From a virus: a stretch of 64,000 nt of DNA. The DNA is taken from the IMG/VR virus record IMGVR_UViG_3300034375_007061, positions 49,735 to 113,734 of that record; one strand, written 5' to 3'. Below, piece after piece: positions 1-64,000 of this stretch (its first letter is position 1; every line of letters begins with the position of its first letter). The notes under the pieces were generated by a model. It worked only from the letters and a program-made list of their open reading frames with translations. It had not been told where the DNA came from and searched no databases. Position numbers and translations under genes: made by a program.

Positions 1-1
1 T

Positions 2-3000
2 TGGTATAAAACAAATGATCGTTGGTATAGAGTTAACGAAACACAAATGAAAGGAGCTCTTGGAACTGATACCGTATTAAAAGTTGATGCTACAACTCCT
101 AATGCAAACTTAACAGACTTTTGGTTTAATTTAAACAAAACTACAAACGGACTTAATTTAAGATTTAGATTTTATGACGAATCTGGCAACTCACCTGTTT
201 GGAAAAATGTTGATTATACCGTAAGTAAAACAGCACCAATTGATCCTATAAACGATCAACTTTGGGTGCAAGTTTTTGATAACACATTTGATTTTATAAT
301 AAAAATATATGACTCTTTAGAAAAGAACTGGGAAGTTCTTAATGTAATATTTGACAACACACCTCCAGACAGAGTAAACCAAGCATATTTTGTTTTAGAT
401 AGTAGTGTTGTAGATTTCCAATTGCAAGCTATAGACAGCGATTTAGCAGCAGGAGAAAAGTTAAGATTTTTCATAGGTGACGATGATGGCGAGTTGCCTC
501 CTGGTTTGAGTCTATCAGAAGATGGTAGAATTACCGGTATTGTAGATCCTATATTAGCACTTGACATCGATGCAGAACCAGGGTATGATAGCGGAACATA
601 TGATAATAATCCATTAGACTTTGGCAATATAGCAGACGACGATGGGTTTGATAGTTATTTTTATGACACAACTTTTTATGGATTTAGTACTCCTACTAGA
701 GCTCCAAAAAAATTAAACAGATATTATAATTTTAGAGTTACGGTGGAAGATGATGTAAGTTCAGTAAAACGTGAGTTTAGAATGTATGTTGTAGGAGATG
801 ATTTTTTAAGAGCTGATAATACTATTATGAAATCCGGTACTGGTTTGTTTACAGCAGACAGCACATACTTACGTAAACCTATTTGGTTGACACCTGGAAA
901 TCTAGGATTCAAACGTGCTGATAATTATGTTACACTATTTTTAGATGTGTTTGATCCAAATTCACTTTTAGGCACAATTAGTTATAGTATAATGCCATTT
1001 AATGATGACGGCACACCAAGTGTCATTCCTCCAGGTTTAAAATTAGATGGACTAACAGGTGAGCTTGCAGGTATTATACCATATCAACCATCAGTTACAA
1101 AAGAATATCGTTTTACTATTGAAGCACTAAGACAAGAAAGTGATAGCAATGATATAGTAGAAATTAACACAAGTATCATAGAAGACACATTATCTGGTAA
1201 ATCAAATATTAAAATTAGGAAATTGCCAACGACCAGAGATGATGGTATAAGTGACTTAGATAGTTTATTAGGTCAGACAATTAACATTGATAATAACATG
1301 TATGATGTTGAATCTGTTAGTGATATGAACGAGGATTATGATGTCTTAGAACTATCAAGACCATTAGAACCTACATATAAAGCAAGTAAACCATTAGAAA
1401 TCTATAGAGATGCAATTAATGGTGATGGATTTTTATATGTTAAAGAATTAAGTCAAGCAGATTTAGATTTTTATAAAAACAAAACATTAAATTACTCTTC
1501 GACAGAATCGTACAAATTAGTGGATGATTATTTAACTACAACATTATGGAAAGAATATGTTGAATATGAAATACAATCGGATGATAGTAGCGGAGATTTA
1601 CAATTTAACTACACTTTAGCTGGAATTGAACCAGTTCCGGGTGAAACATTTAGAGAAGCATTTGAAAGATATTTGCTTACATTTGATGTTACAACAAGTG
1701 AATACAGAATTATCACATTTAGCGATAGATATATAAATTTTGAAATATTAAGCACTGATAAAACAAGAACAAGAAATAAATTTGTTAGTGTAATTAGCAG
1801 TGACGATAGCAGTGTTGTAAACACCACACGTAGTGATCCTTTTTACAAAGTTCCTTTGAGTGCAAATTTAACAAGATCAATTTCAAAAAATACACAAATT
1901 ACTTTTGGTGCTTTAGCTCAAACATTAATTGTACAAAGAATAAGCACAACTAATATAGAGGTTGTATCTACACAGAAAACATTTACAATAAATGTTTTAG
2001 GAGATGTATCAAGTGAAATTAACTGGATAACTGGTAACGATTTAGGTAATATACTTGCTAACAGAATCAGTACATTGAAAATAGAGGCAACTACAACATT
2101 GGAAGGGTCTTCATTACGATATGATTTGATTGGTGGTAAACTTCCATTTGGTTTAACATTAAAACGTGATGGTGAACTTGTTGGTAAAGCAAACCAATAT
2201 AGTAATTCACAAGGGTTAGGTCTGACTACAATTGACTCACGTACTACGACATTTGACGGTAGTACTACAACTATTGACAGGAAATATAGATTTAAGGTTT
2301 TGGCTAGAGATCGTTTTGGTTATAGTGCAAGTGTGCGTGAATTTACTCTTGTAGTCAATGATGTTGATTCTAAAGTATATTCAAATGTATTCATGCAACC
2401 ATTTCCTAATATTACACAAAAAACTGCATTCGAATCATTTATAAATGACTATAGAGTTTTCACTCCTGAATACATTTACAGACCATTTGATGAAAATTTT
2501 GGGGTACAAAAAAATCTTCGTACACTAGCCTATGCAGGAATAGAAGCTAAATCTATAAGTTACTTTGTAGCTGCTGCTACAAAAAATCATAAGAAAAAGC
2601 AGTTTAGATTTGGAGAATTAAAAACTGCCATAGCAAAAAAACCTGGTACAAACGATGTTGTCTATGAAGTTGTATATGTTGAAATTGTTGATCCTATGCA
2701 ACCAAATGTAGGAAACACAAATTTTACGGTAAGGTCTAAAACAGGAGAAGCATTAAAAGTCAATGATGTAAAATTAGAAACTAAAGATGATGTTACTGCT
2801 ATAGATGAAGGTGCTGATGTTTATACTATTACGCCAAGAGACGGTGAAATTATACGTATTCCAACTAGTCAAGGAACTATTTCTATTACTACAAGAGAAG
2901 GAGTAGTAGAGGTACCAGCACAAGCACAATTAGAAATTGTTGCACAAGATGGTACAATAATTGTATTTAGATCAACAGGTACAACTGCTGCTAATGATAC

Positions 3001-3394
3001 AGCTACAAATAGACTGAGACCAAAATATGATGTAATTACTATTGATAATAACAGCATACTTGTAAGTCAAAATGCAAATGTACTACGTTATATTAGTAAC
3101 ATAGGAAATATGCGAAAGCGAATAGAAGAAATAGGAGCAAATGAAAGAGAATATTTGCCTCTTTGGATGCGTAGTAGTCAAACCACTACAGGACAAGAAC
3201 TTGATTATGTTACAGCAATGCCATTATGTTTCTGTAAACCAGGAACAGGTGAGTTGGTAAAAGAAAATATTATCAATAATGGATTTGAGTTTAATCAAAT
3301 TAAATACGAAATTGACAGATATATTGTAAGTAATACAGCTAATAACGAAAATGAACAATTTGTTGTATTTGGAAATTATAAGTATAATGTTTAA
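2..3394 (+). CDS. Large virion protein with putative-Ig (He_PIG-like) repeats, 5' end outside window
   Basis: The reading frame is open from base 2, so the gene begins upstream and the ATG at 47 is internal. At least three segments have the He_PIG-type pattern (L/I-P-x-G-L-x-L ... G-x-x-x-G): around bases 491-545 (LPPGLSLSEDGRITG), 1025-1085 (IPPGLKLDGLTGELAG) and 2140-2195 (LPFGLTLKRDGELVG). These beta-sandwich modules are common in large phage adhesion and structural proteins. The late promoter directly downstream and the next gene place it in a virion block. A tail or baseplate-associated role is inference; I could not identify a T4 equivalent. Confidence 0.75.
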   Translation, partial: WYKTNDRWYRVNETQMKGALGTDTVLKVDATTPNANLTDFWFNLNKTTNGLNLRFRFYDESGNSPVWKNVDYTVSKTAPIDPINDQLWVQVFDNTFDFIIKIYDSLEKNWEVLNVIFDNTPPDRVNQAYFVLDSSVVDFQLQAIDSDLAAGEKLRFFIGDDDGELPPGLSLSEDGRITGIVDPILALDIDAEPGYDSGTYDNNPLDFGNIADDDGFDSYFYDTTFYGFSTPTRAPKKLNRYYNFRVTVEDDVSSVKREFRMYVVGDDFLRADNTIMKSGTGLFTADSTYLRKPIWLTPGNLGFKRADNYVTLFLDVFDPNSLLGTISYSIMPFNDDGTPSVIPPGLKLDGLTGELAGIIPYQPSVTKEYRFTIEALRQESDSNDIVEINTSIIEDTLSGKSNIKIRKLPTTRDDGISDLDSLLGQTINIDNNMYDVESVSDMNEDYDVLELSRPLEPTYKASKPLEIYRDAINGDGFLYVKELSQADLDFYKNKTLNYSSTESYKLVDDYLTTTLWKEYVEYEIQSDDSSGDLQFNYTLAGIEPVPGETFREAFERYLLTFDVTTSEYRIITFSDRYINFEILSTDKTRTRNKFVSVISSDDSSVVNTTRSDPFYKVPLSANLTRSISKNTQITFGALAQTLIVQRISTTNIEVVSTQKTFTINVLGDVSSEINWITGNDLGNILANRISTLKIEATTTLEGSSLRYDLIGGKLPFGLTLKRDGELVGKANQYSNSQGLGLTTIDSRTTTFDGSTTTIDRKYRFKVLARDRFGYSASVREFTLVVNDVDSKVYSNVFMQPFPNITQKTAFESFINDYRVFTPEYIYRPFDENFGVQKNLRTLAYAGIEAKSISYFVAAATKNHKKKQFRFGELKTAIAKKPGTNDVVYEVVYVEIVDPMQPNVGNTNFTVRSKTGEALKVNDVKLETKDDVTAIDEGADVYTITPRDGEIIRIPTSQGTISITTREGVVEVPAQAQLEIVAQDGTIIVFRSTGTTAANDTATNRLRPKYDVITIDNNSILVSQNANVLRYISNIGNMRKRIEEIGANEREYLPLWMRSSQTTTGQELDYVTAMPLCFCKPGTGELVKENIINNGFEFNQIKYEIDRYIVSNTANNENEQFVVFGNYKYNV

Positions 3395-3397
3395 GGT

Positions 3398-3405
3398 GAT
3401 AAATA
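3398..3405 (+). promoter_or_regulatory. T4-type late promoter GATAAATA
   Basis: GATAAATA, in the longer context GTGATAAATAT, lies 22 bases before the start of the next structural gene. T4 late promoters have TATAAATA as their only conserved element and are read by host RNA polymerase with gp55, gp33 and the clamp gp45. The same octamer recurs at matching distances before other virion genes here. Confidence 0.75.
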
Positions 3406-3427
3406 TATTTGTTAGAGAGGAATAATA

Positions 3428-4039
3428 ATGGCCAGTAATATTAGTGTTGAGCAAATTGATGTAAATTTTCCAATTGCAGGACAAGATAATGATTCACAAG
3501 GATTTAGAGATAATTTTAATATTATCGAAAATAATTTTGTAGAAGCAAGGGGTGAAATTAATGCTTTGCAAGCAAATACTATTTTAAAAGGTCCTTTGGC
3601 ATCAGGGGATGTTATTGATAACAATTTTAATAACGAAACAATCTATAGATATGTTGCGAAAGAGCAATCATTAACACATACTAACAGACTCTCTGGTATT
3701 TCTGCCGATGCTGAATTAAGTTTTCAGTCTGGTCACTATTTTACAATTACCGCACAAGCCAATATTACATTAACAATAAACGGATGGCCTACTAATGACG
3801 AATATTCAGAATTGTATATTCATGTTTATGGTGACGGTGGTGCAACAAGGACGGTAACATTTGCAAGTGAGTATGGTGCAAGTCAAAGTAGTTTAATGCA
3901 AGTTGATGCATCTTTTAGTGGTAGTCCACAAATTACCACAACACTAGCAAGCAACGACAGCACTTTAATTAAAGCATTTACTTATAACAATGGTGGTAAA
4001 GTGTTTTTGCAAAACTTAGGTGCATATTCTCAAGTATGA
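3428..4039 (+). CDS. Conserved phage virion protein, probable
   Basis: This 203-residue protein starts after a clear AGAGAGGA ribosome site and sits directly behind a late promoter. The N-terminus (NISVEQIDVNFPIAGQDNDS, then QGFRDNFNIIENNF) is a segment I associate with T4-like marine phage structural proteins. The rest is rich in Thr, Ser and Asn with beta-type patterning (FTITAQANITLTINGW), as in fibre or tail-surface proteins. No enzymatic motif is visible. It overlaps the next ORF by an ATGA junction. Confidence 0.6.
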   Translation: MASNISVEQIDVNFPIAGQDNDSQGFRDNFNIIENNFVEARGEINALQANTILKGPLASGDVIDNNFNNETIYRYVAKEQSLTHTNRLSGISADAELSFQSGHYFTITAQANITLTINGWPTNDEYSELYIHVYGDGGATRTVTFASEYGASQSSLMQVDASFSGSPQITTTLASNDSTLIKAFTYNNGGKVFLQNLGAYSQV

Positions 4040-4272
4040 TTCATCCTTTACAAGAAAATCTTGCAGAATATTCTGACGCAGTTTTAGAACAAAAACTTCT
4101 AAAATTAAATCATATGTATTTTGTTACGGATAATCCAGATGTAAGACATCAAATGATATTGTTAATGGATGGATATAAATTAGAATTAGAAGCAAGAAGA
4201 ACTGCTGCTAAGTTAAAACAACAACAAGAAAATGGTGATAATTCTCTTGACGATTTAATAAACGTGTCATAA
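4036..4272 (+). CDS. Small conserved phage protein of unknown function
   Basis: 78 residues, mostly predicted helix with a Lys/Gln-rich C-terminal stretch (LEARRTAAKLKQQQ) that may form a coiled coil. The start codon overlaps the previous stop (ATGA), so translation is probably coupled and the two are in one late transcript. No recognised domain. The length and position fit a small virion or assembly accessory protein, but that is inference. Confidence 0.6.
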   Translation: MIHPLQENLAEYSDAVLEQKLLKLNHMYFVTDNPDVRHQMILLMDGYKLELEARRTAAKLKQQQENGDNSLDDLINVS

Positions 4273-4281
4273 AATACATAT

Positions 4282-4815
4282 ATGCTTATGAGAACTGATG
4301 ATTTAGGTATCCCACGATTTAGTAATCGCGATTTAATCGATATGATTTATAGTGGTCAATCGGATAAAGTTCATGTGGTATTGTGTAATCCAAGTGATGA
4401 CGTAGACAAATTTAATGCGGCAATGGAAGAACAAGGGTTTAACAAACTACAGAAGTATATTCCACTAGATGTAGATCAAAAGACTTTTGACGGTGTATGT
4501 CAAAGTGAATGGTTTATGCCTGATGAATATAAAGCGATTAGCGTATATGAATATGTTCTAGGTAAAGCAGAAACACCTTGTCCACAACACGTACAAGATC
4601 GCATTTGGGAAGAACTAGATGCTTTTAAAGAACGTAATATGCATAACTTACTACGCTATATGATCTATCTTGTAGATTTTATGCGTGAGAACGATATTGT
4701 ATGGGGTGTAGGACGTGGATCTAGTGTAGCAAGTTATGTATTGTATTTGATTGGTGTACACAGAATTGATAGCATAAAATACAATTTAGACTGGCGTGAA
4801 TTTTTACGTGACTAA
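4282..4815 (+). CDS. Stand-alone DnaE/PolC-like fragment
   Basis: 177 residues. The C-terminal part (about residues 120-177) aligns by eye with the segment of bacterial DNA polymerase III alpha that carries the glycine-serine nucleotide-binding motif: here VGRGSSVASYVLYLIGV followed by IDSIKYNL and REFL, against the DnaE pattern GPGRGS-x-x-GS-x-x-x-Y then D-P-x-x-x-x-L-x-F-E-R-F-L. The protein ends before the point where DnaE would supply its catalytic aspartates, so it cannot be a polymerase alone. It may bind nucleotides or interfere with host Pol III; both are inference. A second ATG at 4288 is also possible, and no strong ribosome site favours either. Confidence 0.6.
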   Translation: MLMRTDDLGIPRFSNRDLIDMIYSGQSDKVHVVLCNPSDDVDKFNAAMEEQGFNKLQKYIPLDVDQKTFDGVCQSEWFMPDEYKAISVYEYVLGKAETPCPQHVQDRIWEELDAFKERNMHNLLRYMIYLVDFMRENDIVWGVGRGSSVASYVLYLIGVHRIDSIKYNLDWREFLRD

Positions 4816-4841
4816 ATATGTGTATATTTTAGGAGATGCCA

Positions 4842-5273
4842 ATGGCAATGAAACAAAAAGGTCGTAAGACATATAGGAGTATGAAAGGTAAGGTTGTTGA
4901 TTTAGACTTGCTGATCAAACGCAATGAACTCACACCTGCTGTCGGTAATGCTCGTGTAAATGCTCGTGGCGACGAATTAGGTCCTGGCGGTAAAATTATT
5001 CGTAAAAGAGAAGAAGTGATGCAGGACTACTATAAAGGATCGGCACCTGTTGTTCACGAAAGTGCAGAAGTAGATGCACCTGTTGAAACAAAATTAACAT
5101 CAGCAGAAGTTCAAAAACTTGCTGAATTTGACGAAGAACCTGTTCCGCCAAAACCACAAGCACAAGCACAAGCACAACCAAAAAAAGCATCAGCAACTAC
5201 AAGCAAAAATACTTCTTCTACGCCTGAATGGGTGGAAGATGAAGATGGAAATTTTGTAAAAAAAGGTGAATAA
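4842..5273 (+). CDS. Conserved T4-like phage protein with disordered tail
   Basis: The ATG at 4842 is preferred over the one at 4836 because AGGAG (4831-4835) then stands 6 bases upstream. The N-terminal half is basic and has a motif familiar from T4-like marine phages (LTPAVGNARVNARGDELGPG, then IIRKREE). The C-terminal half is low complexity with Ala-Gln repeats (QAQAQAQ), probably disordered. No enzyme motif. It shares a TAATG junction with the GroES-like gene. A degenerate late-promoter-like ACTAAATA lies about 23 bases upstream. Confidence 0.6.
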   Translation: MAMKQKGRKTYRSMKGKVVDLDLLIKRNELTPAVGNARVNARGDELGPGGKIIRKREEVMQDYYKGSAPVVHESAEVDAPVETKLTSAEVQKLAEFDEEPVPPKPQAQAQAQPKKASATTSKNTSSTPEWVEDEDGNFVKKGE

Positions 5274-5671
5274 TGGCAATTAACACAAATATTATTAATG
5301 GTAAATTATCTCCAATTGGTAACAGAGTGATAGTAAGTAATATGTATTTTGGAGAACAAAAAACCAAAGGTGGATTAATCATTAGAGATGATGATGGTAC
5401 TACAAGAGGTATTTATCCACGTTGGGGTCAAGTCCATTCTAAAGGCCCTGATAACATTGACGATTATCAAGTAGGCGATTGGGTTTTAGTTGAACACGGA
5501 CGTTGGACAAGAAGTGTAAAAATCGATGAAGGCAAAGGTGAGACTGAACTACGTATGGTAGAAGCAGAAAGTATTTTAGGATTTAGTAAAGAAAAACCAA
5601 ATGATGTGCAGTTTGGTGCAGAATATTCTGACGGTCCTGCAGAAATCAAACCTGAATCATTTGTAAACTAA
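5273..5671 (+). CDS. GroES-like co-chaperonin (T4 gp31 functional class)
   Basis: 132 residues, somewhat longer than bacterial GroES (about 97). The N-terminus (LSPIGNRVIVSNMYFGEQ) matches the first strand of the Cpn10 fold (K-P-L-x-D-R-V). It is followed by KTKGGLIIRDDDG, matching the mobile loop whose hydrophobic tripeptide (here LII) docks on GroEL. A further Cpn10-like strand is GDWVLVEHGRW. T4 gp31 replaces host GroES so that GroEL can fold the large major capsid protein, and the same role is likely here. The C-terminal 30 or so residues are an acidic extension with no clear counterpart. Confidence 0.75.
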   Translation: MAINTNIINGKLSPIGNRVIVSNMYFGEQKTKGGLIIRDDDGTTRGIYPRWGQVHSKGPDNIDDYQVGDWVLVEHGRWTRSVKIDEGKGETELRMVEAESILGFSKEKPNDVQFGAEYSDGPAEIKPESFVN

Positions 5672-5680
5672 GAGGTTGTA

Positions 5681-6040
5681 ATGACAAATCCATTTGAAGA
5701 TATTGAACGCTTTGGCTCAGCGTGTGATCAAGAGCCATCAGAAGCAAACTATGATATGTATCTCAGCCTTATTGCAGAAGAATACAACGAACTTGCAGAT
5801 GCTATTGCAGCAGATAATCGTGTAGAACAACTAGATGCACTAATCGATATTCTTGTTGTTACTATGGGTGCTATACGTGCCGGTGGCTACGATGGTGAAG
5901 GTGCTTGGCGTGAAGTAATGGATACTAACTTTGCAAAGATTGACCCAGACACAGGTAAAGTTCGCAAACGTGAAGATGGCAAGGTACTAAAGCCAGAAGG
6001 TTGGGAACCACCACAACTTGCTAAATTTATAGGAGATTGA
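5681..6040 (+). CDS. MazG/PRA-PH-like all-alpha NTP pyrophosphohydrolase
   Basis: 119 residues. The pattern IAEEYNELADAIAADN followed by EQLDALIDILVVTMGA matches the E-x-x-E ... D-x-x-D metal-binding core of the all-alpha NTP-PPase superfamily (MazG, HisE, dUTPase-2). Such enzymes hydrolyse NTPs or dNTPs to NMP and pyrophosphate. In phages they are proposed to clean the nucleotide pool or alter ppGpp signalling. The substrate cannot be read from sequence. AAGAGG gives a ribosome site 5 to 6 bases before the ATG. A second family member lies at 9104. Confidence 0.7.
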   Translation: MTNPFEDIERFGSACDQEPSEANYDMYLSLIAEEYNELADAIAADNRVEQLDALIDILVVTMGAIRAGGYDGEGAWREVMDTNFAKIDPDTGKVRKREDGKVLKPEGWEPPQLAKFIGD

Positions 6041-6041
6041 T

Positions 6042-6725
6042 ATGAATACTAGAACAATGACCAGTGCTTACTATGACGAAGCACTGAGAACTTTTATGCT
6101 TGCACTATATAACTACACTGCAATTGGTTTGGCAATTACAGGTTTAGTTGCATATCTAACTTATGCAAGTGGATTAATGTACGCAATGGGTCCACTAATG
6201 TGGGTAGCAGTGTTTGCTCCACTTGGTATGATCCTATACTATAGTTTTGCTGGACAAAACTGGAGTTTTGAAACTACAAGAACTTTCTACTATGTGTTTA
6301 CAGCAGTAATGGGCATTAGTATGAGCACAATCTTTGCTGTATATACAGCAATCAGTATTGCTCAAGTGTTCTTTATTACAGCAGCAACATTTGCTAGTGC
6401 TAGTTTGTATGGTTATACTACCAAAAAAGACCTAAGCGGTTGGGGTAGTTTTTTACTAGTTGGATTGATTGGTATTATCATTGCAAGCATTGTTAATATC
6501 TTTTTGCAAAGCAGTGCTCTTGAATTTGCAGTAAGTGTGATTGGGGTGTTGATTTTTACAGGTCTTACAGCATACGATACACAACATGCTAAAAGTATGT
6601 TTGTAAGTGGACGTATGAACGCAAAAGAAACAGCCAAATTTGCTATTCAAATGGCACTGAGCTTGTATCTAAACTTTATCAATCTATTCCAAATGTTGCT
6701 GAGTTTACTCGGCAATAGAGAATGA
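6042..6725 (+). CDS. Bax inhibitor-1/YccA-family integral membrane protein
   Basis: 227 residues with about seven hydrophobic segments. The BI-1 features are visible: an N-terminal soluble stretch with ALRTFMLALYNYTAIGLAIT, a middle ASLYGYTTKKDLSGWGSFL, and the late signature GLTAYDTQHAK with conserved Asp and Gln. YccA in E. coli interacts with the membrane protease FtsH; BI-1 proteins also act as calcium/proton leak channels. A role in protecting phage membrane or lysis proteins from FtsH is inference. Ribosome site TAGGAG precedes the ATG. The gene overlaps queC-like by ATGA. This family is not typical of T4-type genomes, which suggests host acquisition. Confidence 0.85.
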   Translation: MNTRTMTSAYYDEALRTFMLALYNYTAIGLAITGLVAYLTYASGLMYAMGPLMWVAVFAPLGMILYYSFAGQNWSFETTRTFYYVFTAVMGISMSTIFAVYTAISIAQVFFITAATFASASLYGYTTKKDLSGWGSFLLVGLIGIIIASIVNIFLQSSALEFAVSVIGVLIFTGLTAYDTQHAKSMFVSGRMNAKETAKFAIQMALSLYLNFINLFQMLLSLLGNRE

Positions 6726-7336
6726 TTCTTTGTGACGTAGAATTTGAACTACCAAAAGGCCCTGTCGGTGTGTTGTGCAGCGGCGGGGCTGATAGTTCAT
6801 TAATCCTTTATTTGTTAATGAAACATAGTAATCAACCATTACATGTCCTTACAATGGCAAATAGAAAAAAACATTTTACTAATGCTATAGTTGTAAGTAA
6901 AGTAATAGATTGGTGTATGAAAAAAACAAACAATAATAATATTGTACATACCGTAAAATACGTCGATGAGCAAACAGACGAGCAATTACAACAACTAACA
7001 ATTCAACATCTAAAAGTATTCCGTACAATTTACATTGGTGATACTTGTTATCCACCAGAAGATATACATGATGAATTTGTACAAAATACAGGCGATAGTT
7101 TTAATAAACTAGAAGATAGAAAACCAAATAAAAATCGTGCAACAAAAGCAGGGCCAATATATGTTCCATTTACAAATTATAACAAAAGAAAAATAGCCGA
7201 AATATACGAACATCTTGATATTATGGAACTTGCAGATATTACTCGCAGTTGCGAAACATTTGAAGATATTGGTACAAAACATTGTGGTAACTGCTGGTGG
7301 TGCAAAGAAAGAGAATGGGCTTTTGATAAACGGTAA
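6722..7336 (+). CDS. queC: QueC-like 7-cyano-7-deazaguanine (preQ0) synthase
   Basis: 204 residues, slightly short of cellular QueC (about 220-230). The N-terminal PP-loop VLCSGGADSS (residues 17-26) binds ATP. The C-terminus has the zinc-knuckle pattern of QueC: Cys177, Cys188, Cys191 and Cys194 (C-x10-C-x2-C-x2-C). QueC converts 7-carboxy-7-deazaguanine to preQ0 using ATP and ammonia. FolE, QueE, a QueD-like protein and a DpdA-like transglycosylase are elsewhere in the window, which supports a real preQ0 pathway. Another PP-loop amidase remains possible. It overlaps BI-1 upstream and a radical SAM gene downstream. Confidence 0.75.
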   Translation: MILCDVEFELPKGPVGVLCSGGADSSLILYLLMKHSNQPLHVLTMANRKKHFTNAIVVSKVIDWCMKKTNNNNIVHTVKYVDEQTDEQLQQLTIQHLKVFRTIYIGDTCYPPEDIHDEFVQNTGDSFNKLEDRKPNKNRATKAGPIYVPFTNYNKRKIAEIYEHLDIMELADITRSCETFEDIGTKHCGNCWWCKEREWAFDKR

Positions 7337-8180
7337 AATTATTAATGACAAAATTCTAGTGCATACAGCTCAATGGTATATTACTCATACATGTAATATA
7401 TCATGTAATCATTGTTTGAGTTACAATAACTATAATATTAAAGGACATGACAATTTTAAAGAAAATTTAATTTATGCTAAAGAATGGGCTAAAAAAATTA
7501 TAATCAAAGACTTTACAATTGTAGGAGGCGAAGTTTTTACACACAATAACCTTAATCAATGGGTTTTTGGCTTACGAGAAATTTTTCCTGACATAGAAAA
7601 TTTTAAAGTTCTTACCAACGGTACCGTACTATCAAAGTATGCAGATAGCTTTGATAAATGGTTTGAAAAAAATATAATTATTGAAATTAGTTTTAAAAGA
7701 GAAGAAGATTATAATGATCTTTACGAAATTTTAAAAAGATATAAAAATGTTGAACGTAAAATTCACTTTATGTATGATGAGGCAATCTATATAAACGGTA
7801 AACTTTGTTTCTTAGTTGAATATTGTGACTCGCATATGCAATGGGGAATAAAAGAATACAAAGAAGGATTTTATGAATTTTATAATAGTAATAGCGAAGA
7901 AGCTCATAAATCATGCTGGCAAAAAGATTGTCACTATTTTTACAAAGGCAATTTATACAAATGCGGAACTATTGTTGGTGCTCAAGAATTTGTAAAAAAC
8001 TTTCCTGTAAAAGAGCATATTAAAAGTAGAATAAATGGATATGCACCTTTGAAATATGATCATCCTGAGTTACTTGAACAAATTAAATCTTTAAATAATC
8101 ATATTCCACAATGCTCATTGTGTCCATCTATTGCTTTAGATGATAAATTAGTTGTTGACAATAAGAAAATATTGCCGTAA
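7323..8180 (+). CDS. Radical SAM enzyme with C-terminal cysteine cluster, next to queC-like gene
   Basis: The radical SAM motif C-x3-C-x2-C is clear (THTCNISCNHC, Cys24/28/31 if translation starts at 7323), followed by a glycine-rich SAM-binding segment (FTIVGGEVF). The C-terminal part has more cysteines (KSCWQKDC, then KCGT, then CSLCPS), which looks like a SPASM or twitch auxiliary iron-sulfur site. No ATG precedes the motif in frame within the non-overlapping region. TTG at 7323, overlapping the end of the queC-like gene, is my best start, with AAAGAGAA upstream; the open frame extends back to 7215. The substrate is unknown. Coupling to queC hints at deazaguanine modification, as inference. 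Confidence 0.7.
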   Translation: MINGKIINDKILVHTAQWYITHTCNISCNHCLSYNNYNIKGHDNFKENLIYAKEWAKKIIIKDFTIVGGEVFTHNNLNQWVFGLREIFPDIENFKVLTNGTVLSKYADSFDKWFEKNIIIEISFKREEDYNDLYEILKRYKNVERKIHFMYDEAIYINGKLCFLVEYCDSHMQWGIKEYKEGFYEFYNSNSEEAHKSCWQKDCHYFYKGNLYKCGTIVGAQEFVKNFPVKEHIKSRINGYAPLKYDHPELLEQIKSLNNHIPQCSLCPSIALDDKLVVDNKKILP

Positions 8181-8183
8181 TAT
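8155..8183 (+). promoter_or_regulatory. Sigma-70-like promoter TTGACA-17-TAATAT
   Basis: TTGACA at 8155-8160 and TAATAT at 8178-8183 are separated by exactly 17 bases. They overlap the 3' end of the radical SAM gene and stand just ahead of the DexA-like gene at 8209. Confidence 0.65.
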
Positions 8184-8208
8184 GTATTAGTAAAAATACG
8201 GAGTATAT

Positions 8209-8748
8209 ATGTCTATTCATGCAATGATTGATCTAGAAACACTAGATGTTACGCCAAGTGCAGCAGTTCTTACCGTTGGTGGAGTTAAGTTTGATCCTAA
8301 TAGTGATGCAGAACCACACAGCGAATTTTACTTCAAGTTAGATTTAGATGCACAAAGTAGTCGCAAGGTCAATGATAGTACTATTGCGTGGTGGGGACAA
8401 CAAGATTCTAAGGTGCAGGAAGAAGCGTTCAGCGAAGATGGTAGAACACATCCACAAGTGTTTCTAGATCATTTGCCTAAATGGATGGTAGGAGTAGATG
8501 TATTATGGGGACATGGCTACGGTTTTGACATTACAATTATCGAAGACATGCTAAGACAACTTGGTAAACCTATTCCTTGGCAATTTTGGCAAGTGCGTGA
8601 TAGCCGTACATTGTTTGCTTGTTGTAAAACGGATCCACGTAAATCCATGCAAAGCGACTTGCATAATGCACTAGCAGACGCATACTTTCAAGCAAAAGGT
8701 GTTCAAATGGCATACAAGGAACTAGGGTTATGCGAATCGAAGGTCTAA
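8209..8748 (+). CDS. dexA: DexA-like 3'-5' exonuclease
   Basis: 179 residues with the DEDD exonuclease pattern: Asp-x-Glu in AMIDLETLDV (residues 8 and 10), an internal Asp in GYGFDITII, and the final HNALADAYFQA motif. This matches T4 exonuclease A (DexA) and related Rv2179c-like 3'-5' exoribonucleases. T4 DexA degrades single-stranded DNA from the 3' end and contributes to host DNA breakdown. It has its own sigma-70-like promoter and ribosome site CGGAG. The C-terminus overlaps the next ORF. Confidence 0.8.
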   Translation: MSIHAMIDLETLDVTPSAAVLTVGGVKFDPNSDAEPHSEFYFKLDLDAQSSRKVNDSTIAWWGQQDSKVQEEAFSEDGRTHPQVFLDHLPKWMVGVDVLWGHGYGFDITIIEDMLRQLGKPIPWQFWQVRDSRTLFACCKTDPRKSMQSDLHNALADAYFQAKGVQMAYKELGLCESKV

Positions 8749-8957
8749 CACAAGCACAATGCGACATGCTAGATGCAATGTGGGCATTAGATACTGCTGA
8801 AGAATTGTATAATTACTTTCAAACTTTAAGTAATGAAGAATATCAAATAGCTATTACATTACAAGAAATACTTATTCAAGAATGCGAAGAAGATGAAGTA
8901 AAAAATACTAATATGGCAAAACAAATGCTACAAAGCATTGGAGTAAAACTTGCTTAG
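8730..8957 (+). CDS. Small acidic phage protein, unknown
   Basis: 75 residues, acidic and probably all helix (ELYNYFQTLSNEEYQIAITL, then IQECEEDE). It begins inside the end of the DexA-like gene and its own end overlaps the next small gene. No recognised family. Compact nested packing with its neighbours is the main evidence that it is real. Confidence 0.55.
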   Translation: MRIEGLTQAQCDMLDAMWALDTAEELYNYFQTLSNEEYQIAITLQEILIQECEEDEVKNTNMAKQMLQSIGVKLA

Positions 8958-9126
8958 ATGGTATGATTATCCTATAGCATTTTTAGCAGCAGATTTTATA
9001 TGGGCTAGTGTTCAACTTGCTCTATTTCATGGCATGTGGTTGGGTGGCATTGGTGCATATGCTGTTTATAAATATGGCTGGGATTTTTATTGTAACTGGA
9101 GGTATGAACAAGAATATGGAGAATAG
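8950..9126 (+). CDS. Small membrane protein with TTG start
   Basis: A 58-residue frame that begins at TTG 8950 with a good ribosome site GGAG (8940-8943) six bases upstream and runs to TAG at 9124-9126. The product begins LLRWYDYPIAFLAADFIW and holds one or two hydrophobic segments (ADFIWASVQLALFHGMWLG, then GIGAYAVYKYGW), so it is likely an inner-membrane peptide. It overlaps the end of the 75-residue gene and the start of the MazG-like gene. Function unknown. Confidence 0.55.
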   Translation: MLRWYDYPIAFLAADFIWASVQLALFHGMWLGGIGAYAVYKYGWDFYCNWRYEQEYGE

Positions 9127-9394
9127 TCCTATAAACACACTACAGCAGTTGATGACAATCACAATGGAAGAGTGTGGTGAACTCGTACAACGTTGTAGTA
9201 AAATAATGCGCAAGTATGAAACTTTAGACTTGATTGAAGAAGAACAACGTGTTAAACTAGTGGAAGAACTAGGGGATGTATTTTGTATGATGGAACTAAT
9301 GGTTGGACACGGTATTACAGATTGGCGTGAATTGCATGATCGTGCAGATGTAAAGAAAAACAAACTTAAAAAGTGGAGCACACTGATTAAATGA
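9104..9394 (+). CDS. MazG-like nucleotide pyrophosphohydrolase
   Basis: The open frame extends to 9008, but the earlier part is the membrane-protein gene read in another frame; ATG at 9104 or 9116 is the likely start. TITMEECGELVQRCSKI followed by KLVEELGDVFCMMELMV is the E-x-x-E ... E-x-x-D core of MazG-type all-alpha NTP-PPases. The enzyme would hydrolyse nucleoside triphosphates to monophosphates. It is one of two such enzymes here and not a close copy of the other. GGAGG (9098-9102) is nearby but close to 9104. Confidence 0.7.
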   Translation: MNKNMENSPINTLQQLMTITMEECGELVQRCSKIMRKYETLDLIEEEQRVKLVEELGDVFCMMELMVGHGITDWRELHDRADVKKNKLKKWSTLIK

Positions 9395-9861
9395 AAGTGT
9401 ATATAGGATCATATCCTAATCATAGGTTTTATCACAACTGGTTATACAACTGGTTTGGGTATTCACCTAAGCAACGAACAAGTATAAAGATCCACAAATA
9501 CGATACGTGGAGTATGGATCATACTCTTGCTCCTATTATCCTGCCTATGCTTGTACAGCTAAGAGCTACAAAGCACGGCGCTCCTATGGTAGACATGAAA
9601 GATGTTCCAAAAGAACTACGTGCTACCAAGAAGCAACTGGACGCATACGGCAAGAACGGTGATGTTGATCCAAAGCACTTTGATCGTTGGGACTGGATCA
9701 TGGATGAAATGATCTGGGCGTTCGAACAAAAGTGTCGTGACGATTGGATGGAAGATTACTACTACAACAAGTGGGATCAAGAAGGTGTGAAAGCACATCA
9801 AGATCGTATGTCGAATGGTTTTAGACTTTTTGGCAAATATTATGAAAATTTGTGGGATTAA
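9391..9861 (+). CDS. Conserved T4-like marine phage protein, unknown
   Basis: 156 residues, rich in Trp, Tyr and charged residues. Recognisable blocks are YDTWSMDHTLAPIILPMLVQ and HFDRWDWIMDEMIWAFEQK, which I associate with a family conserved among T4-like phages of marine bacteria. No catalytic motif can be named. It overlaps the MazG-like gene by ATGA, so it is probably in the same transcript. Confidence 0.6.
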   Translation: MKVYIGSYPNHRFYHNWLYNWFGYSPKQRTSIKIHKYDTWSMDHTLAPIILPMLVQLRATKHGAPMVDMKDVPKELRATKKQLDAYGKNGDVDPKHFDRWDWIMDEMIWAFEQKCRDDWMEDYYYNKWDQEGVKAHQDRMSNGFRLFGKYYENLWD

Positions 9862-9864
9862 AAA

Positions 9865-10041
9865 ATGACTAGACTTCGTAAGAAAAGGCTGCTATTGTTA
9901 GCAAGAGATGGTGGAGATCACAAACGCTGGTATAGTCAATACTGCAAACTAATGAAAGAAGGCTTGATTACTTGGCAAATTGGCATTGCCTTTTTAACAG
10001 ATGAAGGCGCTATAGAATTGTATGAAATGGAAAACAGATGA
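9865..10041 (+). CDS. Small basic phage protein, unknown
   Basis: 58 residues starting at ATG 9865 (MTRLRKKRLLLLARDGGDHK) and ending in a TGA that overlaps the next start (ATGA at 10038-10041). The N-terminus is strongly basic; the C-terminal half (TWQIGIAFLTDEGAIELYEM) resembles a small mixed alpha/beta or winged segment. The tight coupling on both sides supports it. Function unknown. Confidence 0.55.
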   Translation: MTRLRKKRLLLLARDGGDHKRWYSQYCKLMKEGLITWQIGIAFLTDEGAIELYEMENR

Positions 10042-10223
10042 AAGTAACAATGTGTGATCCGCCCAGCGGTTGGCGATATGGCTTTCCTAAACCGTTGCCA
10101 GCAGACTTAGGTGAAGATGAGAGTATTATTCCTTGGCTGTTGAGTGAGGGGTATCCGCAGAAAGAGATTGACAACTGCGGCAAACACTTTTATTGTAGAT
10201 ATTGGGAACAGGAAGAAGAATGA
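10038..10223 (+). CDS. Small conserved phage protein, unknown
   Basis: 61 residues. The N-terminal block CDPPSGWRYGFPKPLP is familiar from T4-like phages and other marine viruses. A CGKHFYCRYW segment carries a Cys-His-Cys grouping, but not a standard zinc motif. It overlaps the clamp-loader gene by ATGA, so it lies immediately ahead of replication genes. Function unknown. Confidence 0.6.
   Translation: MKVTMCDPPSGWRYGFPKPLPADLGEDESIIPWLLSEGYPQKEIDNCGKHFYCRYWEQEEE
10169..10197 (+). promoter_or_regulatory. Weak sigma-70-like promoter TTGACA-17-TATTGT
   Basis: TTGACA at 10169-10174 and TATTGT at 10192-10197 with 17-base spacing, inside the 61-residue gene and 23 bases before the gp44 start. 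The -10 is poor, so it is listed only because the spacing matches the other promoters. Confidence 0.3.
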
Positions 10224-11134
10224 AAGAACTATGGGTAGAGAAGTATCGTCCAAAAACGGTGGACGGTTATGTATTTAGAGATGACGCACAAAGAAAACAA
10301 GTTAAGACATGGATCAAAGATAAAACTATTCCGCATTTGCTTTTTAGTGGCAATGCTGGGATTGGTAAAACTACTCTTGCTAAGTTACTTTTTAACGAGC
10401 TCGACATAAATCCATTAGACATATTAGAGATTAACGCAAGTCGCACAAACTCAGTAGATGATGTGCGAGACAAGATTGTTGCGTTTGTGCAAATGATTCC
10501 ATTTGGTGACTTTAAAGTTGTGTTGCTAGATGAGGCTGATTACTTGTCGCCAAACGCACAGGCAGCATTGCGTGGTGTTATGGAAGAATATCACAATACA
10601 GCAAGATTTATTTTAACGTGTAACTATCCAAACAGAATTATTCCAGCGATCCACAGCAGATGCCAAGGCTTCCACATTGCTAAAATTGATCAAACAGAGT
10701 TTACTGCTAGAGTAGCAGAGATTCTTATCACAGAAGGTATTACTCCAGATTTAGATACGCTTGATACATATGTAAAAGCAACTTATCCAGACTTGCGCAA
10801 GTGTATCAATATGGTACAAATGAATTCAGTTGAAGGGAAACTTGTATCTCCACAAGAAGGCGATAGCGGAGAAGCTGACTGGAAACTGGACATGGTTGAG
10901 CTGTTTAAAGCAGGTAAGATTCATGATGCAAGAAAGTTGTTGTGTGGTACGGTACGTGCTGAAGAAATGGAAGAAATTTATCGTTGGTTGTATGACAATA
11001 TTGAATTGTTTGGAACAGACGAACAACAAGACCAGGCCGTGCTAATTATTAAGCAAGGATTGGTAGATCACACATTGGTTGTAGATCCAGAGATTAACTT
11101 AGCAGCTACATTGATTCGTTTAGGAGCATTATGA
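10220..11134 (+). CDS. 44: DNA polymerase clamp loader large subunit (T4 gp44 type)
   Basis: 304 residues, AAA+ RFC-small-subunit fold. Walker A is FSGNAGIGKTTLAK, Walker B VVLLDEADYLSPNAQAALRG, and the arginine-finger SRC motif is AIHSRCQGF. The N-terminal LWVEKYRPKTVDGYVF is the classic RFC/gp44 opening. It forms the ATP-driven loader that places gp45 on primed DNA. Start is ATG 10220, overlapping the previous stop; the frame extends back only to a TTG at 10202. The clamp gp45 and polymerase gp43 are at 37.3 and 32.0 kb. A gp62-like small subunit is not recognised next to it, although T4 places gene 62 there. Confidence 0.92.
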   Translation: MKELWVEKYRPKTVDGYVFRDDAQRKQVKTWIKDKTIPHLLFSGNAGIGKTTLAKLLFNELDINPLDILEINASRTNSVDDVRDKIVAFVQMIPFGDFKVVLLDEADYLSPNAQAALRGVMEEYHNTARFILTCNYPNRIIPAIHSRCQGFHIAKIDQTEFTARVAEILITEGITPDLDTLDTYVKATYPDLRKCINMVQMNSVEGKLVSPQEGDSGEADWKLDMVELFKAGKIHDARKLLCGTVRAEEMEEIYRWLYDNIELFGTDEQQDQAVLIIKQGLVDHTLVVDPEINLAATLIRLGAL

Positions 11135-11559
11135 AAATTCTAATATTTGGTTTGCCCGGATCGGGTAAAACCACATTGGCAAAACCTTTTGCTGAACTTA
11201 TAGGCGGTGTGCATATTAATGCAGACAATGTGCGTAGTCATTATGCTGATTGGGATTTTACACCAGAAGGACGTATGCGTCAAGCGGCACGTATGCGTTA
11301 TCTAGCAGACGGTGTTGTAATGGCAGGCAAAGTAGCAGTTGCAGATTTTGTTGCGCCTACTGATCAAGCACGTATGGAGTTTAATCCAGATTTTACGGTA
11401 TGGATGGATACTATTAAAGAAGGTAGATTTGCAGACACAAATAAAATGTTTGTGCCTCCTGCCCATTTTGATTATCATGTAAGTAAATGGTTTACGGATA
11501 CACATGAACAACTTATGAAAATTGTTGCAACTTTTATGGATAGAAATAAAAATGTTTGA
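11131..11559 (+). CDS. P-loop kinase, adenylylsulfate-kinase-like
   Basis: 142 residues with Walker A FGLPGSGKTTLAKP and HINADNVRSHYADWDFT, the ADxVR segment typical of APS kinase and related small-molecule kinases. Mid-region VAVADFVAPTDQAR also matches the APS kinase pattern (FISP). Shorter than CysC (about 200). It sits in an ATGA/overlap pair with a nucleotidyltransferase at 11552. The pair recalls PAPS synthesis or an NadR-like split kinase and adenylyltransferase. The true substrate is unknown. Confidence 0.65.
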   Translation: MKILIFGLPGSGKTTLAKPFAELIGGVHINADNVRSHYADWDFTPEGRMRQAARMRYLADGVVMAGKVAVADFVAPTDQARMEFNPDFTVWMDTIKEGRFADTNKMFVPPAHFDYHVSKWFTDTHEQLMKIVATFMDRNKNV

Positions 11560-11941
11560 TTGGAAAAAACCAACAGCACAAATGCTTGGGCGGTGGCAAC
11601 CTTGGCATGATGGGCATACAGAATTATTCAAAAAAGCCTTGACAAATACTGGTCAAGTTTGTATAATGATAAGAGATGTTTGCGGTGTTGATGCAGGCAT
11701 GGGGAACAATGATAATCCTTTTAACTATAGAGTAGCAAGGAAAAATATCATAGACGGGCTTGCTAAACACGGTTACACTTGCGGTGAAGAATATGAAATA
11801 ATAAGTGTTCCTAATATTGTTGATATTAGTTACGGAAGAAGTGTTGGATATACTTTTACACAACACAACTTAGGGGAAGAAATACACAATATTAGTGCCA
11901 CAAAGATTAGAGCAAAAATGAGAGAGAAAGGCGAACTATGA
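11552..11941 (+). CDS. HxGH-type nucleotidyltransferase
   Basis: 129 residues from ATG 11552 ([20 protein letters not shown]). [10 protein letters not shown] is the nucleotide-binding motif of the adenylyl/cytidylyltransferase superfamily, very close to the GRFQPFHxGH of NMN adenylyltransferases (NadM, NadR). The C-terminal [10 protein letters not shown] corresponds to the ISxTxxR phosphate-binding motif. ATP sulfurylase is the other candidate, given the APS-kinase-like neighbour. It overlaps the kinase by 8 bases and the ferredoxin gene by ATGA. A perfect sigma-70 promoter lies inside it. Confidence 0.7.
11639..11667 (+). promoter_or_regulatory. Perfect sigma-70 consensus promoter inside a gene
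   Basis: TTGACA (11639-11644), 17 bases, TATAAT (11662-11667): full consensus in both boxes. It lies in the first third of the nucleotidyltransferase gene, so it would drive a transcript with a leader of about 260 bases before the ferredoxin gene. Confidence 0.6.
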
Positions 11942-12279
11942 CATATATTGTAAATGATCAATGCATTAAATGTAAACACATGGATTGTGTTGAAGTTTGT
12001 CCAGTAGATTGTTTCTACGAAGGTGAAAACATGTTGGTGATAAATCCGCAAGAATGTATTGATTGCGGAGTCTGTGAGCCAGAATGCCCTGCTGACGCCA
12101 TTTGGCCTGATACAAAAGAAGGAGCAGACAAATGGGTAGAATTTAATCAAAAATATGCAGACTTATGGCCAGTTATTACTGAAATGCGTCCAGAGGATGT
12201 GCCAGAGGATGCAGATAAATGGCACGGGATGGAAGGCAAAATGGAATACTTCAGTGAGGCACCAGGACGTGGCGACTGA
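11938..12279 (+). CDS. fdxA: Seven-iron ferredoxin, FdxA type
   Basis: 113 residues, the normal FdxA length. The cysteine layout fits a [3Fe-4S]/[4Fe-4S] ferredoxin: C9-x2-C12-x4-C17-x3-C21P and C40-x2-C43-x2-C46-x3-C50P. Blocks such as [17 protein letters not shown] and [14 protein letters not shown] match Azotobacter-type ferredoxin I and alphaproteobacterial FdxA closely. The C-terminal helical extension is also present. It could feed electrons to the radical SAM enzymes in this genome (three candidates), but partners are inference. A host-derived gene is likely. It overlaps the nucleotidyltransferase by ATGA. Confidence 0.92.
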
Positions 12280-12454
12280 TAACAAAAGTTTGATAAATGA
12301 TATTGTAAGAGTAAGTGTATTAGAAGAAGAAATAGAATATTACAAAACACTTTTACAGCCTAGTGACACTGGACATATCCACACAACAATAAATTTTTTA
12401 AGTCAAAGACTATCTAACATCAAAGGAGAATTAGCGGGATGGCCGTTCGATTAG
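12269..12454 (+). CDS. Small conserved phage protein with GTG start
   Basis: The open frame extends to 12155, but that part is the ferredoxin read in another frame. GTG 12269 has GTGAGG about nine bases upstream and gives a 61-residue product ([15 protein letters not shown]...). The rest is helical with a well-ordered stretch [20 protein letters not shown], familiar from T4-like marine phages. It overlaps both ferredoxin and thyX. Function unknown. Confidence 0.55.
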
Positions 12455-13131
12455 TAAGTTACACAAAAGCAACAGAAGAATTTGTAAAAGAAGGCATCAA
12501 CAACGATGATTTGTTGGATTTGGTTGCATTTTGTGCTAGGGTAAGTAATCCTGCCAATCAAATGAATAGTGAAACAAGTGAAAAACTTGTAAAGTATTTG
12601 ATCAAACACGCACACTGGTCACCACTGGAAATGGTAAACGTGTGTATGGAGATTGACACTACACGTGATATTGCACATCAGATTGTGCGTCACCGTAGTT
12701 TTGCTTTCCAAGAGTTTAGTCAGCGTTATGCAGAGCCTGGCGATATGGGCGAAGTATTTGTAACAAGTGAAGCAAGACTACAAGATACTAAAAATAGACA
12801 GAACAGCATTGAACTAGACTTAGGCGCAGAAGGCAATGCCGAACTTGTTTCACGTTGGGAGGAGCTTCAGCAAGATGTTTGCTTTACAGCAGGCAAAGCA
12901 TATGACTGGGCAATCAATAACGGTATTGCTAAAGAAGTTGCACGTAAAGTACTGCCAGAAGGACTTACAAAAACAAGATTGTATATGAATGGTACACTGC
13001 GTAGTTGGGTGCATTATATTGAGTTGCGAGGTGCTAATGGAACACAAAAAGAACACATGGAGATCGCTTGGGAGTGTGCTAAGGTCATCGCAGAGATATT
13101 TCCTCTTGCAGCAGAACTCAATGCCTCCTAG
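12439..13131 (+). CDS. thyX: Flavin-dependent thymidylate synthase ThyX
   Basis: 230 residues. The ThyX signature R-H-R-x7-S-x-R-Y is present as RHRSFAFQEFSQRY (residues 84-97). KVLPEGLTKTRLYMNGTLRS is the usual second substrate-binding block. The enzyme methylates dUMP to dTMP using methylene-tetrahydrofolate and FADH2. It supplies thymidine for replication of an A+T-rich phage genome. FolE elsewhere in the window could in principle also support folate. The start overlaps the preceding small gene. Confidence 0.93.
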   Translation: MAVRLVSYTKATEEFVKEGINNDDLLDLVAFCARVSNPANQMNSETSEKLVKYLIKHAHWSPLEMVNVCMEIDTTRDIAHQIVRHRSFAFQEFSQRYAEPGDMGEVFVTSEARLQDTKNRQNSIELDLGAEGNAELVSRWEELQQDVCFTAGKAYDWAINNGIAKEVARKVLPEGLTKTRLYMNGTLRSWVHYIELRGANGTQKEHMEIAWECAKVIAEIFPLAAELNAS

Positions 13132-13381
13132 TATTGAAATAGATGTAGAATGGAAAGAACACTATGCATGGTGGCCTGTGCGTAGTAGTTGGAGTAAAAA
13201 ACTAATATGGTTTAAAAAATATTGGAAAGGAGAAATCTTCTATGATGCTATGGGAAGACCGCCAATAAAGGAAAGTAGTTGGAAACTCGTCTACACGGAA
13301 AACGAGTATTTGCTGTATCTTTTAAAACAGGATGAAAAATACAATCATCCTTTAGCATTCAAGAGTGTAAGGGCTATCTAG
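13121..13381 (+). CDS. Conserved phage protein downstream of thyX, unknown
   Basis: 86 residues from ATG 13121, overlapping the thyX stop. Trp-rich (EWKEHYAWWPVRSSW, then IWFKKYWKGEIFYDAMG). The frame is open further upstream only because it runs through thyX. No motif of known function. The stop lies within the perfect inverted repeat at 13367-13388 that separates it from the convergent phoH gene. Confidence 0.6.
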   Translation: MPPSIEIDVEWKEHYAWWPVRSSWSKKLIWFKKYWKGEIFYDAMGRPPIKESSWKLVYTENEYLLYLLKQDEKYNHPLAFKSVRAI

Positions 13382-13388
13382 CCCTTAC
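13367..13388. terminator. Perfect inverted repeat between convergent genes, possible bidirectional terminator
   Basis: GTAAGGGCTA (13367-13376) and TAGCCCTTAC (13379-13388) pair perfectly over ten bases around a two-base centre. The repeat sits exactly where a plus-strand gene ends (13381) and minus-strand phoH ends (13390). The following T run is short on both strands, so termination is likely but not certain. Confidence 0.55.
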
Positions 13389-13389
13389 T

Positions 13390-14121
13390 TTATGCGTCTC
13401 CGTAAATTTCTAAGACTTCTTTAACAGCTTCATGTCTTTCAATATCTCCTTTGTGGAAGTTTACCACACTAATTGTTTTAGTTTCTGTATTATTTAATTG
13501 ATTAGTAAAATGTATTAGTCCATTATCTTTGAGCCTATCAGCTTGTGCTAGGTCTCCTGTAACAACCATTTTACTACCTTTCCCAATACGTGTAAGCAAC
13601 ATTTTCATTTGATTTGGTGTTGCATTTTGCATTTCGTCAGCAACTATAAAACTATTTTTAAATGTCCGTCCACGCATGTATGCTAGTGGTGATATTTCAA
13701 TTACACCTTCTTGAATCATGGATTCAATTTCATTAGCATAAAAATATTCGCGAAATACATCAAAAATAGGTCTTGTCCATGGAGCCATTTTTTCTTCTAA
13801 TGTACCAGGCAAGAATCCTAGATCTTCGTCTGCACTTACAGCCGGTCTAGTGACAACAATTTTTTCTACATCTGTATCTATAAATGCCTTCACTGCTGCC
13901 TGACAGGCTAGTAATGTTTTACCTGTACCTGCTGGACCAATTCCAAATACAATATTTTTCGATTCGTCTAAAAGTTCAATTACATAATCTTCTTGACTTC
14001 TATTTCTTGGAAGTAAAGATACTGATTGACTTTTTTTTGGAAGGAAATTATTTAATCTAACAACATTATTACTATTGTTTGCTTTTACAAATGCTTGCCG
14101 TCTAGCTTGCTTTTTACCCAT
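13390..14121 (-). CDS. phoH: PhoH-like P-loop ATPase
   Basis: 243 residues, the only gene on the minus strand. Walker A is GIGPAGTGKTLLA (about residues 60-72) and Walker B is FIVADEMQNATPNQMKMLL, both diagnostic of PhoH. The segment VVTRPAVSADEDLGFLPG is also typical. PhoH proteins are ATPases, possibly RNA helicase related, widespread in marine phages; their role in infection is not settled. AGGAGG (complement of 14127-14132) is five bases before the start. The leader can form a nested hairpin. Confidence 0.93.
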   Translation of the reverse strand: MGKKQARRQAFVKANNSNNVVRLNNFLPKKSQSVSLLPRNRSQEDYVIELLDESKNIVFGIGPAGTGKTLLACQAAVKAFIDTDVEKIVVTRPAVSADEDLGFLPGTLEEKMAPWTRPIFDVFREYFYANEIESMIQEGVIEISPLAYMRGRTFKNSFIVADEMQNATPNQMKMLLTRIGKGSKMVVTGDLAQADRLKDNGLIHFTNQLNNTETKTISVVNFHKGDIERHEAVKEVLEIYGDA

Positions 14122-14141
14122 TTACACCTCCTATGAGTTAG

Positions 14142-14176
14142 GCAGGGTCTTCCATTTGCAGGAAGTGGCTCCCTGC
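14142..14176. other. Nested hairpin in the phoH leader region
   Basis: GCAGGG (14142-14147) pairs with CCCTGC (14171-14176), and inside it CTTCC (14149-14153) pairs with GGAAG (14161-14165). It lies in the divergent region, just upstream of phoH's ribosome site, and would be transcribed in the phoH leader. No T run follows, so it does not look like an intrinsic terminator. A regulatory RNA structure is possible. Confidence 0.4.
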
Positions 14177-14245
14177 TAATGTATTTACATTTGATTTGCT
14201 ATCATAAAGTGCGTACTGAATTTAAACCTATATAGATCTTAAAGT

Positions 14246-14253
14246 GATAAATA
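14246..14253 (+). promoter_or_regulatory. T4-type late promoter GATAAATA
   Basis: GATAAATA within AAAGTGATAAATAT, 21 bases before the start at 14275. The 14-base context is the same as that of the late promoter at 60962. It is followed by an inverted copy, ATTTATCA, at 14268-14275. Confidence 0.75.
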
Positions 14254-14274
14254 TTAAAAAGAGAAAGATTTATC

Positions 14275-14838
14275 ATGCCTAAAATACTTGACACACTTGA
14301 CGTTATTAAAAACTTATCATCTATTTTCGAAAATGATAAGGCCTTTGGTATATTAAAGGATTTTGAACGTGTACTAGACGAACTAGGAATTTATGTTTAC
14401 AAAAATTGGGACGAAGGTGAACTTGTTGAGGGTCCTGTAATTGACAGACATTGGGTTAAATGTGTGTTTATGTGGCCTGAAAAAGAAATGCCAGATCCTG
14501 CTGGCGGTAAACGTTTAATTGATTATGATTGTAAAATTGGTTATGAAAAATCTACAATTATAAAACCACGTCAAATTAAAAAACCAGATGATATTCGTCC
14601 AGGTACAAAAAAAGGCAAACTTGATAAAATTCCTGTATGGTTAGTGCATATTCAAATGCCAAAAAAATTAATTATTGATATTTACGGTGGGTCTATAGAA
14701 GATATTGATTTACCAGAAGTTCAAGGACAGCAACAACCTCCAGCACCAGCAGCAGGAGCAATGCCTCCGCCAATGCCAGGTGGCGACTTAGGTGGAGCAC
14801 CAGCAGGTGAGGCACCAGTAGATACAGGAGCAGTGTAA
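14275..14838 (+). CDS. Conserved T4-like virion-type protein with Pro/Gly-rich tail
   Basis: 187 residues. A folded N-terminal part (DTLDVIKNLSSIFENDKAFG, later VKCVFMWPEKEMPDP and KIPVWLVHIQMPKKL) is followed by a Pro, Ala and Gly-rich disordered tail from about residue 145. I associate this family with structural genes of T4-like marine phages, and the late promoter in front supports a virion role. No T4 homologue can be named. TAATG junction with the next gene. Confidence 0.55.
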   Translation: MPKILDTLDVIKNLSSIFENDKAFGILKDFERVLDELGIYVYKNWDEGELVEGPVIDRHWVKCVFMWPEKEMPDPAGGKRLIDYDCKIGYEKSTIIKPRQIKKPDDIRPGTKKGKLDKIPVWLVHIQMPKKLIIDIYGGSIEDIDLPEVQGQQQPPAPAAGAMPPPMPGGDLGGAPAGEAPVDTGAV

Positions 14839-15548
14839 TGACTCTTAGAGCTAAAGATTTACATGACATGGTCAAACCTGTATTTGAAATTGACAACTTT
14901 CAAAGTAAAATGGGCGAAGATGAAAATATTGTAGTTGTAAGTTTTAATGTAAACGAACAACAGGCAGCGAAAGATCTTGTAGATTTTATTGAAAAAGGTT
15001 ATGGCTTTGTTTTAGACGCTGATGCAACTCCTGGCGAAATTGATAATAACATGTATAAAGTCTTTGTTGAAATGGAGCGTAACGGAAAAGTTGGTCAAAA
15101 CATTACAGAATTATTAGACGGGGTAGGCAAATTAGCAGACATAGATACTTTTAGATTTAGATATCACAAAAGTTTTAGAAGTCGAATAGCAGATACAGCA
15201 ACACTAGAAGAAATCGTACCGTTTTCTGCAGATGCTTATGCTGAAACTATGTTAGAAATATCAGAAAATTATGATAGATTTTTTGAAAAAACAGCGGTTG
15301 AAAAAATAGAAATATTTGAAGATAATATATTAATTAAAAAAGCATTTGCTGATCCTATTGGATTTAAAATAAAAAACTATGGTCCAACATTAACAATGCT
15401 TGAAAATTTAGAAAAAATTAATGTGCAGGATTATCCAGAATTGCTATTTTTAACTAAATACCTTGGAGACTATAATGTTACCAAATACGGTGACAAAACG
15501 TTAACACTGGAAAACAATGGATACACACTCGTGGTCGAAAGACTATAA
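14838..15548 (+). CDS. Conserved T4-like virion-type protein, unknown
   Basis: 236 residues, co-transcribed with the preceding late gene through a TAATG junction. Acidic, mixed alpha/beta, with a clear hydrophobic strand NIVVVSFNVN and the end YTLVVERL. The segment YHKSFRSRIADTATLEEIVP is distinctive. No enzyme signature. A structural or assembly role is inferred from the promoter and neighbours. Confidence 0.55.
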   Translation: MTLRAKDLHDMVKPVFEIDNFQSKMGEDENIVVVSFNVNEQQAAKDLVDFIEKGYGFVLDADATPGEIDNNMYKVFVEMERNGKVGQNITELLDGVGKLADIDTFRFRYHKSFRSRIADTATLEEIVPFSADAYAETMLEISENYDRFFEKTAVEKIEIFEDNILIKKAFADPIGFKIKNYGPTLTMLENLEKINVQDYPELLFLTKYLGDYNVTKYGDKTLTLENNGYTLVVERL

Positions 15549-15675
15549 CGGAACATATTGTAAAAACTGCGGGCACCCCGGACATTGTGGTGTACCTCTC
15601 TATAACTCACCAAATATAATAAAAATGTGTGATACTTGCAGATGTGAGTTCTGCGCCAAGGACAAAAAGGAATAA
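15517..15675 (+). CDS. Small cysteine-rich zinc-ribbon-like protein
   Basis: 52 residues from ATG 15517 to TAA 15675, overlapping the previous gene's end. Cysteines are in two groups: YCKNCGHPGHC near residue 15-24 and MCDTCRCEFC near residue 38-47. The first group with its histidines resembles a zinc knuckle; together they would form a zinc ribbon. It lies between a virion-type gene and the endolysin. Function unknown. Confidence 0.55.
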   Translation: MDTHSWSKDYNGTYCKNCGHPGHCGVPLYNSPNIIKMCDTCRCEFCAKDKKE

Positions 15676-15677
15676 CT

Positions 15678-16541
15678 ATGGCCAAAGAAGATTTTGAATT
15701 TGATTTTGAACCGTGGATGGCAGAAGAATTAATCCACAGAGATGATTGGGAAGAATGGTATGAAGCAATGTGCGAGATTCTGCCATTATGGGATATTAAC
15801 ACTATTCCAAGAGTAGCAGGGTTTATTGCACAATGCGGACACGAAAGCGGCGGCTTTAGAGTCCTTACAGAAAACCTAAACTATAGTGCAAAAGCACTAA
15901 ACACTATATTTCCAAAATATTTTAAACGTGCAGGGAGAGATGCAAATGAATATCATAGACAACCTGAAAAGATTGCTAACGTCATTTATGCAAACCGTAT
16001 GGACAACGGAGACACAGAGAGCGGTGATGGGTGGCGTTTCCGCGGAGGCGGCCTTATTCAGCTTACTGGACGTTACAACTACACTGAATTCGCCGAAGAC
16101 GTAGATATGTCAGTAGAAGAAGCAGTAGACTATGTGCGTACCAAAAAAGGTGCGTTGGATAGTGCTTGCTGGTTCTGGGATGAAAACAATCTAAATAAAC
16201 TATGTGATGCACTTGACATCGTTAGAATGACAAAGCGTATTAACGGTGGTACTATTGGACTAGAAGATCGCAAAAAGCATTGGGAACATGCTATGGATGT
16301 ACTAGGCGGCGATATGGAAATAGAACCAGAAGAAGAAAAAGAACTTAACTTGAATCAAACAATCAAGCAAGGTTCTAGAGGTCCATTGGTCAAAGAAGTA
16401 CAAGAGCATTTGGGCATTGAACCAGCAGATGGTATTTTTGGCCCAGGTACTGCACGCCAAGTGAAAGAATGGCAAGCCGCAAACGGCCTAGTTGCAGATG
16501 GTATTGTTGGACCAAATACACTGGGAAAGTTATTAGGGTAG
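15678..16541 (+). CDS. Endolysin: GH19 chitinase-like lysozyme with C-terminal peptidoglycan-binding domain
   Basis: 287 residues. The N-terminal catalytic domain has the GH19 pattern AQCGHESGGFRVLTENLNYS with the acid Glu in GHESGG, followed by FRGGGLIQLTGRYNY, the second GH19 block. The C-terminal 70 residues form a PG_binding_1 domain (QGSRGPLVKEVQEHLG ... DGIFGPGTARQVKEWQ). GH19 phage lysozymes cleave the glycan strands of peptidoglycan. No signal peptide is seen, so release through a holin is expected. Spanin-like genes follow directly. Confidence 0.88.
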   Translation: MAKEDFEFDFEPWMAEELIHRDDWEEWYEAMCEILPLWDINTIPRVAGFIAQCGHESGGFRVLTENLNYSAKALNTIFPKYFKRAGRDANEYHRQPEKIANVIYANRMDNGDTESGDGWRFRGGGLIQLTGRYNYTEFAEDVDMSVEEAVDYVRTKKGALDSACWFWDENNLNKLCDALDIVRMTKRINGGTIGLEDRKKHWEHAMDVLGGDMEIEPEEEKELNLNQTIKQGSRGPLVKEVQEHLGIEPADGIFGPGTARQVKEWQAANGLVADGIVGPNTLGKLLG

Positions 16542-16552
16542 GTGGTTTAGGT

Positions 16553-17041
16553 ATGGGCATGAAACTTGCAGGAGTAATGTTTTTAATAATGTGTGCTATG
16601 GGCGGCATAGGTTATTGGTATTACAATGACACACAAGAACGCATGGCCATACTACAAGAAAACAATGCTAAATTAGAAATAGCAGTAGCAACAAACGAAC
16701 AAGCACTAGAAAGTTTGCAAGCAGATTATGCAAGTGCGCAAAATGAAATAGCTAGTTTAAATGATGCATATACTGCTATTCGTAGACAAAATCAACAACT
16801 TGCAGACAAACTACAAGAAATAGATTTAACAGCAGCAGCAATAGCAAACGCAGAAGGTATCGAACGTGCAGTAAATCGTGGTACAGAAAATGCTGGTAGA
16901 TGTTTTGAACTTCTATCGGGGGCAGAACTAACTGAAAAAGAAAGGACAGCACAAAATGACATCGCTTTTAACAAAGAGTGTCCTTGGTTGTATGATGATT
17001 ATAAGTCTCGCGGCCTGCTCGACGAAACCCCAGCAAATTGA
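16553..17041 (+). CDS. Probable i-spanin (Rz-like inner-membrane protein)
   Basis: About 162 residues. One N-terminal membrane segment (MKLAGVMFLIMCAMGGIGYW) is followed by a long coiled-coil stretch (about residues 25-110, ILQENNAKLEIAVATNEQAL and onward), the layout of Rz-type i-spanins. The ORF frame is open back to 16469 within the endolysin gene, but ATG 16553 with AGGTGG seven bases upstream is a better start. The 3' end overlaps a lipoprotein gene in another frame, as in Rz/Rz1 pairs. Role: fusing inner and outer membranes in the last lysis step. Confidence 0.7.
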   Translation: MGMKLAGVMFLIMCAMGGIGYWYYNDTQERMAILQENNAKLEIAVATNEQALESLQADYASAQNEIASLNDAYTAIRRQNQQLADKLQEIDLTAAAIANAEGIERAVNRGTENAGRCFELLSGAELTEKERTAQNDIAFNKECPWLYDDYKSRGLLDETPAN

Positions 17042-17345
17042 AATCAGCGCTAAACCAATAGAAAAACCAACATTAACACTTCCACCTGTTGACGAACTCA
17101 ACATGCGCAAACTAGAGTGGATTGTTATCAACGAAGCAAATGTTGATGCTGTAATAGCAAGGCTTGCAGCAAGTGGAAAGCCGTTTGCTATATACGCATT
17201 AACCGGAGACGGTTATGGAAACTTAGGACTAAATTTTTCAGATATTAGAGCATTAGTTCAACAACAACAAGCAATCATAGCAGCTTATGAAGGATATTAT
17301 CAAAAAGCCGAAGAGGCAATGGATAATGCTGTGACAAACGAATAA
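16956..17345 (+). CDS. Probable o-spanin (Rz1-like outer-membrane lipoprotein)
   Basis: 129 residues with a lipoprotein signal: a hydrophobic N-terminus ending in the lipobox LAAC (Cys21), followed by polar and Pro-rich sequence. The block RKLEWIVINEANVDAVIARL and FAIYALTGDGYGNLGLNFSD resembles phage proteins I have seen described as Rz1-like. Its start lies about 86 bases inside the i-spanin gene in a different frame, a typical spanin arrangement. It is longer than lambda Rz1. Confidence 0.65.
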   Translation: MTSLLTKSVLGCMMIISLAACSTKPQQIEISAKPIEKPTLTLPPVDELNMRKLEWIVINEANVDAVIARLAASGKPFAIYALTGDGYGNLGLNFSDIRALVQQQQAIIAAYEGYYQKAEEAMDNAVTNE

Positions 17346-17348
17346 ATA
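17341..17348 (+). promoter_or_regulatory. T4-type late promoter AATAAATA
   Basis: AATAAATA overlaps the o-spanin stop and is 23 bases before the ATG at 17372. It differs from the usual octamer here only in the first base. Confidence 0.55.
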
Positions 17349-17371
17349 CACATATAACTAGGAGGGCTAAT

Positions 17372-17668
17372 ATGTGGGATATGATACAAAACATGGCGAG
17401 TGATCGCACATGGATTTACACAAGCATAGCAGGCAGTATTGCCGGTGCTATGGTATTAGCATATTTAAGCACAACAAGATTAGGATTATGGGGCTACGCT
17501 AAGTTTGACTTGGCTGTAGACTATCTTGTTGAGCGTTGGGGCCTAACATGGCTCGAACAACCCGAGGATGCTTGGAGAAAGAAGTATCCTAAAATCACAG
17601 CGAAAATAGACGCTATTGAGGCACGTTTAGACAAATTGGAGGGTAACAATGCCAAGAAAAAGTCCTGA
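17372..17668 (+). CDS. Small membrane protein of lysis region
   Basis: 98 residues: a short N-terminal part, one membrane segment (about residues 15-32, IYTSIAGSIAGAMVLAYLST), then a charged helical tail (KIDAIEARLDKLEGNNAKKK) that could be a coiled coil. A strong ribosome site AGGAGG precedes it. Located after the spanin pair and before another membrane protein, it may be a holin or antiholin, but a minor virion role is also possible because of its own late promoter. Confidence 0.5.
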   Translation: MWDMIQNMASDRTWIYTSIAGSIAGAMVLAYLSTTRLGLWGYAKFDLAVDYLVERWGLTWLEQPEDAWRKKYPKITAKIDAIEARLDKLEGNNAKKKS

Positions 17669-18107
17669 TCAACTAAAAAGTGGAGGGGGCGCACCGGAAC
17701 CTAAGCCAGCAGCAACACCTGCACCAACACCGACACCAGCACCTGCTCCTGCGCCAGTTGCAGCAGCACCGGCACCGCAACCTGTAAGTGGATATCATCC
17801 TGCAGACCTAAACGGTGACGGACATGTAGATGCTGAAGAAAAAGCAATGGAACTAGAGTTTCGTCGCAAGATGCTAGAAGACCAAGATGCAATGCGTGAT
17901 GCACAGCGTAAAATGGCTTGGTTTGCACTAGGCGGAATGCTATTATATCCATTTGCAGTTGTACTAGCAGTGTTCCTTGCATTAGATCAAGCAGCAGATG
18001 TACTTGGATCAATGGCTGCTACATATTTTGTGTCGGTGGCTGCTATTGTTGCTGCATTCTTTGGTGGACAAGCATACACTCAATCAAGTTCAGCTAAAAA
18101 ACGGTAA
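17649..18107 (+). CDS. Membrane protein with EF-hand-like motif, candidate holin
   Basis: 152 residues. Order: a Pro/Ala-rich linker (residues 15-48), an EF-hand/dockerin-type calcium loop DLNGDGHVDAEE, a charged helix, then two membrane segments (about residues 88-110 and 118-140) and a short polar tail. Two C-terminal membrane spans fit class II holin topology, and the position after endolysin and spanins agrees. The calcium-binding loop on a candidate holin is unusual. Overlaps the previous gene by 20 bases. Confidence 0.5.
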   Translation: MPRKSPDQLKSGGGAPEPKPAATPAPTPTPAPAPAPVAAAPAPQPVSGYHPADLNGDGHVDAEEKAMELEFRRKMLEDQDAMRDAQRKMAWFALGGMLLYPFAVVLAVFLALDQAADVLGSMAATYFVSVAAIVAAFFGGQAYTQSSSAKKR

Positions 18108-18126
18108 CCACTAACTAAGTAATAGT

Positions 18127-18930
18127 ATGAACTATTACAGCAAGTTGGGCGTGGACAAATCAGCATCGCCAGAGGAAATAAAAAGAGCATACAAAAAACT
18201 GGCGATGCAACATCATCCAGACCGTGGTGGTGATCAAAAAACTTTCCAAGAAATAAATGAAGCATATGACACGCTGAAAGATCCTGCTAAAAGACAGCAG
18301 TATGACAATCCACAACCACGTGCGGATTTTAATATGAATTCGCAAAATATGAACGATATGTTCAATCAATTTTTTGGCAGAAGACAACCAAAAAATCAAA
18401 ATTTGTTTATAACTATTAAAATGAGTTTGGAAGAAGTAGTAAGTGGAAAAGATGTTATTGGAAGGTATACATTAAGTAATGGAGAACCTCAAGTAGCAAA
18501 CATAAGAATACCAGCCGGTGTTGAAAATAATCAGCAATTTAGGTTTAGAGATTTAGGTGATAATTCAATAAAAGGATTGCCTAGAGGAGATTTAATTGTC
18601 CAAGTTTTAATAAAAAATCATAAAACTTTTGTCAGAGACAGGTTGCATTTAAGAACAAAATGTAGTATAAATGTATTACAACTAATTTTAGGCACAGATA
18701 TTGTAATAGAAAAACTTGGCGGTGGTCCATTAATTGTTAAAATCCCGGCAGGAACTGATCCAGGCACAATTTTAAGTATTCCAGGTTATGGTTTGCCTGA
18801 TTTAAACACAGGTAGGACAGGTAATTTATATTTAGAAATTAAAGGTAAAACTCCTAAGATAAATGATAACAACGTATTAGCAGAGGTAAAAAAATTAAAT
18901 GATGGAATTAGTGTTAGCACCAGACGGTAG
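18127..18930 (+). CDS. dnaJ: DnaJ-like co-chaperone (type II, no zinc domain)
   Basis: 267 residues. N-terminal J domain (about residues 1-60) with the HPD motif in LAMQHHPDRGG, then an Asn/Gln-rich linker with FFGRRQP, then the two beta-sandwich substrate domains (IRIPAGVENNQQFRFRDLG and VKIPAGTDPGTILSIPGYG). There is no CxxCxGxG zinc domain, so it is CbpA/type II-like. It would recruit host DnaK. It is followed directly by peptide deformylase and ClpA, forming a protein-quality block. The C-terminal region overlaps the deformylase gene. Confidence 0.9.
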   Translation: MNYYSKLGVDKSASPEEIKRAYKKLAMQHHPDRGGDQKTFQEINEAYDTLKDPAKRQQYDNPQPRADFNMNSQNMNDMFNQFFGRRQPKNQNLFITIKMSLEEVVSGKDVIGRYTLSNGEPQVANIRIPAGVENNQQFRFRDLGDNSIKGLPRGDLIVQVLIKNHKTFVRDRLHLRTKCSINVLQLILGTDIVIEKLGGGPLIVKIPAGTDPGTILSIPGYGLPDLNTGRTGNLYLEIKGKTPKINDNNVLAEVKKLNDGISVSTRR

Positions 18931-19426
18931 ATTAGAAACACAATTAGAAAAGTTTGATGTTGGAGCAATGCATCCTGCTCCGGTTGCATTAGATATGATA
19001 GACTTGATGAACAAACACAACGGACTAGGATTAAGTGCAAACCAAGTAGGATTTCCTTGGCAAATTTTTGTGATGAAAGCTGTAATTAACAAACAATTTG
19101 GTTCTCCTCTTGTTGTTATAAATCCAGTAATAAAAGGTTTAAGTCAAGAAATTGAGCCAGGTATCGAAGGTTGTTTAAGTCATCCTGATTTATTTTTAAA
19201 AGTTCGTAGACCAATTAGTTGTATGGCGGAATTTGATACATTGACAAGTGACTTTAAAAATGTTATACATGTAGAAGCTAAATTTGACGATATTGATGCT
19301 CGCATATTTTTGCATGAATATGATCATCTTTATGGTATTCAATATATTGATAGAGTTAGTAAATTAAAATTAGAAATGGCAGAAAAAAAACGTCAGAAAA
19401 AACAAAAAAGGAAAGTATATGGTTGA
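18899..19426 (+). CDS. def: Peptide deformylase
   Basis: 175 residues with all three deformylase motifs: GLGLSANQVG (residues 42-51), EGCLS with metal ligand Cys92, and HEYDH (139-143) with His139, Glu140 and His143. It removes the N-formyl group from new proteins. Marine phages carry deformylases often, possibly to speed maturation of virus-specified proteins. The C-terminus is a very basic tail (KKRQKKQKRK). Starts inside the DnaJ gene and overlaps the ClpA start. Confidence 0.93.
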   Translation: MMELVLAPDGRLETQLEKFDVGAMHPAPVALDMIDLMNKHNGLGLSANQVGFPWQIFVMKAVINKQFGSPLVVINPVIKGLSQEIEPGIEGCLSHPDLFLKVRRPISCMAEFDTLTSDFKNVIHVEAKFDDIDARIFLHEYDHLYGIQYIDRVSKLKLEMAEKKRQKKQKRKVYG

Positions 19427-21665
19427 ACCCAGCAAAGAACTACAGGCAGTTTTTGAAAAGGCTTTGAAAGACGCCATTAAGTTACAACACGAATATGTAA
19501 CCTTAGAGCATTTGTTGTATGCAATGTTATGTGAAAAAACATTTGCAACTCTTGTATCGGGCTATGGTTCTGATATCGACATGATGAAAAAAGAGCTTGA
19601 GAACTTTTTAAAAACAAAATTAGAAGATACTAAAATTGAAGAAAAGAAATACAAGCCAAAGAAAACTACAACCGTAGAACGTGTTCTTAATCGTGCTTTT
19701 ACTCAGGTGTTGTTTAATGGACGTAACGATATTGAAATACCAGATATTTTTGTAAGTATTTTACATGAAAAGAAAAGTTGGGCATTTTATATCACACAAA
19801 AAGCTGGTATTGAAAAAGATAAGTTTACAGATTATTTGGCTACAGAAAATACATTCTTTGAAGAAGAGGAAGAAGTAGCAAATAAGGGTATTGCGCAAAA
19901 AGCTCTAAGAGATTTTGCAACAGACTTAAACCAACAAGTTAAATTAGAAAAAATTGACCCTGTTATTGGACGAAGTGAAGAAATTGAACAAGTAGCACTA
20001 GCTCTTGGACGCAGAAGTAAAAGTAATGTACTTATGGTAGGTGATCCAGGTGTTGGTAAAACTGCTATTGCTGAAGGTCTTGCATTTAAAATTGTTAATA
20101 ATGATGTTCCTGAATTTTTAAAAGAATATAGTGTTTTTGCATTAGATATAGGAAGTATGCTTGCAGGATCAAAGTATCGTGGAGACTTTGAAGAACGTTT
20201 TAAATTAGTATTGCAAGGACTTAAATCCAAAGGTAAAACTATTTTGTTCATAGACGAAGCACACATGATTTCAGGCGCAGGAGCAGGTGGAAGTAATAGT
20301 GCAAACGATTTAGCAAATATGTTAAAACCTGCACTAGCAAAAGGCAATATCAAAGTTGTTGCATCAACTACTTGGGAAGAATACAGAAAGTATTTTGAAA
20401 AAGACAGAGCATTGATGCGCCGTTTTCAACGTGTTACAATTGATGAACCTAATAGAGAAAACACAATTAAAATTTTACAAGGTGTTAAAAAATATTACGA
20501 AGATTATCATTCAACACAAATTACTGAAGACGCAATAACATCAGCTGTTGATCTAAGCATCAAATATCAAACTGATAAAAAATTACCTGATAAAGCTATT
20601 GATTTAATTGACGTTGCATGTTCTAGATTCAAGGTAAACAATCAAACTGAAAATAAAGTTGTAAATCAAGAAAAAATTCAATTCGAACTTGCAAAAATGA
20701 TTAAATTGCCTGAAGAACAAGTTAAAGAACGTGAAAGCGAAAACTTAGCAAATCTTGAAGCTAATTTGAAAAAAGTTGTGTACGGACAAGATAGTGCAAT
20801 TGAAGAAATTGTAGATAAGATTCTTGTAGCACAGGCGGGACTAAAAAGTGAAAATAAACCAATTGGCTCGTTTGTGTTTATGGGTCCAACAGGTGTAGGT
20901 AAAACTGAACTTGCTAAACAACTTGCAAGTAACTTAGGTGTTCAATTGGTACGTTTTGATATGAGTGAATATCAAGAAAAGCATAGTGTAAGCAAACTTA
21001 TTGGTTCACCTCCAGGCTATGTAGGATATGAAGATAATGCAGGCGGTATCTTAATTGACAAAATACAAGAAAATCCTAATTGTGTTTTGCTTCTTGACGA
21101 GATTGAAAAAGCACACCCTGATGTAAGTAGTATCCTACTTCAAATTATGGATAACGGAACAATTACCGGATCAAATGGCAAGGAAGCAGACGTAAGAAAT
21201 TGTACACTTATTTTAACAACTAACTTGGGTGCTAAAGAAGCTGAAAAAAATACTATTGGCTTTGGAGACACAATGCAAAAAGATTATGAAGATAAAGAAT
21301 TGAAGAAATTTTTTGCTCCAGAGTTTAGAAACAGACTAGATGGCGTGATTACATTTGGAAAACTAAGCAAAGAAGTTATGTTGAAAATTGTTGGTAAGTT
21401 TTTATTAGAATTAAAAAAACAAGTGCAAGAAAAAGATATTGCAATTACAATTACTGACGATGCATTAGACTACCTTGTTGATGAAGGATTTGATCCTAAG
21501 ATGGGTGCAAGACCATTGCAACGTGTAATTGACAAAGATATCAAAAGACCTCTTAGTAAAGAAATGCTATTTGGTGCACTAAAAGAAGGTGGCAGTGTAA
21601 TTATTGATTACAGAGATAATGAAATCAAAGTTGACTGCGAAATTGAAGTACATGAAGTTACATGA
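19419..21665 (+). CDS. clpA: ClpA-like Hsp100 unfoldase
   Basis: 748 residues, near E. coli ClpA (758). Order: N-domain with the Clp_N repeat (LQHEYVTLEHLLYAMLCE), first AAA+ ring (GDPGVGKT; LFIDEAHM), second AAA+ ring (GPTGVGKT; LLLDEIEKAHPDVS), and D2 small domain (FDPKMGARPLQRVI). There is no ClpB-type middle coiled-coil domain. Between the D2 Walker B and arginine region the sequence has TIGFGDT near residue 612, an IG[FL] loop in the place where ClpA binds ClpP. It could therefore capture host ClpP and redirect proteolysis. Starts in the deformylase gene overlap. Confidence 0.93.
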   Translation: MVEPSKELQAVFEKALKDAIKLQHEYVTLEHLLYAMLCEKTFATLVSGYGSDIDMMKKELENFLKTKLEDTKIEEKKYKPKKTTTVERVLNRAFTQVLFNGRNDIEIPDIFVSILHEKKSWAFYITQKAGIEKDKFTDYLATENTFFEEEEEVANKGIAQKALRDFATDLNQQVKLEKIDPVIGRSEEIEQVALALGRRSKSNVLMVGDPGVGKTAIAEGLAFKIVNNDVPEFLKEYSVFALDIGSMLAGSKYRGDFEERFKLVLQGLKSKGKTILFIDEAHMISGAGAGGSNSANDLANMLKPALAKGNIKVVASTTWEEYRKYFEKDRALMRRFQRVTIDEPNRENTIKILQGVKKYYEDYHSTQITEDAITSAVDLSIKYQTDKKLPDKAIDLIDVACSRFKVNNQTENKVVNQEKIQFELAKMIKLPEEQVKERESENLANLEANLKKVVYGQDSAIEEIVDKILVAQAGLKSENKPIGSFVFMGPTGVGKTELAKQLASNLGVQLVRFDMSEYQEKHSVSKLIGSPPGYVGYEDNAGGILIDKIQENPNCVLLLDEIEKAHPDVSSILLQIMDNGTITGSNGKEADVRNCTLILTTNLGAKEAEKNTIGFGDTMQKDYEDKELKKFFAPEFRNRLDGVITFGKLSKEVMLKIVGKFLLELKKQVQEKDIAITITDDALDYLVDEGFDPKMGARPLQRVIDKDIKRPLSKEMLFGALKEGGSVIIDYRDNEIKVDCEIEVHEVT

Positions 21666-22341
21666 AACCAAAAAACTTCATTACAATAAGTTTTTATACA
21701 AACTAGTTATGCATAATACCTGTTCGAGTTTTTTTCGCACAGAGTTTAACAAACAAGATCTATCTTATGCTCGGCTAAAAATAGATAGCTTACATCATGC
21801 ATTTAATCCTAAAAAACAATACATAGAATTAGAAGGGTATAGAGGAACATGGAAAGATTTATATCCAGTTAATGATTATTATGATGCAATAACAATATAC
21901 AGGCATTTACGTGATAGAGAAGTTTGTGATTATATTGTAAGATGTGAACGGAACACATTAACAATATATTCTAACGATAGGAAATGGTTAATAAAATTAG
22001 GCAATAATTTAAAAACAAAAATTTCTGAGTTTTGGGAGCCTGATCCAGAAAATGTTTCATTATTACAAACAAATAAAAATATTATTCTAGTGAATAAAGT
22101 ACCCGATTATGAATATAAAATTACACTTGGTAAAAAGAAAGGTTTACCTAGTTTAGCTAAATGGATTGATAATAATCCTAAATTAGCAAAAATGGGAGAT
22201 ATTGCTCGCCAAGAGTGTTACAATAGTGGCTGGGTTAAAGGTTATTATTTTCATGTTAGAGATGAGAAAGCATTATTCATTGTACAAATGTTAGTAGGCG
22301 ATAATATTCAAAGAATAGATAAATTTGTTAACAATAGGTAA
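21652..22341 (+). CDS. Conserved T4-like phage protein, unknown
   Basis: 229 residues from ATG 21652, which overlaps the clpA stop. The longer open frame from 21604 runs inside clpA. Basic, Tyr- and Lys-rich, with KCT-like segment HNTCSSFFRTEFNKQDLSY and RKWLIKLGNNLKTKISEFW. No membrane segment or catalytic motif. I recognise the type as a conserved unknown of T4-like marine phages. It ends just before a late promoter. Confidence 0.55.
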   Translation: MKLHETKKLHYNKFLYKLVMHNTCSSFFRTEFNKQDLSYARLKIDSLHHAFNPKKQYIELEGYRGTWKDLYPVNDYYDAITIYRHLRDREVCDYIVRCERNTLTIYSNDRKWLIKLGNNLKTKISEFWEPDPENVSLLQTNKNIILVNKVPDYEYKITLGKKKGLPSLAKWIDNNPKLAKMGDIARQECYNSGWVKGYYFHVRDEKALFIVQMLVGDNIQRIDKFVNNR

Positions 22342-22344
22342 TTA

Positions 22345-22352
22345 GATAAATA
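22345..22352 (+). promoter_or_regulatory. T4-type late promoter GATAAATA
   Basis: GATAAATA directly after the stop of the preceding gene and 21 bases before the ATG of the 762-residue virion-type protein. The ribosome site CGGAGAG is between them. Confidence 0.75.
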
Positions 22353-22373
22353 CGTAATAACGGAGAGCCTGCC

Positions 22374-24662
22374 ATGCATTTTATCAGTGTAATTTTTAAC
22401 GAAGATATTACAGAAAGCAAACATAGTATTATAGATTCAGTCATTAATTCAGCAAATGTTGGATTACTTGAATCTGAATTTGAATATGAATTATTTGAAA
22501 CTGCTAATAACCAACGTGGTATTGAAATTCCTTTAAACAAAAATTTAAATGAACAAGAACAAGAACTATTTGCATATAGATTAGCAAAAAGACTATTTGC
22601 AAAAGGATATAATAACTTTGATATAGATATCAGTTTAACTGAAGATGAAACAATTGCACGTACATTGAGACGTGGTATGCGTGGTGACGATGTAAAACGC
22701 ATCCAAAGAGAAATTGGTATGCCAGCAGCAGACCAAGATGGTATTTTTGGTCCAAAAACAGAACGTGCTGTAAGAGCATTCCAACAAAAAGCAGGTATCC
22801 AAGTTGACGGTATTGTTGGACAACAAACACAGAGTGCAATCTTAAAAACAAGAATGCCAAATTCAAACATTGCAATCCAACAACCAGGTGCTGCATATAT
22901 TGATGCACCATATCCACAACAAGATAACCCTGCGGATAAACGTATACCTGATGATGAGTTTGATGATGTAAGACTGCCACCTGGCACAGGTGGATTACCA
23001 AGAGGAGGTAATCTGCCTCGTTATGGAGCAGGCCCGGGTGATATAGAAGATCCACAAAAAAGCAAAGAATTGCCATCGGGTGTAGGAGGAGATCAAGCGT
23101 TACCTAAAACAGGTCAAACTCCGTCAGCCGGTACAAGTATGTTTGCAACAGATGTAGAAGATAAAACAGCTGAAGGTGTTTGGAGAGTTGCAGATAACGG
23201 TGACGGAACATTCTCGTTAGTAGGCCCAGACGGTGTAGTTGATCGCTCTAAAGGTTCAGGCGGCAGATTCAGCGCACAGAAAAGAGATGATTGGGAAGAT
23301 TATGCAGCGCAGCTAAACCGAGAGCAAGGATTACCTAACGATAACGCACCAGTTGAAAAACCAGCAATAGATACAAATTTACAACCAAAAAGTGTTGATG
23401 ATGTTGCAGCATTTGACAAAGAGTTAGATCAATATCAAGGATTAGGTAAAGGTGAACTTCAACAAGTAATTAGAGATTTTGTTGAAGATGACAACCCTAT
23501 TTACGCAAAAATGGTGCTAGATAAATACAGCAAACTAGCACAAGTTCCAGAAGGCGAAGCACTTGATATTTGGAGATATGCATACAGACGAGGACAAGAA
23601 ATTGGTTTGACTAGCATGCCTGTGCCACCTGGATTAGACGATTTAGAAAGTGGATCGGATAATAACCCAGAAATAGATACATCAGACCTACCGCAACCTG
23701 AAATAGGAGGAGGACAGGAATTAGGAACACCTGATGGAGAAAATTATTCCGAGTTACCTGTATCACAAACAGATACCACACAACCAACTGGAACAGCACC
23801 AAGTTTTACTGCTCCAACAATAGACGAACCGTTATCATCCATAGATGATGTAAACGATAGAACACAAAGACAAATGACCGCTCAAAGGCAATGGGAACAA
23901 AAATACGGTAATGTTAAAGATGTAAGTGCCGGATTACCTGCTGAATTTACAACACAATATTTAAATCCAGCACTGGAAGATTTAACAAGAGATGCAGCAG
24001 AAGCTCTTGCTAAAGAACTAAATGGAGCACCAGTTCCAGTTGCAGTGCTTACTATGGAAAGAATGCGTCAAATGCTAGGTGTAGAAAACGGTGCAGAAAT
24101 ACTTGACATGGCAAGAGAAGTTGAACAAGAAGAACCTGATCAAGCAAGTGCGCTATCTACACTAGCAAACATTTATAATAAATTAGAGGATACAGCCATG
24201 CCAAAAGAGGAAAGCGTAGCACCACGTCCAAAAGGTGCATTTATGTTCCGTGAGCGTAACGAATGGGATTCTCTATATGGTAGAACACACAATAGAGACG
24301 GTTCAAAGAAACAATTAAGTGTATTATCTGAAAATAAAAATTTAAGTGAAGTTACATATGATTGTGATGATAAGTTCTTTGAAGATTACGGAGTCATGTG
24401 GTTTAACACAGATTATATAGACGAAGCAGAATATCAAGGACGTAAAGTTCCGCTAGGCAAGCCTATGAAAGGCGATGTTAAGAAATTTAAAGTTTATGTA
24501 AAAAATCCAAAAGGCAATGTTGTAAAAGTAAACTTTGGACAAAAAGGCGTAAAGATTAAAAAGTCTAATCCTGCAAGACGCAGAAGTTTCCGTGCAAGAC
24601 ACAACTGCGACAACCCGGGTCCAAGACATAAGGCAAGATATTGGAGTTGTAGAAAATGGTAA
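22374..24662 (+). CDS. Large virion-type protein with peptidoglycan-binding domain
   Basis: 762 residues. After an N-terminal domain, residues about 100-165 form a PG_binding_1 domain (RRGMRGDDVKRIQREIGMPA ... DGIFGPKTERAVRAFQQKAG). A long Pro, Gly and Asp-rich linker region follows. The C-terminus has a conserved block (GRKVPLGKPMKGDVKKFKVY, later ARRRSFRARHNCDNPGP and WSCRKW) that I know from structural-type proteins of T4-like marine phages. Late promoter control and the wall-binding domain suggest a virion protein that meets the cell wall, or a scaffold or core component; this is inference. Confidence 0.65.
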   Translation: MHFISVIFNEDITESKHSIIDSVINSANVGLLESEFEYELFETANNQRGIEIPLNKNLNEQEQELFAYRLAKRLFAKGYNNFDIDISLTEDETIARTLRRGMRGDDVKRIQREIGMPAADQDGIFGPKTERAVRAFQQKAGIQVDGIVGQQTQSAILKTRMPNSNIAIQQPGAAYIDAPYPQQDNPADKRIPDDEFDDVRLPPGTGGLPRGGNLPRYGAGPGDIEDPQKSKELPSGVGGDQALPKTGQTPSAGTSMFATDVEDKTAEGVWRVADNGDGTFSLVGPDGVVDRSKGSGGRFSAQKRDDWEDYAAQLNREQGLPNDNAPVEKPAIDTNLQPKSVDDVAAFDKELDQYQGLGKGELQQVIRDFVEDDNPIYAKMVLDKYSKLAQVPEGEALDIWRYAYRRGQEIGLTSMPVPPGLDDLESGSDNNPEIDTSDLPQPEIGGGQELGTPDGENYSELPVSQTDTTQPTGTAPSFTAPTIDEPLSSIDDVNDRTQRQMTAQRQWEQKYGNVKDVSAGLPAEFTTQYLNPALEDLTRDAAEALAKELNGAPVPVAVLTMERMRQMLGVENGAEILDMAREVEQEEPDQASALSTLANIYNKLEDTAMPKEESVAPRPKGAFMFRERNEWDSLYGRTHNRDGSKKQLSVLSENKNLSEVTYDCDDKFFEDYGVMWFNTDYIDEAEYQGRKVPLGKPMKGDVKKFKVYVKNPKGNVVKVNFGQKGVKIKKSNPARRRSFRARHNCDNPGPRHKARYWSCRKW

Positions 24663-24982
24663 AAATAAACGAATTCCACGATATGGATATTCCAAATGAA
24701 ATAATCCCTAAACCTGATTTTGATGTACCTAGCGACTTGTTGATTTTTATGCGTAACGATCCAATGTTTTATCGCAAGAACTTTTTTCCAGCTGTTGAAG
24801 AATACAAAGAAACAGAAGATACTACTCCATTAGAAAATATGGTTAAACGTGGATTAGGCAGTTATTGTCAAAAATTTAAAATTCAAAATCCAACCGAAGA
24901 TTTAATGAACGACGGTGATGTTATTGATTTAGTAAAACAAATAATTGCCGATGAAATGGAAGACCAAGAGCGTGGATATTAA
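24656..24982 (+). CDS. Conserved virion-type protein, unknown
   Basis: 108 residues, overlapping the previous stop. Blocks PSDLLIFMRNDPMFYRKNFF and GLGSYCQKFKIQNPTEDLM are characteristic of a family conserved in T4-like marine phages. The N-terminus (MVKINEFHDMD) only loosely resembles the capsid-targeting-like leaders of neighbouring genes. Function unknown. Confidence 0.6.
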   Translation: MVKINEFHDMDIPNEIIPKPDFDVPSDLLIFMRNDPMFYRKNFFPAVEEYKETEDTTPLENMVKRGLGSYCQKFKIQNPTEDLMNDGDVIDLVKQIIADEMEDQERGY

Positions 24983-25178
24983 AGAACTACAACACCTTGC
25001 AGGTATTCGTAACAAGTTTACAGGGTATACACCTTATGTGCCAGAAAACATGAGTATAACTGGTACAGAAAAAGCCCGTATACAACGTAAAAAGAAAATA
25101 CAACCAGGTACTGAGGAATGGTTTAAACTATGGTTTAGTCAACCGCACTTAACAGGAGAAAAACCAGTTGAGGATTGA
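24972..25178 (+). CDS. Small conserved virion-type protein with GTG start
   Basis: 68 residues. GTG 24972 (MDIKELQHLAGIRNKF) is preferred to the ATG at 24945, because the earlier segment is inside the upstream gene and the leader xxIKELQHLAGI is a common opening in this phage group. The middle has YVPENMSITGTEKARIQRKK, and the end WFKLWFSQPHLTG is distinctive. No assigned function. Overlaps its neighbours on both sides. Confidence 0.55.
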   Translation: MDIKELQHLAGIRNKFTGYTPYVPENMSITGTEKARIQRKKKIQPGTEEWFKLWFSQPHLTGEKPVED

Positions 25179-26181
25179 ACACTTAGATGAAGGCGTAGGA
25201 CGTATTGTAAAAGGTGTAAACACAACGCCAGATGTCGGAGTGGATCAAACACGTATTGAAGCAGCAAAGTTCGGCAACAAAGTAGACAAAGACGGACGTC
25301 CGCCTACACTAAGCAGCAAAGTAAAAGGAAAGAGCACAAATGTTCTTTTTAATCTAGGCCTTACAGAAGGTATTAAATTGCGCCTAGAGCGTGATAAACA
25401 TATGGATGTATTACACATACAGGATACAAAAGAAAAACATCGTGTAGAGGTGCGTGGTAAAAAAGACTACGAAAGCGGCGGCTACGATCCAAAGGATAAA
25501 CTTCATCAAGTTTTAGATCGTGTGGGCAAAGCAGCAAACATCAGTGATTTAATGAACGGAGAAGTTGTTCATATTAATCCTGGTCATCCGCAAGGTAGTA
25601 GAGCAATACGTACTGCTAGAGATGTGCTAAAAACAGAAGGTGCTCCACGTTATACAGCAGCGGAATGGGCTATTATAGAAGGTGGACATAGTTTAGAAGA
25701 TGTTAAACCGCAACCTAAAAAACCAGGTAGAATATTTTCGGCGCTTGTAGAAGACGTAGAAATAGATAACAAAGATGGTTGGGGTGCTGTACCTTGGAAC
25801 CAAGAAATAGACTACAGAGGTTTGCGTGTTAAAATGAAGCCAAGTGTATTCATTAATCTAGCAGCAAGTCGCAACGGTGAACCACCTGTGCCTAAAGTAG
25901 TAGATTATGTAAAAGGCGGCGGGGCTATAGGTGCTCCATTCTTACAAATATTTGTAGACGAAGATGACAGCCAAATACCAGAAGTGCGTGGACACGAAGG
26001 ACGCAGTAGAATGGCTGCTATATTAGAAGTACACGGCGATGTACCAGTAGAAACACATTTGTTCTTCCAAGGCAAAGTAAATCGCAACAGACACATCACA
26101 CCAGAGTTTGTAGAAAAGATTCAAAGATACTTAATCAGCGAAAATGACAAAATGGTAAGGGGGCCTTTGTTTGAGATTTAG
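25168..26181 (+). CDS. Conserved virion-type protein with TTG start
   Basis: 337 residues starting at TTG 25168, with AGGAG (25154-25158) nine bases upstream. The C-terminal half holds a striking conserved region, GAPFLQIFVDEDDSQIPEV followed by RGHEGRSRMAAILEVHGDVP and ETHLFF. The HEGRSR segment resembles ParB/Srx-like nucleotide-binding loops, but I cannot confirm this. It overlaps the next gene. In the late block, so probably a virion or maturation protein. Confidence 0.55.
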   Translation: MRIEHLDEGVGRIVKGVNTTPDVGVDQTRIEAAKFGNKVDKDGRPPTLSSKVKGKSTNVLFNLGLTEGIKLRLERDKHMDVLHIQDTKEKHRVEVRGKKDYESGGYDPKDKLHQVLDRVGKAANISDLMNGEVVHINPGHPQGSRAIRTARDVLKTEGAPRYTAAEWAIIEGGHSLEDVKPQPKKPGRIFSALVEDVEIDNKDGWGAVPWNQEIDYRGLRVKMKPSVFINLAASRNGEPPVPKVVDYVKGGGAIGAPFLQIFVDEDDSQIPEVRGHEGRSRMAAILEVHGDVPVETHLFFQGKVNRNRHITPEFVEKIQRYLISENDKMVRGPLFEI

Positions 26182-26374
26182 AGAGATAATAGAAAACTTT
26201 GCTGACGGTAAAAAAAAAGGTAAAAGCAGACCAGGGCGTGTAAAACGCTCAGGTGCTAGTTGCAAAGGATCAGTAACTGATTTGCGCAAACGTGCAAAGA
26301 AGTATTCAGGTGAACGTGGGAGGATGTATCATTGGTGCGCAAACATGAAGGGCGGAAAGAAGAAGAAAAAATAG
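26171..26374 (+). CDS. Small basic virion-type protein with capsid-targeting-like leader
   Basis: 67 residues from TTG 26171 (MRFREIIENFADG). The rest is strongly basic: KKKGKSRPGRVKRSGASCKG, then TDLRKRAKKYSGERGRMYHW and a Lys-rich end. The family is conserved in T4-like marine phages. The leader M-R-F-R-E-I-I-E resembles the T4 internal-protein capsid-targeting sequence, and a basic small mature protein would fit DNA-associated internal head proteins. This is inference. Confidence 0.6.
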   Translation: MRFREIIENFADGKKKGKSRPGRVKRSGASCKGSVTDLRKRAKKYSGERGRMYHWCANMKGGKKKKK

Positions 26375-26550
26375 TAGAACTATATCCAGATGGTTATAGT
26401 ACGGAGTGGAGAAAACACGAAGATATGAGTATTGACGACATAGAATGGTCACACTATATTGCTAAATACAAAGAACACGAAGCTAATAGAACAAGCACCA
26501 ACGATAGAAACAAGTATTGGCAGGATTGGGCAAAAAGGAACAACATATGA
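26335..26550 (+). CDS. Small phage protein, unknown
   Basis: About 71 residues from GTG 26335 (or TTG 26332), beginning inside the previous gene. Charged and Trp/Tyr-rich: PDGYSTEWRKHEDMSIDDIE and NDRNKYWQDWAKRNN. It ends in ATGA overlap with the next gene. Supported mostly by packing and by the lack of another gene in the stretch 26375-26546. Confidence 0.5.
   Translation: MRKHEGRKEEEKIVELYPDGYSTEWRKHEDMSIDDIEWSHYIAKYKEHEANRTSTNDRNKYWQDWAKRNNI
26432..26460 (+). promoter_or_regulatory. Possible sigma-70-like promoter TTGACG-17-TATATT
   Basis: TTGACG at 26432-26437 and TATATT at 26455-26460, 17-base spacing, inside a small gene of the late block. Its position among virion genes makes chance occurrence more likely than for the others. 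Confidence 0.3.
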
Positions 26551-27044
26551 AAATATCAGATATACTAAAAGAAGGCGATAACTTCGACTTATCGCCACAA
26601 CAAAGAAAAATAGCAAATCTAGGTCGTGTTCTAATGGACCAAGCAACTACAACTAAAAACGACGAACTATCAAATGTAATGGCAAAAGTTGGAAACGAAC
26701 TTACCAACTTTGGTGCTAACTTTGGTCCAAAAAATCTTAAAGATTTAGTTTCAAAAACAGATGTTCCTGCACCAGTTATTCAAAAACTATTAGCATATGC
26801 TGACAAGATTCTTACTGCACAAACCAACTTACAAAAAGATCAAAAAGATGGTGGATTAAATGACTCAATGTATGAAACTACAACTGCTGGTGCAGTAGCA
26901 AGTGTAGCAACTCCAGTAGGCGGCCTTGTCAGTAGACAAATGAAAAACCCAGATGGCACTGCTAAAAACGGTTTGGATAGCGATAATGTCCTAAGTAACA
27001 GCAAGCCTAAGAAGAAGAACACTAAACGCTCTAAAGATAAATAG
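26547..27044 (+). CDS. Virion-type protein with capsid-targeting-like leader
   Basis: 165 residues from ATG 26547 (MKISDILKEGDNFDLS), with AGGA ahead. The longer frame from 26517 lacks a ribosome site. Leader M-K-I-S-D-I-L-K-E-G fits the T4 gp21-type cleavage pattern (hydrophobic-x-x-Glu). The body is helical (QQRKIANLGRVLMDQATTTK), then an Ala/Gly/Thr segment and a Lys-rich C-terminus (KPKKKNTKRSKDK). Likely an internal head protein; inference. Confidence 0.6.
   Translation: MKISDILKEGDNFDLSPQQRKIANLGRVLMDQATTTKNDELSNVMAKVGNELTNFGANFGPKNLKDLVSKTDVPAPVIQKLLAYADKILTAQTNLQKDQKDGGLNDSMYETTTAGAVASVATPVGGLVSRQMKNPDGTAKNGLDSDNVLSNSKPKKKNTKRSKDK
27036..27043 (+). promoter_or_regulatory. T4-type late promoter GATAAATA
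   Basis: GATAAATA overlaps the stop codon of the preceding gene and is 29 bases before the ATG at 27073. It lies inside coding sequence (Asp-Lys-stop), so conservation of both functions is required. Confidence 0.55.
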
Positions 27045-27072
27045 TATAGTAATTACTATTTGGAGCATTTAA

Positions 27073-27582
27073 ATGACAAAACAAATCAAAGAAGGTTTAG
27101 CAGATCTCGCCGACCGTGCTGAACGTGATCACGAAGTGCAAATGGCACGTAGCGATCTTTACAAAATAGCCAAATATGCAATCAAACTACATGAGATGAT
27201 GAAGGGTATTAGTGAAGCAGAAGGTATCGAAGGTTGGCAACAGGCAAAAATCACAAAAGCAGCAGATTATTTAGGTTCAGTATATCATGCACTGGATTAT
27301 GACACAAAGTTTGAAAGTGTAGAGATTCCGACTAAATCTGTGAGTACTAAAGCATACAAACCTAAACTTACTGATAGCGAAGTAAAATCATACAAAGGTA
27401 GTTTAGCAAGTAAACTAGCAGAAGCAAAAGGTGTTTGCCCAGACTGCGGCAAGACTAGTTACACAACCTTACCAGAAGAAAAGCAAAAAGGCGTAGACGG
27501 CAAAGTATGCTGGAAAGGCTACAAGCGTATGGGCACCAAAATGAAAGGTGGCAAACGTGTGGATAACTGCGTAAAAACGTAA
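27073..27582 (+). CDS. Conserved virion-type protein, unknown
   Basis: 169 residues. The first part is helical with EGIEGWQQAKITKAADYLGS and VYHALDYD, a block I know from structural-type proteins of T4-like marine phages. The C-terminal part has two Cys pairs (VCPDCGK and VCWKGYKRMGTKMKGGKRVD then NCV) that may bind metal. TTTGGAG is the ribosome site. Follows its own late promoter. Confidence 0.6.
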   Translation: MTKQIKEGLADLADRAERDHEVQMARSDLYKIAKYAIKLHEMMKGISEAEGIEGWQQAKITKAADYLGSVYHALDYDTKFESVEIPTKSVSTKAYKPKLTDSEVKSYKGSLASKLAEAKGVCPDCGKTSYTTLPEEKQKGVDGKVCWKGYKRMGTKMKGGKRVDNCVKT

Positions 27583-27592
27583 GGAGAAAATC

Positions 27593-27658
27593 ATGGCGTG
27601 TAATAAACCAAATTGTAAATGTGAAAACTGCAACTGCGGTAGCGACTGCAACTGCTAA
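27593..27658 (+). CDS. Tiny cysteine-rich peptide, metallothionein-like
   Basis: A 21-codon frame from ATG 27593 to TAA 27658 with an excellent ribosome site AAGGAG (27581-27586). The peptide has seven cysteines, arranged as C-x4-C-x-C-x2-C-x-C-x3-C-x-C with almost only small and polar residues between. This spacing resembles metallothionein or other small metal-chelating peptides. Stop and the next start overlap (TAATG). No known homologue can be claimed. Confidence 0.55.
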   Translation: MACNKPNCKCENCNCGSDCNC

Positions 27659-27783
27659 TGAAAATTAGAGAAATCATATCGGAAAAATGGAGTGAAAAAT
27701 ACAAAAAAAGTATTAATTGCTCTAATCCAAAAGGCTTCTCACAAAAGGCACATTGCGCAGGTAGGAAAAAAAGGAAAAAGTAA
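27658..27783 (+). CDS. Small basic protein with capsid-targeting-like leader
   Basis: 41 residues. Leader MKIREIISEKWSEKYKKS is followed by the conserved block CSNPKGFSQKAHCAGRKKRK, which I recognise as recurring in T4-like marine phages. The start overlaps the stop of the cysteine-rich peptide and the end overlaps the next start (TAATG). With its Cys pair and basic tail it may be a DNA-associated internal virion peptide; inference. Confidence 0.6.
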   Translation: MKIREIISEKWSEKYKKSINCSNPKGFSQKAHCAGRKKRKK

Positions 27784-28472
27784 TGGACTTTCATGCACTA
27801 CAACAAAAATTGTTTGAACTGGATCCAACAGATCCAAGAGAAGATTTAGCAAAACTCCAAGCACAAGCAGGTGGCAACGCTCCAGCACCTGCACCACAAG
27901 TAGACTATATTGCAGAAAGTGCAAGTGTGCCAGAAGGTTCATTAAAAATGGATAGAAATTATAGTGTAAGCGACTTTGCTGCACTTGCTGGTGTACGTTT
28001 AGATGAAAAACAGAAAATGGGTAGTGCAGGACAAGCAAAAGGCAAAGATCCAATGCCTAAAGCACAACCAGGACGTACTAAGCATCCTTTAAAAGATAAA
28101 CTTGTAGGTGAAGCAACCCCAGACGAAGAAGATAAATTTCACACAGACTTGGATGATCTAGTACATAAGACATTTGGTCACAGCAGTGATGAAGAAAAAT
28201 CAGACAAAGATCGTATTGCCGAATTAGAAAAGCGTGTCGAAGCGTTAGAAGCACAATTAAGTGAACGCACTCTTACCAAAGGTGAAGAAAAAGAAAAAGA
28301 ACGTATTGTTAAAGGTATGAAGAAAAACAAGAGCGATTTTAAAGATCGTTATGGCGACGATGCAGAAGCAGTTATGTATGCTACTGCTACAAAACGTGCA
28401 AAAAATGAATCAAGTGTTGACAGCATAAAAGATACATTGTATGCTGCACTTAACAAAAAAATGGGATTATAA
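27783..28472 (+). CDS. Conserved virion-type protein with coiled coil
   Basis: 229 residues. Ala/Pro/Gln-rich segment after residue 25, then a coiled coil (DKDRIAELEKRVEALEAQLS) and the conserved ending ERIVKGMKKNKSDFKDRYG and AEAVMYATATKRAK. That ending is shared among several proteins of T4-like marine phages. Late block neighbours and translational coupling suggest a scaffold, core or internal head protein. No enzyme motif. Confidence 0.6.
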   Translation: MDFHALQQKLFELDPTDPREDLAKLQAQAGGNAPAPAPQVDYIAESASVPEGSLKMDRNYSVSDFAALAGVRLDEKQKMGSAGQAKGKDPMPKAQPGRTKHPLKDKLVGEATPDEEDKFHTDLDDLVHKTFGHSSDEEKSDKDRIAELEKRVEALEAQLSERTLTKGEEKEKERIVKGMKKNKSDFKDRYGDDAEAVMYATATKRAKNESSVDSIKDTLYAALNKKMGL

Positions 28473-31085
28473 ATGAAACTCACAGAGCTGTTAACAGAAG
28501 GTCCTTTAGATGCATTTCTTGGTAATAGAGCTGCTCCAAGGCTAAATGCACAAAGTGGCACTGAAGCACAAATTATTGCATTAAAAGATGCATTACGTAA
28601 ACATACAATTGTGACAGGTCAACTAGCAAACGGACAATTCCAAACAGCAGGCCCTGCTTGGGCAGGAGATAGCACAGGTGAATGGAGTCAAGCACTAGGT
28701 GACGCAATAATTGCATGGAAACGTAGTATAAATTTACAACTTGGCGAGAACCGTTTAGATAATACAGGCGAAGTTGGTCATCAAGATTTACAAATATTAG
28801 TGTATAGCAAATTGTATGACACTGGTAGTAAACGTGGTTTACTTAGATTAGGTAGAGACAGAGAAGAAGAACAGCAAGGTGAGCGTGGATTACCTTGGTC
28901 AGGTGAAAGATTTAGTTATGATGCAATACCTGATACTCCTGTTACAGAAATTACAGATACTAAATCTTTTGTAAATGCTATAGGATTTAGTGGTTGGGTT
29001 GCAATTGTTACAGAATTAGCAAGAGTACGCAATCTAGAAGGCACAACTATGGCAGATTTTATCAGTAGATCATTGCGTTACATTAATAGTGCATTTCAAG
29101 AATATCCTGATCGTTGGTTAACACAATATAGAACACTTGTTGTTACACAAGCATTTGCAAACGAGTCGGCTACATTAGACAATGGTAAAACTATGAAATT
29201 TCTTCCTAATGTAGGAGGTGTAAATAGTGCTAATGGTGCAAAAGAATTATATAGATATTTCAGAGATATGGCAGCAGGTCTTTTACGTAAAGGTCGTGCG
29301 GAAGAAGATGAAAAAGCTAGAGCAAATCCAGGGTCTGATGATCAAGTAAACACTGCGATTACATTATCTGAAGATAGTATCACACGTTGGGTTGTGCGTA
29401 TGCATAACGCACTTGAATTTGACTTTATTGCATTTTTGCCGTTTGGGAGAGCACCAGACGATGATGTAGAAGCAATTAGTAGTCTTATGGGTCAAATCAA
29501 TAGTGCAGGTGATTGGGATAGAGTTGTTGCTAAGTTTAATGACGAGTACCAACAAAATTTAAATTTTAGACTTGCTGATGAATTAAACGATGAAGACTAT
29601 GATAGATTTGTACGTAGAAACCTATTTAGAATTCGCAGAATTATGCCAACTATTTTACATTCAGCAATAAATTGGGGTAATGACCAAGAAAGTTTAGATG
29701 TATCCGTAGATAGTGAAACATATCAAGTTAAGAAAAAATTAGAATCTGGTAAGGTAGTAGTTGTCGGTGGACGTAATAGAAACGTAAAAGATGCAATATT
29801 AGAAGATACTATTTTAAAAACAGCAATTACACAAACAGGCGGCAACATTCCAGACATGAATGTAGAAGTCACAAGTGAAAATTTACGTGATGCTGGATTT
29901 GTTGTTATAGCCGGTATAGAACAAGCAGCACCAGAAATGGTCGCATGGTACACAGCACAAAATCCTTTTGACGAATCAAGAGCAGCACAATTAGGACCAA
30001 GACGACTTGCAGGCATTAGAGAAGAAATGGCTAGATTGCTTGCTAACGGTATGTCAAATACATCAGCTATGTCATGGGTAGCAAACGAAGTTAACAGAGA
30101 TAGAGAATGGTTAATTGGTGATGGCACTGATGAAAATCCAGGTGCAGCAAATGTTCATTTTGATAGACGCTATTTAGAAGAAGGAGATCCAACTAGAAAT
30201 GGTGAGTTTGGATCTAATGACGCAGATGAACATGAAATTACAGATGAAGAACAAGAGCTAATTGATCGTTTAACTGGCACTGAAGAAGAACAGCAAGGTG
30301 TTATTGCAGAAATTGCAAATGAACCTAATCATATAGAAGTATGGTCAAGTACATATAGAGGCTTTGAAAAAAGTGAACGTGAAACTTGGGATACTACAAT
30401 CGGCGATGTTGATGAGTTTATAAAAATTGCAAAAGAAGGTGCAGATAGAAACGGATCCTTGCTTGAACAAGCAATTGGTAATTTTGGTTTGGTGTATGGT
30501 GCGCCAAATCTTATGGCACAAGCATTTGAAAAAAGTATGGAAAATAGCATTCTTGCACTTATTCCTGGCGGTAGAGGACCAGGAGGTGATAACGAAACAT
30601 TAGATATACTTGTGGCTGCTATTGATAACAAAACAGAATATGATTTAGTAAACGAATACTTCCGTCAAATTAGTGGTGTAACAGATGATTTGATTGATGA
30701 ACTAGCAGGCGAAGAATTATTTAATTCAATGTATAATAACTTGGCAGAAAAAATTGGTGGAGAAAGTGCGGTTGACTTACGAACATCTGGTTTAACATCT
30801 AGTGTTGTACGAAGATTAGAACGTGCAGCAGAAGATCCATCACCAGAAAACTTAAATGCAATTTTGAGAGCTTTAAGCAGTAAAGAAATTTTAGATAAGG
30901 AAAGTATTACAGCAATTGTTGATGCATTAGATAACATTGTACAAGAATTTGGTGCAACTTTTGATGATGAACAACGTGAAGAAATTGCATCAATTCAAGA
31001 ACGCTTAGAAGAAATCAAAGATATAATTGATGACGAAGGCTGGTGGGATTATATTTGGCGTAAAGCAGGAGGTTGGTTTGATTAA
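28473..31085 (+). CDS. Large virion-type protein with capsid-targeting-like leader
   Basis: 870 residues, the largest gene of the late block. The leader MKLTELLTEG fits hydrophobic-x-x-Glu cleavage like T4 gp21 substrates. Residues about 35-115 (ALRKHTIVTGQLANGQFQTA ... WSQALGDAIIAWKRSINLQL) look like a small helical domain related in pattern to peptidoglycan-binding modules, with low certainty. The rest is acidic, Glu/Asp and Arg-rich, with no catalytic signature. Probably an internal or ejected virion protein, by context. TAATG junction with the next gene. Confidence 0.55.
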   Translation: MKLTELLTEGPLDAFLGNRAAPRLNAQSGTEAQIIALKDALRKHTIVTGQLANGQFQTAGPAWAGDSTGEWSQALGDAIIAWKRSINLQLGENRLDNTGEVGHQDLQILVYSKLYDTGSKRGLLRLGRDREEEQQGERGLPWSGERFSYDAIPDTPVTEITDTKSFVNAIGFSGWVAIVTELARVRNLEGTTMADFISRSLRYINSAFQEYPDRWLTQYRTLVVTQAFANESATLDNGKTMKFLPNVGGVNSANGAKELYRYFRDMAAGLLRKGRAEEDEKARANPGSDDQVNTAITLSEDSITRWVVRMHNALEFDFIAFLPFGRAPDDDVEAISSLMGQINSAGDWDRVVAKFNDEYQQNLNFRLADELNDEDYDRFVRRNLFRIRRIMPTILHSAINWGNDQESLDVSVDSETYQVKKKLESGKVVVVGGRNRNVKDAILEDTILKTAITQTGGNIPDMNVEVTSENLRDAGFVVIAGIEQAAPEMVAWYTAQNPFDESRAAQLGPRRLAGIREEMARLLANGMSNTSAMSWVANEVNRDREWLIGDGTDENPGAANVHFDRRYLEEGDPTRNGEFGSNDADEHEITDEEQELIDRLTGTEEEQQGVIAEIANEPNHIEVWSSTYRGFEKSERETWDTTIGDVDEFIKIAKEGADRNGSLLEQAIGNFGLVYGAPNLMAQAFEKSMENSILALIPGGRGPGGDNETLDILVAAIDNKTEYDLVNEYFRQISGVTDDLIDELAGEELFNSMYNNLAEKIGGESAVDLRTSGLTSSVVRRLERAAEDPSPENLNAILRALSSKEILDKESITAIVDALDNIVQEFGATFDDEQREEIASIQERLEEIKDIIDDEGWWDYIWRKAGGWFD

Positions 31086-31729
31086 TGGCTTTTTTAGTCC
31101 ATCCATTACCACCTATTTCAGTTTATGTACGAAAAGAATACTTGTATGATTTAGAGAAGGGGCACGGTGAATATACTCCAGGAATCTGGATTAGTGTTAA
31201 AAGCACACAATACAAAGCATTGTATTTTGAAACACTATTAACAGACTACGGAGCATTATATGACAAACTTCCTATATCGGCATTTGTTTGGAAAATACCG
31301 CACGGCGAGATTCTTCCGCTTGATGTGCTACAGCTTTGGGATTGTTTTGATTACGACATTACCGTTGTCCAAAAACCCATCTTGTCTAGATGTGAATTTT
31401 TTGGAAAGGACAAACGTATGCATGCCGGTGAGTATGAGTTCACCATCGATAATTGTCACCGCGATCATTCCGTCCTTGACACCAACTTCTCAGAACACGA
31501 TCCTGAGCACAAATCATTTAATGTTATTAGACTTGACAACGGTCAATTCGCTGCTCAGCCTAATAACAGGGTTATCTGGAGAGATAGCTCCTTAACACCT
31601 GAGAAACTATTAACACCAGATTTTAAAGTGTGTACACAAAACTATGCTGTAGAAACAGAACCAAAATGGAGTGTTGGTCATACTGACGAATGGCAGTATA
31701 AAACACTTGACGAAGAATCGAAAACATAG
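31085..31729 (+). CDS. Conserved T4-like phage protein upstream of polymerase region, unknown
   Basis: 214 residues. FLVHPLPPISVYVRKEYLYD and YGALYDKLPISAFVWK are blocks I know from a conserved unknown family in T4-like marine phages, usually near gene 43. Its codon use changes partway (C-rich codons around 31290-31560), unlike its neighbours, which may mark recent exchange. No catalytic motif. The 3' end carries the promoter for the DsbA-like gene. Confidence 0.6.
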   Translation: MAFLVHPLPPISVYVRKEYLYDLEKGHGEYTPGIWISVKSTQYKALYFETLLTDYGALYDKLPISAFVWKIPHGEILPLDVLQLWDCFDYDITVVQKPILSRCEFFGKDKRMHAGEYEFTIDNCHRDHSVLDTNFSEHDPEHKSFNVIRLDNGQFAAQPNNRVIWRDSSLTPEKLLTPDFKVCTQNYAVETEPKWSVGHTDEWQYKTLDEESKT

Positions 31730-31735
31730 TATATT
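31707..31735 (+). promoter_or_regulatory. Sigma-70-like promoter TTGACG-17-TATATT
   Basis: TTGACG at 31707-31712 and TATATT at 31730-31735 with 17-base spacing, overlapping the end of the upstream gene and 24 bases before the DsbA-like start. It would serve dsbA-like and DNA polymerase. Confidence 0.6.
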
Positions 31736-31759
31736 AAAACAATAACCAAGGAGTATTAT

Positions 31760-32026
31760 ATGAGCGATCGTGTCTATGGCCCTGAAGAAAAGGCCAAACT
31801 AGAACGTTTAGTCAAAGAAGGCGTAACCGTTTTACAAGAAATTGAAGATTTGCAAGGCGGATTAAAAGAAACAATTAAAGCAGTAGCAGAAGAATTAAAT
31901 GTAAAACCAAGTTTAATTAACAAAGCAATTAAAGTAGCACAAAAACGTGATTGGAGTCGTGTGCAAGATGAGTTTGAAGACCTTGAAACAATCGTAGCTA
32001 CAACCGGTTACGATAAAGATGCATAA
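31760..32026 (+). CDS. dsbA: DsbA-like double-stranded DNA-binding late regulator
   Basis: 88 residues, the size of T4 DsbA (89). A helical N-terminus (KAKLERLVKEGVTVLQEIED) is followed by a helix-turn-helix-like part (AVAEELNVKPSLINKAIKVA) and an acidic tail. T4 DsbA binds double-stranded DNA near late promoters. Assignment rests on length, pattern and position ahead of gene 43; direct sequence identity to T4 is low. Ribosome site AAGGAG. Confidence 0.65.
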   Translation: MSDRVYGPEEKAKLERLVKEGVTVLQEIEDLQGGLKETIKAVAEELNVKPSLINKAIKVAQKRDWSRVQDEFEDLETIVATTGYDKDA

Positions 32027-32035
32027 GGACTATAT

Positions 32036-34699
32036 ATGCCATACGTAGACGCATTTTTTGACAGAGACGCAGACATTATTCGTGCAGTAGAACGCAAAGA
32101 TGGTAAACGTCACTATCAAGAATATCAAGCAAAGTACACATTTTACTATGAAGATCCAAGAGGCAAATACAAAAGTATTTTTGGTGATCAATTGCAACGA
32201 GTAGTATGCAAAAACACAAAAGATTTTAGAAAAGAACTTGCTATAAACAAAGGCAAGAAAATGTTTGAGTCGGATGTAAACCCAATCTTTCAGTGTTTGA
32301 GTGAAAACTATCTTAACCAAGATGCACCTAAACTGAATGTTGCGTTTTTCGATATTGAGACAGACTTTGATCCAGAACGTGGCTTTGCGGATCCTAGTGA
32401 TCCATTTATGCCAATTACTGCAATCACGGTACACTTACAATGGCTTGATGCACTTGTAACTTTTGCACTTCCACCAAAGACACTTACTATAGAACAAGCA
32501 CAGGCAGAAGTTGCAGATTTTGATAATACTTATTTGTATGCTAACGAAGGAGACATGCTAGAAGCATTTCTCGATGTTATTGAAGATGCAGATATTTTGT
32601 CTGGTTGGAACTCAGAAGGTTATGATATTCCTTATACGGTAAATCGTGTTAGTCGTATACTAAGTAAAGATGATACAAGACGCTTTTGTTTGTGGCAGCA
32701 ATTGCCTAAACGTAGAGAATTTGAAAAGTTTGGTAAGACTGCTGAAACATTTGATACCATCGGAAGAGTCCACATGGATTATCTCGAATTGTATCGCAAG
32801 TATACATATGAAGAACGTCATACATATAGACTAGATGCTATCGGTGAGATGGAAGTTGGTGAAAATAAAACGGTATATGAAGGCACACTTGATCAACTTT
32901 ATAACAACGACTTCCGCAAGTTTATTGAATACAACAGGCAAGACGTTGCACTACTAGATAAAATTGACAAAAAACTACGTTTTATTGATCTTGCTAACGA
33001 AATTGCACACGATAATACGGTGCTTCTACAAACTACTATGGGTGCTGTGGCTGTAACAGAACAGGCTATTATTAACGAAGCACATAATAGAGGTATGCAA
33101 GTCCCTAATAGACGTGAACACGAAGGCAACACAGCAGCAGCAGGTGCATATGTTGCATTTCCAAAAAAAGGTGTGCATGAGTGGATTGGTTCAATGGATT
33201 TGAATTCACTTTATCCAAGTATTATTCGTGCTATGAATATGGCTCCAGAAACTATTATTGGTCAAATACGTTTAGATTTAACAGATGAATTTTTACACAA
33301 TGCAACAACACTAGAAAAGAAAAGTTTTGCAGGTGCTTGGGAAGGCAAGTTTGCTGTATTAGAATATGATGCAGTAATGGAACAGCGTAAAGATGTTGCA
33401 CTTACACTAGATTTAGAAGACGGTACTAGTCATGTACTAAGTGGTGCAGAAATATATAAATTAATTTTTGATAGTCAACAGCCGTGGATGTTGAGTGCAA
33501 ATGGTACTATATTTACTTGGGAAATCGAAGGTGTTGTTCCAGGTTTATTAAAACGTTGGTATGCTGAACGTAAAGAACTACAAGCAAAAATGCGCAAAGC
33601 AATTGCAGCAGGAAATGATACAGAAATTGCGTTTTGGGATAAAAGACAGCTGGTTAAAAAGATTAACTTGAATAGTTTGTATGGTGCTATTCTTAATCCA
33701 GGTTGTAGATTTTTTGATAAACGTATCGGACAATCAACTACACTTACCGGCAGACAAATTGCAAAACACATGGCTAGTGAAGTCAATAAAATTATCACAG
33801 GCGAATATGATCATGTAGGCAAAGCAATTATATATGGTGATACAGACTCAGTTTACTTCAGTGCATATCCTGTACTCAAAGATGAAATTGCAGCAGGAGA
33901 TATTCCTTGGGGCAAAGATAATGTTATTACATTGTATGATCAACTATGTGAACAAGCAAACACAACATTTCCAGACTTTATGCGTACAGCATTTCATTGT
34001 CCACGTCCACGCAGTGAAGTTATTGCAGCAGGTCGTGAAGTTGTTGCAGACACAGGGTTGTTTATTACTAAAAAACGCTATGCAGTGCGTGTGTATGACT
34101 TGGAAGGTAACCGCACTGATAAAGACGGCAAACTAGGTAAAGTTAAAGCAATGGGTTTAGACTTGAAACGTAGTGATACGCCAGTGTTTATGCAAGACTA
34201 TTTAAAAACATTGCTAGACATGGTGTTGGATCTAAAGGATGAAAAAGATCTACTAGATAGTATTACTGAATTTAGACGTGAATTTAAAGAACGCCCAGGA
34301 TTTGAAAAAGGTTCGCCTAAACGTGCTAACAAGATTGGACACTATCAACGACTTGAAGAAAAGCAAGGCAAAGCAAACATGCCTGGACACGTTAGAGCAA
34401 GTATCAACTGGAACACACTCAAGCGTATGAATGGTGACAAGTATTCGCAAGAGATTGTAGATGGTATGAAAGTTATTGTTTGCAAATTAAAGCAAAATCC
34501 GTTACAATATACTAGTGTTGCATATCCAACAGATGAATTGCGTTTGCCTGATTGGTTTAAAGAACTGCCGTTCGATGGGGATGCTATGGAAGAAGTTATT
34601 ATTGACAACAAACTTGATAACTTGATTGGTGTACTCAACTACGATTTAGAAAGTACAAAACAAAATAATACATTTAATAGTTTATTTGAGTGGGGTTGA
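32036..34699 (+). CDS. 43: DNA polymerase, family B (T4 gp43 type)
   Basis: 887 residues, near T4 gp43 (898). The proofreading domain has NVAFFDIETDF (Exo I, Asp and Glu) and ILSGWNSEGYDIPY (Exo II region). The palm has motif A MDLNSLYPSIIRAMN, motif B KKINLNSLYGAILNP and motif C IYGDTDSVYF with both catalytic Asp residues. The C-terminus NTFNSLFEWG resembles the clamp-binding peptide. It replicates the phage genome with gp44 and gp45, both present. No intein or intron interrupts it. Confidence 0.97.
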   Translation: MPYVDAFFDRDADIIRAVERKDGKRHYQEYQAKYTFYYEDPRGKYKSIFGDQLQRVVCKNTKDFRKELAINKGKKMFESDVNPIFQCLSENYLNQDAPKLNVAFFDIETDFDPERGFADPSDPFMPITAITVHLQWLDALVTFALPPKTLTIEQAQAEVADFDNTYLYANEGDMLEAFLDVIEDADILSGWNSEGYDIPYTVNRVSRILSKDDTRRFCLWQQLPKRREFEKFGKTAETFDTIGRVHMDYLELYRKYTYEERHTYRLDAIGEMEVGENKTVYEGTLDQLYNNDFRKFIEYNRQDVALLDKIDKKLRFIDLANEIAHDNTVLLQTTMGAVAVTEQAIINEAHNRGMQVPNRREHEGNTAAAGAYVAFPKKGVHEWIGSMDLNSLYPSIIRAMNMAPETIIGQIRLDLTDEFLHNATTLEKKSFAGAWEGKFAVLEYDAVMEQRKDVALTLDLEDGTSHVLSGAEIYKLIFDSQQPWMLSANGTIFTWEIEGVVPGLLKRWYAERKELQAKMRKAIAAGNDTEIAFWDKRQLVKKINLNSLYGAILNPGCRFFDKRIGQSTTLTGRQIAKHMASEVNKIITGEYDHVGKAIIYGDTDSVYFSAYPVLKDEIAAGDIPWGKDNVITLYDQLCEQANTTFPDFMRTAFHCPRPRSEVIAAGREVVADTGLFITKKRYAVRVYDLEGNRTDKDGKLGKVKAMGLDLKRSDTPVFMQDYLKTLLDMVLDLKDEKDLLDSITEFRREFKERPGFEKGSPKRANKIGHYQRLEEKQGKANMPGHVRASINWNTLKRMNGDKYSQEIVDGMKVIVCKLKQNPLQYTSVAYPTDELRLPDWFKELPFDGDAMEEVIIDNKLDNLIGVLNYDLESTKQNNTFNSLFEWG

Positions 34700-35229
34700 T
34701 GTTTGAATTATTTAAAACAGAACACAAAGGTTTAGGAAGTGTTGTTGAAGTAAGTATTGATTATTCTGCACAACAAATTAAAAGGCAGTACAAAGAAAAC
34801 GGAATAACTTGTAACGGAAATGAAACACAGGTAAAAAAACAAGATATAGATAATTTTTTTCAAAATGAAGTATATTGGCTTAATAAACTTCAAGGGGAAT
34901 GGATACCAAAAACTCTAAATATAGATATGCATACACAAACAATAATACAAGAATATACAGGACCAAACTTATTATACCAAAAAAACAACTTGCCTGAAAA
35001 TATTGTTGAGCAAGTTATAGAAATGTATAAATTTTTTAAAGATAAAAATGTTTTTAAAAGAAATGGAAGCATGAGTAATTTAACTTTAAAAGGAAATAAA
35101 CTAATTGCTTTTGATTTTAAATGGGCAAAAAAAAGACCTGAAGGATTAGATATGGAAATTAAAAGTTATAATGATTGGCTTAGTAAAATAGACAAAAATT
35201 TAACAAACACTCTTAAGGAAATGTTATGA
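34699..35229 (+). CDS. Kinase-fold-like protein, unknown substrate
   Basis: 176 residues from ATG 34699, which overlaps the polymerase stop (TGATG). The middle (KLQGEWIPKTLNI ... IIQEYTGPNLL) and late part (NGSMSNLTLKGNKLIAFDFK) follow the order of a small kinase/phosphotransferase C-lobe: a catalytic-loop-like Asn followed by a D-F-x motif. The usual HxD catalytic Asp is not evident, so it may be inactive. It precedes a cytidylyltransferase and sugar-nucleotide genes; a role in surface or base modification is speculative. Confidence 0.4.
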   Translation: MFELFKTEHKGLGSVVEVSIDYSAQQIKRQYKENGITCNGNETQVKKQDIDNFFQNEVYWLNKLQGEWIPKTLNIDMHTQTIIQEYTGPNLLYQKNNLPENIVEQVIEMYKFFKDKNVFKRNGSMSNLTLKGNKLIAFDFKWAKKRPEGLDMEIKSYNDWLSKIDKNLTNTLKEML

Positions 35230-35663
35230 AAGTAGGATTTACATGTAGTACATTTGATTTACTACACGCAGGACATATACAAATGTTACGTGAAGCAAAA
35301 GAACAATGTGATTATTTGTTAGTAGGATTACAAATTGACCCAAGTGTAGATAGAGCTGAAAAAAATGCACCAATACAAAGTATTGTAGAACGTTATACTC
35401 AACTAAAAGCAGTATCGTATGTAGACGAAATAGTTCCATATGCTACCGAAACTGACCTAAATGATATCTTGACAATGTATCATATAGATGTTAGAATATT
35501 AGGAGAAGAGTATCGTGAAAAGGATTTTACGGGCAAGGATATTTGCAAGAAGCGGGGTATCCAGCTATATTTCAACAAAAGAGATCACCGCTTCTCATCA
35601 AGCGATTTAAGAAAACGAGTATGCGAAAGGGAAAACAATGTGGACACTTTGGATCATAAGTAG
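35226..35663 (+). CDS. TagD-like cytidylyltransferase
   Basis: 145 residues with the glycerol-3-phosphate cytidylyltransferase layout: GFTCSTFDLLHAGHIQML with the H-x-G-H motif (residues 14-17), an RxxQ-like segment VERYTQLKAVSYVDEIVP, and the C-terminal RFSSSDLRKR matching the phosphate-binding S-T-T-x-I-x-x-R. It would form a CDP-activated alcohol or sugar. TagD and HldE-type enzymes are alternatives. ATGA overlap with the upstream gene. A promoter-like element lies inside it. Confidence 0.8.
   Translation: MKVGFTCSTFDLLHAGHIQMLREAKEQCDYLLVGLQIDPSVDRAEKNAPIQSIVERYTQLKAVSYVDEIVPYATETDLNDILTMYHIDVRILGEEYREKDFTGKDICKKRGIQLYFNKRDHRFSSSDLRKRVCERENNVDTLDHK
35469..35497 (+). promoter_or_regulatory. 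Sigma-70-like promoter TTGACA-17-TAGAAT inside a gene
   Basis: TTGACA at 35469-35474 and TAGAAT at 35492-35497, 17-base spacing, inside the cytidylyltransferase gene. It would transcribe the small gene at 35638 and the sugar genes behind it. Confidence 0.45.
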
Positions 35664-35802
35664 CGTGATTGACAGCGCAGAACCTAAACTCACTCAATAT
35701 GAAACTTTTGAAACTGCTATGAGTTGTCATATTGAACAGGCTGTACTCGAAGCAGACTTTACACAAGAAGAAATAGCGTTCTGCGAGGACCCGAATGAAT
35801 AA
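35638..35802 (+). CDS. Small phage protein, possible N-terminal membrane anchor
   Basis: 54 residues from ATG 35638 to TAA 35802. It begins MWTLWIISSVIDSAEPKLTQ, a short hydrophobic start that may anchor or signal, then an acidic helical part with two cysteines (MSCHIEQAVLEADF and FCEDPNE). It overlaps both the cytidylyltransferase and the phosphomannomutase-like gene. Function unknown. Confidence 0.5.
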   Translation: MWTLWIISSVIDSAEPKLTQYETFETAMSCHIEQAVLEADFTQEEIAFCEDPNE

Positions 35803-36508
35803 ATTTATTTTTGATGTGGACGGAACACTAACTCCGAGTAGACAAACTATTGATCCAGAGTTTAAAGAGTTTTTCAAACACTTTATCCAAGATAACAAGG
35901 TTTGGCTTGTAACTGGTAGTGATTATGCTAAAACCGTAGAACAACTTGGAGAGGATATTTGTGAAAGTGTTGTAACCGTGTATAATTGTTCAGGAAACGA
36001 TACATGGTTCAAAGGCAAACGTGTAAACAGCAAACCATTTGAAGCACCTAAAGAACTATATGATCTAATGAATGGCTGGTTGCAAGGTAGTCCATTTTCA
36101 CTACGTACGGGTAATCATATTGAAGAACGCACAGGAACAATCAACTTTTCAATTGTAGGACGTAATTGTACGTTAGGAGAACGTAAATTATATATTAAGC
36201 ATGATCTTGAAAATAGAGAACGTGAAAGTATTGCTTTTCAAATTAATAGTGAGTTTCCTAATATTACAGCAGCAGTTGGTGGCGAAACAGGTATTGACAT
36301 ATATCGCAAAGGTGGCGACAAAAGTCAAATACTAGAAGACTTTAATAAAAATGATAAGATTTATTTCTTTGGCGATCGTATGGAGCCAGGTGGCAATGAT
36401 TGGCCATTAGCAGCAAAACTAAACAAACAAAGATGTTACAATGTAAAAGATTGGCGTGATACTATGGAACGGTTACAATACTTTCAAGAGGCGAAAATAG
36501 CAGCATGA
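35795..36508 (+). CDS. Phosphomannomutase-like HAD enzyme (eukaryotic PMM type)
   Basis: 237 residues, close to eukaryotic-type PMM (about 245). The HAD nucleophile motif is FIFDVDGTLTPSRQ with Asp7 and Asp9; motif 2 is WLVTGSDYAK; and motif 4 is YFFGDRMEPGGNDWPLA, which matches the G-D-x-x-x-P-G-G-N-D of alpha-PMM. It would convert mannose-6-phosphate to mannose-1-phosphate, or act on related sugar phosphates. The neighbours are a cytidylyltransferase and a nucleotide-sugar dehydrogenase. Overlaps both neighbours. Confidence 0.8.
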   Translation: MNKFIFDVDGTLTPSRQTIDPEFKEFFKHFIQDNKVWLVTGSDYAKTVEQLGEDICESVVTVYNCSGNDTWFKGKRVNSKPFEAPKELYDLMNGWLQGSPFSLRTGNHIEERTGTINFSIVGRNCTLGERKLYIKHDLENRERESIAFQINSEFPNITAAVGGETGIDIYRKGGDKSQILEDFNKNDKIYFFGDRMEPGGNDWPLAAKLNKQRCYNVKDWRDTMERLQYFQEAKIAA

Positions 36509-37251
36509 TTATAGCAGGTCACGGATTTGTAGGTAAAGCATATGAATGGTTGTTTGCTAACTATAGAAGAAAAATAGAAATACATGATCCTGCAAAAGGG
36601 TTTACAGCTGACTTTGATAATACAAGTGCAGTAATTATTTGTGTACCAACACCGCAAGCAGATGACGGCTCTTGTGATATGAGTGCAGTTTATGATGTAG
36701 TAGGCAAGTGTAGACCAGATACACCAATAATGATCAAAAGTACAATTAGTTTGCAAGGATGGTATGAACTTAAAGACCGCTTTCCAAATCATAAATTTTG
36801 TTTTAGCCCAGAGTTTTTAAGAGCAGCAAATCACATGATTGATATTAAAAATATGGATACCTTTATTATTAGTGGTGATACAGAATACTGGCGTGATCAA
36901 ATTAGTTACAACTGGCCACATATGCGTATACGCACCGTAAAACCTGAAGAAGCTATAGCAATAAAATATTTTAGAAATGCTTTTTTAGCAACTAAAGTTA
37001 GTTTTTTCAATGAAATATATGACTTTTGTTCAGCATACGATATCAGCTTTGATCAAGTTCAAGGCGGTATTATAGCAGATAAAAGAATAGGAGAAAGTCA
37101 TAGTTACGTATGGCCAGATGAAGGGGTAAGAGGTTGGGGAGGATATTGTTTTCCAAAAGACACCAGTGCTCTATTAAAAATGGCAGCAGAAAAAAATATT
37201 AATCTAAATACACTAGAAGCAGCAGTTGAATACAATAAAAAAATACGTTGA
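36505..37251 (+). CDS. UDP-glucose/GDP-mannose dehydrogenase-like protein, short form
   Basis: 248 residues, against about 430 in the family: the N-terminal NAD domain (MIIAGHGFVGKAYEWL) and the central catalytic domain are present, but the C-terminal nucleotide-sugar-binding domain is absent. Visible markers are VPTPQADDGSCD, EFLRAANHMIDI and the catalytic Cys in GWGGYCFPKDTSALL. Whether it still oxidises a sugar nucleotide without the third domain is open; similar short forms may occur in other phages. The 3' end carries the promoter for gp45. Confidence 0.8.
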   Translation: MIIAGHGFVGKAYEWLFANYRRKIEIHDPAKGFTADFDNTSAVIICVPTPQADDGSCDMSAVYDVVGKCRPDTPIMIKSTISLQGWYELKDRFPNHKFCFSPEFLRAANHMIDIKNMDTFIISGDTEYWRDQISYNWPHMRIRTVKPEEAIAIKYFRNAFLATKVSFFNEIYDFCSAYDISFDQVQGGIIADKRIGESHSYVWPDEGVRGWGGYCFPKDTSALLKMAAEKNINLNTLEAAVEYNKKIR

Positions 37252-37276
37252 CAATCAACAACTTAGGCAGTATAAT
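37248..37276 (+). promoter_or_regulatory. Perfect sigma-70 promoter TTGACA-17-TATAAT for the sliding clamp
   Basis: TTGACA at 37248-37253, 17 bases, TATAAT at 37271-37276, then the ribosome site TAGGAGA and the gp45 start at 37297. Both boxes are full consensus and the element is mostly intergenic. Confidence 0.85.
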
Positions 37277-37296
37277 AAGAAACATAGGAGAAACAT

Positions 37297-38028
37297 ATGA
37301 AAGACATTCTACAAGACATTGTAAGCCATACACATTCGTTAGGCATTATTTCAACACTTAAAATTACAACAGAAAATGATATCACAACTATTGAAAGTAT
37401 GGCAGACGATAGAAGTGTTATTATGACAGCAACAACACATTCACCAGTAGGCGAATTTGTAGGTACATTTGGTATGCCTGATTTAGGTAAACTAGCTTAT
37501 CATTTAAAAAATCCAATGTACAGAGAAAATGCTAAAATTGAAGTAATAAGTGCAGAACGCAACGGTGAAGTTGTTCCAACACATATTCACTTTGAAAACG
37601 ATACAGGTGACTTTAAAAACGATTATCGTTTTATGATTAAAGAAATTATCGAAGAAAAAATTAAAAAGTTTAGTTTTAAAGTTAATACATATGATGTAGA
37701 AATCCAGCCAAGAATTGGTAAAATTGAACAAATGAAATACATGCAAGGCGGACACACAGAAGAAACGGTGTTCCAAGTTAAAACTGAAAATGATAACTTG
37801 GTATTTTATTTTGGTGATGATGTAACACACGCAGGTAACTTTGTATTTGAGCAAGGTATTACTGGAAAACTAACACATACATGGGCATGGCCTGTTTCAC
37901 AAACTATTGCTATTTTGAACTTGGATGGTGATAAAACTATGAGCATCACAGACCAAGGTGCTATGAAGATTAGTGTAGACAGCGGCATGGCAAAATACGA
38001 TTACATTCTACCGGCTCAACAAAAATAA
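37297..38028 (+). CDS. 45: DNA polymerase sliding clamp (T4 gp45 type)
   Basis: 243 residues, T4 gp45 being 228. The segment EFVGTFGMPDLGKLAYHLKN in the N-terminal domain is the best match to gp45 and its marine homologues. Remaining sequence shows alternating beta strands typical of the clamp fold (HIHFENDTGDFKNDYRFMI). It tethers gp43 to DNA and, in T4, is also the mobile enhancer of late transcription, which fits the late promoters here. It overlaps the DpdA-like gene by one base (TAATG). Confidence 0.88.
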   Translation: MKDILQDIVSHTHSLGIISTLKITTENDITTIESMADDRSVIMTATTHSPVGEFVGTFGMPDLGKLAYHLKNPMYRENAKIEVISAERNGEVVPTHIHFENDTGDFKNDYRFMIKEIIEEKIKKFSFKVNTYDVEIQPRIGKIEQMKYMQGGHTEETVFQVKTENDNLVFYFGDDVTHAGNFVFEQGITGKLTHTWAWPVSQTIAILNLDGDKTMSITDQGAMKISVDSGMAKYDYILPAQQK

Positions 38029-39584
38029 TGAAAACAAACCTAACTGAAACACAAAAAGATTATGCAGTATTTTTACCTAGTATTAGCGGCTTTTATGGCA
38101 CGTTTGTAGGTAAACAAAGATATGAAGATTATGTTGATCCTTCTCGTGTTCCAGCAGGTTTAGGCAATGTAGAAAGTCTTAATTTTTTAAATCCTAAAGA
38201 CGGAGCATTCCATTACAAGTGGGCGCTCTATTCTGCTGGTCACGCAGATTTAGATACGACTAAATTTGTTGATAAAGAAGATATGGTGCGTAACCGTGAT
38301 AGAGATAATTCATGGTTGCTAGGCGACTCAGGTGGTTTCCAAATTGCTAAAGGGTTGTGGCCCGGTGACTGGACTAGCGAAACTTGTCCACATGCAAATA
38401 AAAAACGTGAGCTTGTTGTAAACTGGATGGAAGAATACATGGACTACGGAATGATGCTTGATATTCCTACATGGACCTTCCAAAGTGCAAAAGCAAGTAA
38501 AGCAACTAACATAAAAAGTTATGATGATGCTGTAAAAGCTACTCATATTAATGCACGTTATTACATGAAACATAGACGTGGTAACTTTAAGGTATTAAAC
38601 GTACTACAAGGCAGTAATCATACTAATGCCGATAGTTGGTATGAAGAATTCAAAGGTTATTGTGATCCAAAACAATATCCAGATACACACTTTAATGGCT
38701 GGGCAATGGGTGGTCAAAACATGTGTGATGTTCATTTGATTTTACGCAGACTTGTACACATGATACACGATGGATTACTTGAACAAGGGCTGCATGATGT
38801 AATGCACTTCTTGGGCACAAGTAAACTAGAATGGGCTGTGTTACTTACTGACATACAACGAGCTGTTCGCAAATATCATAATCCTAACTTTATGATTACA
38901 TATGATTGTGCATCTCCTTTTCTTGCAACAGCAAACGGTCAAATTTATCATAACATTAGATTAGATCACAAAGGCAAATGGAGTTATATTATGAGTCCAG
39001 GTGCTGACGCTTTGAAATATGCTAGTGATACTAGAAGTTTTATAGACGCAGTACTACAAGATGGCTTATTACCTACATTTGAAGAATCTCCTGTTAGTCA
39101 ACACTGCAAAATGAATGATATTTGCATTTATGCTCCAGGCGATAAAAACAAAGTTGGTACTATTAAAGTTGAAAAAGGTAAGCCAGAACTTGATAAACAA
39201 GGTAATCCTTTACTAGACGATAACGGAAATCCAATTATTATGCGTAAAGATAGCACAAGTTGGGATTCATTTAGTTATGCGCTACAAATGGGTCATAATG
39301 TTTGGATGCATATTGAAAGTACACAACGTGCAAACGAGCGTTATGATGCAGGAGAATATCCTTACATGATGGTATACGAACCAAGTATTAGACATGTGTT
39401 TAGAGATATTGTCAATGAAATCTTTGCACAAAAAGATCGTGAAAAAAGTCTTGCAGTTATTAACAAATATGGTGACGATAAATCGCTAAGTATTTGGACA
39501 CACATTATTGGTACTAGATTGAAAGTTGGTAAGAAAACAATAACACCGGAAGCAAAAGCAGACGAATTATTTGATTGGGGTTGA
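38028..39584 (+). CDS. dpdA: DpdA-like DNA deazaguanine transglycosylase (TGT family)
   Basis: 518 residues, longer than bacterial TGT (about 375). TGT-family landmarks are in order: LLGDSGGFQIA (Asp100), LDIPTW (Asp145), NVLQGSN (Gln194-Gly195), GWAMGGQ (224-229) and TYDCASPF with the presumed nucleophile Asp293. The zinc site of bacterial TGT is not seen in the usual form. Phage members of this family (DpdA) exchange guanine in DNA for preQ0 or derivatives, protecting against restriction. FolE, QueD-like, QueE and QueC-like genes elsewhere would supply preQ0. A tRNA substrate is a less likely alternative. It follows gp45 by a TAATG junction. Confidence 0.8.
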   Translation: MKTNLTETQKDYAVFLPSISGFYGTFVGKQRYEDYVDPSRVPAGLGNVESLNFLNPKDGAFHYKWALYSAGHADLDTTKFVDKEDMVRNRDRDNSWLLGDSGGFQIAKGLWPGDWTSETCPHANKKRELVVNWMEEYMDYGMMLDIPTWTFQSAKASKATNIKSYDDAVKATHINARYYMKHRRGNFKVLNVLQGSNHTNADSWYEEFKGYCDPKQYPDTHFNGWAMGGQNMCDVHLILRRLVHMIHDGLLEQGLHDVMHFLGTSKLEWAVLLTDIQRAVRKYHNPNFMITYDCASPFLATANGQIYHNIRLDHKGKWSYIMSPGADALKYASDTRSFIDAVLQDGLLPTFEESPVSQHCKMNDICIYAPGDKNKVGTIKVEKGKPELDKQGNPLLDDNGNPIIMRKDSTSWDSFSYALQMGHNVWMHIESTQRANERYDAGEYPYMMVYEPSIRHVFRDIVNEIFAQKDREKSLAVINKYGDDKSLSIWTHIIGTRLKVGKKTITPEAKADELFDWG

Positions 39585-39585
39585 T

Positions 39586-39807
39586 ATGAGTAACTTTACA
39601 GATGAAAAAGATAAACTAAAAAGCTACTTAGAAGAATTAAAACGAAAACACAAAAAATTACATGAACAAATTGATCAATATCACGGTATTGAAGTCACTC
39701 CAGAAATAAGAAAACTTAAAACACATAAACTTTTTATAAAAGATGAAATGCATAGAATTCAAACAAAACTTGAAAACTTAGGACATTACAAAAATGGACG
39801 AGCATGA
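39586..39807 (+). CDS. Small DUF465/YdcH-like coiled-coil protein
   Basis: 73 residues from ATG 39586. LEELKRKHKKLHEQIDQYHG and IRKLKTHKLFIKDEMHRIQ match the helical hairpin pattern of DUF465, a short bacterial family with the L-K-x-x-K-L-x-x-K-D-E-I signature. Function in bacteria is unknown. It is downstream of the DpdA-like gene with only one base between. Confidence 0.65.
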   Translation: MSNFTDEKDKLKSYLEELKRKHKKLHEQIDQYHGIEVTPEIRKLKTHKLFIKDEMHRIQTKLENLGHYKNGRA

Positions 39808-39964
39808 AAAGAAAGTTAGATTAGAACATATTGATATGGCTTTAGAAGAACTTGATAAAATCATTGACACAATGAATAAAAAAGGCTATAGTAATGAAAA
39901 AATAAACGAGTTTAACAAACAACGTTGGAATCTTTGGAATGAAAGGTATAGGCTTAAACAATGA
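39794..39964 (+). CDS. Small charged helical protein, unknown
   Basis: 56 residues from ATG 39794 to TGA 39964 (MDEHEKKVRLEHIDMALEEL). Highly charged and probably helical throughout, ending NEFNKQRWNLWNERYRLKQ. The start overlaps the DUF465-like gene and the stop overlaps the next start (ATGA). Function unknown. Confidence 0.5.
   Translation: MDEHEKKVRLEHIDMALEELDKIIDTMNKKGYSNEKINEFNKQRWNLWNERYRLKQ
39864..39892 (+). promoter_or_regulatory. Sigma-70-like promoter TTGACA-17-TATAGT inside a gene
   Basis: TTGACA at 39864-39869 and TATAGT at 39887-39892, 17-base spacing, within the 56-residue gene and about 70 bases before the gene at 39961. Confidence 0.5.
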
Positions 39965-40467
39965 AACGAGATTATGATAGTGGTGTAACATCAGAAGGTG
40001 TAAACTTTTTTGTTGGTACTGAAGTAGAACACACACCGCAGTTTGGTAAGAAAACACTTTTTGTTGTAGGTGTACAAAACTTTGAAGAAATTGTAGAACA
40101 CGCAGATAAAGCGGGTGTAGATCATATTTACTTGGGTGCTAATATGAGTTGGAGCAAGGACGAGTCTTGGGACGAAATGGTATTTCCATTGTTGAAAGAC
40201 GGTTACTGGGTAACACTAGATTTTCCTGTGCAAGACATTGAATGGGTGCTAGAGTGCGGCTATACAGAATACAATCGCTTTATTCCAATGATTAGCGTAA
40301 AAATGCCTTACATTGATCTACTAGGTTACAATGCTTGTTTAAAAGTAGATGACAAGGATTTTGATGCTACTAATCCAGGTGTATGGGTACATCGTGTACA
40401 TGATTTAAAAGATAAATCAAAGTTTACAGATTGGTCTAAATACACCACAGATGAAATTATCGCTTGA
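39961..40467 (+). CDS. Conserved T4-like marine phage protein, unknown
   Basis: 168 residues. The opening SGVTSEGVNFFVGTEVEHTP and TLFVVGVQNFEEIVEHADKA are familiar from a conserved family of T4-like marine phages. The alternating strand/helix pattern (HIYLGANMSW, WVTLDFPVQDIEWVLECGYT) suggests a TIM-barrel-like or Rossmann-like fold, but no catalytic residues can be named. It sits directly before the QueD-like gene, which may hint at a pathway link. Confidence 0.6.
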   Translation: MKRDYDSGVTSEGVNFFVGTEVEHTPQFGKKTLFVVGVQNFEEIVEHADKAGVDHIYLGANMSWSKDESWDEMVFPLLKDGYWVTLDFPVQDIEWVLECGYTEYNRFIPMISVKMPYIDLLGYNACLKVDDKDFDATNPGVWVHRVHDLKDKSKFTDWSKYTTDEIIA

Positions 40468-40921
40468 CAATATGCAACAAGAACGTTATTATGAATATAT
40501 GAAACGGCGCAACAGAGAAGAGGACGCTAAATTGAACGCATTAGAAAATGCAAAACGCAGTATTTGGGTAACTTTTACAAAAGAAGGTATCCACAAGTAT
40601 CCAGCAGCACTGGAAGATCCAGCACTGGCAACAGGTGATGAATATGATGTAAGTTTCTTAGGTTATCCACATCGTCATATGTTCCATTTTAAAGTGCAAA
40701 TTCAAGTTACACACAATGACCGTGACATTGAATTTATCCAGTTCAAACGATGGCTGGAATCATTGTATGCAGGAGACATCTTGCAACTAGATTACAAGAG
40801 CTGTGAAATGATTGCAGACGACTTGTACACACAAATTAACAGCAAATATCCCGGCCGGTTTGTTGTTATTGATGTTGCCGAAGATGGCGAAAACGGCTGT
40901 CAAATTGTATACCCAGCATAA
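40451..40921 (+). CDS. QueD/PTPS-like protein with altered active site
   Basis: 156 residues from ATG 40451 (ATG 40472 is an alternative). By eye it aligns with QueD: FTKEGIHKYP for F-x-x-x-A-H-R-L-P, YPHRHMFHFKVQI for the H-G-H zinc motif, IEFIQFKRWLESL for the V-D-F-x-x-L-K strand-helix, SCEMIADDLYTQI for the T-x-E-x-x-A helix, and VIDVAEDGENGCQIVY for the terminal E-x-x-x-x-x-x-x-Y. The three zinc histidines are kept. The catalytic Cys before H-x-H and the D-H pair His are not seen. QueD makes 6-carboxytetrahydropterin from FolE's product. Activity is therefore uncertain. Confidence 0.55.
   Translation: MKLSLDNMQQERYYEYMKRRNREEDAKLNALENAKRSIWVTFTKEGIHKYPAALEDPALATGDEYDVSFLGYPHRHMFHFKVQIQVTHNDRDIEFIQFKRWLESLYAGDILQLDYKSCEMIADDLYTQINSKYPGRFVVIDVAEDGENGCQIVYPA
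40464..40492 (+). promoter_or_regulatory. Sigma-70-like promoter TTGACA-17-TATTAT at start of QueD-like gene
   Basis: TTGACA at 40464-40469 and TATTAT at 40487-40492, 17-base spacing. It overlaps the first codons of the QueD-like ORF. A transcript from here would begin near 40500, so if used the protein would start at a later ATG (40500) or the promoter serves the genes downstream. Confidence 0.4.
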
Positions 40922-40935
40922 AGGAAAAAGGTATA

Positions 40936-41124
40936 ATGACTATCTCTAATCCGGTAGTAAATAAAATTTTTAACGATCTTGAGGAACTGCACGACTTCTG
41001 CAGAACTGAAGGTTATCCATTTAACCAAGCAGATTTGTATAAGAAAGATGCTCGTGTATGGCAGGCATTTCAAAAATACAAAAATTGGGTCCGTGCTAGA
41101 AATCGCACCAAAGGACGCAAATAA
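40936..41124 (+). CDS. Small conserved phage protein, unknown
   Basis: 62 residues, basic C-terminus (WVRARNRTKGRK). The middle NDLEELHDFCRTEGYPFNQA and VWQAFQKYKNW is a pattern conserved in T4-like marine phages. AAGGAAAAAGG precedes the ATG. Start/stop overlap with the glycosyltransferase-like gene (TAATG). Function unknown. Confidence 0.6.
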   Translation: MTISNPVVNKIFNDLEELHDFCRTEGYPFNQADLYKKDARVWQAFQKYKNWVRARNRTKGRK

Positions 41125-42299
41125 TGCGTAAGCTGTTTTACATGGGCTTAGAGCCCTATGAAGGCAGGTACACATTACAACTTGAAGAATGGAGTAGGCG
41201 TGCGTTTCAACGCCGCTCCATTGATTGGGTTAATGTACCTGGTACAACTATTGACAATACAAAAGCAATTCAAGTAGGCCAAGTGTTAGATGCACATGGC
41301 CGTTCCTACTTTGCAATGTCGCAAATGATGAACTTGGTGCAAATGATGCGTAACGGTGAAGTTACAGGCGAAGATGTAGTTTTCTTTGAAGATATGTTCC
41401 AGCCTGGTATGGAATCGCTTCCGTATATTATGGATCAGATTCCCACTGAGCAACGTCCACAGGTTTGGATTCGTTGTTTAGCACAAGCAGTTGATCCAGA
41501 TGACTTTGTGCATGTTTGGGGCATGGGCAAGTGGATGAGTTTGTATGAAGAAATGTGCAACGAGTTTGTTACTGGCGTACTAGCAAGTAATGAAGAAATG
41601 GTTGCACACATGAAGATTGCAAACTGGAAGGCTCCTATCTACAATGTTTCAGGTCTTGCATTTGATAAAACAGAAGTTGCTCTACGTGTTGGCGAGATCA
41701 ACACTTGGGAAAAGCGTGACAATCGTGTGGTATTTGCAGCACGTTTTGATCAAGAAAAACAACCAGACTTTTATATGGATTTGATTGAAGAATGGTATGG
41801 TACACCAGGTACAGCAGACGTGGAGTTTTGCATTGTGCAAGGTGGCCCGCTACGCAGTAACAATCAAAAGTATATTGATCGTGCCCGCAAAATGGAAGAG
41901 CGTGGACAACTGGTAATTTATGAAAACTTGAAAAAGAATCATTACTATGATATTGTAAATCGTAGTAAAGTTTTGTTCAATTGTGCTTTGCAGGATTGGA
42001 CAAGCAATACGGTAAGCGAAGCAGATGCATTAGGATGCAATGTGTTGTTTCCAGCGTATCGCAGTTTTCCAGAAATCTTTGCTAATGATCATACACGCAT
42101 GTATGTGCCTTGGAGTGTTGAAGATGCAATGAACAAGTTAACGCCATTACTAAAAAGCGCACATAAAGACTTAGGTAAGATAAGCGATTGGACTAGTGCA
42201 ACTATTGATCGTTATATTGATATTATGCAAGGTAACGGTGAACAATGGCGTAGAGATAGCAATCGTTATCGTGATTATGTTGCGGAGACAAAATATTGA
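41124..42299 (+). CDS. GT-B-type glycosyltransferase-like protein
   Basis: 391 residues. The second half has the layout of a GT4-like C-terminal domain: VVFAARFDQEKQPDFYMDLI (the strand-loop-helix after the linker), then FNCALQDWTSNTVSEADALG followed by CNVLFPAYRSFPE, where the Glu in SEADALG is in the E-x7-E-like donor-binding position. The substrate is unknown. It could glycosylate DNA bases, as T4 glucosyltransferases do, or surface sugars. An epimerase gene follows by a TTGA overlap. Confidence 0.65.
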   Translation: MRKLFYMGLEPYEGRYTLQLEEWSRRAFQRRSIDWVNVPGTTIDNTKAIQVGQVLDAHGRSYFAMSQMMNLVQMMRNGEVTGEDVVFFEDMFQPGMESLPYIMDQIPTEQRPQVWIRCLAQAVDPDDFVHVWGMGKWMSLYEEMCNEFVTGVLASNEEMVAHMKIANWKAPIYNVSGLAFDKTEVALRVGEINTWEKRDNRVVFAARFDQEKQPDFYMDLIEEWYGTPGTADVEFCIVQGGPLRSNNQKYIDRARKMEERGQLVIYENLKKNHYYDIVNRSKVLFNCALQDWTSNTVSEADALGCNVLFPAYRSFPEIFANDHTRMYVPWSVEDAMNKLTPLLKSAHKDLGKISDWTSATIDRYIDIMQGNGEQWRRDSNRYRDYVAETKY

Positions 42300-43162
42300 G
42301 AGTATTGGTCACAGGTGCTACAGGTTATATTGGCAGTCATGTTTGTAAACTACTAAAAGAGCATGGACATCACGTTACTGCTTGGGATATAAATATTCAT
42401 GGTGAATACAATGACATCATGGCATATTGTGACCATTATTCTTCTTATGATATAACTAAGTTTGTACATGGTGGCTTTGACGCCGTTGTACACTTAGCAG
42501 GACGCAGTGTAGTACCTGATAGTTTACGTGAACCTACAGAATATTATCGTGTAAACGTGATGGGTACTGCAAACTTGTTAGATCGTGTCGAAACACCACA
42601 CATACTATTTGCAAGCACTAGTAGTGCTTGGGAAATGGCATCACCATATGCACGTAGCAAAGTGGCAGCAGAAGATGTAATTAAGGAGAAAGCCAATGGA
42701 TACACTATCTTTAGATTTTTTAACGTATCTGGTACTGACGGGCATAATCGTCAACTGGGCGTTCCTACCCATCTTATTCGTGTTGCTGCTATGGTGGCTG
42801 CTGAAAAACTACCCAACATTAAGATCTTTGGTACGGACTATGATACTAGGGATGGTACTTGTATTCGTGATTATATTCATGTTGTTGATTTGGCTCGTGC
42901 CATTGTCAACGGAGTGGAACGAGGTCCAGCCAATACGGACTATGAGTGCCTTGGTAGCAACGTAGGTTATAGTGTACGAGAAGTAATCAGTACTATGGAG
43001 CAAGTTACTGGTAAAAAGTTAAATATCATTGAAGCAGAACGCAGAGAAGGCGATGCTGTTGCCAGTGTTGTAGACAACCTAAGTGATCTAGTTACACTGG
43101 AAAAAAGCATCGAAGATATGTGTTTGGATCAATACAAATTGGAAGTTGGTAAAAATGGATGA
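42296..43162 (+). CDS. NAD-dependent sugar epimerase (GalE-like SDR)
   Basis: 288 residues with a TTG start at 42296 that overlaps the upstream stop (TTGA), GGAG nearby. Extended SDR features: VTGATGYIGSHVCKLL (NAD-binding G-x-x-G-x-x-G), the active-site Ser region ASTSSAWEM, Y-x-x-x-K in SPYARSKVAAE, and the GalE signature GTCIRDYIHVVDLA. About 50 residues shorter than typical GalE. It likely interconverts UDP-glucose/galactose or a related pair for the adjacent glycosyltransferase. A run in about 42700-42960 has unusual codon use compared with its flanks. Confidence 0.85.
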   Translation: MRVLVTGATGYIGSHVCKLLKEHGHHVTAWDINIHGEYNDIMAYCDHYSSYDITKFVHGGFDAVVHLAGRSVVPDSLREPTEYYRVNVMGTANLLDRVETPHILFASTSSAWEMASPYARSKVAAEDVIKEKANGYTIFRFFNVSGTDGHNRQLGVPTHLIRVAAMVAAEKLPNIKIFGTDYDTRDGTCIRDYIHVVDLARAIVNGVERGPANTDYECLGSNVGYSVREVISTMEQVTGKKLNIIEAERREGDAVASVVDNLSDLVTLEKSIEDMCLDQYKLEVGKNG

Positions 43163-43385
43163 ATTAGTAGCACAAAGTAAAGTTATTATTGAACATTTAG
43201 ATAATGGCGACTTGATGAGTTGTTATAGTGTTTTTGAAGCTAATATTAGAAATATTCTAGATGACTTAGATCAAGATACAAAACTGGTACAACTTTGGCA
43301 AACTCAAAGAGGATATGTCGATGATGAAGACTGGGCCTCAGTTATGGAAAATATTGAAAACATTCGAGCAGTTGTAAATGCGTGA
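43155..43385 (+). CDS. Small acidic phage protein, unknown
   Basis: 76 residues from ATG 43155, with GGAAG upstream. Acidic, helical (MDELVAQSKVIIEHLDNGDL and IRNILDDLDQDTKLVQLW). Overlaps both neighbours by 8 bases each. No family recognised. Its place between the epimerase and oxygenase-like genes gives no functional clue. Confidence 0.5.
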   Translation: MDELVAQSKVIIEHLDNGDLMSCYSVFEANIRNILDDLDQDTKLVQLWQTQRGYVDDEDWASVMENIENIRAVVNA

Positions 43386-43725
43386 TCACAACAACGATAC
43401 TATTACAATTACAACTGATGATTTGGATAAATCAGGCGTAACAATTCAAGGTCATTATTATGGAAATACTATTGATATAGGCACTATATCAACAAGCACA
43501 CTTGAATACAATGGAATTGATGATTTAGTTTCGCTTGATGATTTTTCGATTACACTAAATGATCCTGTTGAGTTTGAAGATCGTATGCCCGATGTTGCCA
43601 AGATAGAAGACATGTGCAATGATTATCCAGCACTAGCAAAAGCATATGAAAATTTTAAAACTATGTATGCTATGGTGCATCAAGACTGGAAAGGTCGACA
43701 AGAGGATGACCCACTTCCATTTTAA
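43378..43725 (+). CDS. Conserved T4-like marine phage protein, unknown
   Basis: 115 residues. The N-terminal half is beta-type (DTITITTDDLDKSGVTIQGH); the C-terminal half, EDRMPDVAKIEDMCNDYPAL and FKTMYAMVHQDWKG, is a helical block I recognise as widely conserved in T4-like marine phages. No enzyme motif. Overlaps the oxygenase-like gene by 20 bases. Confidence 0.6.
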   Translation: MRDHNNDTITITTDDLDKSGVTIQGHYYGNTIDIGTISTSTLEYNGIDDLVSLDDFSITLNDPVEFEDRMPDVAKIEDMCNDYPALAKAYENFKTMYAMVHQDWKGRQEDDPLPF

Positions 43726-44206
43726 CATAGAACCTGTATGGAATATGGAACGCTATCGTGCGTTAGACTATAAACTAGACCATCATAAAGATACAAATTT
43801 AATACAAAAATATTTAGATGCAGGGCATAGTGCAGAGGCTATGACCCTGTATAACTATTTTGAACCAAATCCTATGCCACCAAGTATAGAATATATTTGC
43901 AGTTATTTTCCTACACTTAAAAACATTTCAATTGCAGTCAACCTATTTAAGCCAGGACAATATTTGCCTGTACATACAGATCTATATGGTGCATATAAAA
44001 AATATCATGGTTTGACAAACGAAACAATTTATAGATATATTGTTATGCTAGAAGATGGTGTAGAAGGACAAATGTCTGTAATTGGAAACAGAGTTTACAC
44101 CATGTGGAAAGCAGGACAAATATACGGCTGGCAAGATGATGAAAAACACACATTTTATAACTTGAGTACAAAGGATAGATATGCAGTCCAAATTACAGGC
44201 ACATAA
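43706..44206 (+). CDS. 2OG-Fe(II) oxygenase/AspH-like protein
   Basis: 166 residues from ATG 43706; the longer open frame to 43646 lies in the previous gene. The jelly-roll oxygenase pattern is LFKPGQYLPVHTDLYGAYKK with the H-x-D metal pair, followed by GNRVYTMWKAGQIYGWQDDE, then distal His in KHTFYNLSTKDRYAVQITG, where Arg may bind 2-oxoglutarate. This resembles the aspartyl/asparaginyl hydroxylase-type fold common in marine T4-like phages. The substrate is unknown. It opens a tailoring cluster. Confidence 0.6.
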   Translation: MTHFHFNIEPVWNMERYRALDYKLDHHKDTNLIQKYLDAGHSAEAMTLYNYFEPNPMPPSIEYICSYFPTLKNISIAVNLFKPGQYLPVHTDLYGAYKKYHGLTNETIYRYIVMLEDGVEGQMSVIGNRVYTMWKAGQIYGWQDDEKHTFYNLSTKDRYAVQITGT

Positions 44207-45470
44207 CCGATACGACCAAGTTTTAGAAAAACTTTTCATTATATCAATTAACAACAATACCAAGTTTGTAGATAAAGAATACAACTTATTACAAAGTATT
44301 GACCATGCTGTAGGTATACATCAAGTTTATACTCACGGATATTTAAAAACTTTTAAAAAAAATTATATTGTAATACACGATATGGGAACTATAGACTATA
44401 TTGAAAATTATTTTTTGAATAGTTATGAACGCAAATCATGTAACAATAAAGGTTTGTACATTTTTTTAACGGAACAAATATTACACACACATATTCCAGA
44501 ACAAAAAATAATGTTAGATGGTGATAGCAATTTACCTAATATTTCTATAGATTGGCAACAATCACAACACGATAAAATTTGGTCTCCTGAATTATCAAGT
44601 ATTAATGAATTTGTAAAAAATAATCAATTAACAAATGTTTTTGTTTGTATTAGTGCAGAAGATAAACATGGAATTTATGCGGGCAAATATAATTTTAACA
44701 TACTTCGTAATGACGCTTATGTAAACGCAATAGCAACTTTTTTAGACAAAAATAAATCTCCAACCCAATTTTTTTCTAGTGATAAAATAGATACACATTT
44801 TTGGTGTGGTAATTGGGGATATAGACCGCACAGACACATTGTTACTGCTTTTGCTAGTAGCTTAGACACCTTGTATAGTTGGGGATATACAGATAGTAAA
44901 CTTAATTTAGCAAATCATCTATGGTTTGATCCTAAAAAATTTAAGTACAAAAAAGAATTACTACAATCGCTAAAACAATTACAACCAAACTCAATTGACA
45001 TAGATACAGGGCAAACTGAAATCACAGGCACATTATTTGATGTAATGCTTAGACCCGAGTCTGAATACGAAGGTCCTGATTTAAAAAATTATTCAAGTAA
45101 AGAATTATTTTCAAATACATTTTGCAGTATTATTAACAGCAGTACATTTGGTGAACCATTTGCAGTATATGACGAAAAACCTTTAAATGCTATTATAAAT
45201 TTTAGACCATTTATACTAGTTGGTCCAGCAGGCAGTTTAGAATTAATGAAAAAGGACGGTTTTAAAACATTTAGTGATTTTTGGAACGAAAGTTACGACA
45301 ACGAATATAACCATCAAACAAGATTAGAAAAAATATTTGATTTGCTATTAGAAATTGACTCTTGGAGTATTGAAAAATGTAAGCAAATGCACAAAGATAT
45401 GTATAATATATTAATTCATAATTACAACAGAATAGGTAAAGATTTACATGAAATGCGCAGCACTTTATAA
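44181..45470 (+). CDS. Glycosyltransferase-like protein of marine phages, function uncertain
   Basis: 429 residues from ATG 44181. The C-terminal third has FSNTFCSIINSSTFGEP, then FRPFILVGPAGSLELMKKDG and FKTFSDFWNESYDNEYNHQ. The block with a Pro-Phe-(I/V)-(L/V)-x-G-P-x-G-S-L core is one I associate with exostosin- or fucosyltransferase-like proteins of marine phages and bacteria. The N-terminal half is not recognised (Asn- and Lys-rich). No confident enzyme assignment. It overlaps the oxygenase-like and radical SAM genes. Confidence 0.45.
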   Translation: MQSKLQAHNRYDQVLEKLFIISINNNTKFVDKEYNLLQSIDHAVGIHQVYTHGYLKTFKKNYIVIHDMGTIDYIENYFLNSYERKSCNNKGLYIFLTEQILHTHIPEQKIMLDGDSNLPNISIDWQQSQHDKIWSPELSSINEFVKNNQLTNVFVCISAEDKHGIYAGKYNFNILRNDAYVNAIATFLDKNKSPTQFFSSDKIDTHFWCGNWGYRPHRHIVTAFASSLDTLYSWGYTDSKLNLANHLWFDPKKFKYKKELLQSLKQLQPNSIDIDTGQTEITGTLFDVMLRPESEYEGPDLKNYSSKELFSNTFCSIINSSTFGEPFAVYDEKPLNAIINFRPFILVGPAGSLELMKKDGFKTFSDFWNESYDNEYNHQTRLEKIFDLLLEIDSWSIEKCKQMHKDMYNILIHNYNRIGKDLHEMRSTL

Positions 45471-46374
45471 TCATACAAATATACGTGGTGGTAATCGTGT
45501 GTATCCTTGTTGTCGTTACAAGGAAAGTGTAATGCACTTTGATGGCAATGTTGGTAAAATTATGCATAGTTATATGTATAATAAATTACGTGCAGATATG
45601 GAAGATGATTGGTTGCCGGGCTGTGGTAAATGCAAACACGAAGAAGAACTAGGGGTAGAAAGTTTAAGACAACGGTTTAATTCTCGTTATCAAATGAGCA
45701 AACCTACACTGGATTATTTGGAAGTAGGGTTTGATAACATATGTGATTTAACTTGTGATGGTTGCTGGGAGGAATGGAGCAGCAGCTGGTGGGCTAAAAA
45801 GAATCCCGACCTGCCACACAAACAGGGAATTACCAGCACAGAAGAATTTACACATATACCCAACACTATAAATCGTGTGGTGTTTTTAGGTGGCGAACCA
45901 CTTATGACAAATAGACACAGACGTTTTTTACAAACATTTGACAATTTAGAAAATCTATCTGTGGAATATTTTACAAATGGTATGCACAAATTACAAGAAG
46001 AAGATTACCAAGTTTTAAGCAAATGCAAACATGTACACTTTACAATCAGCATAGACGGTATAGGTGTTTTGAATGAACAGGTGCGTAGCGGTAGTGTTTG
46101 GAGCAGAGTGGTCAAAACATTAGATGAAATAGCAGATGTATTTGATTATACAATACACAGCGTAGTGCATAAAAATAATTGGCACGGTTTACCAGAACTT
46201 GCAGAGTTTGCAAAAAAATATAAAAAATGGACAACAAATGTCTTGACATTTCCTAAAGAACTGGATATAATAACACTAGAGCAGTGTGACAAAGCAAAAC
46301 TAGAAAAAATATTGGATACATATGATATACCAAACAGGCAATATATTAAGGCACACTTACAAGGAGAAGCATGA
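45448..46374 (+). CDS. Radical SAM protein with extra cysteine site at N-terminus (twitch/SPASM-like)
   Basis: 308 residues. The radical SAM motif is GFDNICDLTCDGCWEEW (Cys99, Cys103, Cys106), then RVVFLGGEPLMTNRHRR (SAM-binding GGE). The N-terminus carries another Cys set, YPCCRYKES (Cys21-Cys22) and GCGKCKHEEE (Cys59, Cys62), resembling the SPASM/twitch auxiliary-cluster motif but placed before the core. In many enzymes this lies at the C-terminus. The substrate is unknown; it may modify a peptide, sugar or nucleobase. It overlaps the next oxygenase-like gene by ATGA. A consensus promoter is inside. Confidence 0.75.
   Translation: MKCAALYNHTNIRGGNRVYPCCRYKESVMHFDGNVGKIMHSYMYNKLRADMEDDWLPGCGKCKHEEELGVESLRQRFNSRYQMSKPTLDYLEVGFDNICDLTCDGCWEEWSSSWWAKKNPDLPHKQGITSTEEFTHIPNTINRVVFLGGEPLMTNRHRRFLQTFDNLENLSVEYFTNGMHKLQEEDYQVLSKCKHVHFTISIDGIGVLNEQVRSGSVWSRVVKTLDEIADVFDYTIHSVVHKNNWHGLPELAEFAKKYKKWTTNVLTFPKELDIITLEQCDKAKLEKILDTYDIPNRQYIKAHLQGEA
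46243..46271 (+). promoter_or_regulatory. Perfect sigma-70 promoter TTGACA-17-TATAAT inside radical SAM gene
   Basis: TTGACA at 46243-46248 and TATAAT at 46266-46271, both full consensus, 17-base spacing, in the last part of the radical SAM gene. It would transcribe the oxygenase-like, PLP-enzyme and amidinotransferase genes. Confidence 0.65.
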
Positions 46375-46985
46375 TGGACATGCGCAGTTATGAAAATTGG
46401 AGAGAACACGGTGCTGATGAAAGTAGTGTAGAAGAAGTAACTTGGAATAATAACGATTTGCTTACACTACCTTGGGAAGCAACATATATGACAGACGAGA
46501 TTCCAGAAGATAGTTCATGGGATACGTTTGCTACAAAAAATAAAAAAGCACTAGAAGCCATGTACAAACAATGGGGAGTACCTAAAGAAGGTAGTCTACA
46601 TTATATGAGTATACGTCCAGAACTAACAAAAGGACTTGCTACATTTATTGCTCCGTATGCACATATGAAGTTCAATTACAACTTCCTAAAACTAACACCA
46701 GGGTGTAGTTTAATGTGGCACTTTGATACATATGCTACATTTGTAAAGTTCAATAATATCGATGAAGCAGATGCACATCATGTTTGTAGGACCGTTGTGA
46801 TGATGGATGACTGGGATAGAGGTCAAGTACTACAAGTAGGTGACGAAGTTTACACAGGCTGGAGTGCAGGAGATACATATACTTGGAAGGGTGATACTTG
46901 GCACGGTATGGCTAATTTTGGTCCTACTAATATTGTTATTGCTCAAATAACATTCCTGGATGAAGATGACAAATATTCCCAATGA
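46371..46985 (+). CDS. 2OG-Fe(II) oxygenase-like protein
   Basis: 204 residues. The metal-binding pattern is FLKLTPGCSLMWHFDTYATF (H-x-D), then VLQVGDEVYTGWSAGDTYTW and the distal His in TWHGMANFGPTNIVIAQITF. This follows the same order as the protein at 43706, but similarity between them is low. It probably hydroxylates or oxidises a substrate made in this cluster; the target is unknown. The start codons are ATGATG, with the first overlapping the upstream stop. Confidence 0.6.
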   Translation: MMDMRSYENWREHGADESSVEEVTWNNNDLLTLPWEATYMTDEIPEDSSWDTFATKNKKALEAMYKQWGVPKEGSLHYMSIRPELTKGLATFIAPYAHMKFNYNFLKLTPGCSLMWHFDTYATFVKFNNIDEADAHHVCRTVVMMDDWDRGQVLQVGDEVYTGWSAGDTYTWKGDTWHGMANFGPTNIVIAQITFLDEDDKYSQ

Positions 46986-47868
46986 TAAGCGTGATATGGA
47001 TTTTGGCAGTGCTTTTGCTATACAAGATCCAGAAACAATGCGTTTATTAAGAAAACATTATAACTTTATTGATCTCAATAATGACAGCATTATTGATGAA
47101 TTTCTGCATGAATACGATACTTGGATTAAATCAGGTACACTAAATGTGTTTACTGGATTAGAAGATTTTGGTTACAAATGTTATAGTAATGGTACTACAG
47201 AAGCATTTGATAAATTTTATATGCGCAATGCTAAACGTAGATTCCGATGCTATAAAGGCGAATATATGTATCATAGATTAGCGTGGAGAGACAAGTTTGT
47301 TTGGGCATATATTGAAGACGAACCGCTTCACAATGCAGATGCAGTAGTTATTAGTTTACCATTTGCGGATACAGGTGACAAACACGACAAGTATCACGAT
47401 CTAATGCGTGAATGTAGTGAACTAGGAATACCAGTATTAGTAGATTGTGCATATTACGGTGCTTGTAGGCATATACACATAGACTTAGCGTATCCTTGTA
47501 TTACAGACGTTACGTTTAGTTTGAGCAAAACATTTCCAGTTGCTTACGCCCGTATAGGTATGCGATATACTAAAGTAGATGACGACGATACAATGTTTGT
47601 GTATCACAAAATAAACTACAATAACAAAATAGGTGCATTACTTGGTTTAGAATATTTTGACAACTTTTCACCCGATTACATACCAAACAAATATATTGAC
47701 AAACAAGCAGATTTCTGTAATACTATAGGAGTTAGTATTAGTAAAACCGTGCTATTTGGTATTGATTACAATAATAAGTTTCCGCAATACAACAGAGGCG
47801 GACGTACAAATAGACTGAGTTTTCATAAACAATATATTAAAGGATTAGATATTGCCGGTACAAAGTAA
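46960..47868 (+). CDS. PLP-dependent aminotransferase-fold protein
   Basis: 302 residues, small for the fold. Markers: CYSNGTTEAFDKFY (phosphate-binding loop region), a conserved Asp in PVLVDCAYYGACRH (Asp162, contacts PLP nitrogen), and the Schiff-base Lys190 in TFSLSKTFPVAYARIGMR. It lacks the full C-terminal domain seen in class I/II aminotransferases. The reaction and substrate are unknown. It directly precedes the amidinotransferase, with a 17-base overlap, so both may build or modify an amino-acid-derived group. ATG 46966 is an alternative start. Confidence 0.7.
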   Translation: MKMTNIPNDKRDMDFGSAFAIQDPETMRLLRKHYNFIDLNNDSIIDEFLHEYDTWIKSGTLNVFTGLEDFGYKCYSNGTTEAFDKFYMRNAKRRFRCYKGEYMYHRLAWRDKFVWAYIEDEPLHNADAVVISLPFADTGDKHDKYHDLMRECSELGIPVLVDCAYYGACRHIHIDLAYPCITDVTFSLSKTFPVAYARIGMRYTKVDDDDTMFVYHKINYNNKIGALLGLEYFDNFSPDYIPNKYIDKQADFCNTIGVSISKTVLFGIDYNNKFPQYNRGGRTNRLSFHKQYIKGLDIAGTK

Positions 47869-48910
47869 TAACGATTGGGATCCATTAGAAGAGATTATTA
47901 TCGGCACAGCAGACAATTGTGTGCATCCTACTATGAATATTAGTACACATAGTTTTATCTATGGTGGTGAACAATATGAAGATATCAAACACTTTAACGG
48001 GCAACCTATTGAACAATGGATTGTCGATGAAGCAAACGAAGATTTAGATGGGTTAGAAAAGTGCTTAAAAGATTTAGGTGTTAAAACTAGACGTCCAAAA
48101 AGCATCGATCATAACCAAAAGTTTAGCACACCAGAATGGACTACTACAGGATGGTATACTTTCTGTCCAAGAGATTTGTTGTTGCCTTTAGACAATATGA
48201 TTGTAGAATGTCCTAGCCCAATGCGAGCAAGATATTTTGAAACTAGAGCATACTATGACCATTTATATGAATGGATGAAAGAAGGTACACAATGGATTTG
48301 TGCGCCTAAACCTATTTTAACTGATGATAACTATCAATTGGAGGACCGTAGTGAAGCAACCCTTGTTAACAAAGAAATTATTTTTGATGCTCCTAATATC
48401 GTTCGTCTTGGTAGGGATCTTCTCTGCCAAGTTAGCAATAGTGGCAACCAACTTGGTTTTGAATGGTTACGTACTATTTTAGAGCCAAAAGGCTATCGTA
48501 TCCACGTAGCAGAAAAATATTATAGTTTTGCACACTTTGATAGCACCGTATTGCCACTGCGGCCTGGACTAGTGTTGTTTAATGCAGGACGCCTAAGCGA
48601 GGATTGGTATCCACCTATTTTTAAAGACTGGGACAAGATTTGGGTAGGTGAAGAAGATCTACACGTTCCGCCAGCAAACACAGGTGTTGCTCCTTGCTCA
48701 CCTTATATTGGATTAAACTTTTTGAGTGTTAATCCAGAACTTGTTATTGTTGATGAAAAGCAAGAAGCACTTAGACGTATACTAGGCAAACATGGTATTG
48801 ATACAATAGGCCTTCCAATGCGTCAAGCACGTAGCATGAGCGGAGGGTTTCATTGTGCTACACTAGACACTAAGCGCAAAGGCAGTTTGGAGGATTATTT
48901 TGCAACATAG
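47852..48910 (+). CDS. Amidinotransferase (glycine/inosamine amidinotransferase family)
   Basis: 352 residues, close to AGAT and StrB1 length. Catalytic residues are visible in order: Asp179 in FDAPNIVRLGRD, His228 in SFAHFDSTVLPLR and Cys335 in GGFHCATLD. N-terminal WDPLEEIIIGTADNCVHP is the usual family opening. Such enzymes move an amidino group from arginine to an amine, giving guanidino compounds. In a phage this could add a guanidino group to a base or small molecule, or affect arginine metabolism. The start is TTG 47852, overlapping the upstream gene, with AGGA upstream. Confidence 0.85.
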   Translation: MPVQSNNDWDPLEEIIIGTADNCVHPTMNISTHSFIYGGEQYEDIKHFNGQPIEQWIVDEANEDLDGLEKCLKDLGVKTRRPKSIDHNQKFSTPEWTTTGWYTFCPRDLLLPLDNMIVECPSPMRARYFETRAYYDHLYEWMKEGTQWICAPKPILTDDNYQLEDRSEATLVNKEIIFDAPNIVRLGRDLLCQVSNSGNQLGFEWLRTILEPKGYRIHVAEKYYSFAHFDSTVLPLRPGLVLFNAGRLSEDWYPPIFKDWDKIWVGEEDLHVPPANTGVAPCSPYIGLNFLSVNPELVIVDEKQEALRRILGKHGIDTIGLPMRQARSMSGGFHCATLDTKRKGSLEDYFAT

Positions 48911-49121
48911 TATAGAACAATGGATTGAACGTATAAATGCAATGAAAGATATGTGTATTCAAGCACATAGATTGCGTAATCAATACAGCGAACAAGTTGA
49001 AGAAACATACAACTATGCACAAGTAAAAGATATACTAGAGCAAGTGCAATCAATGGCCGCCGGTATTGCAAATGAAAAAATAACCGAAATTAAAACAGAA
49101 ATGGATGAATGGAAAAAATGA
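48900..49121 (+). CDS. Small helical phage protein with TTG start, unknown
   Basis: 73 residues from TTG 48900, overlapping the amidinotransferase stop. Entirely helical with coiled-coil character (IEQWIERINAMKDMCIQAHR and VKDILEQVQSMAAGIANEK). It ends in an ATGA overlap with the phosphoribosyltransferase gene. No family recognised. Confidence 0.5.
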   Translation: MQHSIEQWIERINAMKDMCIQAHRLRNQYSEQVEETYNYAQVKDILEQVQSMAAGIANEKITEIKTEMDEWKK

Positions 49122-49672
49122 AACGCAAACATTATACTTGGGACGATGTACATAAATGTGCTCACAAACTAGCACTGGAAATGTACAAAACTGGATTCAA
49201 ACCAGATTATATTGTAGGACTCAACAGAGGCGGTCTGCCTATCAGTGTTGTGTTAAGCCATTTATTAGACTGCGACCATTATGCGCTAGATGTACGGTTA
49301 CGTGATAACAAAGGAGAAACTGGACCTGAATCTAACTGCTGGATGGCAGAAGATGCGTTTGGGTATGTATCTCAAATTGATAGAGATGATGTTTGGAGTA
49401 AATCTACTAGCGATACTGCTAAGAAAAAGAAAATTTTAATTGTAGATGATATCAACGATACTGGTGCTACATTTAAATGGATTAAAGAAGATTGGCAAGC
49501 AGGTTGTTTACCAGATAGTCCAAACTGGGATACCATTTGGAATCAAAATGTTCGCTTTGCTGTAATGTGTGAAAAAACACATACCGAGTTTGATGGGGTT
49601 GACTATGTATGGCAAACCATAGATACAGGTGAAGAAGATACATGGATTGTGTTTCCATGGGAATATGATTAA
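49118..49672 (+). CDS. Phosphoribosyltransferase (purine/xanthine type)
   Basis: 184 residues from ATG 49118, which overlaps the upstream stop (ATGA); ATG 49109 is possible. The PRPP-binding motif is KILIVDDINDTGATFKWI, and an early loop PDYIVGLNRGGLPISVVLSH matches type I PRTases. It salvages a base with PRPP, but the base (hypoxanthine, xanthine or other) cannot be told from sequence. In this context it might also handle a deazaguanine-like base or serve NAD-type salvage; both speculative. Confidence 0.8.
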   Translation: MKRKHYTWDDVHKCAHKLALEMYKTGFKPDYIVGLNRGGLPISVVLSHLLDCDHYALDVRLRDNKGETGPESNCWMAEDAFGYVSQIDRDDVWSKSTSDTAKKKKILIVDDINDTGATFKWIKEDWQAGCLPDSPNWDTIWNQNVRFAVMCEKTHTEFDGVDYVWQTIDTGEEDTWIVFPWEYD

Positions 49673-49681
49673 GGAGATAAC

Positions 49682-49810
49682 ATGAGTTGTACATGTGGAA
49701 GATCGCCAACAGGACGTTGTGTAGGTTGGCATAGTTTAACAGAGGAGCAATACCTTGAGAAAAAAGCCGAATATGAAAAAAGACAAGCACTAAAGGAGAA
49801 AAAGGAATGA
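49682..49810 (+). CDS. Small conserved Cys-containing phage protein
   Basis: 42 residues from ATG 49682, with AAGGAGA upstream. The N-terminal block SCTCGRSPTGRCVGWHSLTE has Cys-Cys-Cys-His spacing suited to a zinc site and is conserved in T4-like marine phages by my recollection. The rest is a charged helix (EEQYLEKKAEYEKRQALKEK). ATGA overlap with the next gene. Function unknown. Confidence 0.6.
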   Translation: MSCTCGRSPTGRCVGWHSLTEEQYLEKKAEYEKRQALKEKKE

Positions 49811-50010
49811 AAGAACAACTAGTAAAAGCAGCACGTATGCACGCCGAAGGTGAGCTCGAAAGAGCAAAAACAAATATTATGGTTTACATGAACCAAAGTG
49901 TAGGTATTGGCGAACACAGCGATATCGTCGAAGCAATTCAAGAAGAACTTGATAAAATGGCAGCGGCAGAAGATCGTATCGAAATGCTGAGAAAATATTT
50001 TGAGGGTTAA
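49807..50010 (+). CDS. Small conserved helical phage protein, unknown
   Basis: 67 residues. MVYMNQSVGIGEHSDIVEAI and AAAEDRIEMLRKYF are the conserved blocks of a family common in T4-like marine phages. Highly helical with alternating charge. AAAGGA is the ribosome site. A gap with a promoter for folE follows. Confidence 0.65.
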   Translation: MKEQLVKAARMHAEGELERAKTNIMVYMNQSVGIGEHSDIVEAIQEELDKMAAAEDRIEMLRKYFEG

Positions 50011-50027
50011 AAACCATAGTTAACCTA

Positions 50028-50056
50028 TTGACAAATAATCTAAATAATGTTACTAT
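50028..50056 (+). promoter_or_regulatory. Sigma-70-like promoter TTGACA-17-TACTAT for folE-queE
   Basis: TTGACA at 50028-50033 and TACTAT at 50051-50056, spacing 17. It lies in a true intergenic gap and leads to folE at 50095, with ribosome site CGGAG in between. The -10 differs from consensus at two positions. Confidence 0.65.
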
Positions 50057-50094
50057 AAACAATAGACATCCTCGTCTATAACTCGGAGAATAAA

Positions 50095-50826
50095 ATGACA
50101 GAAGAAGTAAAAGGACTTAATACTGACAATGTTGAGCCTGTAAAGATTAGTCAAGTAGTACGTGAAAGACTACAAAAAAACGGTGTTCGTTTTTATGCAA
50201 ATGACAATATTAGTGAACATATTAGTGAATTTGAATTACAAGAGATTCAAAACGAATTAAAATACAAGTTCCAAGATGTACTAGATACACTTATTATTGA
50301 TACAGAAAACGATCCAAACAGCATGGATACTGCAAATCGTTTGGCGAAGATGTATATTCATGAATTGATGCGTGGAAGGTATTATCCGCAGCCTAATGCA
50401 ACTGCATTTCCTAATCATACAGATGATGCGTATGATGGTATGCTTGTTGTGCGTAGCGAACTTAAAAGTGTTTGTTCGCATCACCATCAACCAGTTACAG
50501 GTGTAGCATATATTGGTATTCTTGCTGCTGATAAACTTATTGGATTAAGCAAGTATACACGTATTGCACAATGGTGTGCTAGACGTGGCACACTACAAGA
50601 AGAACTTGCAATGGATATCTGTAAAGAAATAATGAAAGTTACAGGTGCTAAAGATTGTGGTGTTTATATTCAAGCAACACACGGTTGCTGTGAAAATAGA
50701 GGCATTATGGCACATAGTAGTTTAACACAAACAAGTGTACTAAAAGGTGCGTTTAAAACTGATCCTGGTACAAAGAAAGAATTTTTTGATAACATTAAAT
50801 TACAACAGGAGTTTGCACCGCGATGA
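50095..50826 (+). CDS. folE: GTP cyclohydrolase I (FolE)
   Basis: 243 residues. Active-site features: ANRLAKMYIHELMRGRYY (N-terminal), zinc motif VCSHHHQPVTGVAYIGILA with Cys and His ligands, LSKYTRIAQWCARRGTLQEE, and HGCCENRGI with the third zinc Cys. It converts GTP to dihydroneopterin triphosphate, the first step of both folate and deazaguanine synthesis. The 4-base ATGA overlap with queE favours a role in preQ0. It has its own promoter. Confidence 0.93.
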   Translation: MTEEVKGLNTDNVEPVKISQVVRERLQKNGVRFYANDNISEHISEFELQEIQNELKYKFQDVLDTLIIDTENDPNSMDTANRLAKMYIHELMRGRYYPQPNATAFPNHTDDAYDGMLVVRSELKSVCSHHHQPVTGVAYIGILAADKLIGLSKYTRIAQWCARRGTLQEELAMDICKEIMKVTGAKDCGVYIQATHGCCENRGIMAHSSLTQTSVLKGAFKTDPGTKKEFFDNIKLQQEFAPR

Positions 50827-51719
50827 AACTAAGATATAGTGAAGCATTTTATAGTGTGCAAGGCGAAGGCAAATTTGTAGGAGTACCTAGTGTATTCCTA
50901 CGCACCTTTGGTTGTAACTTTCGTTGTATGAATTTTGGTGTGGATAAAAGTGTTGGCAGTCGTTGGGAGCAACACGCAAAAGGTCAACGCTACAACGCAG
51001 AAGTAAAACAACTGCTAGATGACGGTGTTCATGAAACTACAAAAGAGTTTAATGATTTGCCTATTGTGCATACAGGCTGCGATACATATGCAAGTATCTA
51101 TCCAGAATTTAAACACTTCAATATGCTTAAAAGCGTAGATGAAGTTGTAGAACACTTGTTGAGTTTGTTGCCGGAAGGCAAATGGACTATGGATAATGGA
51201 CAAGATGTTCATCTTATCCTTACAGGCGGCGAGCCATTACTTGCTTGGCAACGGTTGTATGTCGAGCTGTTTGAACACCCAGGTATGCAGGATCTAAAAA
51301 ATGTCACAATCGAAACCAACACTACACAGCATCTACACGATGACTTCTACAACTATCTCAATGGTCACGAAAGAATTCAGCTCACTTTTAGCTGTTCTCC
51401 CAAACTATCCGTATCGGGCGAGTCTTGGGATGATGCTATTAAGCCTGATGTTGCTCGTGAGTATTCCCTTGTTGATGGCAGCAATATGTATTTTAAGTTT
51501 GTTGTTGCTGATCAGAGTGATGTTGACGAAGTTGGTAGAGCAGTTGATACCTATCGTAAAGCGGGCGTGGATGTTCCTGTATATCTCATGCCGCTTGGGG
51601 GTAGGTCGGAAGAATACACTCTCAACGTACAAGAGGTGGCGAACCTCTGTATGGAACGAGGGTGGAGGTTCTCGCCAAGACTCCACATTAGCCTATTCGG
51701 AAATGCCTGGGGCACTTAA
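50823..51719 (+). CDS. queE: QueE-like 7-carboxy-7-deazaguanine synthase with extended loop
   Basis: 298 residues, longer than typical QueE (about 210-240). The N-terminus EAFYSVQGEGKFVGVPSVFL is the QueE opening. The radical SAM cysteines are Cys31 and Cys35 in GCNFRCMNF, and the third is probably Cys86 in TGCDTYAS, equivalent to the F-C-D-T of QueE. A charged segment of 50 residues lies between them. LTGGEPLLAWQRLY is the SAM-binding GGEP. QueE turns 6-carboxytetrahydropterin into CDG. Coupled to folE by ATGA. Confidence 0.88.
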   Translation: MKLRYSEAFYSVQGEGKFVGVPSVFLRTFGCNFRCMNFGVDKSVGSRWEQHAKGQRYNAEVKQLLDDGVHETTKEFNDLPIVHTGCDTYASIYPEFKHFNMLKSVDEVVEHLLSLLPEGKWTMDNGQDVHLILTGGEPLLAWQRLYVELFEHPGMQDLKNVTIETNTTQHLHDDFYNYLNGHERIQLTFSCSPKLSVSGESWDDAIKPDVAREYSLVDGSNMYFKFVVADQSDVDEVGRAVDTYRKAGVDVPVYLMPLGGRSEEYTLNVQEVANLCMERGWRFSPRLHISLFGNAWGT

Positions 51720-51792
51720 AGAAAACCTAGATAGTATTCCAAAAGGCATAAAAAGCGAAGAAGAATACGAACGCATAAGGAAACAACTTTGA
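51703..51792 (+). CDS. Possible 29-residue peptide after queE
   Basis: ATG 51703 to TGA 51792, overlapping the queE stop by 17 bases and the next TTG start by TTGA. The product (MPGALKENLDSIPKGIKSEE, then YERIRKQL) is charged and helical. It fills the only space between queE and the SGNH-like gene. The longer open frame to 51301 is queE read in another frame. Whether it is translated is open. Confidence 0.4.
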   Translation: MPGALKENLDSIPKGIKSEEEYERIRKQL

Positions 51793-52382
51793 GATTAATT
51801 ACATTTGGTTGCAGTCTTACTTTAGGAAGCGGTTTAGAGGATGTAGGCATTCGACCTGAGCATCCTAGTAAATTTGCGTGGCCAAATGTACTTTCTACTT
51901 TATTAGGATGCACTTTAGAAAATAAAGCTGCTGCTGGTGCTAGTAACAAACAAATACAAAAGTTAGTTCAAGAATACAATTTTGTAAGTAACGATGTAGT
52001 GGTAATTTTATGGAGTCATAAAGACAGATGGTGTGTTTTTGACGGTGATTTTACAAATCAAATTAATGCATGGGATAGTGACATAAAAAGTAAAATGTTT
52101 TTTAAATTTTTGCACAATGACACAGATATGTCTATGGATCTACATAACAGAATACATTATGTAAATATGTATCTAAACAATAAAAAAATTAAAAACTTTC
52201 ATTTATATGCAGATATTATGTATAAAAATACATATAAATGGTTTGATGTTGATATGCTCCATACAAACATGGCAGAACTAAGACATGCAAATCCACCAGC
52301 AAAATATGACCATCATCCGGGTATTGAAGCACATAGTATATTTGCTAATCAAGTGTATAAAGAAATAAAGGAAAAAATATGA
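51789..52382 (+). CDS. SGNH/GDSL hydrolase-like protein
   Basis: 197 residues from TTG 51789. SGNH blocks: TFGCSLTLGSGL (block I, nucleophile Ser), AAAGASNKQIQKLV (block II Gly/Asn region), VVILWSHKDRW (block III-like) and KYDHHPGIEAHSIFANQVYK (block V Asp-x-x-His). Such enzymes are esterases or deacetylases of sugars or lipids. It might trim host surface polysaccharide or intermediates. It overlaps the next gene by ATGA. Confidence 0.65.
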   Translation: MRLITFGCSLTLGSGLEDVGIRPEHPSKFAWPNVLSTLLGCTLENKAAAGASNKQIQKLVQEYNFVSNDVVVILWSHKDRWCVFDGDFTNQINAWDSDIKSKMFFKFLHNDTDMSMDLHNRIHYVNMYLNNKKIKNFHLYADIMYKNTYKWFDVDMLHTNMAELRHANPPAKYDHHPGIEAHSIFANQVYKEIKEKI

Positions 52383-52762
52383 AACAATGGTTAAAACGTG
52401 TAACTGGCATTGAAGCACGAGAAAAAGAACTAGAAGCCAAAGAACTAGCAGTACTAGATAAAACTGATCCTAAGGCTGCTGCTACAAAACGCAAAGAGCC
52501 TTGGGTAAATGTGCTAGACATGCAAGTAAATGAAGAAAATATTCGCAACGGTTTTTTTGAGTTAGATTGGAACAAATACTTTATCCAAGAACTACTAGCA
52601 GCAGGATATGGTAGTGAAGGTGACGAAGAAGAACAAATTGTCGACCGTTGGTTCAAAGATATTATTTTTAACATGTTGCAAGAAGAAGGACTTGACACAA
52701 GTCGCGGAGCCGGTTATATTAATGTAGTACCAATAGACAAAGGCAAAAGCGAGGTATCATGA
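52379..52762 (+). CDS. Conserved T4-like marine phage protein, unknown
   Basis: 127 residues. The core KRKEPWVNVLDMQVNEENIR followed by NGFFELDWNKYFIQELLAAG and EEQIVDRWFKDII is strongly patterned and familiar from T4-like marine phages. Helical charged N-terminus (KELEAKELAVLDK). No enzyme motif. It contains a sigma-70-like promoter near its end. ATGA overlap with neighbours on both sides. Confidence 0.6.
   Translation: MKQWLKRVTGIEAREKELEAKELAVLDKTDPKAAATKRKEPWVNVLDMQVNEENIRNGFFELDWNKYFIQELLAAGYGSEGDEEEQIVDRWFKDIIFNMLQEEGLDTSRGAGYINVVPIDKGKSEVS
52692..52720 (+). promoter_or_regulatory. Sigma-70-like promoter TTGACA-17-TATATT inside a gene
   Basis: TTGACA at 52692-52697 and TATATT at 52715-52720, 17-base spacing, near the 3' end of a conserved gene and 39 bases before the next start at 52759. 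Confidence 0.5.
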
Positions 52763-52953
52763 AAGTTGCAAAAAATATGATTCTGATAAAGGGCAATCAT
52801 AGTATGGCGTTTAGTGTAAGACGCCGCAAGGAGTTGGTTGAAATTGACTTTTACAAAGACACTTACAAATATCTTACACAAAAATTATCTCTTGACGAAG
52901 GCTCTGTTGTATACTATAATGCTATTGAACTAGGCTACAAAGAGGCATTCTAA
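52759..52953 (+). CDS. Small phage protein, unknown
   Basis: 64 residues (MKVAKNMILIKGNHSMAFSV). Mixed strand/helix, with VRRRKELVEIDFYKDTYKYL. It overlaps the preceding gene by ATGA and shares a TAATG junction with the nuclease gene, so the three are co-translated. No family recognised. Confidence 0.5.
   Translation: MKVAKNMILIKGNHSMAFSVRRRKELVEIDFYKDTYKYLTQKLSLDEGSVVYYNAIELGYKEAF
52892..52920 (+). promoter_or_regulatory. Sigma-70-like promoter TTGACG-17-TATAAT inside a gene
   Basis: TTGACG at 52892-52897 and full-consensus TATAAT at 52915-52920, 17-base spacing, near the end of the 64-residue gene and 33 bases before the RNase H-like gene. Confidence 0.55.
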
Positions 52954-53930
52954 TGACATACATTCTTATTGACACTGCTAACACATTTTTCCGTGCTCGA
53001 CACGTTGTACGTGGAGACATTGATACTAAAGTTGGCATGGCAATGCACATCACCCTTAACAGCATTAAGAAAGCATGGCAGGACTTCAACGGTTCGCACG
53101 TTGTTTTCTGCTTAGAAGGACGCAGTTGGCGTAAGGACTTTTATGAGCCTTACAAGCGCAATCGCAAAGAAGCACGTGATGCACTTACTCCACGTGAAGC
53201 AGAAGAAGATAAAGTGTTTTGGGAAATCTTTGATGAGTTTAAAGAGTTTGTTACAGACAAGACTAACTGCACCGTTTTGCATAATCCTGTACTAGAAGCA
53301 GATGATTTGATTGCAGGTTGGATACAAAATCATCCTAACGATGACCATGTTATTATTAGTACAGATGGCGACTTTGCACAATTAATTGCACCCAATGTAC
53401 GTCAATACAACGGTGTTAGTAATACTACTATTACACATGAAGGTTACTTTGATGACAAAGGTTCACCTGTATTAGATAAGAAAACTAAAGAACCTAAAGA
53501 AGCACCTAATCCAGCATTTATGTTGTTTGAGAAGTGTATGCGTGGTGACACTAGTGACAATGTGTTTAGTGCATATCCTGGTGTTCGTAAAAAAGGCACA
53601 AAGAACAAAGTAGGATTGCAAGAAGCATTTGCAGATAAACAAACAAAAGGTTATAACTGGAACAATATGATGCTACAGCGTTGGGTAGATCACAAAGGTG
53701 TAGAACATCGTGTGCTGGATGATTATACACGCAATGTTACCTTGTGTGACTTGACTGCACAGCCCGAACACATTAGACAAGAAATAAATAACACTATCCA
53801 ATCAGCAGATAGCAAGAATGTATCACAAGTTGGTATGAGACTAATGAAGTTTTGTGCCCGTTGGGATCTTCAGCGTATTGCAGATAATGCTGCACAATAT
53901 GCAGAACCATTACAAGCGAGGTATGAATGA
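52953..53930 (+). CDS. rnh: 5'-3' exonuclease, T4 RNase H-like (FEN family)
   Basis: 325 residues, T4 RNase H being 305. FEN-family acidic residues: YILIDTANTFFRARH (Asp7), RKDFYEPYKRNR (bridge region basic), VLEADDLIAGW (acidic pair), ISTDGDFAQL and MRGDTSDNVF (helix-hairpin-helix entry). It removes RNA primers and 5' flaps on the lagging strand. Its own promoter lies just upstream. It overlaps the next gene by ATGA. Confidence 0.88.
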   Translation: MTYILIDTANTFFRARHVVRGDIDTKVGMAMHITLNSIKKAWQDFNGSHVVFCLEGRSWRKDFYEPYKRNRKEARDALTPREAEEDKVFWEIFDEFKEFVTDKTNCTVLHNPVLEADDLIAGWIQNHPNDDHVIISTDGDFAQLIAPNVRQYNGVSNTTITHEGYFDDKGSPVLDKKTKEPKEAPNPAFMLFEKCMRGDTSDNVFSAYPGVRKKGTKNKVGLQEAFADKQTKGYNWNNMMLQRWVDHKGVEHRVLDDYTRNVTLCDLTAQPEHIRQEINNTIQSADSKNVSQVGMRLMKFCARWDLQRIADNAAQYAEPLQARYE

Positions 53931-54400
53931 CAATAAAAGCAAAACCAGTTTTAGCAAATAAATTTTGGATTGTTGAAGAAGAAGGTGTGCGAATTGGTAC
54001 ACTTAGTAAAGAGGACGACGGCTTTGTTATTTCTAGCAAAGGTAAAGTAGATGTTTACAAATCAGAACACCAATTAAAAAAACAATTTGGTAAAAATTTC
54101 CTAATTGCTAACATTACAAATACCAACTCAAAACAAGAAAAAGAAGTTCACGGGTATCCTACTAGAAGTATTCCATATAATAGTATGTTTGACATTCAAA
54201 GAAAACTACCTCTTTTTACTAAAAGTGAAAAATCTAAGTCGGTATATTGTGCCGGTTATTATCTAGTAAAGTTTAATGTAAACTGGCTGAAAAGTTTTTG
54301 TCCTAAATTAATTACTATCGAACGTAATGACTTTATGGGTCCTTTTAAAACTGAATTAGAAATGAAAGTAGCATTAGCTAATGCCAACCGATCCAATTAA
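53927..54400 (+). CDS. Conserved T4-like marine phage protein, unknown
   Basis: 157 residues, basic and strand-rich. ANKFWIVEEEGVRIGTLSKE, YPTRSIPYNSMFDIQRKLPL and SVYCAGYYLVKFNVNWLKSF are its distinctive blocks, known to me as a conserved unknown family. Located directly behind the RNase H-like gene in a co-translated row, so a replication or repair link is possible. No catalytic motif. Confidence 0.6.
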   Translation: MTIKAKPVLANKFWIVEEEGVRIGTLSKEDDGFVISSKGKVDVYKSEHQLKKQFGKNFLIANITNTNSKQEKEVHGYPTRSIPYNSMFDIQRKLPLFTKSEKSKSVYCAGYYLVKFNVNWLKSFCPKLITIERNDFMGPFKTELEMKVALANANRSN

Positions 54401-54626
54401 TACTAGCAGTATTCAGCAATTTTTTCAGCAGGTCAAGCAAGCAGAAGCAAGCAGAGCTAGAGAAGTTAAGTTAGATATTGTACAAGCTAAAAATCTTGCC
54501 TTTACTTTAGGAGAGGTAATGGCAAGATTAAATGGTGATTTAGAAAAAATTATATCAGAACAAATAGAAAAACTTAATCAAGATCAAATAATAGAAATTA
54601 GTATGGACTCTGGGGAGTGGAAATAA
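54381..54626 (+). CDS. Small conserved helical phage protein, unknown
   Basis: 81 residues, overlapping the previous gene by 20 bases. It is helical with coiled-coil potential (SSIQQFFQQVKQAEASRARE and AFTLGEVMARLNGDLEKIIS). Ends EISMDSGEWK. Conserved type in T4-like marine phages. A short inverted repeat without a T run follows the stop. Confidence 0.55.
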   Translation: MPTDPINTSSIQQFFQQVKQAEASRAREVKLDIVQAKNLAFTLGEVMARLNGDLEKIISEQIEKLNQDQIIEISMDSGEWK

Positions 54627-54647
54627 ACTCCCTGTTAACTAAAAAGA

Positions 54648-54655
54648 GATAAATA
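54648..54655 (+). promoter_or_regulatory. T4-type late promoter GATAAATA
   Basis: GATAAATA (context AGAGATAAATATA) in the gap between two genes, 30 bases before the ATG at 54686. It suggests the next small gene is expressed late, although it sits among non-virion genes. Confidence 0.6.
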
Positions 54656-54685
54656 TATGCGTAGTTTATATTAAAGGATACGCAT

Positions 54686-54967
54686 ATGAGCAGACCAAAG
54701 CCTACTATTAAATTAGAATATACTAACCCTGCAACTTACAAATGTGAGCAAGTTTTAGATGCTGAAGCAATTTGGGCAGTTTTCTACCAAGATAAACCTT
54801 TTAATCTAAAAAGCTCAAATTCTTTAACAAACTATCCTGGTCCTAAGTATAAGAAAACAAGTTTTTCTAATCCTGGACATGCACATAATCTTGCAAAAAA
54901 ACTTAATAGCATGTTTAAAACAGAAGATTTTAGTGTTTATAAACTAACTTCTGGTGAAAAAATCTAA
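54686..54967 (+). CDS. Small late-promoter-linked phage protein, unknown
   Basis: 93 residues. PKPTIKLEYTNPATYKCEQV and KTSFSNPGHAHNLAKKLNSM are conserved-looking blocks. The pattern looks like a small alpha/beta protein. Late promoter and ribosome site AAAGGA precede it. TAATG-like one-base overlap with the next gene. Function unknown. Confidence 0.55.
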   Translation: MSRPKPTIKLEYTNPATYKCEQVLDAEAIWAVFYQDKPFNLKSSNSLTNYPGPKYKKTSFSNPGHAHNLAKKLNSMFKTEDFSVYKLTSGEKI

Positions 54968-55353
54968 TGTCAAACAAACTAGTTTTTACAAAGTTGTTTT
55001 TACGTGAATTAGGACAAAGCACTAACGAACAAAATGTAAAAGCAATGATGCCTTTATGGTGGTATAATACTAGAGACAAAAAAGTGGGTGGACTTAGACT
55101 TACACAAGAAGGCTTTGATGTAGTGCAAAAAATAGGATTAGCAACTTATGATATACCATATCCTAGAGAAATGCCATTAACTACACAAGTAATTATTTTT
55201 TTAGATCAATTTATTGATTGTCCATATTACCTAACAAATAGAAGTATTACGGTTACAAACGAACGTAAAGCAGTTGAACTTGGTTTGTTTAGTGGAGATT
55301 TGCGCAAATATGGATTAACAAAAGCAATGTCAAGATCAAAGGTTGACAAATAA
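54967..55353 (+). CDS. Conserved phage protein, unknown
   Basis: 128 residues. The segment MMPLWWYNTRDKKVGGLRLT followed by QEGFDVVQKIGLATYDIPYP and FIDCPYYLTNRSITVTNERK is distinctive and suggests a helix-turn-helix-like beginning plus strands. I know similar proteins as unknowns of T4-like marine phages. Its 3' end carries a sigma-70-like promoter. Confidence 0.55.
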   Translation: MSNKLVFTKLFLRELGQSTNEQNVKAMMPLWWYNTRDKKVGGLRLTQEGFDVVQKIGLATYDIPYPREMPLTTQVIIFLDQFIDCPYYLTNRSITVTNERKAVELGLFSGDLRKYGLTKAMSRSKVDK

Positions 55354-55371
55354 ATTATTTCACGTTAATAT
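55343..55371 (+). promoter_or_regulatory. Sigma-70-like promoter TTGACA-17-TAATAT
   Basis: TTGACA at 55343-55348 and TAATAT at 55366-55371, 17-base spacing (a TATAAT three bases further would need 20). It overlaps the upstream stop and serves the gene at 55403. Confidence 0.65.
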
Positions 55372-55402
55372 AATTTTATAGGGTAACAAAAAGGGCATCA
55401 CT

Positions 55403-55936
55403 ATGCAAATCGATTATATAACTACAATGACTAAAGTAGGTCAACTTGTACGTAGAGAAGGGCATGATAAAAAACTTGCTTTAATTCCTGATGCAAACAT
55501 TTCAAAAGAACTTCTTAAAGACAATCGAGGCAGAGTATACGCTATTGTAGTTGATGGGGAAATACACAAGCTAGGTGGATCACAAGCAAAAGGTGGTATT
55601 AAATCAACGTTTGATGCCTATTGTGGTGGTTATGCATTTGGTATGAGTGCAAGAACATATGCTGTATGGAATTATCTCACACAAAAAATAAATCAAGGTA
55701 AGTGTGTTGAAATTTATTGTGTATGGGCAGACGTTGTTACGGTTCCAGTACCCACAATGACAGGTACAGAAATGCAAACTATTCCTGTTGATTTTCATGC
55801 AATTGAGAAAAACTTTGTTGATGAGTATGTCGCAAAAGAAGGAAAGTACCCTGAATTAAATATGCAAGAATCTGGTCGTAAATGGGAAGATACAGGCTTA
55901 TTAGAAGGCTGGCCCGGTATGGGAAAAAAGTTTTAA
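55403..55936 (+). CDS. Phage protein with possible GIY-YIG-like segment, unknown
   Basis: 177 residues. NRGRVYAIVVDGEIHKLGGS followed by KSTFDAYCGGYAFGM recalls the first strands of the GIY-YIG nuclease fold, but the diagnostic G-I-Y and Y-I-G triads are not intact, so nuclease activity is doubtful. The ending LLEGWPGMGKKF is distinctive. It has a single-gene transcription unit with promoters on both sides. Confidence 0.45.
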   Translation: MQIDYITTMTKVGQLVRREGHDKKLALIPDANISKELLKDNRGRVYAIVVDGEIHKLGGSQAKGGIKSTFDAYCGGYAFGMSARTYAVWNYLTQKINQGKCVEIYCVWADVVTVPVPTMTGTEMQTIPVDFHAIEKNFVDEYVAKEGKYPELNMQESGRKWEDTGLLEGWPGMGKKF

Positions 55937-55943
55937 AAAAAGG

Positions 55944-55972
55944 TTGACAATCGATAAAACATATATTATATT
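55944..55972 (+). promoter_or_regulatory. Sigma-70-like promoter TTGACA-17-TATATT
   Basis: TTGACA at 55944-55949 and TATATT at 55967-55972, 17-base spacing, in an intergenic gap rich in TATA steps, ahead of the gene at 56009. Confidence 0.7.
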
Positions 55973-56008
55973 ATATATATAGGGCAACAAGACAAAGAGG
56001 GTTACAAA

Positions 56009-56395
56009 ATGTCTTACACTTATGAAGATAACATTATTTCAGATCTACACAAAGATGCATATGGGTTCCGTCCTACACAGCGTTTCTTTGACGACTGGGC
56101 AGAGTACACACCTGCTGAGAAGCAAGAGTGCTGGGACATGCTTTGCGAGGAGATGGATCGCTCTATGAAAGAGCAAGCGGCTGCTGAAGCTGCTGCACTG
56201 GTAGAGTTCCGCAAGCAAGTTGCAGCAACTATGAAGTTCTGCGATTGTAACTGGAAAAAGGCAGTAGAGTTTCTTGCAGACGCAGAAGACGACGATATTG
56301 ATTGTGATCAGTATTTTGACTACTTTCTTTGGAAACAAGGCATCGGTTACAGCGACCGTGCTAAAATCCGTAAACTTTATAAAGAGGTTGACTAA
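56009..56395 (+). CDS. Conserved T4-like phage protein, unknown
   Basis: 128 residues. The opening SYTYEDNIISDLHKDAYGFR is typical of a small family found in many tailed phages. The middle is helical and Glu/Ala-rich (MKEQAAAEAAALVEFRKQVA). Codon use is more G+C-rich than its neighbours, unlike most of this window. Acidic C-terminal part with DDDIDCDQYFDYFLW. Function unknown. It has its own promoter. Confidence 0.6.
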   Translation: MSYTYEDNIISDLHKDAYGFRPTQRFFDDWAEYTPAEKQECWDMLCEEMDRSMKEQAAAEAAALVEFRKQVAATMKFCDCNWKKAVEFLADAEDDDIDCDQYFDYFLWKQGIGYSDRAKIRKLYKEVD

Positions 56396-56416
56396 CTTAC
56401 AAATTGTTGCTAATAT
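56388..56416 (+). promoter_or_regulatory. Sigma-70-like promoter TTGACT-17-TAATAT
   Basis: TTGACT at 56388-56393 overlaps the upstream stop; TAATAT is at 56411-56416 with 17-base spacing. It drives the MoxR-like gene at 56451. Confidence 0.65.
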
Positions 56417-56450
56417 AAGATATAGCACTGATTAGAAAAGGAATACAAAA

Positions 56451-57533
56451 ATGGAAGTAACACGTACTCTAAGTCCAAACAAAGCGAAAATTGCAATTAA
56501 ACATGCAATGAGTAAAAAACGTCCAATCTTTTTATGGGGTCCTCCTGGTATTGGTAAGTCTGATATTATTGCTCAAATTACAGATAGTTTGCCTAACTCA
56601 CATTTGATCGATATTCGACTATCTCTTTGGGAGCCAACTGATATTAAAGGCATTCCATATTTTGATGCTAACCTGGGTAAAATGGTTTGGGGGTCTCCTA
56701 GTGAACTGCCAGACGAAGAATTTGCTGCACAATACGACAATATTGTTGTTTTCTTTGACGAAATGAACTCAGCTGCTCCTGCTGTACAAGCGGCAGCATA
56801 TCAGTTAATTTTGAATCGTCGTGTAGGACAATATAAACTGCCAGACAATGTTATCATTGTTGCTGCGGGTAACCGCGAATCAGACAAAGGCGTTACATAT
56901 CGTATGCCTGCTCCGTTAGCAAACCGTTTTGTACACATTGAAATGGAAGTTAGCTTCGATGATTGGTTCCAATGGGCTGTTGATAACAATCAGCATAAAG
57001 ACGTTGTTGGCTACATTACTTTTGCTAAAAAAGACTTGTATGATTTTGATCCTCGTTCTCCAAGCCGTTCATTTGCAACTCCACGTAGTTGGGCATTTGT
57101 AAGTGAATTGCTAGATGATGAATTAGACGAATCAACTACAACAGATCTTGTTTCAGGTTCAGTTGGCGAAGGTACAGGTGTCAAGTTTATGGCTCACCGT
57201 AAAATTGCATCTAGCATGCCTAACCCAACAGATATTCTATCTGGTAAAGTAAAAGAGTTGAAAACTAAAGAAATCAGTGCTATGTATTCCTTAACCGTTT
57301 CACTCTGCTACGAACTTAAAGAATCATCAGATAGAAATGATTCCAAATTTGACAAAAAAGTAAATAATTTCCTTCGTTTTGCGATGGATAATTTTGACAC
57401 TGAACTTGTTGTAATGGGAATCAAACTTGCACTAACACAATATGCATTACCTATTGATCCAGACGAAGTAGAATGCTTCGACGAATTCCATGATAGATAT
57501 GGAAAGTATATCAAGGCTGCACAGGCTGCATAA
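56451..57533 (+). CDS. MoxR-like AAA+ ATPase
   Basis: 360 residues. Walker A FLWGPPGIGKSDIIA, Walker B VVFFDEMNSAAPAVQAAAYQ, sensor 1 IIVAAGNRESDKG and the arginine segment MPAPLANRFVHIEME form a MoxR/CbbQ-type module. MoxR ATPases work with VWA-domain partners as chaperones or metal-insertion factors. The next gene encodes a HExxH plus VWA protein, a matching partner. A strong terminator separates them, so each has its own promoter. Confidence 0.85.
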   Translation: MEVTRTLSPNKAKIAIKHAMSKKRPIFLWGPPGIGKSDIIAQITDSLPNSHLIDIRLSLWEPTDIKGIPYFDANLGKMVWGSPSELPDEEFAAQYDNIVVFFDEMNSAAPAVQAAAYQLILNRRVGQYKLPDNVIIVAAGNRESDKGVTYRMPAPLANRFVHIEMEVSFDDWFQWAVDNNQHKDVVGYITFAKKDLYDFDPRSPSRSFATPRSWAFVSELLDDELDESTTTDLVSGSVGEGTGVKFMAHRKIASSMPNPTDILSGKVKELKTKEISAMYSLTVSLCYELKESSDRNDSKFDKKVNNFLRFAMDNFDTELVVMGIKLALTQYALPIDPDEVECFDEFHDRYGKYIKAAQAA

Positions 57534-57543
57534 GGTGCATAAT

Positions 57544-57571
57544 GGGCAGTTTCGACTGCCCATTTTTTTTT
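57544..57571 (+). terminator. Intrinsic terminator after the MoxR-like gene
   Basis: GGGCAGT (57544-57550), loop TTCG (57551-57554), ACTGCCC (57555-57561), then A and nine T. A UUCG-type tetraloop on a seven-base stem with a long U tract is a textbook rho-independent terminator, and the only clear one found in the window. Confidence 0.92.
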
Positions 57572-57578
57572 GAAAAGG

Positions 57579-57606
57579 TTGACATATTGTTTAAATATGT
57601 TATATT
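57579..57606 (+). promoter_or_regulatory. Sigma-70-like promoter TTGACA-16-TATATT
   Basis: TTGACA at 57579-57584 and TATATT at 57601-57606 with 16-base spacing, directly after the terminator and before the VWA gene at 57634. Confidence 0.7.
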
Positions 57607-57633
57607 AATACTGAAACAACAAATGAGGATAAC

Positions 57634-58896
57634 ATGTCTGTAAAACAAACGTCTAGTAAGCCAAAGAAAAATTGGCAACCTAATCCAGATATTACAGAAA
57701 ATGAACTTGCTACAATGCGTGAAGAAGTACTTGATCGTATTATCATTGCACGAGTAGGTTTGTTACTTCGTCATCCGTTTTTTGGTAATATGGCAACTCG
57801 TTTGCGTATTATTGCAGCAGATGAATGGTGTCCTACTGCCGCAGTAGACGGACGCAATCTTTATTTTAACACTCAGTTCTTTAATGCAATGGACAATAAA
57901 GAAATTGAGTTTGTTATTGCACATGAAATTCTGCATTGTGTTTACGGACACTTAGACCGTCGTGAAGACAGAGATCCGCATTTGTATAATATTTCAGCTG
58001 ATTATAAAGTCAACAATCTGCTAGTACGTGATCGCATTGGAACAAAACCCAAACTTGTTGATTGTTTTCAAGACTTTCAATATGATGCAGATACATCAGA
58101 AGAAATTTATGATAAATTGTACGAGAAATATGACGAACAACAGCTAGAAGCACTAGGCGAATTGTTGGATGAACATATTGATTGGGAAGATAAAGGAGAG
58201 GACGACGGAAAAGGTCCTTCTAAATATAGTAAAGACGAACTTCGTAAAATTAGAGACGAAATAAAAGATAGTATGCTTCAAGCAGCTCAATCTGCAGGTG
58301 CTGGCAATGTTCCAGGCGAAATTCAGCGCATGATTAAAGAGCTAACAGAACCTAAAATGAATTGGCGTGAGCTTATACGTTCACAAATTCAAAGCACTAT
58401 CCGTAACGATTTTACATTCCAACGTCCTAACCGCAAAAGCTGGCATACTGGTGCTATTCTGCCAGGTATGAACTTTCAAGAAACTATTGATATTTGTATT
58501 AGTTTAGATATGAGTGGTTCAATTGGCGATCCACAAGCACAAGACTTTTTAGGAGAAGTCAAAGGTATTATGGACGAGTTCAAAGACTACAAAATTAAAA
58601 TCTGGTGTTTTGATACTAAAGTTTACAATGAACAAGACTTTAGTGCAGATGGTGGTGATGAACTAACAGATTATGAAATTTTAGGCGGCGGTGGTACCGA
58701 CTTTATGGTTAATTGGGAATATATGAAAGAAAATGACATCCAGCCTAAAAAGTTCATTATGTTTACAGACGGCTATGCTTGGGATAGTTGGGGTGACCCA
58801 GATTATTGCGATACTATTTTTATTATTCATAGTAACCACAATAAAAATTTAGAAGGACCTTTTGGTATCACTGCACATTATGAGGAAGCTGCGTGA
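57634..58896 (+). CDS. HExxH metallopeptidase-like and VWA domain protein (DUF2201 type), MoxR partner
   Basis: 420 residues. Residues about 85-125 contain IEFVIAHEILHCVYGHLDRR, a HExxH plus distal His zinc-like site, in the arrangement of the DUF2201 N-terminal domain. Residues about 285-415 form a VWA-like domain with MIDAS residues in ISLDMSGSIGD, a Thr in GGGGTDFM, and an Asp in IMFTDGYAW. MoxR and VWA protein pairs are known as ATP-driven chaperone systems. Function in phage infection is unknown; acting on host complexes is possible. Confidence 0.8.
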   Translation: MSVKQTSSKPKKNWQPNPDITENELATMREEVLDRIIIARVGLLLRHPFFGNMATRLRIIAADEWCPTAAVDGRNLYFNTQFFNAMDNKEIEFVIAHEILHCVYGHLDRREDRDPHLYNISADYKVNNLLVRDRIGTKPKLVDCFQDFQYDADTSEEIYDKLYEKYDEQQLEALGELLDEHIDWEDKGEDDGKGPSKYSKDELRKIRDEIKDSMLQAAQSAGAGNVPGEIQRMIKELTEPKMNWRELIRSQIQSTIRNDFTFQRPNRKSWHTGAILPGMNFQETIDICISLDMSGSIGDPQAQDFLGEVKGIMDEFKDYKIKIWCFDTKVYNEQDFSADGGDELTDYEILGGGGTDFMVNWEYMKENDIQPKKFIMFTDGYAWDSWGDPDYCDTIFIIHSNHNKNLEGPFGITAHYEEAA

Positions 58897-59162
58897 AACT
58901 AAATGTTCTAGACATACTTGAAAAAAGGCGGGTAGATTTTTGTCCGCCTCATTTTTCAACTCATAGTATTAAAAGAGTTTACAACTTAGAAAAAGTTATT
59001 TGTCAGTGGATTAATGACCATTTAAGTGGTAGATACTACTTAGGCAAAAATATAAAACTAGATGGTAACAATGGAATTGAAGGCATCTACACAATAGGAT
59101 TTGAGAATCCTAAAGAATTAAGTTTCTTTATGTTGGCTTGTCCACATTTGAAATATAATTAA
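58893..59162 (+). CDS. Conserved T4-like marine phage protein, unknown
   Basis: 89 residues, ATGA overlap with the VWA gene. LEKRRVDFCPPHFSTHSIKR and VYNLEKVICQWINDHLSGRY are distinctive blocks with a Cys and two His that might bind metal. I know it as a conserved unknown. Co-translated with the VWA protein, so it may act with the MoxR-VWA pair. Confidence 0.6.
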   Translation: MKLNVLDILEKRRVDFCPPHFSTHSIKRVYNLEKVICQWINDHLSGRYYLGKNIKLDGNNGIEGIYTIGFENPKELSFFMLACPHLKYN

Positions 59163-59201
59163 AAAAATCAGTATATATATAATATAGGAGTTAATTAAAA
59201 T

Positions 59202-59465
59202 ATGGCTGAACAAACACAATCTAATCCAAACGAACTAAACATTCAAGATTTGGTTTTGGCAAGAGCAGTAATTGAGCTTGCTACTGAACGCGGCACATTT
59301 AAAGCAAATGAACTTGCAAGTGTTGGAGCATTATATAATAAACTTGATGCTTTCTTAAAAGAAGTTGAAGCACAAGCAAAAGCAGCACAAGAAGGTGCAG
59401 CAGCAGCGGCGGCACAACCGCCAGAAACCCCAGAGCCAGCTACAGAGGCTGCAGAAGGAGCATAA
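59202..59465 (+). CDS. Small conserved phage protein with Ala/Pro tail
   Basis: 87 residues. The helical N-terminal part (LNIQDLVLARAVIELATERG and ELASVGALYNKLDAFLKEVE) precedes a disordered Ala, Gln, Pro and Glu tail. TAGGAG is the ribosome site; TATATATATAAT-rich sequence upstream (about 59172-59183) may hold a weak promoter. Conserved type in T4-like marine phages. Function unknown. Confidence 0.6.
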   Translation: MAEQTQSNPNELNIQDLVLARAVIELATERGTFKANELASVGALYNKLDAFLKEVEAQAKAAQEGAAAAAAQPPETPEPATEAAEGA

Positions 59466-59466
59466 A

Positions 59467-60096
59467 ATGGCATTAAAACATGTAGGTAGGGTAAAAAATA
59501 ACCGCCGAAAAGTTGTAGTAGCATATAGAGTAGTTCCAGGTGATCCTGATCACTGCCTAGTTGTACAAACTGAAAATTTATCTGCAGACGAGCACGATGC
59601 TCTTATTCGTGTAGTGGAATCAGCAGCAGGACAAGAGGCATATGAATTTGGCGAAGCAATGTCAAGATCATACTTGCCTGATGGCCGCAATATGTTAGCA
59701 GGATTTCATACAACTGGTAAATTAAACAAATTACCAACAAACGTTATCGAAATGGTACCTAATAATAATACTATTATTAGTCTTGACGAACTTAACAAGA
59801 CTATTGCAGAACAAAAAGGTGTAACCGTTGCCGATTTAGCACTTAAAGGACCAACAGGAGAAACTACTCAACCTCCTGAAAATGTTACCGAAGCACCTGT
59901 TAATCCGCAAGAACTTTATACTGAACCAACTTCCACAACAGATGGAGTTTTGACAAATGAAGAACTAGCAGCACAATACAGATCGCAAGCAGATGCTTTA
60001 TTTAAAGAAGCAAAAGCGTTGAGAGAACAAGCTGAATCTCTTGTTCCCACAAAAAAGAAGGTAACAAAAAAGAGTGTCGAATCAGCTGAAACCTGA
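59467..60096 (+). CDS. Conserved T4-like marine phage protein, unknown
   Basis: 209 residues from ATG 59467 (MALKHVGRVKNNRRKVVVAY); the longer open frame from 59365 reads through the previous gene. Core blocks VPGDPDHCLVVQTENLSADE, EFGEAMSRSYLPDGRNMLAG and TGKLNKLPTNVIEMVPNN are typical of a family present in most T4-like cyanophages, as I recall. A Lys-rich C-terminus follows a coiled coil (FKEAKALREQAESLV). Function unknown; a virion or assembly role is possible. Confidence 0.65.
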   Translation: MALKHVGRVKNNRRKVVVAYRVVPGDPDHCLVVQTENLSADEHDALIRVVESAAGQEAYEFGEAMSRSYLPDGRNMLAGFHTTGKLNKLPTNVIEMVPNNNTIISLDELNKTIAEQKGVTVADLALKGPTGETTQPPENVTEAPVNPQELYTEPTSTTDGVLTNEELAAQYRSQADALFKEAKALREQAESLVPTKKKVTKKSVESAET

Positions 60097-60379
60097 ACAA
60101 ACCGACGAATATTGGGAGGAAATATTTAACTCCGTAACTATGGATTACCTCCCTTTAGAATATATTAAATGTATTATTGTTAAATTTGAAGATGGCAAGA
60201 TTTGGGAAATTGATATTAAGCAATCTAAAAAAGAGTCGGTAGATATTGAAAAGACATTGGACGATTTTTTTCAAGAATTTGAACAAAAAATAACCGATGT
60301 AGATTTTAGACTTAACACTGAAGCACTAAAAAAAGACATTGGTCGTCGAACAAAACGTTTTTTAAAATTAAATAAATGA
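60074..60379 (+). CDS. Small conserved phage protein with GTG start
   Basis: 101 residues from GTG 60074, overlapping the previous gene by 23 bases. Acidic: EYWEEIFNSVTMDYLPLEYI, then KCIIVKFEDGKIWEIDIKQS and a basic end (KKDIGRRTKRFLKLNK). Strand-rich centre. Known to me as a conserved unknown near this position in T4-like marine phages. ATGA overlap with the oxygenase-like gene. Confidence 0.55.
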   Translation: MSNQLKPEQTDEYWEEIFNSVTMDYLPLEYIKCIIVKFEDGKIWEIDIKQSKKESVDIEKTLDDFFQEFEQKITDVDFRLNTEALKKDIGRRTKRFLKLNK

Positions 60380-60945
60380 TGTTAAAAACTTTAGATATAG
60401 ATATTGATTACGGCTTAATTACCCAAGAATACAAAAAGCTAGAAGTTGATAGACTTCTAAATGAAGCTAATCATTTAAAACAAATAGCAATACAATGTAG
60501 AAAAGAAACTTCCGCAACAGATCAATTGTATGAAAGTTGCGGAAGTTTATTTTTTGATTGGACCAAATACGATGGCAACGGTGAAGTACCGTTAAGAGAA
60601 GACAGAATCGACGAAACGGATATTACTGAAACTTGTGACTATTTTGTTGGTTCATACTTTGAAGATATAATTGAAAAAATAAAATTAAAATACGGTTATC
60701 AATTATATAGAGGACGTTTTTTAAAAAGTTTACATAAAACTTGTCTAACATATCACACAGATCCAAGTCCAAGATTACATATTCCAATATACACCAATGA
60801 AAATTGCATGATGATTGTTAATGACAATGTAATAAGACTACCTTTTGGAAATACTTATGTAGTAGATACAACACTTCCACATACAGCATTAAACGCTAGT
60901 AAATATACTCGTGTACACTTGGTATTCTGTCTCGACAAGTTTTAA
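60376..60945 (+). CDS. 2OG-Fe(II) oxygenase/AspH-like protein
   Basis: 189 residues. C-terminal jelly-roll markers: LHKTCLTYHTDPSPRLHIPI with the H-x-D pair, VIRLPFGNTYVVDTTLPHTA with the distal His, then RVHLVFCLDKF, where Arg would hold the 2-oxoglutarate carboxylate. It is the third putative enzyme of this class in the window and more like aspartyl/asparaginyl beta-hydroxylases than the others. Target unknown; it sits before tail-fibre genes, so virion protein hydroxylation is one idea. Confidence 0.65.
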   Translation: MMLKTLDIDIDYGLITQEYKKLEVDRLLNEANHLKQIAIQCRKETSATDQLYESCGSLFFDWTKYDGNGEVPLREDRIDETDITETCDYFVGSYFEDIIEKIKLKYGYQLYRGRFLKSLHKTCLTYHTDPSPRLHIPIYTNENCMMIVNDNVIRLPFGNTYVVDTTLPHTALNASKYTRVHLVFCLDKF

Positions 60946-60961
60946 TGTTTTATCATAAAGT

Positions 60962-60969
60962 GATAAATA
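60962..60969 (+). promoter_or_regulatory. T4-type late promoter GATAAATA
   Basis: GATAAATA in AAAGTGATAAATAT, 27 bases before the tail-fibre ATG. TTTATCA (60949-60955) mirrors it upstream, so the site sits in a short palindrome. Confidence 0.75.
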
Positions 60970-60996
60970 TATAAAACATTACCTAGGAGAGAATAA

Positions 60997-62796
60997 ATGG
61001 CATTGCGATTAAGACGCGGAACCAATTTACAAAGACTTGATTTCACCCCAGAGCAAGGTGAACTTATTTACGTTACAGATTATGATACAGCAAGCGTTTC
61101 ACCCTTATGGATTGGTGACGGTACTACCGTAGGTGGTGTTGAAGTATCATCAAGCGGGGGCGGTGGAATAACAGATGTTTCAAGCGACACAACTCCAGAA
61201 CTAGGTGGTAATTTATCTTTAGCAGGCTTTGAAATTAATGGTACAGGTGATATTGATATTACAGGTGATATCACAGCAGTAGGTAATGTTTATGCTAATA
61301 ACATAGTCGGCGACTTAACAGGCGCTGTAACAGGCAATGTGTCAGGTAATGTAACAGGTAACTTAACAGGTAATGCAGCAGGTAACCATACTGGTTTTTT
61401 CACAGGTGAAATAAATGCCACAGGTGCTTTTGATGGAGATATAACAGGTAGTGTTTTTGCAGACGATTCAACTCTATTGATTGACGGCGTAGGACAATTA
61501 GTAAAAGGTGCATTTTTAAATAACGCCATTGATTTACAAGAAGGCGCATTTAAAATTAATTATCCAACAACAGGTAGTGATCCTTATGTAGACATACAAG
61601 TTATAGGTAATAATAACAAACGTGTCGATACAACATTTGTAAGAAAATTAGTTGGCGGAAATATAGGCGACAGCGATTTACTTTATCAAGAAGTTATAGT
61701 ACGTGATGATGATATTGGTTTCCAAAGAGAATGGACCACTTTTGTTAATTCAAATGCATACATCATAAACAAAGGTAATACTTATTCACCAGCAAATTCA
61801 GTAGCAATTTTAGATGGACAAGTAGGTATCGGTACTTTTGCTCCTAATGCTGAACTAGAAGTAAATGGTTCAATTATTGCAACATCAGGTATATTAGGTG
61901 ATTTAAAAGGTAGTGTTGCAGCAGACGATAGCACAATACTTGTAGATTCTGTAAGTGGTTCAATAAACATTGCAAATACAAACATAGGTGCTTTTAATGT
62001 AACTTCTCCACAAGCAGGTCAAGTTTTAAAATGGAACGGTAGTGAATGGACTAACGCTGCTGATAATTCAGGCGGCGGCGGTGCTGGCGGTAGTGCATTT
62101 ACAAATATTGGAATTGGTGCAGATGATAGTGTACTTAGACTAATTGAAGAAGGTGAAAGTTTCTTAATTTTAGGTGGTGCAGGTATTTCAACTGCTAGTG
62201 ACACAGAAGGCAACATTACTATCACAGGATTTGATGGTGCATTTAGTTCATTAACTGGCAAACCAACAACTATAGCAGGTTATGGAATTACAGATGCATT
62301 TGATGGTGCGTTTGGTAGTTTAACAGGAACACCTACTACTCTTGCAGGTTATGGAATAACAGATGCAGCAACCTCAGCTCAAGGTGCTTTAGCAGATACT
62401 GCTATACAACCTGCAGATTTAGGGTCACTTACATTTACAGCAAGCGTACTTGATACTTCAGATTCTAGTGAAATTACATTTACACCAGCAGTAAGATTTA
62501 GTAGCGACATTAACGTAGAAAACGATTTAGTAGTAACTAATAAAATTATTGCAAATACAATAGAAGTAGAAAATATTATTACCAATGCAAGCGGTACACC
62601 TGAGATAGCATCTGACACGGATATCATTCTTGCAGCAGGAACAAGAGTTGAAGTATCGTCAAGTCCTTTGAAAATGGCTAGTTACACAACAAGCGACAGA
62701 GGAAACATTTCAGCAGAAAATGGCGATGTAATTTACAACACAACAGCAGGTAAATTTCAAGGATATGCAAACGGCGTTTGGGTAGACTTACACTAA
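60997..62796 (+). CDS. Tail fibre-like protein with repeats
   Basis: 599 residues. The N-terminus (LRLRRGTNLQRLDFTPEQGE and IYVTDYDTASVSPLWIGDGT) is the short 'RRGT...F.P..GEL' module that begins many marine phage fibre proteins. It is followed by a Gly/Thr/Asn repeat zone (4-residue period), a central region, two 23-residue repeats with AGYGITDA, and a C-terminal DVIYNTTAGKFQGYANGVWV module often found before fibre chaperone domains. Strong ribosome site TAGGAGAG. Likely a receptor-binding or whisker-like fibre. Confidence 0.8.
   Translation: MALRLRRGTNLQRLDFTPEQGELIYVTDYDTASVSPLWIGDGTTVGGVEVSSSGGGGITDVSSDTTPELGGNLSLAGFEINGTGDIDITGDITAVGNVYANNIVGDLTGAVTGNVSGNVTGNLTGNAAGNHTGFFTGEINATGAFDGDITGSVFADDSTLLIDGVGQLVKGAFLNNAIDLQEGAFKINYPTTGSDPYVDIQVIGNNNKRVDTTFVRKLVGGNIGDSDLLYQEVIVRDDDIGFQREWTTFVNSNAYIINKGNTYSPANSVAILDGQVGIGTFAPNAELEVNGSIIATSGILGDLKGSVAADDSTILVDSVSGSINIANTNIGAFNVTSPQAGQVLKWNGSEWTNAADNSGGGGAGGSAFTNIGIGADDSVLRLIEEGESFLILGGAGISTASDTEGNITITGFDGAFSSLTGKPTTIAGYGITDAFDGAFGSLTGTPTTLAGYGITDAATSAQGALADTAIQPADLGSLTFTASVLDTSDSSEITFTPAVRFSSDINVENDLVVTNKIIANTIEVENIITNASGTPEIASDTDIILAAGTRVEVSSSPLKMASYTTSDRGNISAENGDVIYNTTAGKFQGYANGVWVDLH
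61315..61410 (+). repeat. 12-base (4-residue) tandem repeats in tail fibre
   Basis: About eight 12-base units with the core ACAGGTAAY, six of them clean (61315-61386), encoding the pattern (L/V)-T-G-(N/A). They make a repetitive beta-type stretch. Such repeats can change in number by recombination. Confidence 0.7.
62230..62367 (+). repeat. Two 69-base (23-residue) repeats in tail fibre
   Basis: Two adjacent units of 69 bases encode FDGAF-x-SLTG-x-PTT(I/L)AGYGITDA. The GYGITDA motif is common in phage tail fibres with the same repeat unit. DNA identity is high but not perfect. Confidence 0.75.
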
Positions 62797-62806
62797 GGGG
62801 GCATAA

Positions 62807-64000
62807 ATGACCGAATCACATTACTCGTTAGGTACTTATACAGCAGAGCAGTATACCGCACTACACAACGAGCTTACAAGCTCTACGGACATAGCAAATG
62901 TACCAGATAGGGTTTGCAGTTGCTCAGACGAAAAAGAACATAGTCCAACAAGAGGATGTTTTCTTTTAACAGAAGATGAAGCAACAGCACTTAAAAACGA
63001 TCCTAGGGTATTGTTTATAAACATAGATTACTTATCATATCCTGAAACATACGCACCGCCGCCAGACGAACTACATGCATCAGTAAGTCCATCACTATTA
63101 AACAGATGGGGCGGAAATGTAAAAGTTTACAAAGAATTTGAAGATAGTAACACTCTACCATCAACTCCAACTTCGGCAGATTGGAACAGAACTGGTTATC
63201 AAATACTAAGAGGAATGTATGAAGTAGATCCTTGGATAAATGATGGCGTTGCAGATGATACCGTAAAGTTTGAAAATATTACACAATTAGGCGACGGTAT
63301 AGATGTCGATGTTATTGTTGCAGATGACGGAGCAGGATGGATAGGTCATCCAGAGTTTCAAAACAATTGTGAGGCACCTAAACCAGATGGATACACAGGT
63401 GGCAATCTCTTGCCTGGTGAAGGTACATGCGATGTTTTAGATTTAGTTCTTGATGCGCCTTATTATTTAGATCCGGATTACTTTAATGCAGATCCTGATA
63501 ATAGACTCACTACACGCTGGGACGGAACAATAGTACCTGTAGAAACTCATTCACGTAACTGGTGGTCTAGTTCACTTTATAGGAGCAGTGCCTTTAAAGC
63601 AAAACATCCAGGTGCTGGTTATACAAGTAGTATAACAACTAGTTACACAAGAAGTAATTGTAATGGTAGTAACACAGCACAGAGCGCTGTAGGACAGCAC
63701 TGCACGCCCTGTATGGCGCTTACATACGGTAGAACACAAGGTTGGGCATACAATGCTAACAAATGGGTTTTAAACTTGTATGGTACATATGGCTCAGATA
63801 TCGAGCGTGGATTTGACATTCAAAAAATATTTCATAATACAAAACCTGTGAATAGAAAATATGGTACGCAGGATCCAACGGTGAGCTCAAATAGTTGGGG
63901 TTATCGTGCAAGCAAAGGTGATAACCCAGGATGGTATCATTTTAGAGAAGATTCACCTGTAACATATGCAGGAACAGGTGCAGAACCTACATTTATCTCG
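62807..64000 (+). CDS. Subtilisin-like serine protease, 3' end outside window
   Basis: The frame from ATG 62807 (ribosome site GGGGG upstream) stays open to the window end, giving at least 398 residues. A propeptide-like N-terminus (FLLTEDEATALKNDPRVLFI) resembles the inhibitor I9 fold. The catalytic Asp region is VDVIVADDGAGWIGHPEF and the His region is GQHCTPCMALTYGRTQGWAY, an H-x-T-x-x-A-like variant of the subtilase motif. The Ser motif would lie beyond the window. Located after a tail fibre gene, it may be a virion-associated protease that processes tail proteins or host surface. PTVSSNSWG matches the subtilase middle block. Confidence 0.75.
   Translation, partial: MTESHYSLGTYTAEQYTALHNELTSSTDIANVPDRVCSCSDEKEHSPTRGCFLLTEDEATALKNDPRVLFINIDYLSYPETYAPPPDELHASVSPSLLNRWGGNVKVYKEFEDSNTLPSTPTSADWNRTGYQILRGMYEVDPWINDGVADDTVKFENITQLGDGIDVDVIVADDGAGWIGHPEFQNNCEAPKPDGYTGGNLLPGEGTCDVLDLVLDAPYYLDPDYFNADPDNRLTTRWDGTIVPVETHSRNWWSSSLYRSSAFKAKHPGAGYTSSITTSYTRSNCNGSNTAQSAVGQHCTPCMALTYGRTQGWAYNANKWVLNLYGTYGSDIERGFDIQKIFHNTKPVNRKYGTQDPTVSSNSWGYRASKGDNPGWYHFREDSPVTYAGTGAEPTFIS

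Follow-up and report, generated by a model that had tools for sequence, protein, structure and literature searches.

A predicted 7-deazaguanine DNA-modification module in a phage, with a DpdA-type transglycosylase and an associated glycosyltransferase

Introduction

DpdA pathways are among the ways in which phages keep restriction enzymes from reading their DNA. The locus analyzed here raises the question of whether its phage, a marine one, encodes such a pathway and, if so, which modified base it would place in DNA. The window, as we call the whole stretch of 64,000 bases that was analyzed, corresponds to bases 49735-113734 of an IMG/VR virus record; because this record is a linear fragment (113,734 bases), absences within it are weak evidence. 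An initial annotation had proposed that the window holds a complete preQ0-to-DNA pathway, with FolE, a QueD-like protein, QueE, a QueC-like protein and a DpdA-like transglycosylase spread over 45 kb. In our analysis the predicted chemistry of the gene set is best read as a post-replicative 7-deazaguanine DNA-modification module, probably with glycosylation, to which we assign a probability of roughly 0.7. DpdA-based 7-deazaguanine DNA modification is a known type of system, the new elements probably being the DpdA clade and the product.

Results and Discussion

A DpdA-type transglycosylase at 38028

The reading frame at 38028 is open and encodes 518 amino acids. Searches with the single sequence gave no match in Pfam (the TGT model PF01702 included), PHROGs, NCBIfam, PADLOC or PDB, and the identification therefore rests on structure, profiles and motifs. 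An AlphaFold model of moderate confidence (mean pLDDT 68) was built from 22 IMG/VR homologs. All 50 matches listed for it in the PDB were TGTs (probability 1.00, best E-value 1.7e-4, 11-13% identity), and among the predicted viral structures of BFVD it matched entry R9TGF0 of Vibrio phage nt-1, whose 464 amino acids equal the length of the nt-1 DpdA2 ORF, together with other TGT/DpdA entries. Phage nt-1 is one in which dPreQ0 has been measured (PMC6884629, PMC12028318). The TGT-type motifs of the 38028 protein are DSGGFQ (100-105), LD-x-P (D145), LQG (194-195), the G-rich loop GGQ (228-230), H-x-LG (H260) and ITYD (D293), and the alignment shows D100, D145, H260 and D293 to be common to the 9g, nt-1 and ACP17 proteins. 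The CxCxxC zinc motif is present in the archaeosine TGT 1iq8, GR11A and PhiXhv-15 and absent from the 38028 clade. His196 has been stated to separate DpdA1 from DpdA2 (PMC6884629). Position 196 of 9g DpdA was computed to be His and the column is conserved as His in the 38028 protein, but nt-1 DpdA2 also carries His there in our alignment, contrary to that statement, and the residue failed as a discriminator.

Relatives were found in the isolated Pseudomonas aeruginosa jumbo phages PA5oct, MIJ3, Paride and Callisto and their kin (35% identity), in Sinorhizobium phage Phosso (27%) and, over part of the protein, in Vibrio phage 2.275.O (33%), all of them annotated as hypothetical. At least 270 IMG/VR contigs carry a DpdA of this clade, yet Pfam, PHROGs and NCBIfam miss it. 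A FastTree tree of 14 proteins, with large distances and weak support for its deep branches, united the 38028, PA5oct-like, Phosso and 2.275.O proteins in one group apart from the DpdA2-type proteins (nt-1, ACP17, BUCT-ZZ01, X1), from GR11A/PhiXhv-15 and from 9g DpdA. Judged by these 14 sequences, the group appears to be a new DpdA-type clade. Cui et al. reportedly added DpdA3 and DpdA4 as further subfamilies in 2023. Our profile A4 had no match in Campylobacter phage CP220; its match to 9g holds by construction and that to nt-1 partly so, as A4 contains DpdA2-like proteins, and neither was taken as proof.

The genes encoded with the 38028 protein (FolE and QueE downstream, a PTPS elsewhere in the record) also favor DpdA membership. 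The earlier description of a DpdA-like TGT-family protein was thus borne out by predicted fold, motifs and grouping with phage DpdA-type proteins; placement with tRNA TGTs only, which would have spoken against it, is not what the tree and the zinc motif indicate. We class the 38028 protein as a DpdA-type enzyme, one that presumably acts on DNA. That the phage encodes a pathway for 7-deazaguanine DNA modification, served by a DpdA-type enzyme, is well supported by the predicted fold, the active-site residues, the synteny of the gene with FolE and QueE, and the relatives in known DpdA phages.

A conserved module around the transglycosylase gene

The features of the locus are collected in Table 1. 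Its locus counts refer to 80 IMG/VR loci found via DpdA, each denominator being the number of loci with a long enough flank.

Table 1. Features of the module and its flanks (window coordinates)
Feature	Position	Strand	Evidence
Phosphomannomutase-like HAD protein, accessory not core	35795..36508	+	PF03332 2.2e-27; 63/80 loci
UDP-glucose dehydrogenase-like protein, accessory not core	36505..37251	+	PF00984 2.3e-23; 60/80 loci
Perfect sigma-70-type promoter match (12/12)	37248..37276	+	just upstream of clamp-like ORF and dpdA
Sliding-clamp-like protein (phrog_12062)	37297..38028	+	80/80 loci; Phosso homolog annotation
Predicted DpdA-type (TGT-superfamily) guanine transglycosylase, apparently new clade	38028..39584	+	fold match, motifs
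Conserved module protein orf39961	39961..40467	+	69/69 loci
phrog_17812, QueD-fold protein without the QueD catalytic Cys	40451..40921	+	fold, missing Cys, QueC pattern; 54/54 loci
GT4-like glycosyltransferase	41124..42299	+	PF00534 8.9e-5; PDB GT group 1 3e-7; 46/46 loci
GalE-like nucleotide-sugar epimerase	42296..43162	+	PF01370 4.8e-37; TIGR01179 7.3e-60, below equivalog cut-off; 38/38 loci
Xanthine/guanine-type phosphoribosyltransferase	49109..49672	+	PF00156 2.2e-12; PRK09177 1.3e-10, below cut-off
FolE, GTP cyclohydrolase I	50095..50826	+	PF01227 1.1e-38; phrog_2197 4.5e-43
QueE, 7-carboxy-7-deazaguanine synthase	50823..51719	+	phrog_2076 6.5e-52

The clamp-like ORF, DpdA, orf39961, the phrog_17812 protein, the GT4-like glycosyltransferase (GT) and the GalE-like epimerase were syntenic in all related contigs long enough, and within about 10 kb FolE was found at 19 and QueE at 18 of 27 loci. 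Once the putative QueC at 6722 (discussed below) is set aside, the genes are not scattered over 45 kb as first thought, the core lying at 37.3-51.7 kb and being syntenic in relatives. The order is clamp-DpdA-GT-phrog_17812-QueE in PA5oct, and Phosso has a partial set in the order clamp-phrog_17812-GT-FolE-QueE. In contigs L039 and L042 the clamp-like gene is duplicated, the copies being separated by about 3.4 kb, and GT directly follows dpdA as in PA5oct. The clamp-DpdA-phrog_17812-GT module is also present on contigs L111-L115, which are binned as Phycisphaerae, Neomarinimicrobiota, Rickettsiales, Euryarchaeota and Rhodobacteraceae MAGs and are probably phage DNA inside bacterial or archaeal bins.

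The clamp-like ORF and dpdA have one base in common, the last of the former's stop codon and the first of the latter's start codon (TAATG). Since a profile of this ORF found no sequence match in the PDB, the label "clamp" rests on the Phosso homolog, which is annotated as DNA polymerase III sliding clamp beta; such a protein might couple the modification to replication. Homologs of orf39961 occur only in PA5oct-like phages and in ACP17, where the gene sits between FolE and DpdA. Promoter-like sites in the region are not above chance (76 against 72.5 expected), two of them being perfect 12/12 matches. No PIG-L deacetylase was found in the window phage or in the relatives with the full module. 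Outside the module, an AAA ATPase adjoins a DUF2201 metallopeptidase/VWA-like protein at 56451-58896, as a MoxR-VWA-like pair.

FolE, QueE and a QueD-fold protein

The assignments of FolE and QueE were confirmed. FolE reaches 132.9 bits against PF01227 (cut-off 27) and stays under the NCBIfam equivalog cut-off; QueE, aligned with the enzymes of 9g and others, retains the Fe-S cysteines C31, C35 and C87 as well as TGGEP and SPK. The phosphoribosyltransferase gene adjoins FolE, a similar gene lies beside QueE in BUCT-ZZ01 (L092:7462-7923), and a possible role of the enzyme is to recycle the guanine that DpdA would free.

The 40451 protein falls into phrog_17812 (E-value 6.5e-35 in the PHROGs search). 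The best PDB match of its model (pLDDT 81) was Escherichia coli QueD (Foldseek 4.9e-5, probability 1.00), which we consider to outweigh, as an indication of a predicted QueD fold, the only 45% probability that hhalign gave for phrog_17812 against QueD. The histidines at metal-ligand positions (H48 and H74-x-H76) are invariant in phrog_17812, but two features that are invariant in six phage PTPS/QueD proteins, the catalytic Cys preceding the HG(H/Y) motif and an Asp-His pair, are not conserved. A separate PTPS with Cys, Asp-His and Glu present is encoded in the same record outside the window (G000:C1:34801-35196; 65.8 bits, over the Pfam cut-off), and a PTPS besides phrog_17812 was also found in PA5oct, Phosso, BUCT-ZZ01, phiST, RHph_I1_18, ACP17, X1, Bakedbeans, MA9V-3 and, barely above the cut-off, Ahp1. 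Because the catalytic Cys is missing and both the record and most relatives encode a PTPS of their own besides it, the 40451 protein is most likely an extra protein and its identification as QueD was rejected; of the label "QueD-like", the fold and the His ligands stand, and the catalytic residues and the QueD identity do not. PA5oct (L107, 167500-174500) encodes, in addition to phrog_17812, a canonical QueD next to FolE and, as a second PTPS, a protein in which HGY replaces HGH. In Vibrio phage Bakedbeans (L099:8221-9372) and Chryseobacterium phage MA9V-3 (L101:8491-9372), the phrog_17812 domain makes up the C-terminal portion of a larger protein and is preceded by a further N-terminal part.

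Among 11 isolate phages carrying phrog_17812, none showed a full-length QueC over the cut-off (the match in D479 is partial, at 32.8 bits, and that in X1 is sub-cut-off), and none of the six DpdA/QueE phages examined that have QueC (nt-1, 2.275.O, CP220, GR11A, PhiXhv-15 and 9g) carries phrog_17812. This exclusion is a strong pattern and not an unbiased statistic, because the selection of QueC-positive phages drew in part on known ones. As phages with phrog_17812 mostly lack QueC, the QueE product is probably the point where the route branches off, without preQ0 being made. This suggests that phrog_17812 takes over downstream of QueE, the QueE product probably being the substrate of the candidate activity of the 40451 protein.

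A GT4-like glycosyltransferase confined to DpdA phages

The initial annotation had overlooked the conserved GT. The window GT scores 22.5 bits against PF00534, below the cut-off of 26.4, while its X1 and BUCT-ZZ01 homologs are above it, and a profile of the family matches solved GT group 1 enzymes in the PDB. The family has the N-terminal signature (L/I)E-x2-E-x-RYT; the window protein reads D-x7-E where the ACP17 homolog has E-x7-E. The GT gene adjoins phrog_17812 in PA5oct, Phosso, BUCT-ZZ01 and ACP17, and in X1 only dpdA lies between them.

With the ACP17 GT as query, 20 of 50,697 phage records matched, all with a DpdA homolog; 16 of these also have phrog_17812, and the other four (PhiXhv-12/15/16 and Ep032) have a weak match to the 38028 DpdA clade. 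PhiXhv-15, the one examined out of those four, encodes a DpdA-like protein. In this Xanthomonas phage, GT, a PIG-L (GlcNAc) deacetylase and Gat-QueC are consecutive and in this order (L109:7659-10893), a gene row that hints at a sugar-bearing archaeosine-type base. A GT-seeded search of IMG/VR gave at least 591 relatives, of which 80 were kept. At the loci of 12 kb or more, a 38028-clade DpdA was present in 47/47, phrog_17812 in 46/47 and FolE in 37/47; close kinship is common among these contigs, so that the 47 loci should not be counted as separate events, the number of independent lineages being about seven. The confinement of the GT to DpdA phages and its place in the module tie it to 7-deazaguanine DNA modification. 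The simplest reading of these sequence patterns, offered as a reading and not as a result, is that the GT may glycosylate the modified base, and its presence may change the expected product.

Proposed pathway and alternatives

We propose that a 7-deazaguanine derivative would replace some of the guanines in the phage DNA after its synthesis. FolE and a PTPS/QueD-type enzyme, either the phage's own or that of the host, would convert GTP to CPH4, from which QueE would form 7-carboxy-7-deazaguanine (CDG). At this point the phage route probably departs from the textbook one, with the 40451 protein converting or delivering CDG in place of the QueC step to preQ0. The 38028 enzyme would then cleave the glycosidic bond that holds a guanine in the DNA and insert the 7-deazaguanine base, with Asp293 as nucleophile and Asp100 as acid/base by analogy with TGT, and the freed guanine could be salvaged by the 49109 phosphoribosyltransferase. 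The GT would then probably glycosylate the base or its precursor, using a sugar nucleotide made partly via the GalE-like epimerase, and the bulky modified guanines would be expected to block restriction and other DNA-targeting defences. The most specific form of this model, in which a widespread class of phages has glycosylated 7-deazaguanine in its DNA through a CDG branch with phrog_17812 and no QueC, insertion by the new DpdA clade or DpdA2, and a sugar from a dedicated GT4-like enzyme, is put forward tentatively, its chances being slightly under even. If the GT does decorate the base, the product would be a hypermodified guanine analogous to the glucosylated hydroxymethylcytosine of T4. 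To our knowledge, a glycosylated hypermodified guanine of this kind has no earlier report. A literature search, with preprints and most subscription papers outside its coverage, found no report of DNA modification in PA5oct-like phages.

Alternatively, phrog_17812 would strip the carboxylate of CDG and DpdA would insert plain 7-deazaguanine or CDG, the GT acting elsewhere (for instance on proteins of the virion, glycans at the cell surface or a different base). Such a route agrees with the lack of a full QueC in phrog_17812 phages, six of which (phiST, RHph_I1_18, D479, Bakedbeans, Ahp1 and MA9V-3) have no GT of the 41124 family, so that the GT is not required in every pathway of this type. 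Cui et al. reportedly predicted in 2023 a CDG decarboxylase, DpdL, in a dDG pathway that is not known to include a glycosyltransferase. A possible identity of phrog_17812 with DpdL is a lead only, which weakens this route. It also leaves aside that the GT family is limited to DpdA phages and lies inside the module in six lineages, and that in PhiXhv-15 a related GT is beside Gat-QueC and the PIG-L deacetylase. Plain 7-deazaguanine has no ordinary O/N sugar handle at C7; with a glycosylated product, phrog_17812 would therefore be no decarboxylase, or the sugar would be elsewhere, or the chemistry would be unusual. We regard the unglycosylated route as rather doubtful, if a serious contender.

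The complete preQ0 pathway of the initial annotation, with 40451 as QueD, 6722 as QueC and DpdA inserting preQ0, is unlikely. In its favor are the QueD fold of the 40451 protein and the features of the 6722-7336 protein, which has the PP-loop SGGADS, a C-terminal CGNCWWC as in QueC and a PF06508 match (2e-9). However, the 6722 protein reaches 22.9 bits against the QueC equivalog model (cut-off 150.3), went unmatched when 50,697 phage records were searched by tblastn, and has homologs in only two related contigs (L103 and L104), among radical-SAM genes. It is not conserved with the module, nor seen alongside it in most relatives, and the module comes without QueC in PA5oct, Phosso, BUCT-ZZ01 and ACP17; the residues missing from 40451 and the separate PTPS also count against this pathway. 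We rejected 6722 as the QueC of the pathway for its weak score and lack of conservation: what holds of "QueC-like" is the PP-loop and the C-terminal cysteines, and the protein neither matches QueC over its full length nor is conserved along with the pathway. In the window this protein adjoins a radical-SAM protein (6722-8180), with which it may form a separate, unrelated modification pathway, and directly upstream lies a Bax1-I (BI-1 family) membrane protein (6042-6725; PF01027, E-value 5.4e-57). The proposal of deazaguanine-modified DNA made by the phage's own pathway is thereby retained in part, with the DpdA-type enzyme, FolE and QueE and without the complete preQ0 pathway.

It is very improbable that the 38028 protein is a queuosine-type tRNA TGT with no DNA modification involved: it shares the fold of tRNA TGTs, and some phages with preQ0 genes and no DpdA may feed host tRNA modification (PMC6884629), but its clade lacks CxCxxC, no TGT Pfam model matches it, its gene overlaps the clamp-like gene here and in PA5oct has DNA polymerase genes as neighbors, and no tRNA genes were found in the window.

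Comparison with known systems

Like the 38028 protein, nt-1 DpdA2 (YP_008125322) has the TGT fold, DSGG, the catalytic Asp and H-x-LG, with FolE and PTPS/QueD near; however, the two share about 16% identity and belong to separate clades, and nt-1 has QueC nearby and neither phrog_17812 nor the GT. The DpdA of Enterobacteria phage 9g shares the catalytic Asp, the His196 column and a gene position beside a sliding clamp, but is about 317 amino acids long, with DSGA instead of DSGG, and 9g has an archaeosine route with Gat-QueC and lacks the GT and phrog_17812. The DpdL/dDG pathway would account for QueE without QueC and for an extra small protein.

The PA5oct-like jumbo phages (Arenbergviridae) share with the window the 38028 DpdA clade, the clamp-like ORF, GT, phrog_17812, orf39961 and QueE; they differ in having orf39961 and FolE elsewhere in the genome and a canonical QueD with a second PTPS, nearly all of it annotated as hypothetical. 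In Acidovorax phage ACP17, Synechococcus phage BUCT-ZZ01 and Xanthomonas phage X1, FolE, QueE, phrog_17812 and the 41124 GT family surround DpdA as in the window, and QueD is present as well. Their DpdA, however, groups with DpdA2, and the pair of GT and phrog_17812 thus goes with two kinds of DpdA.
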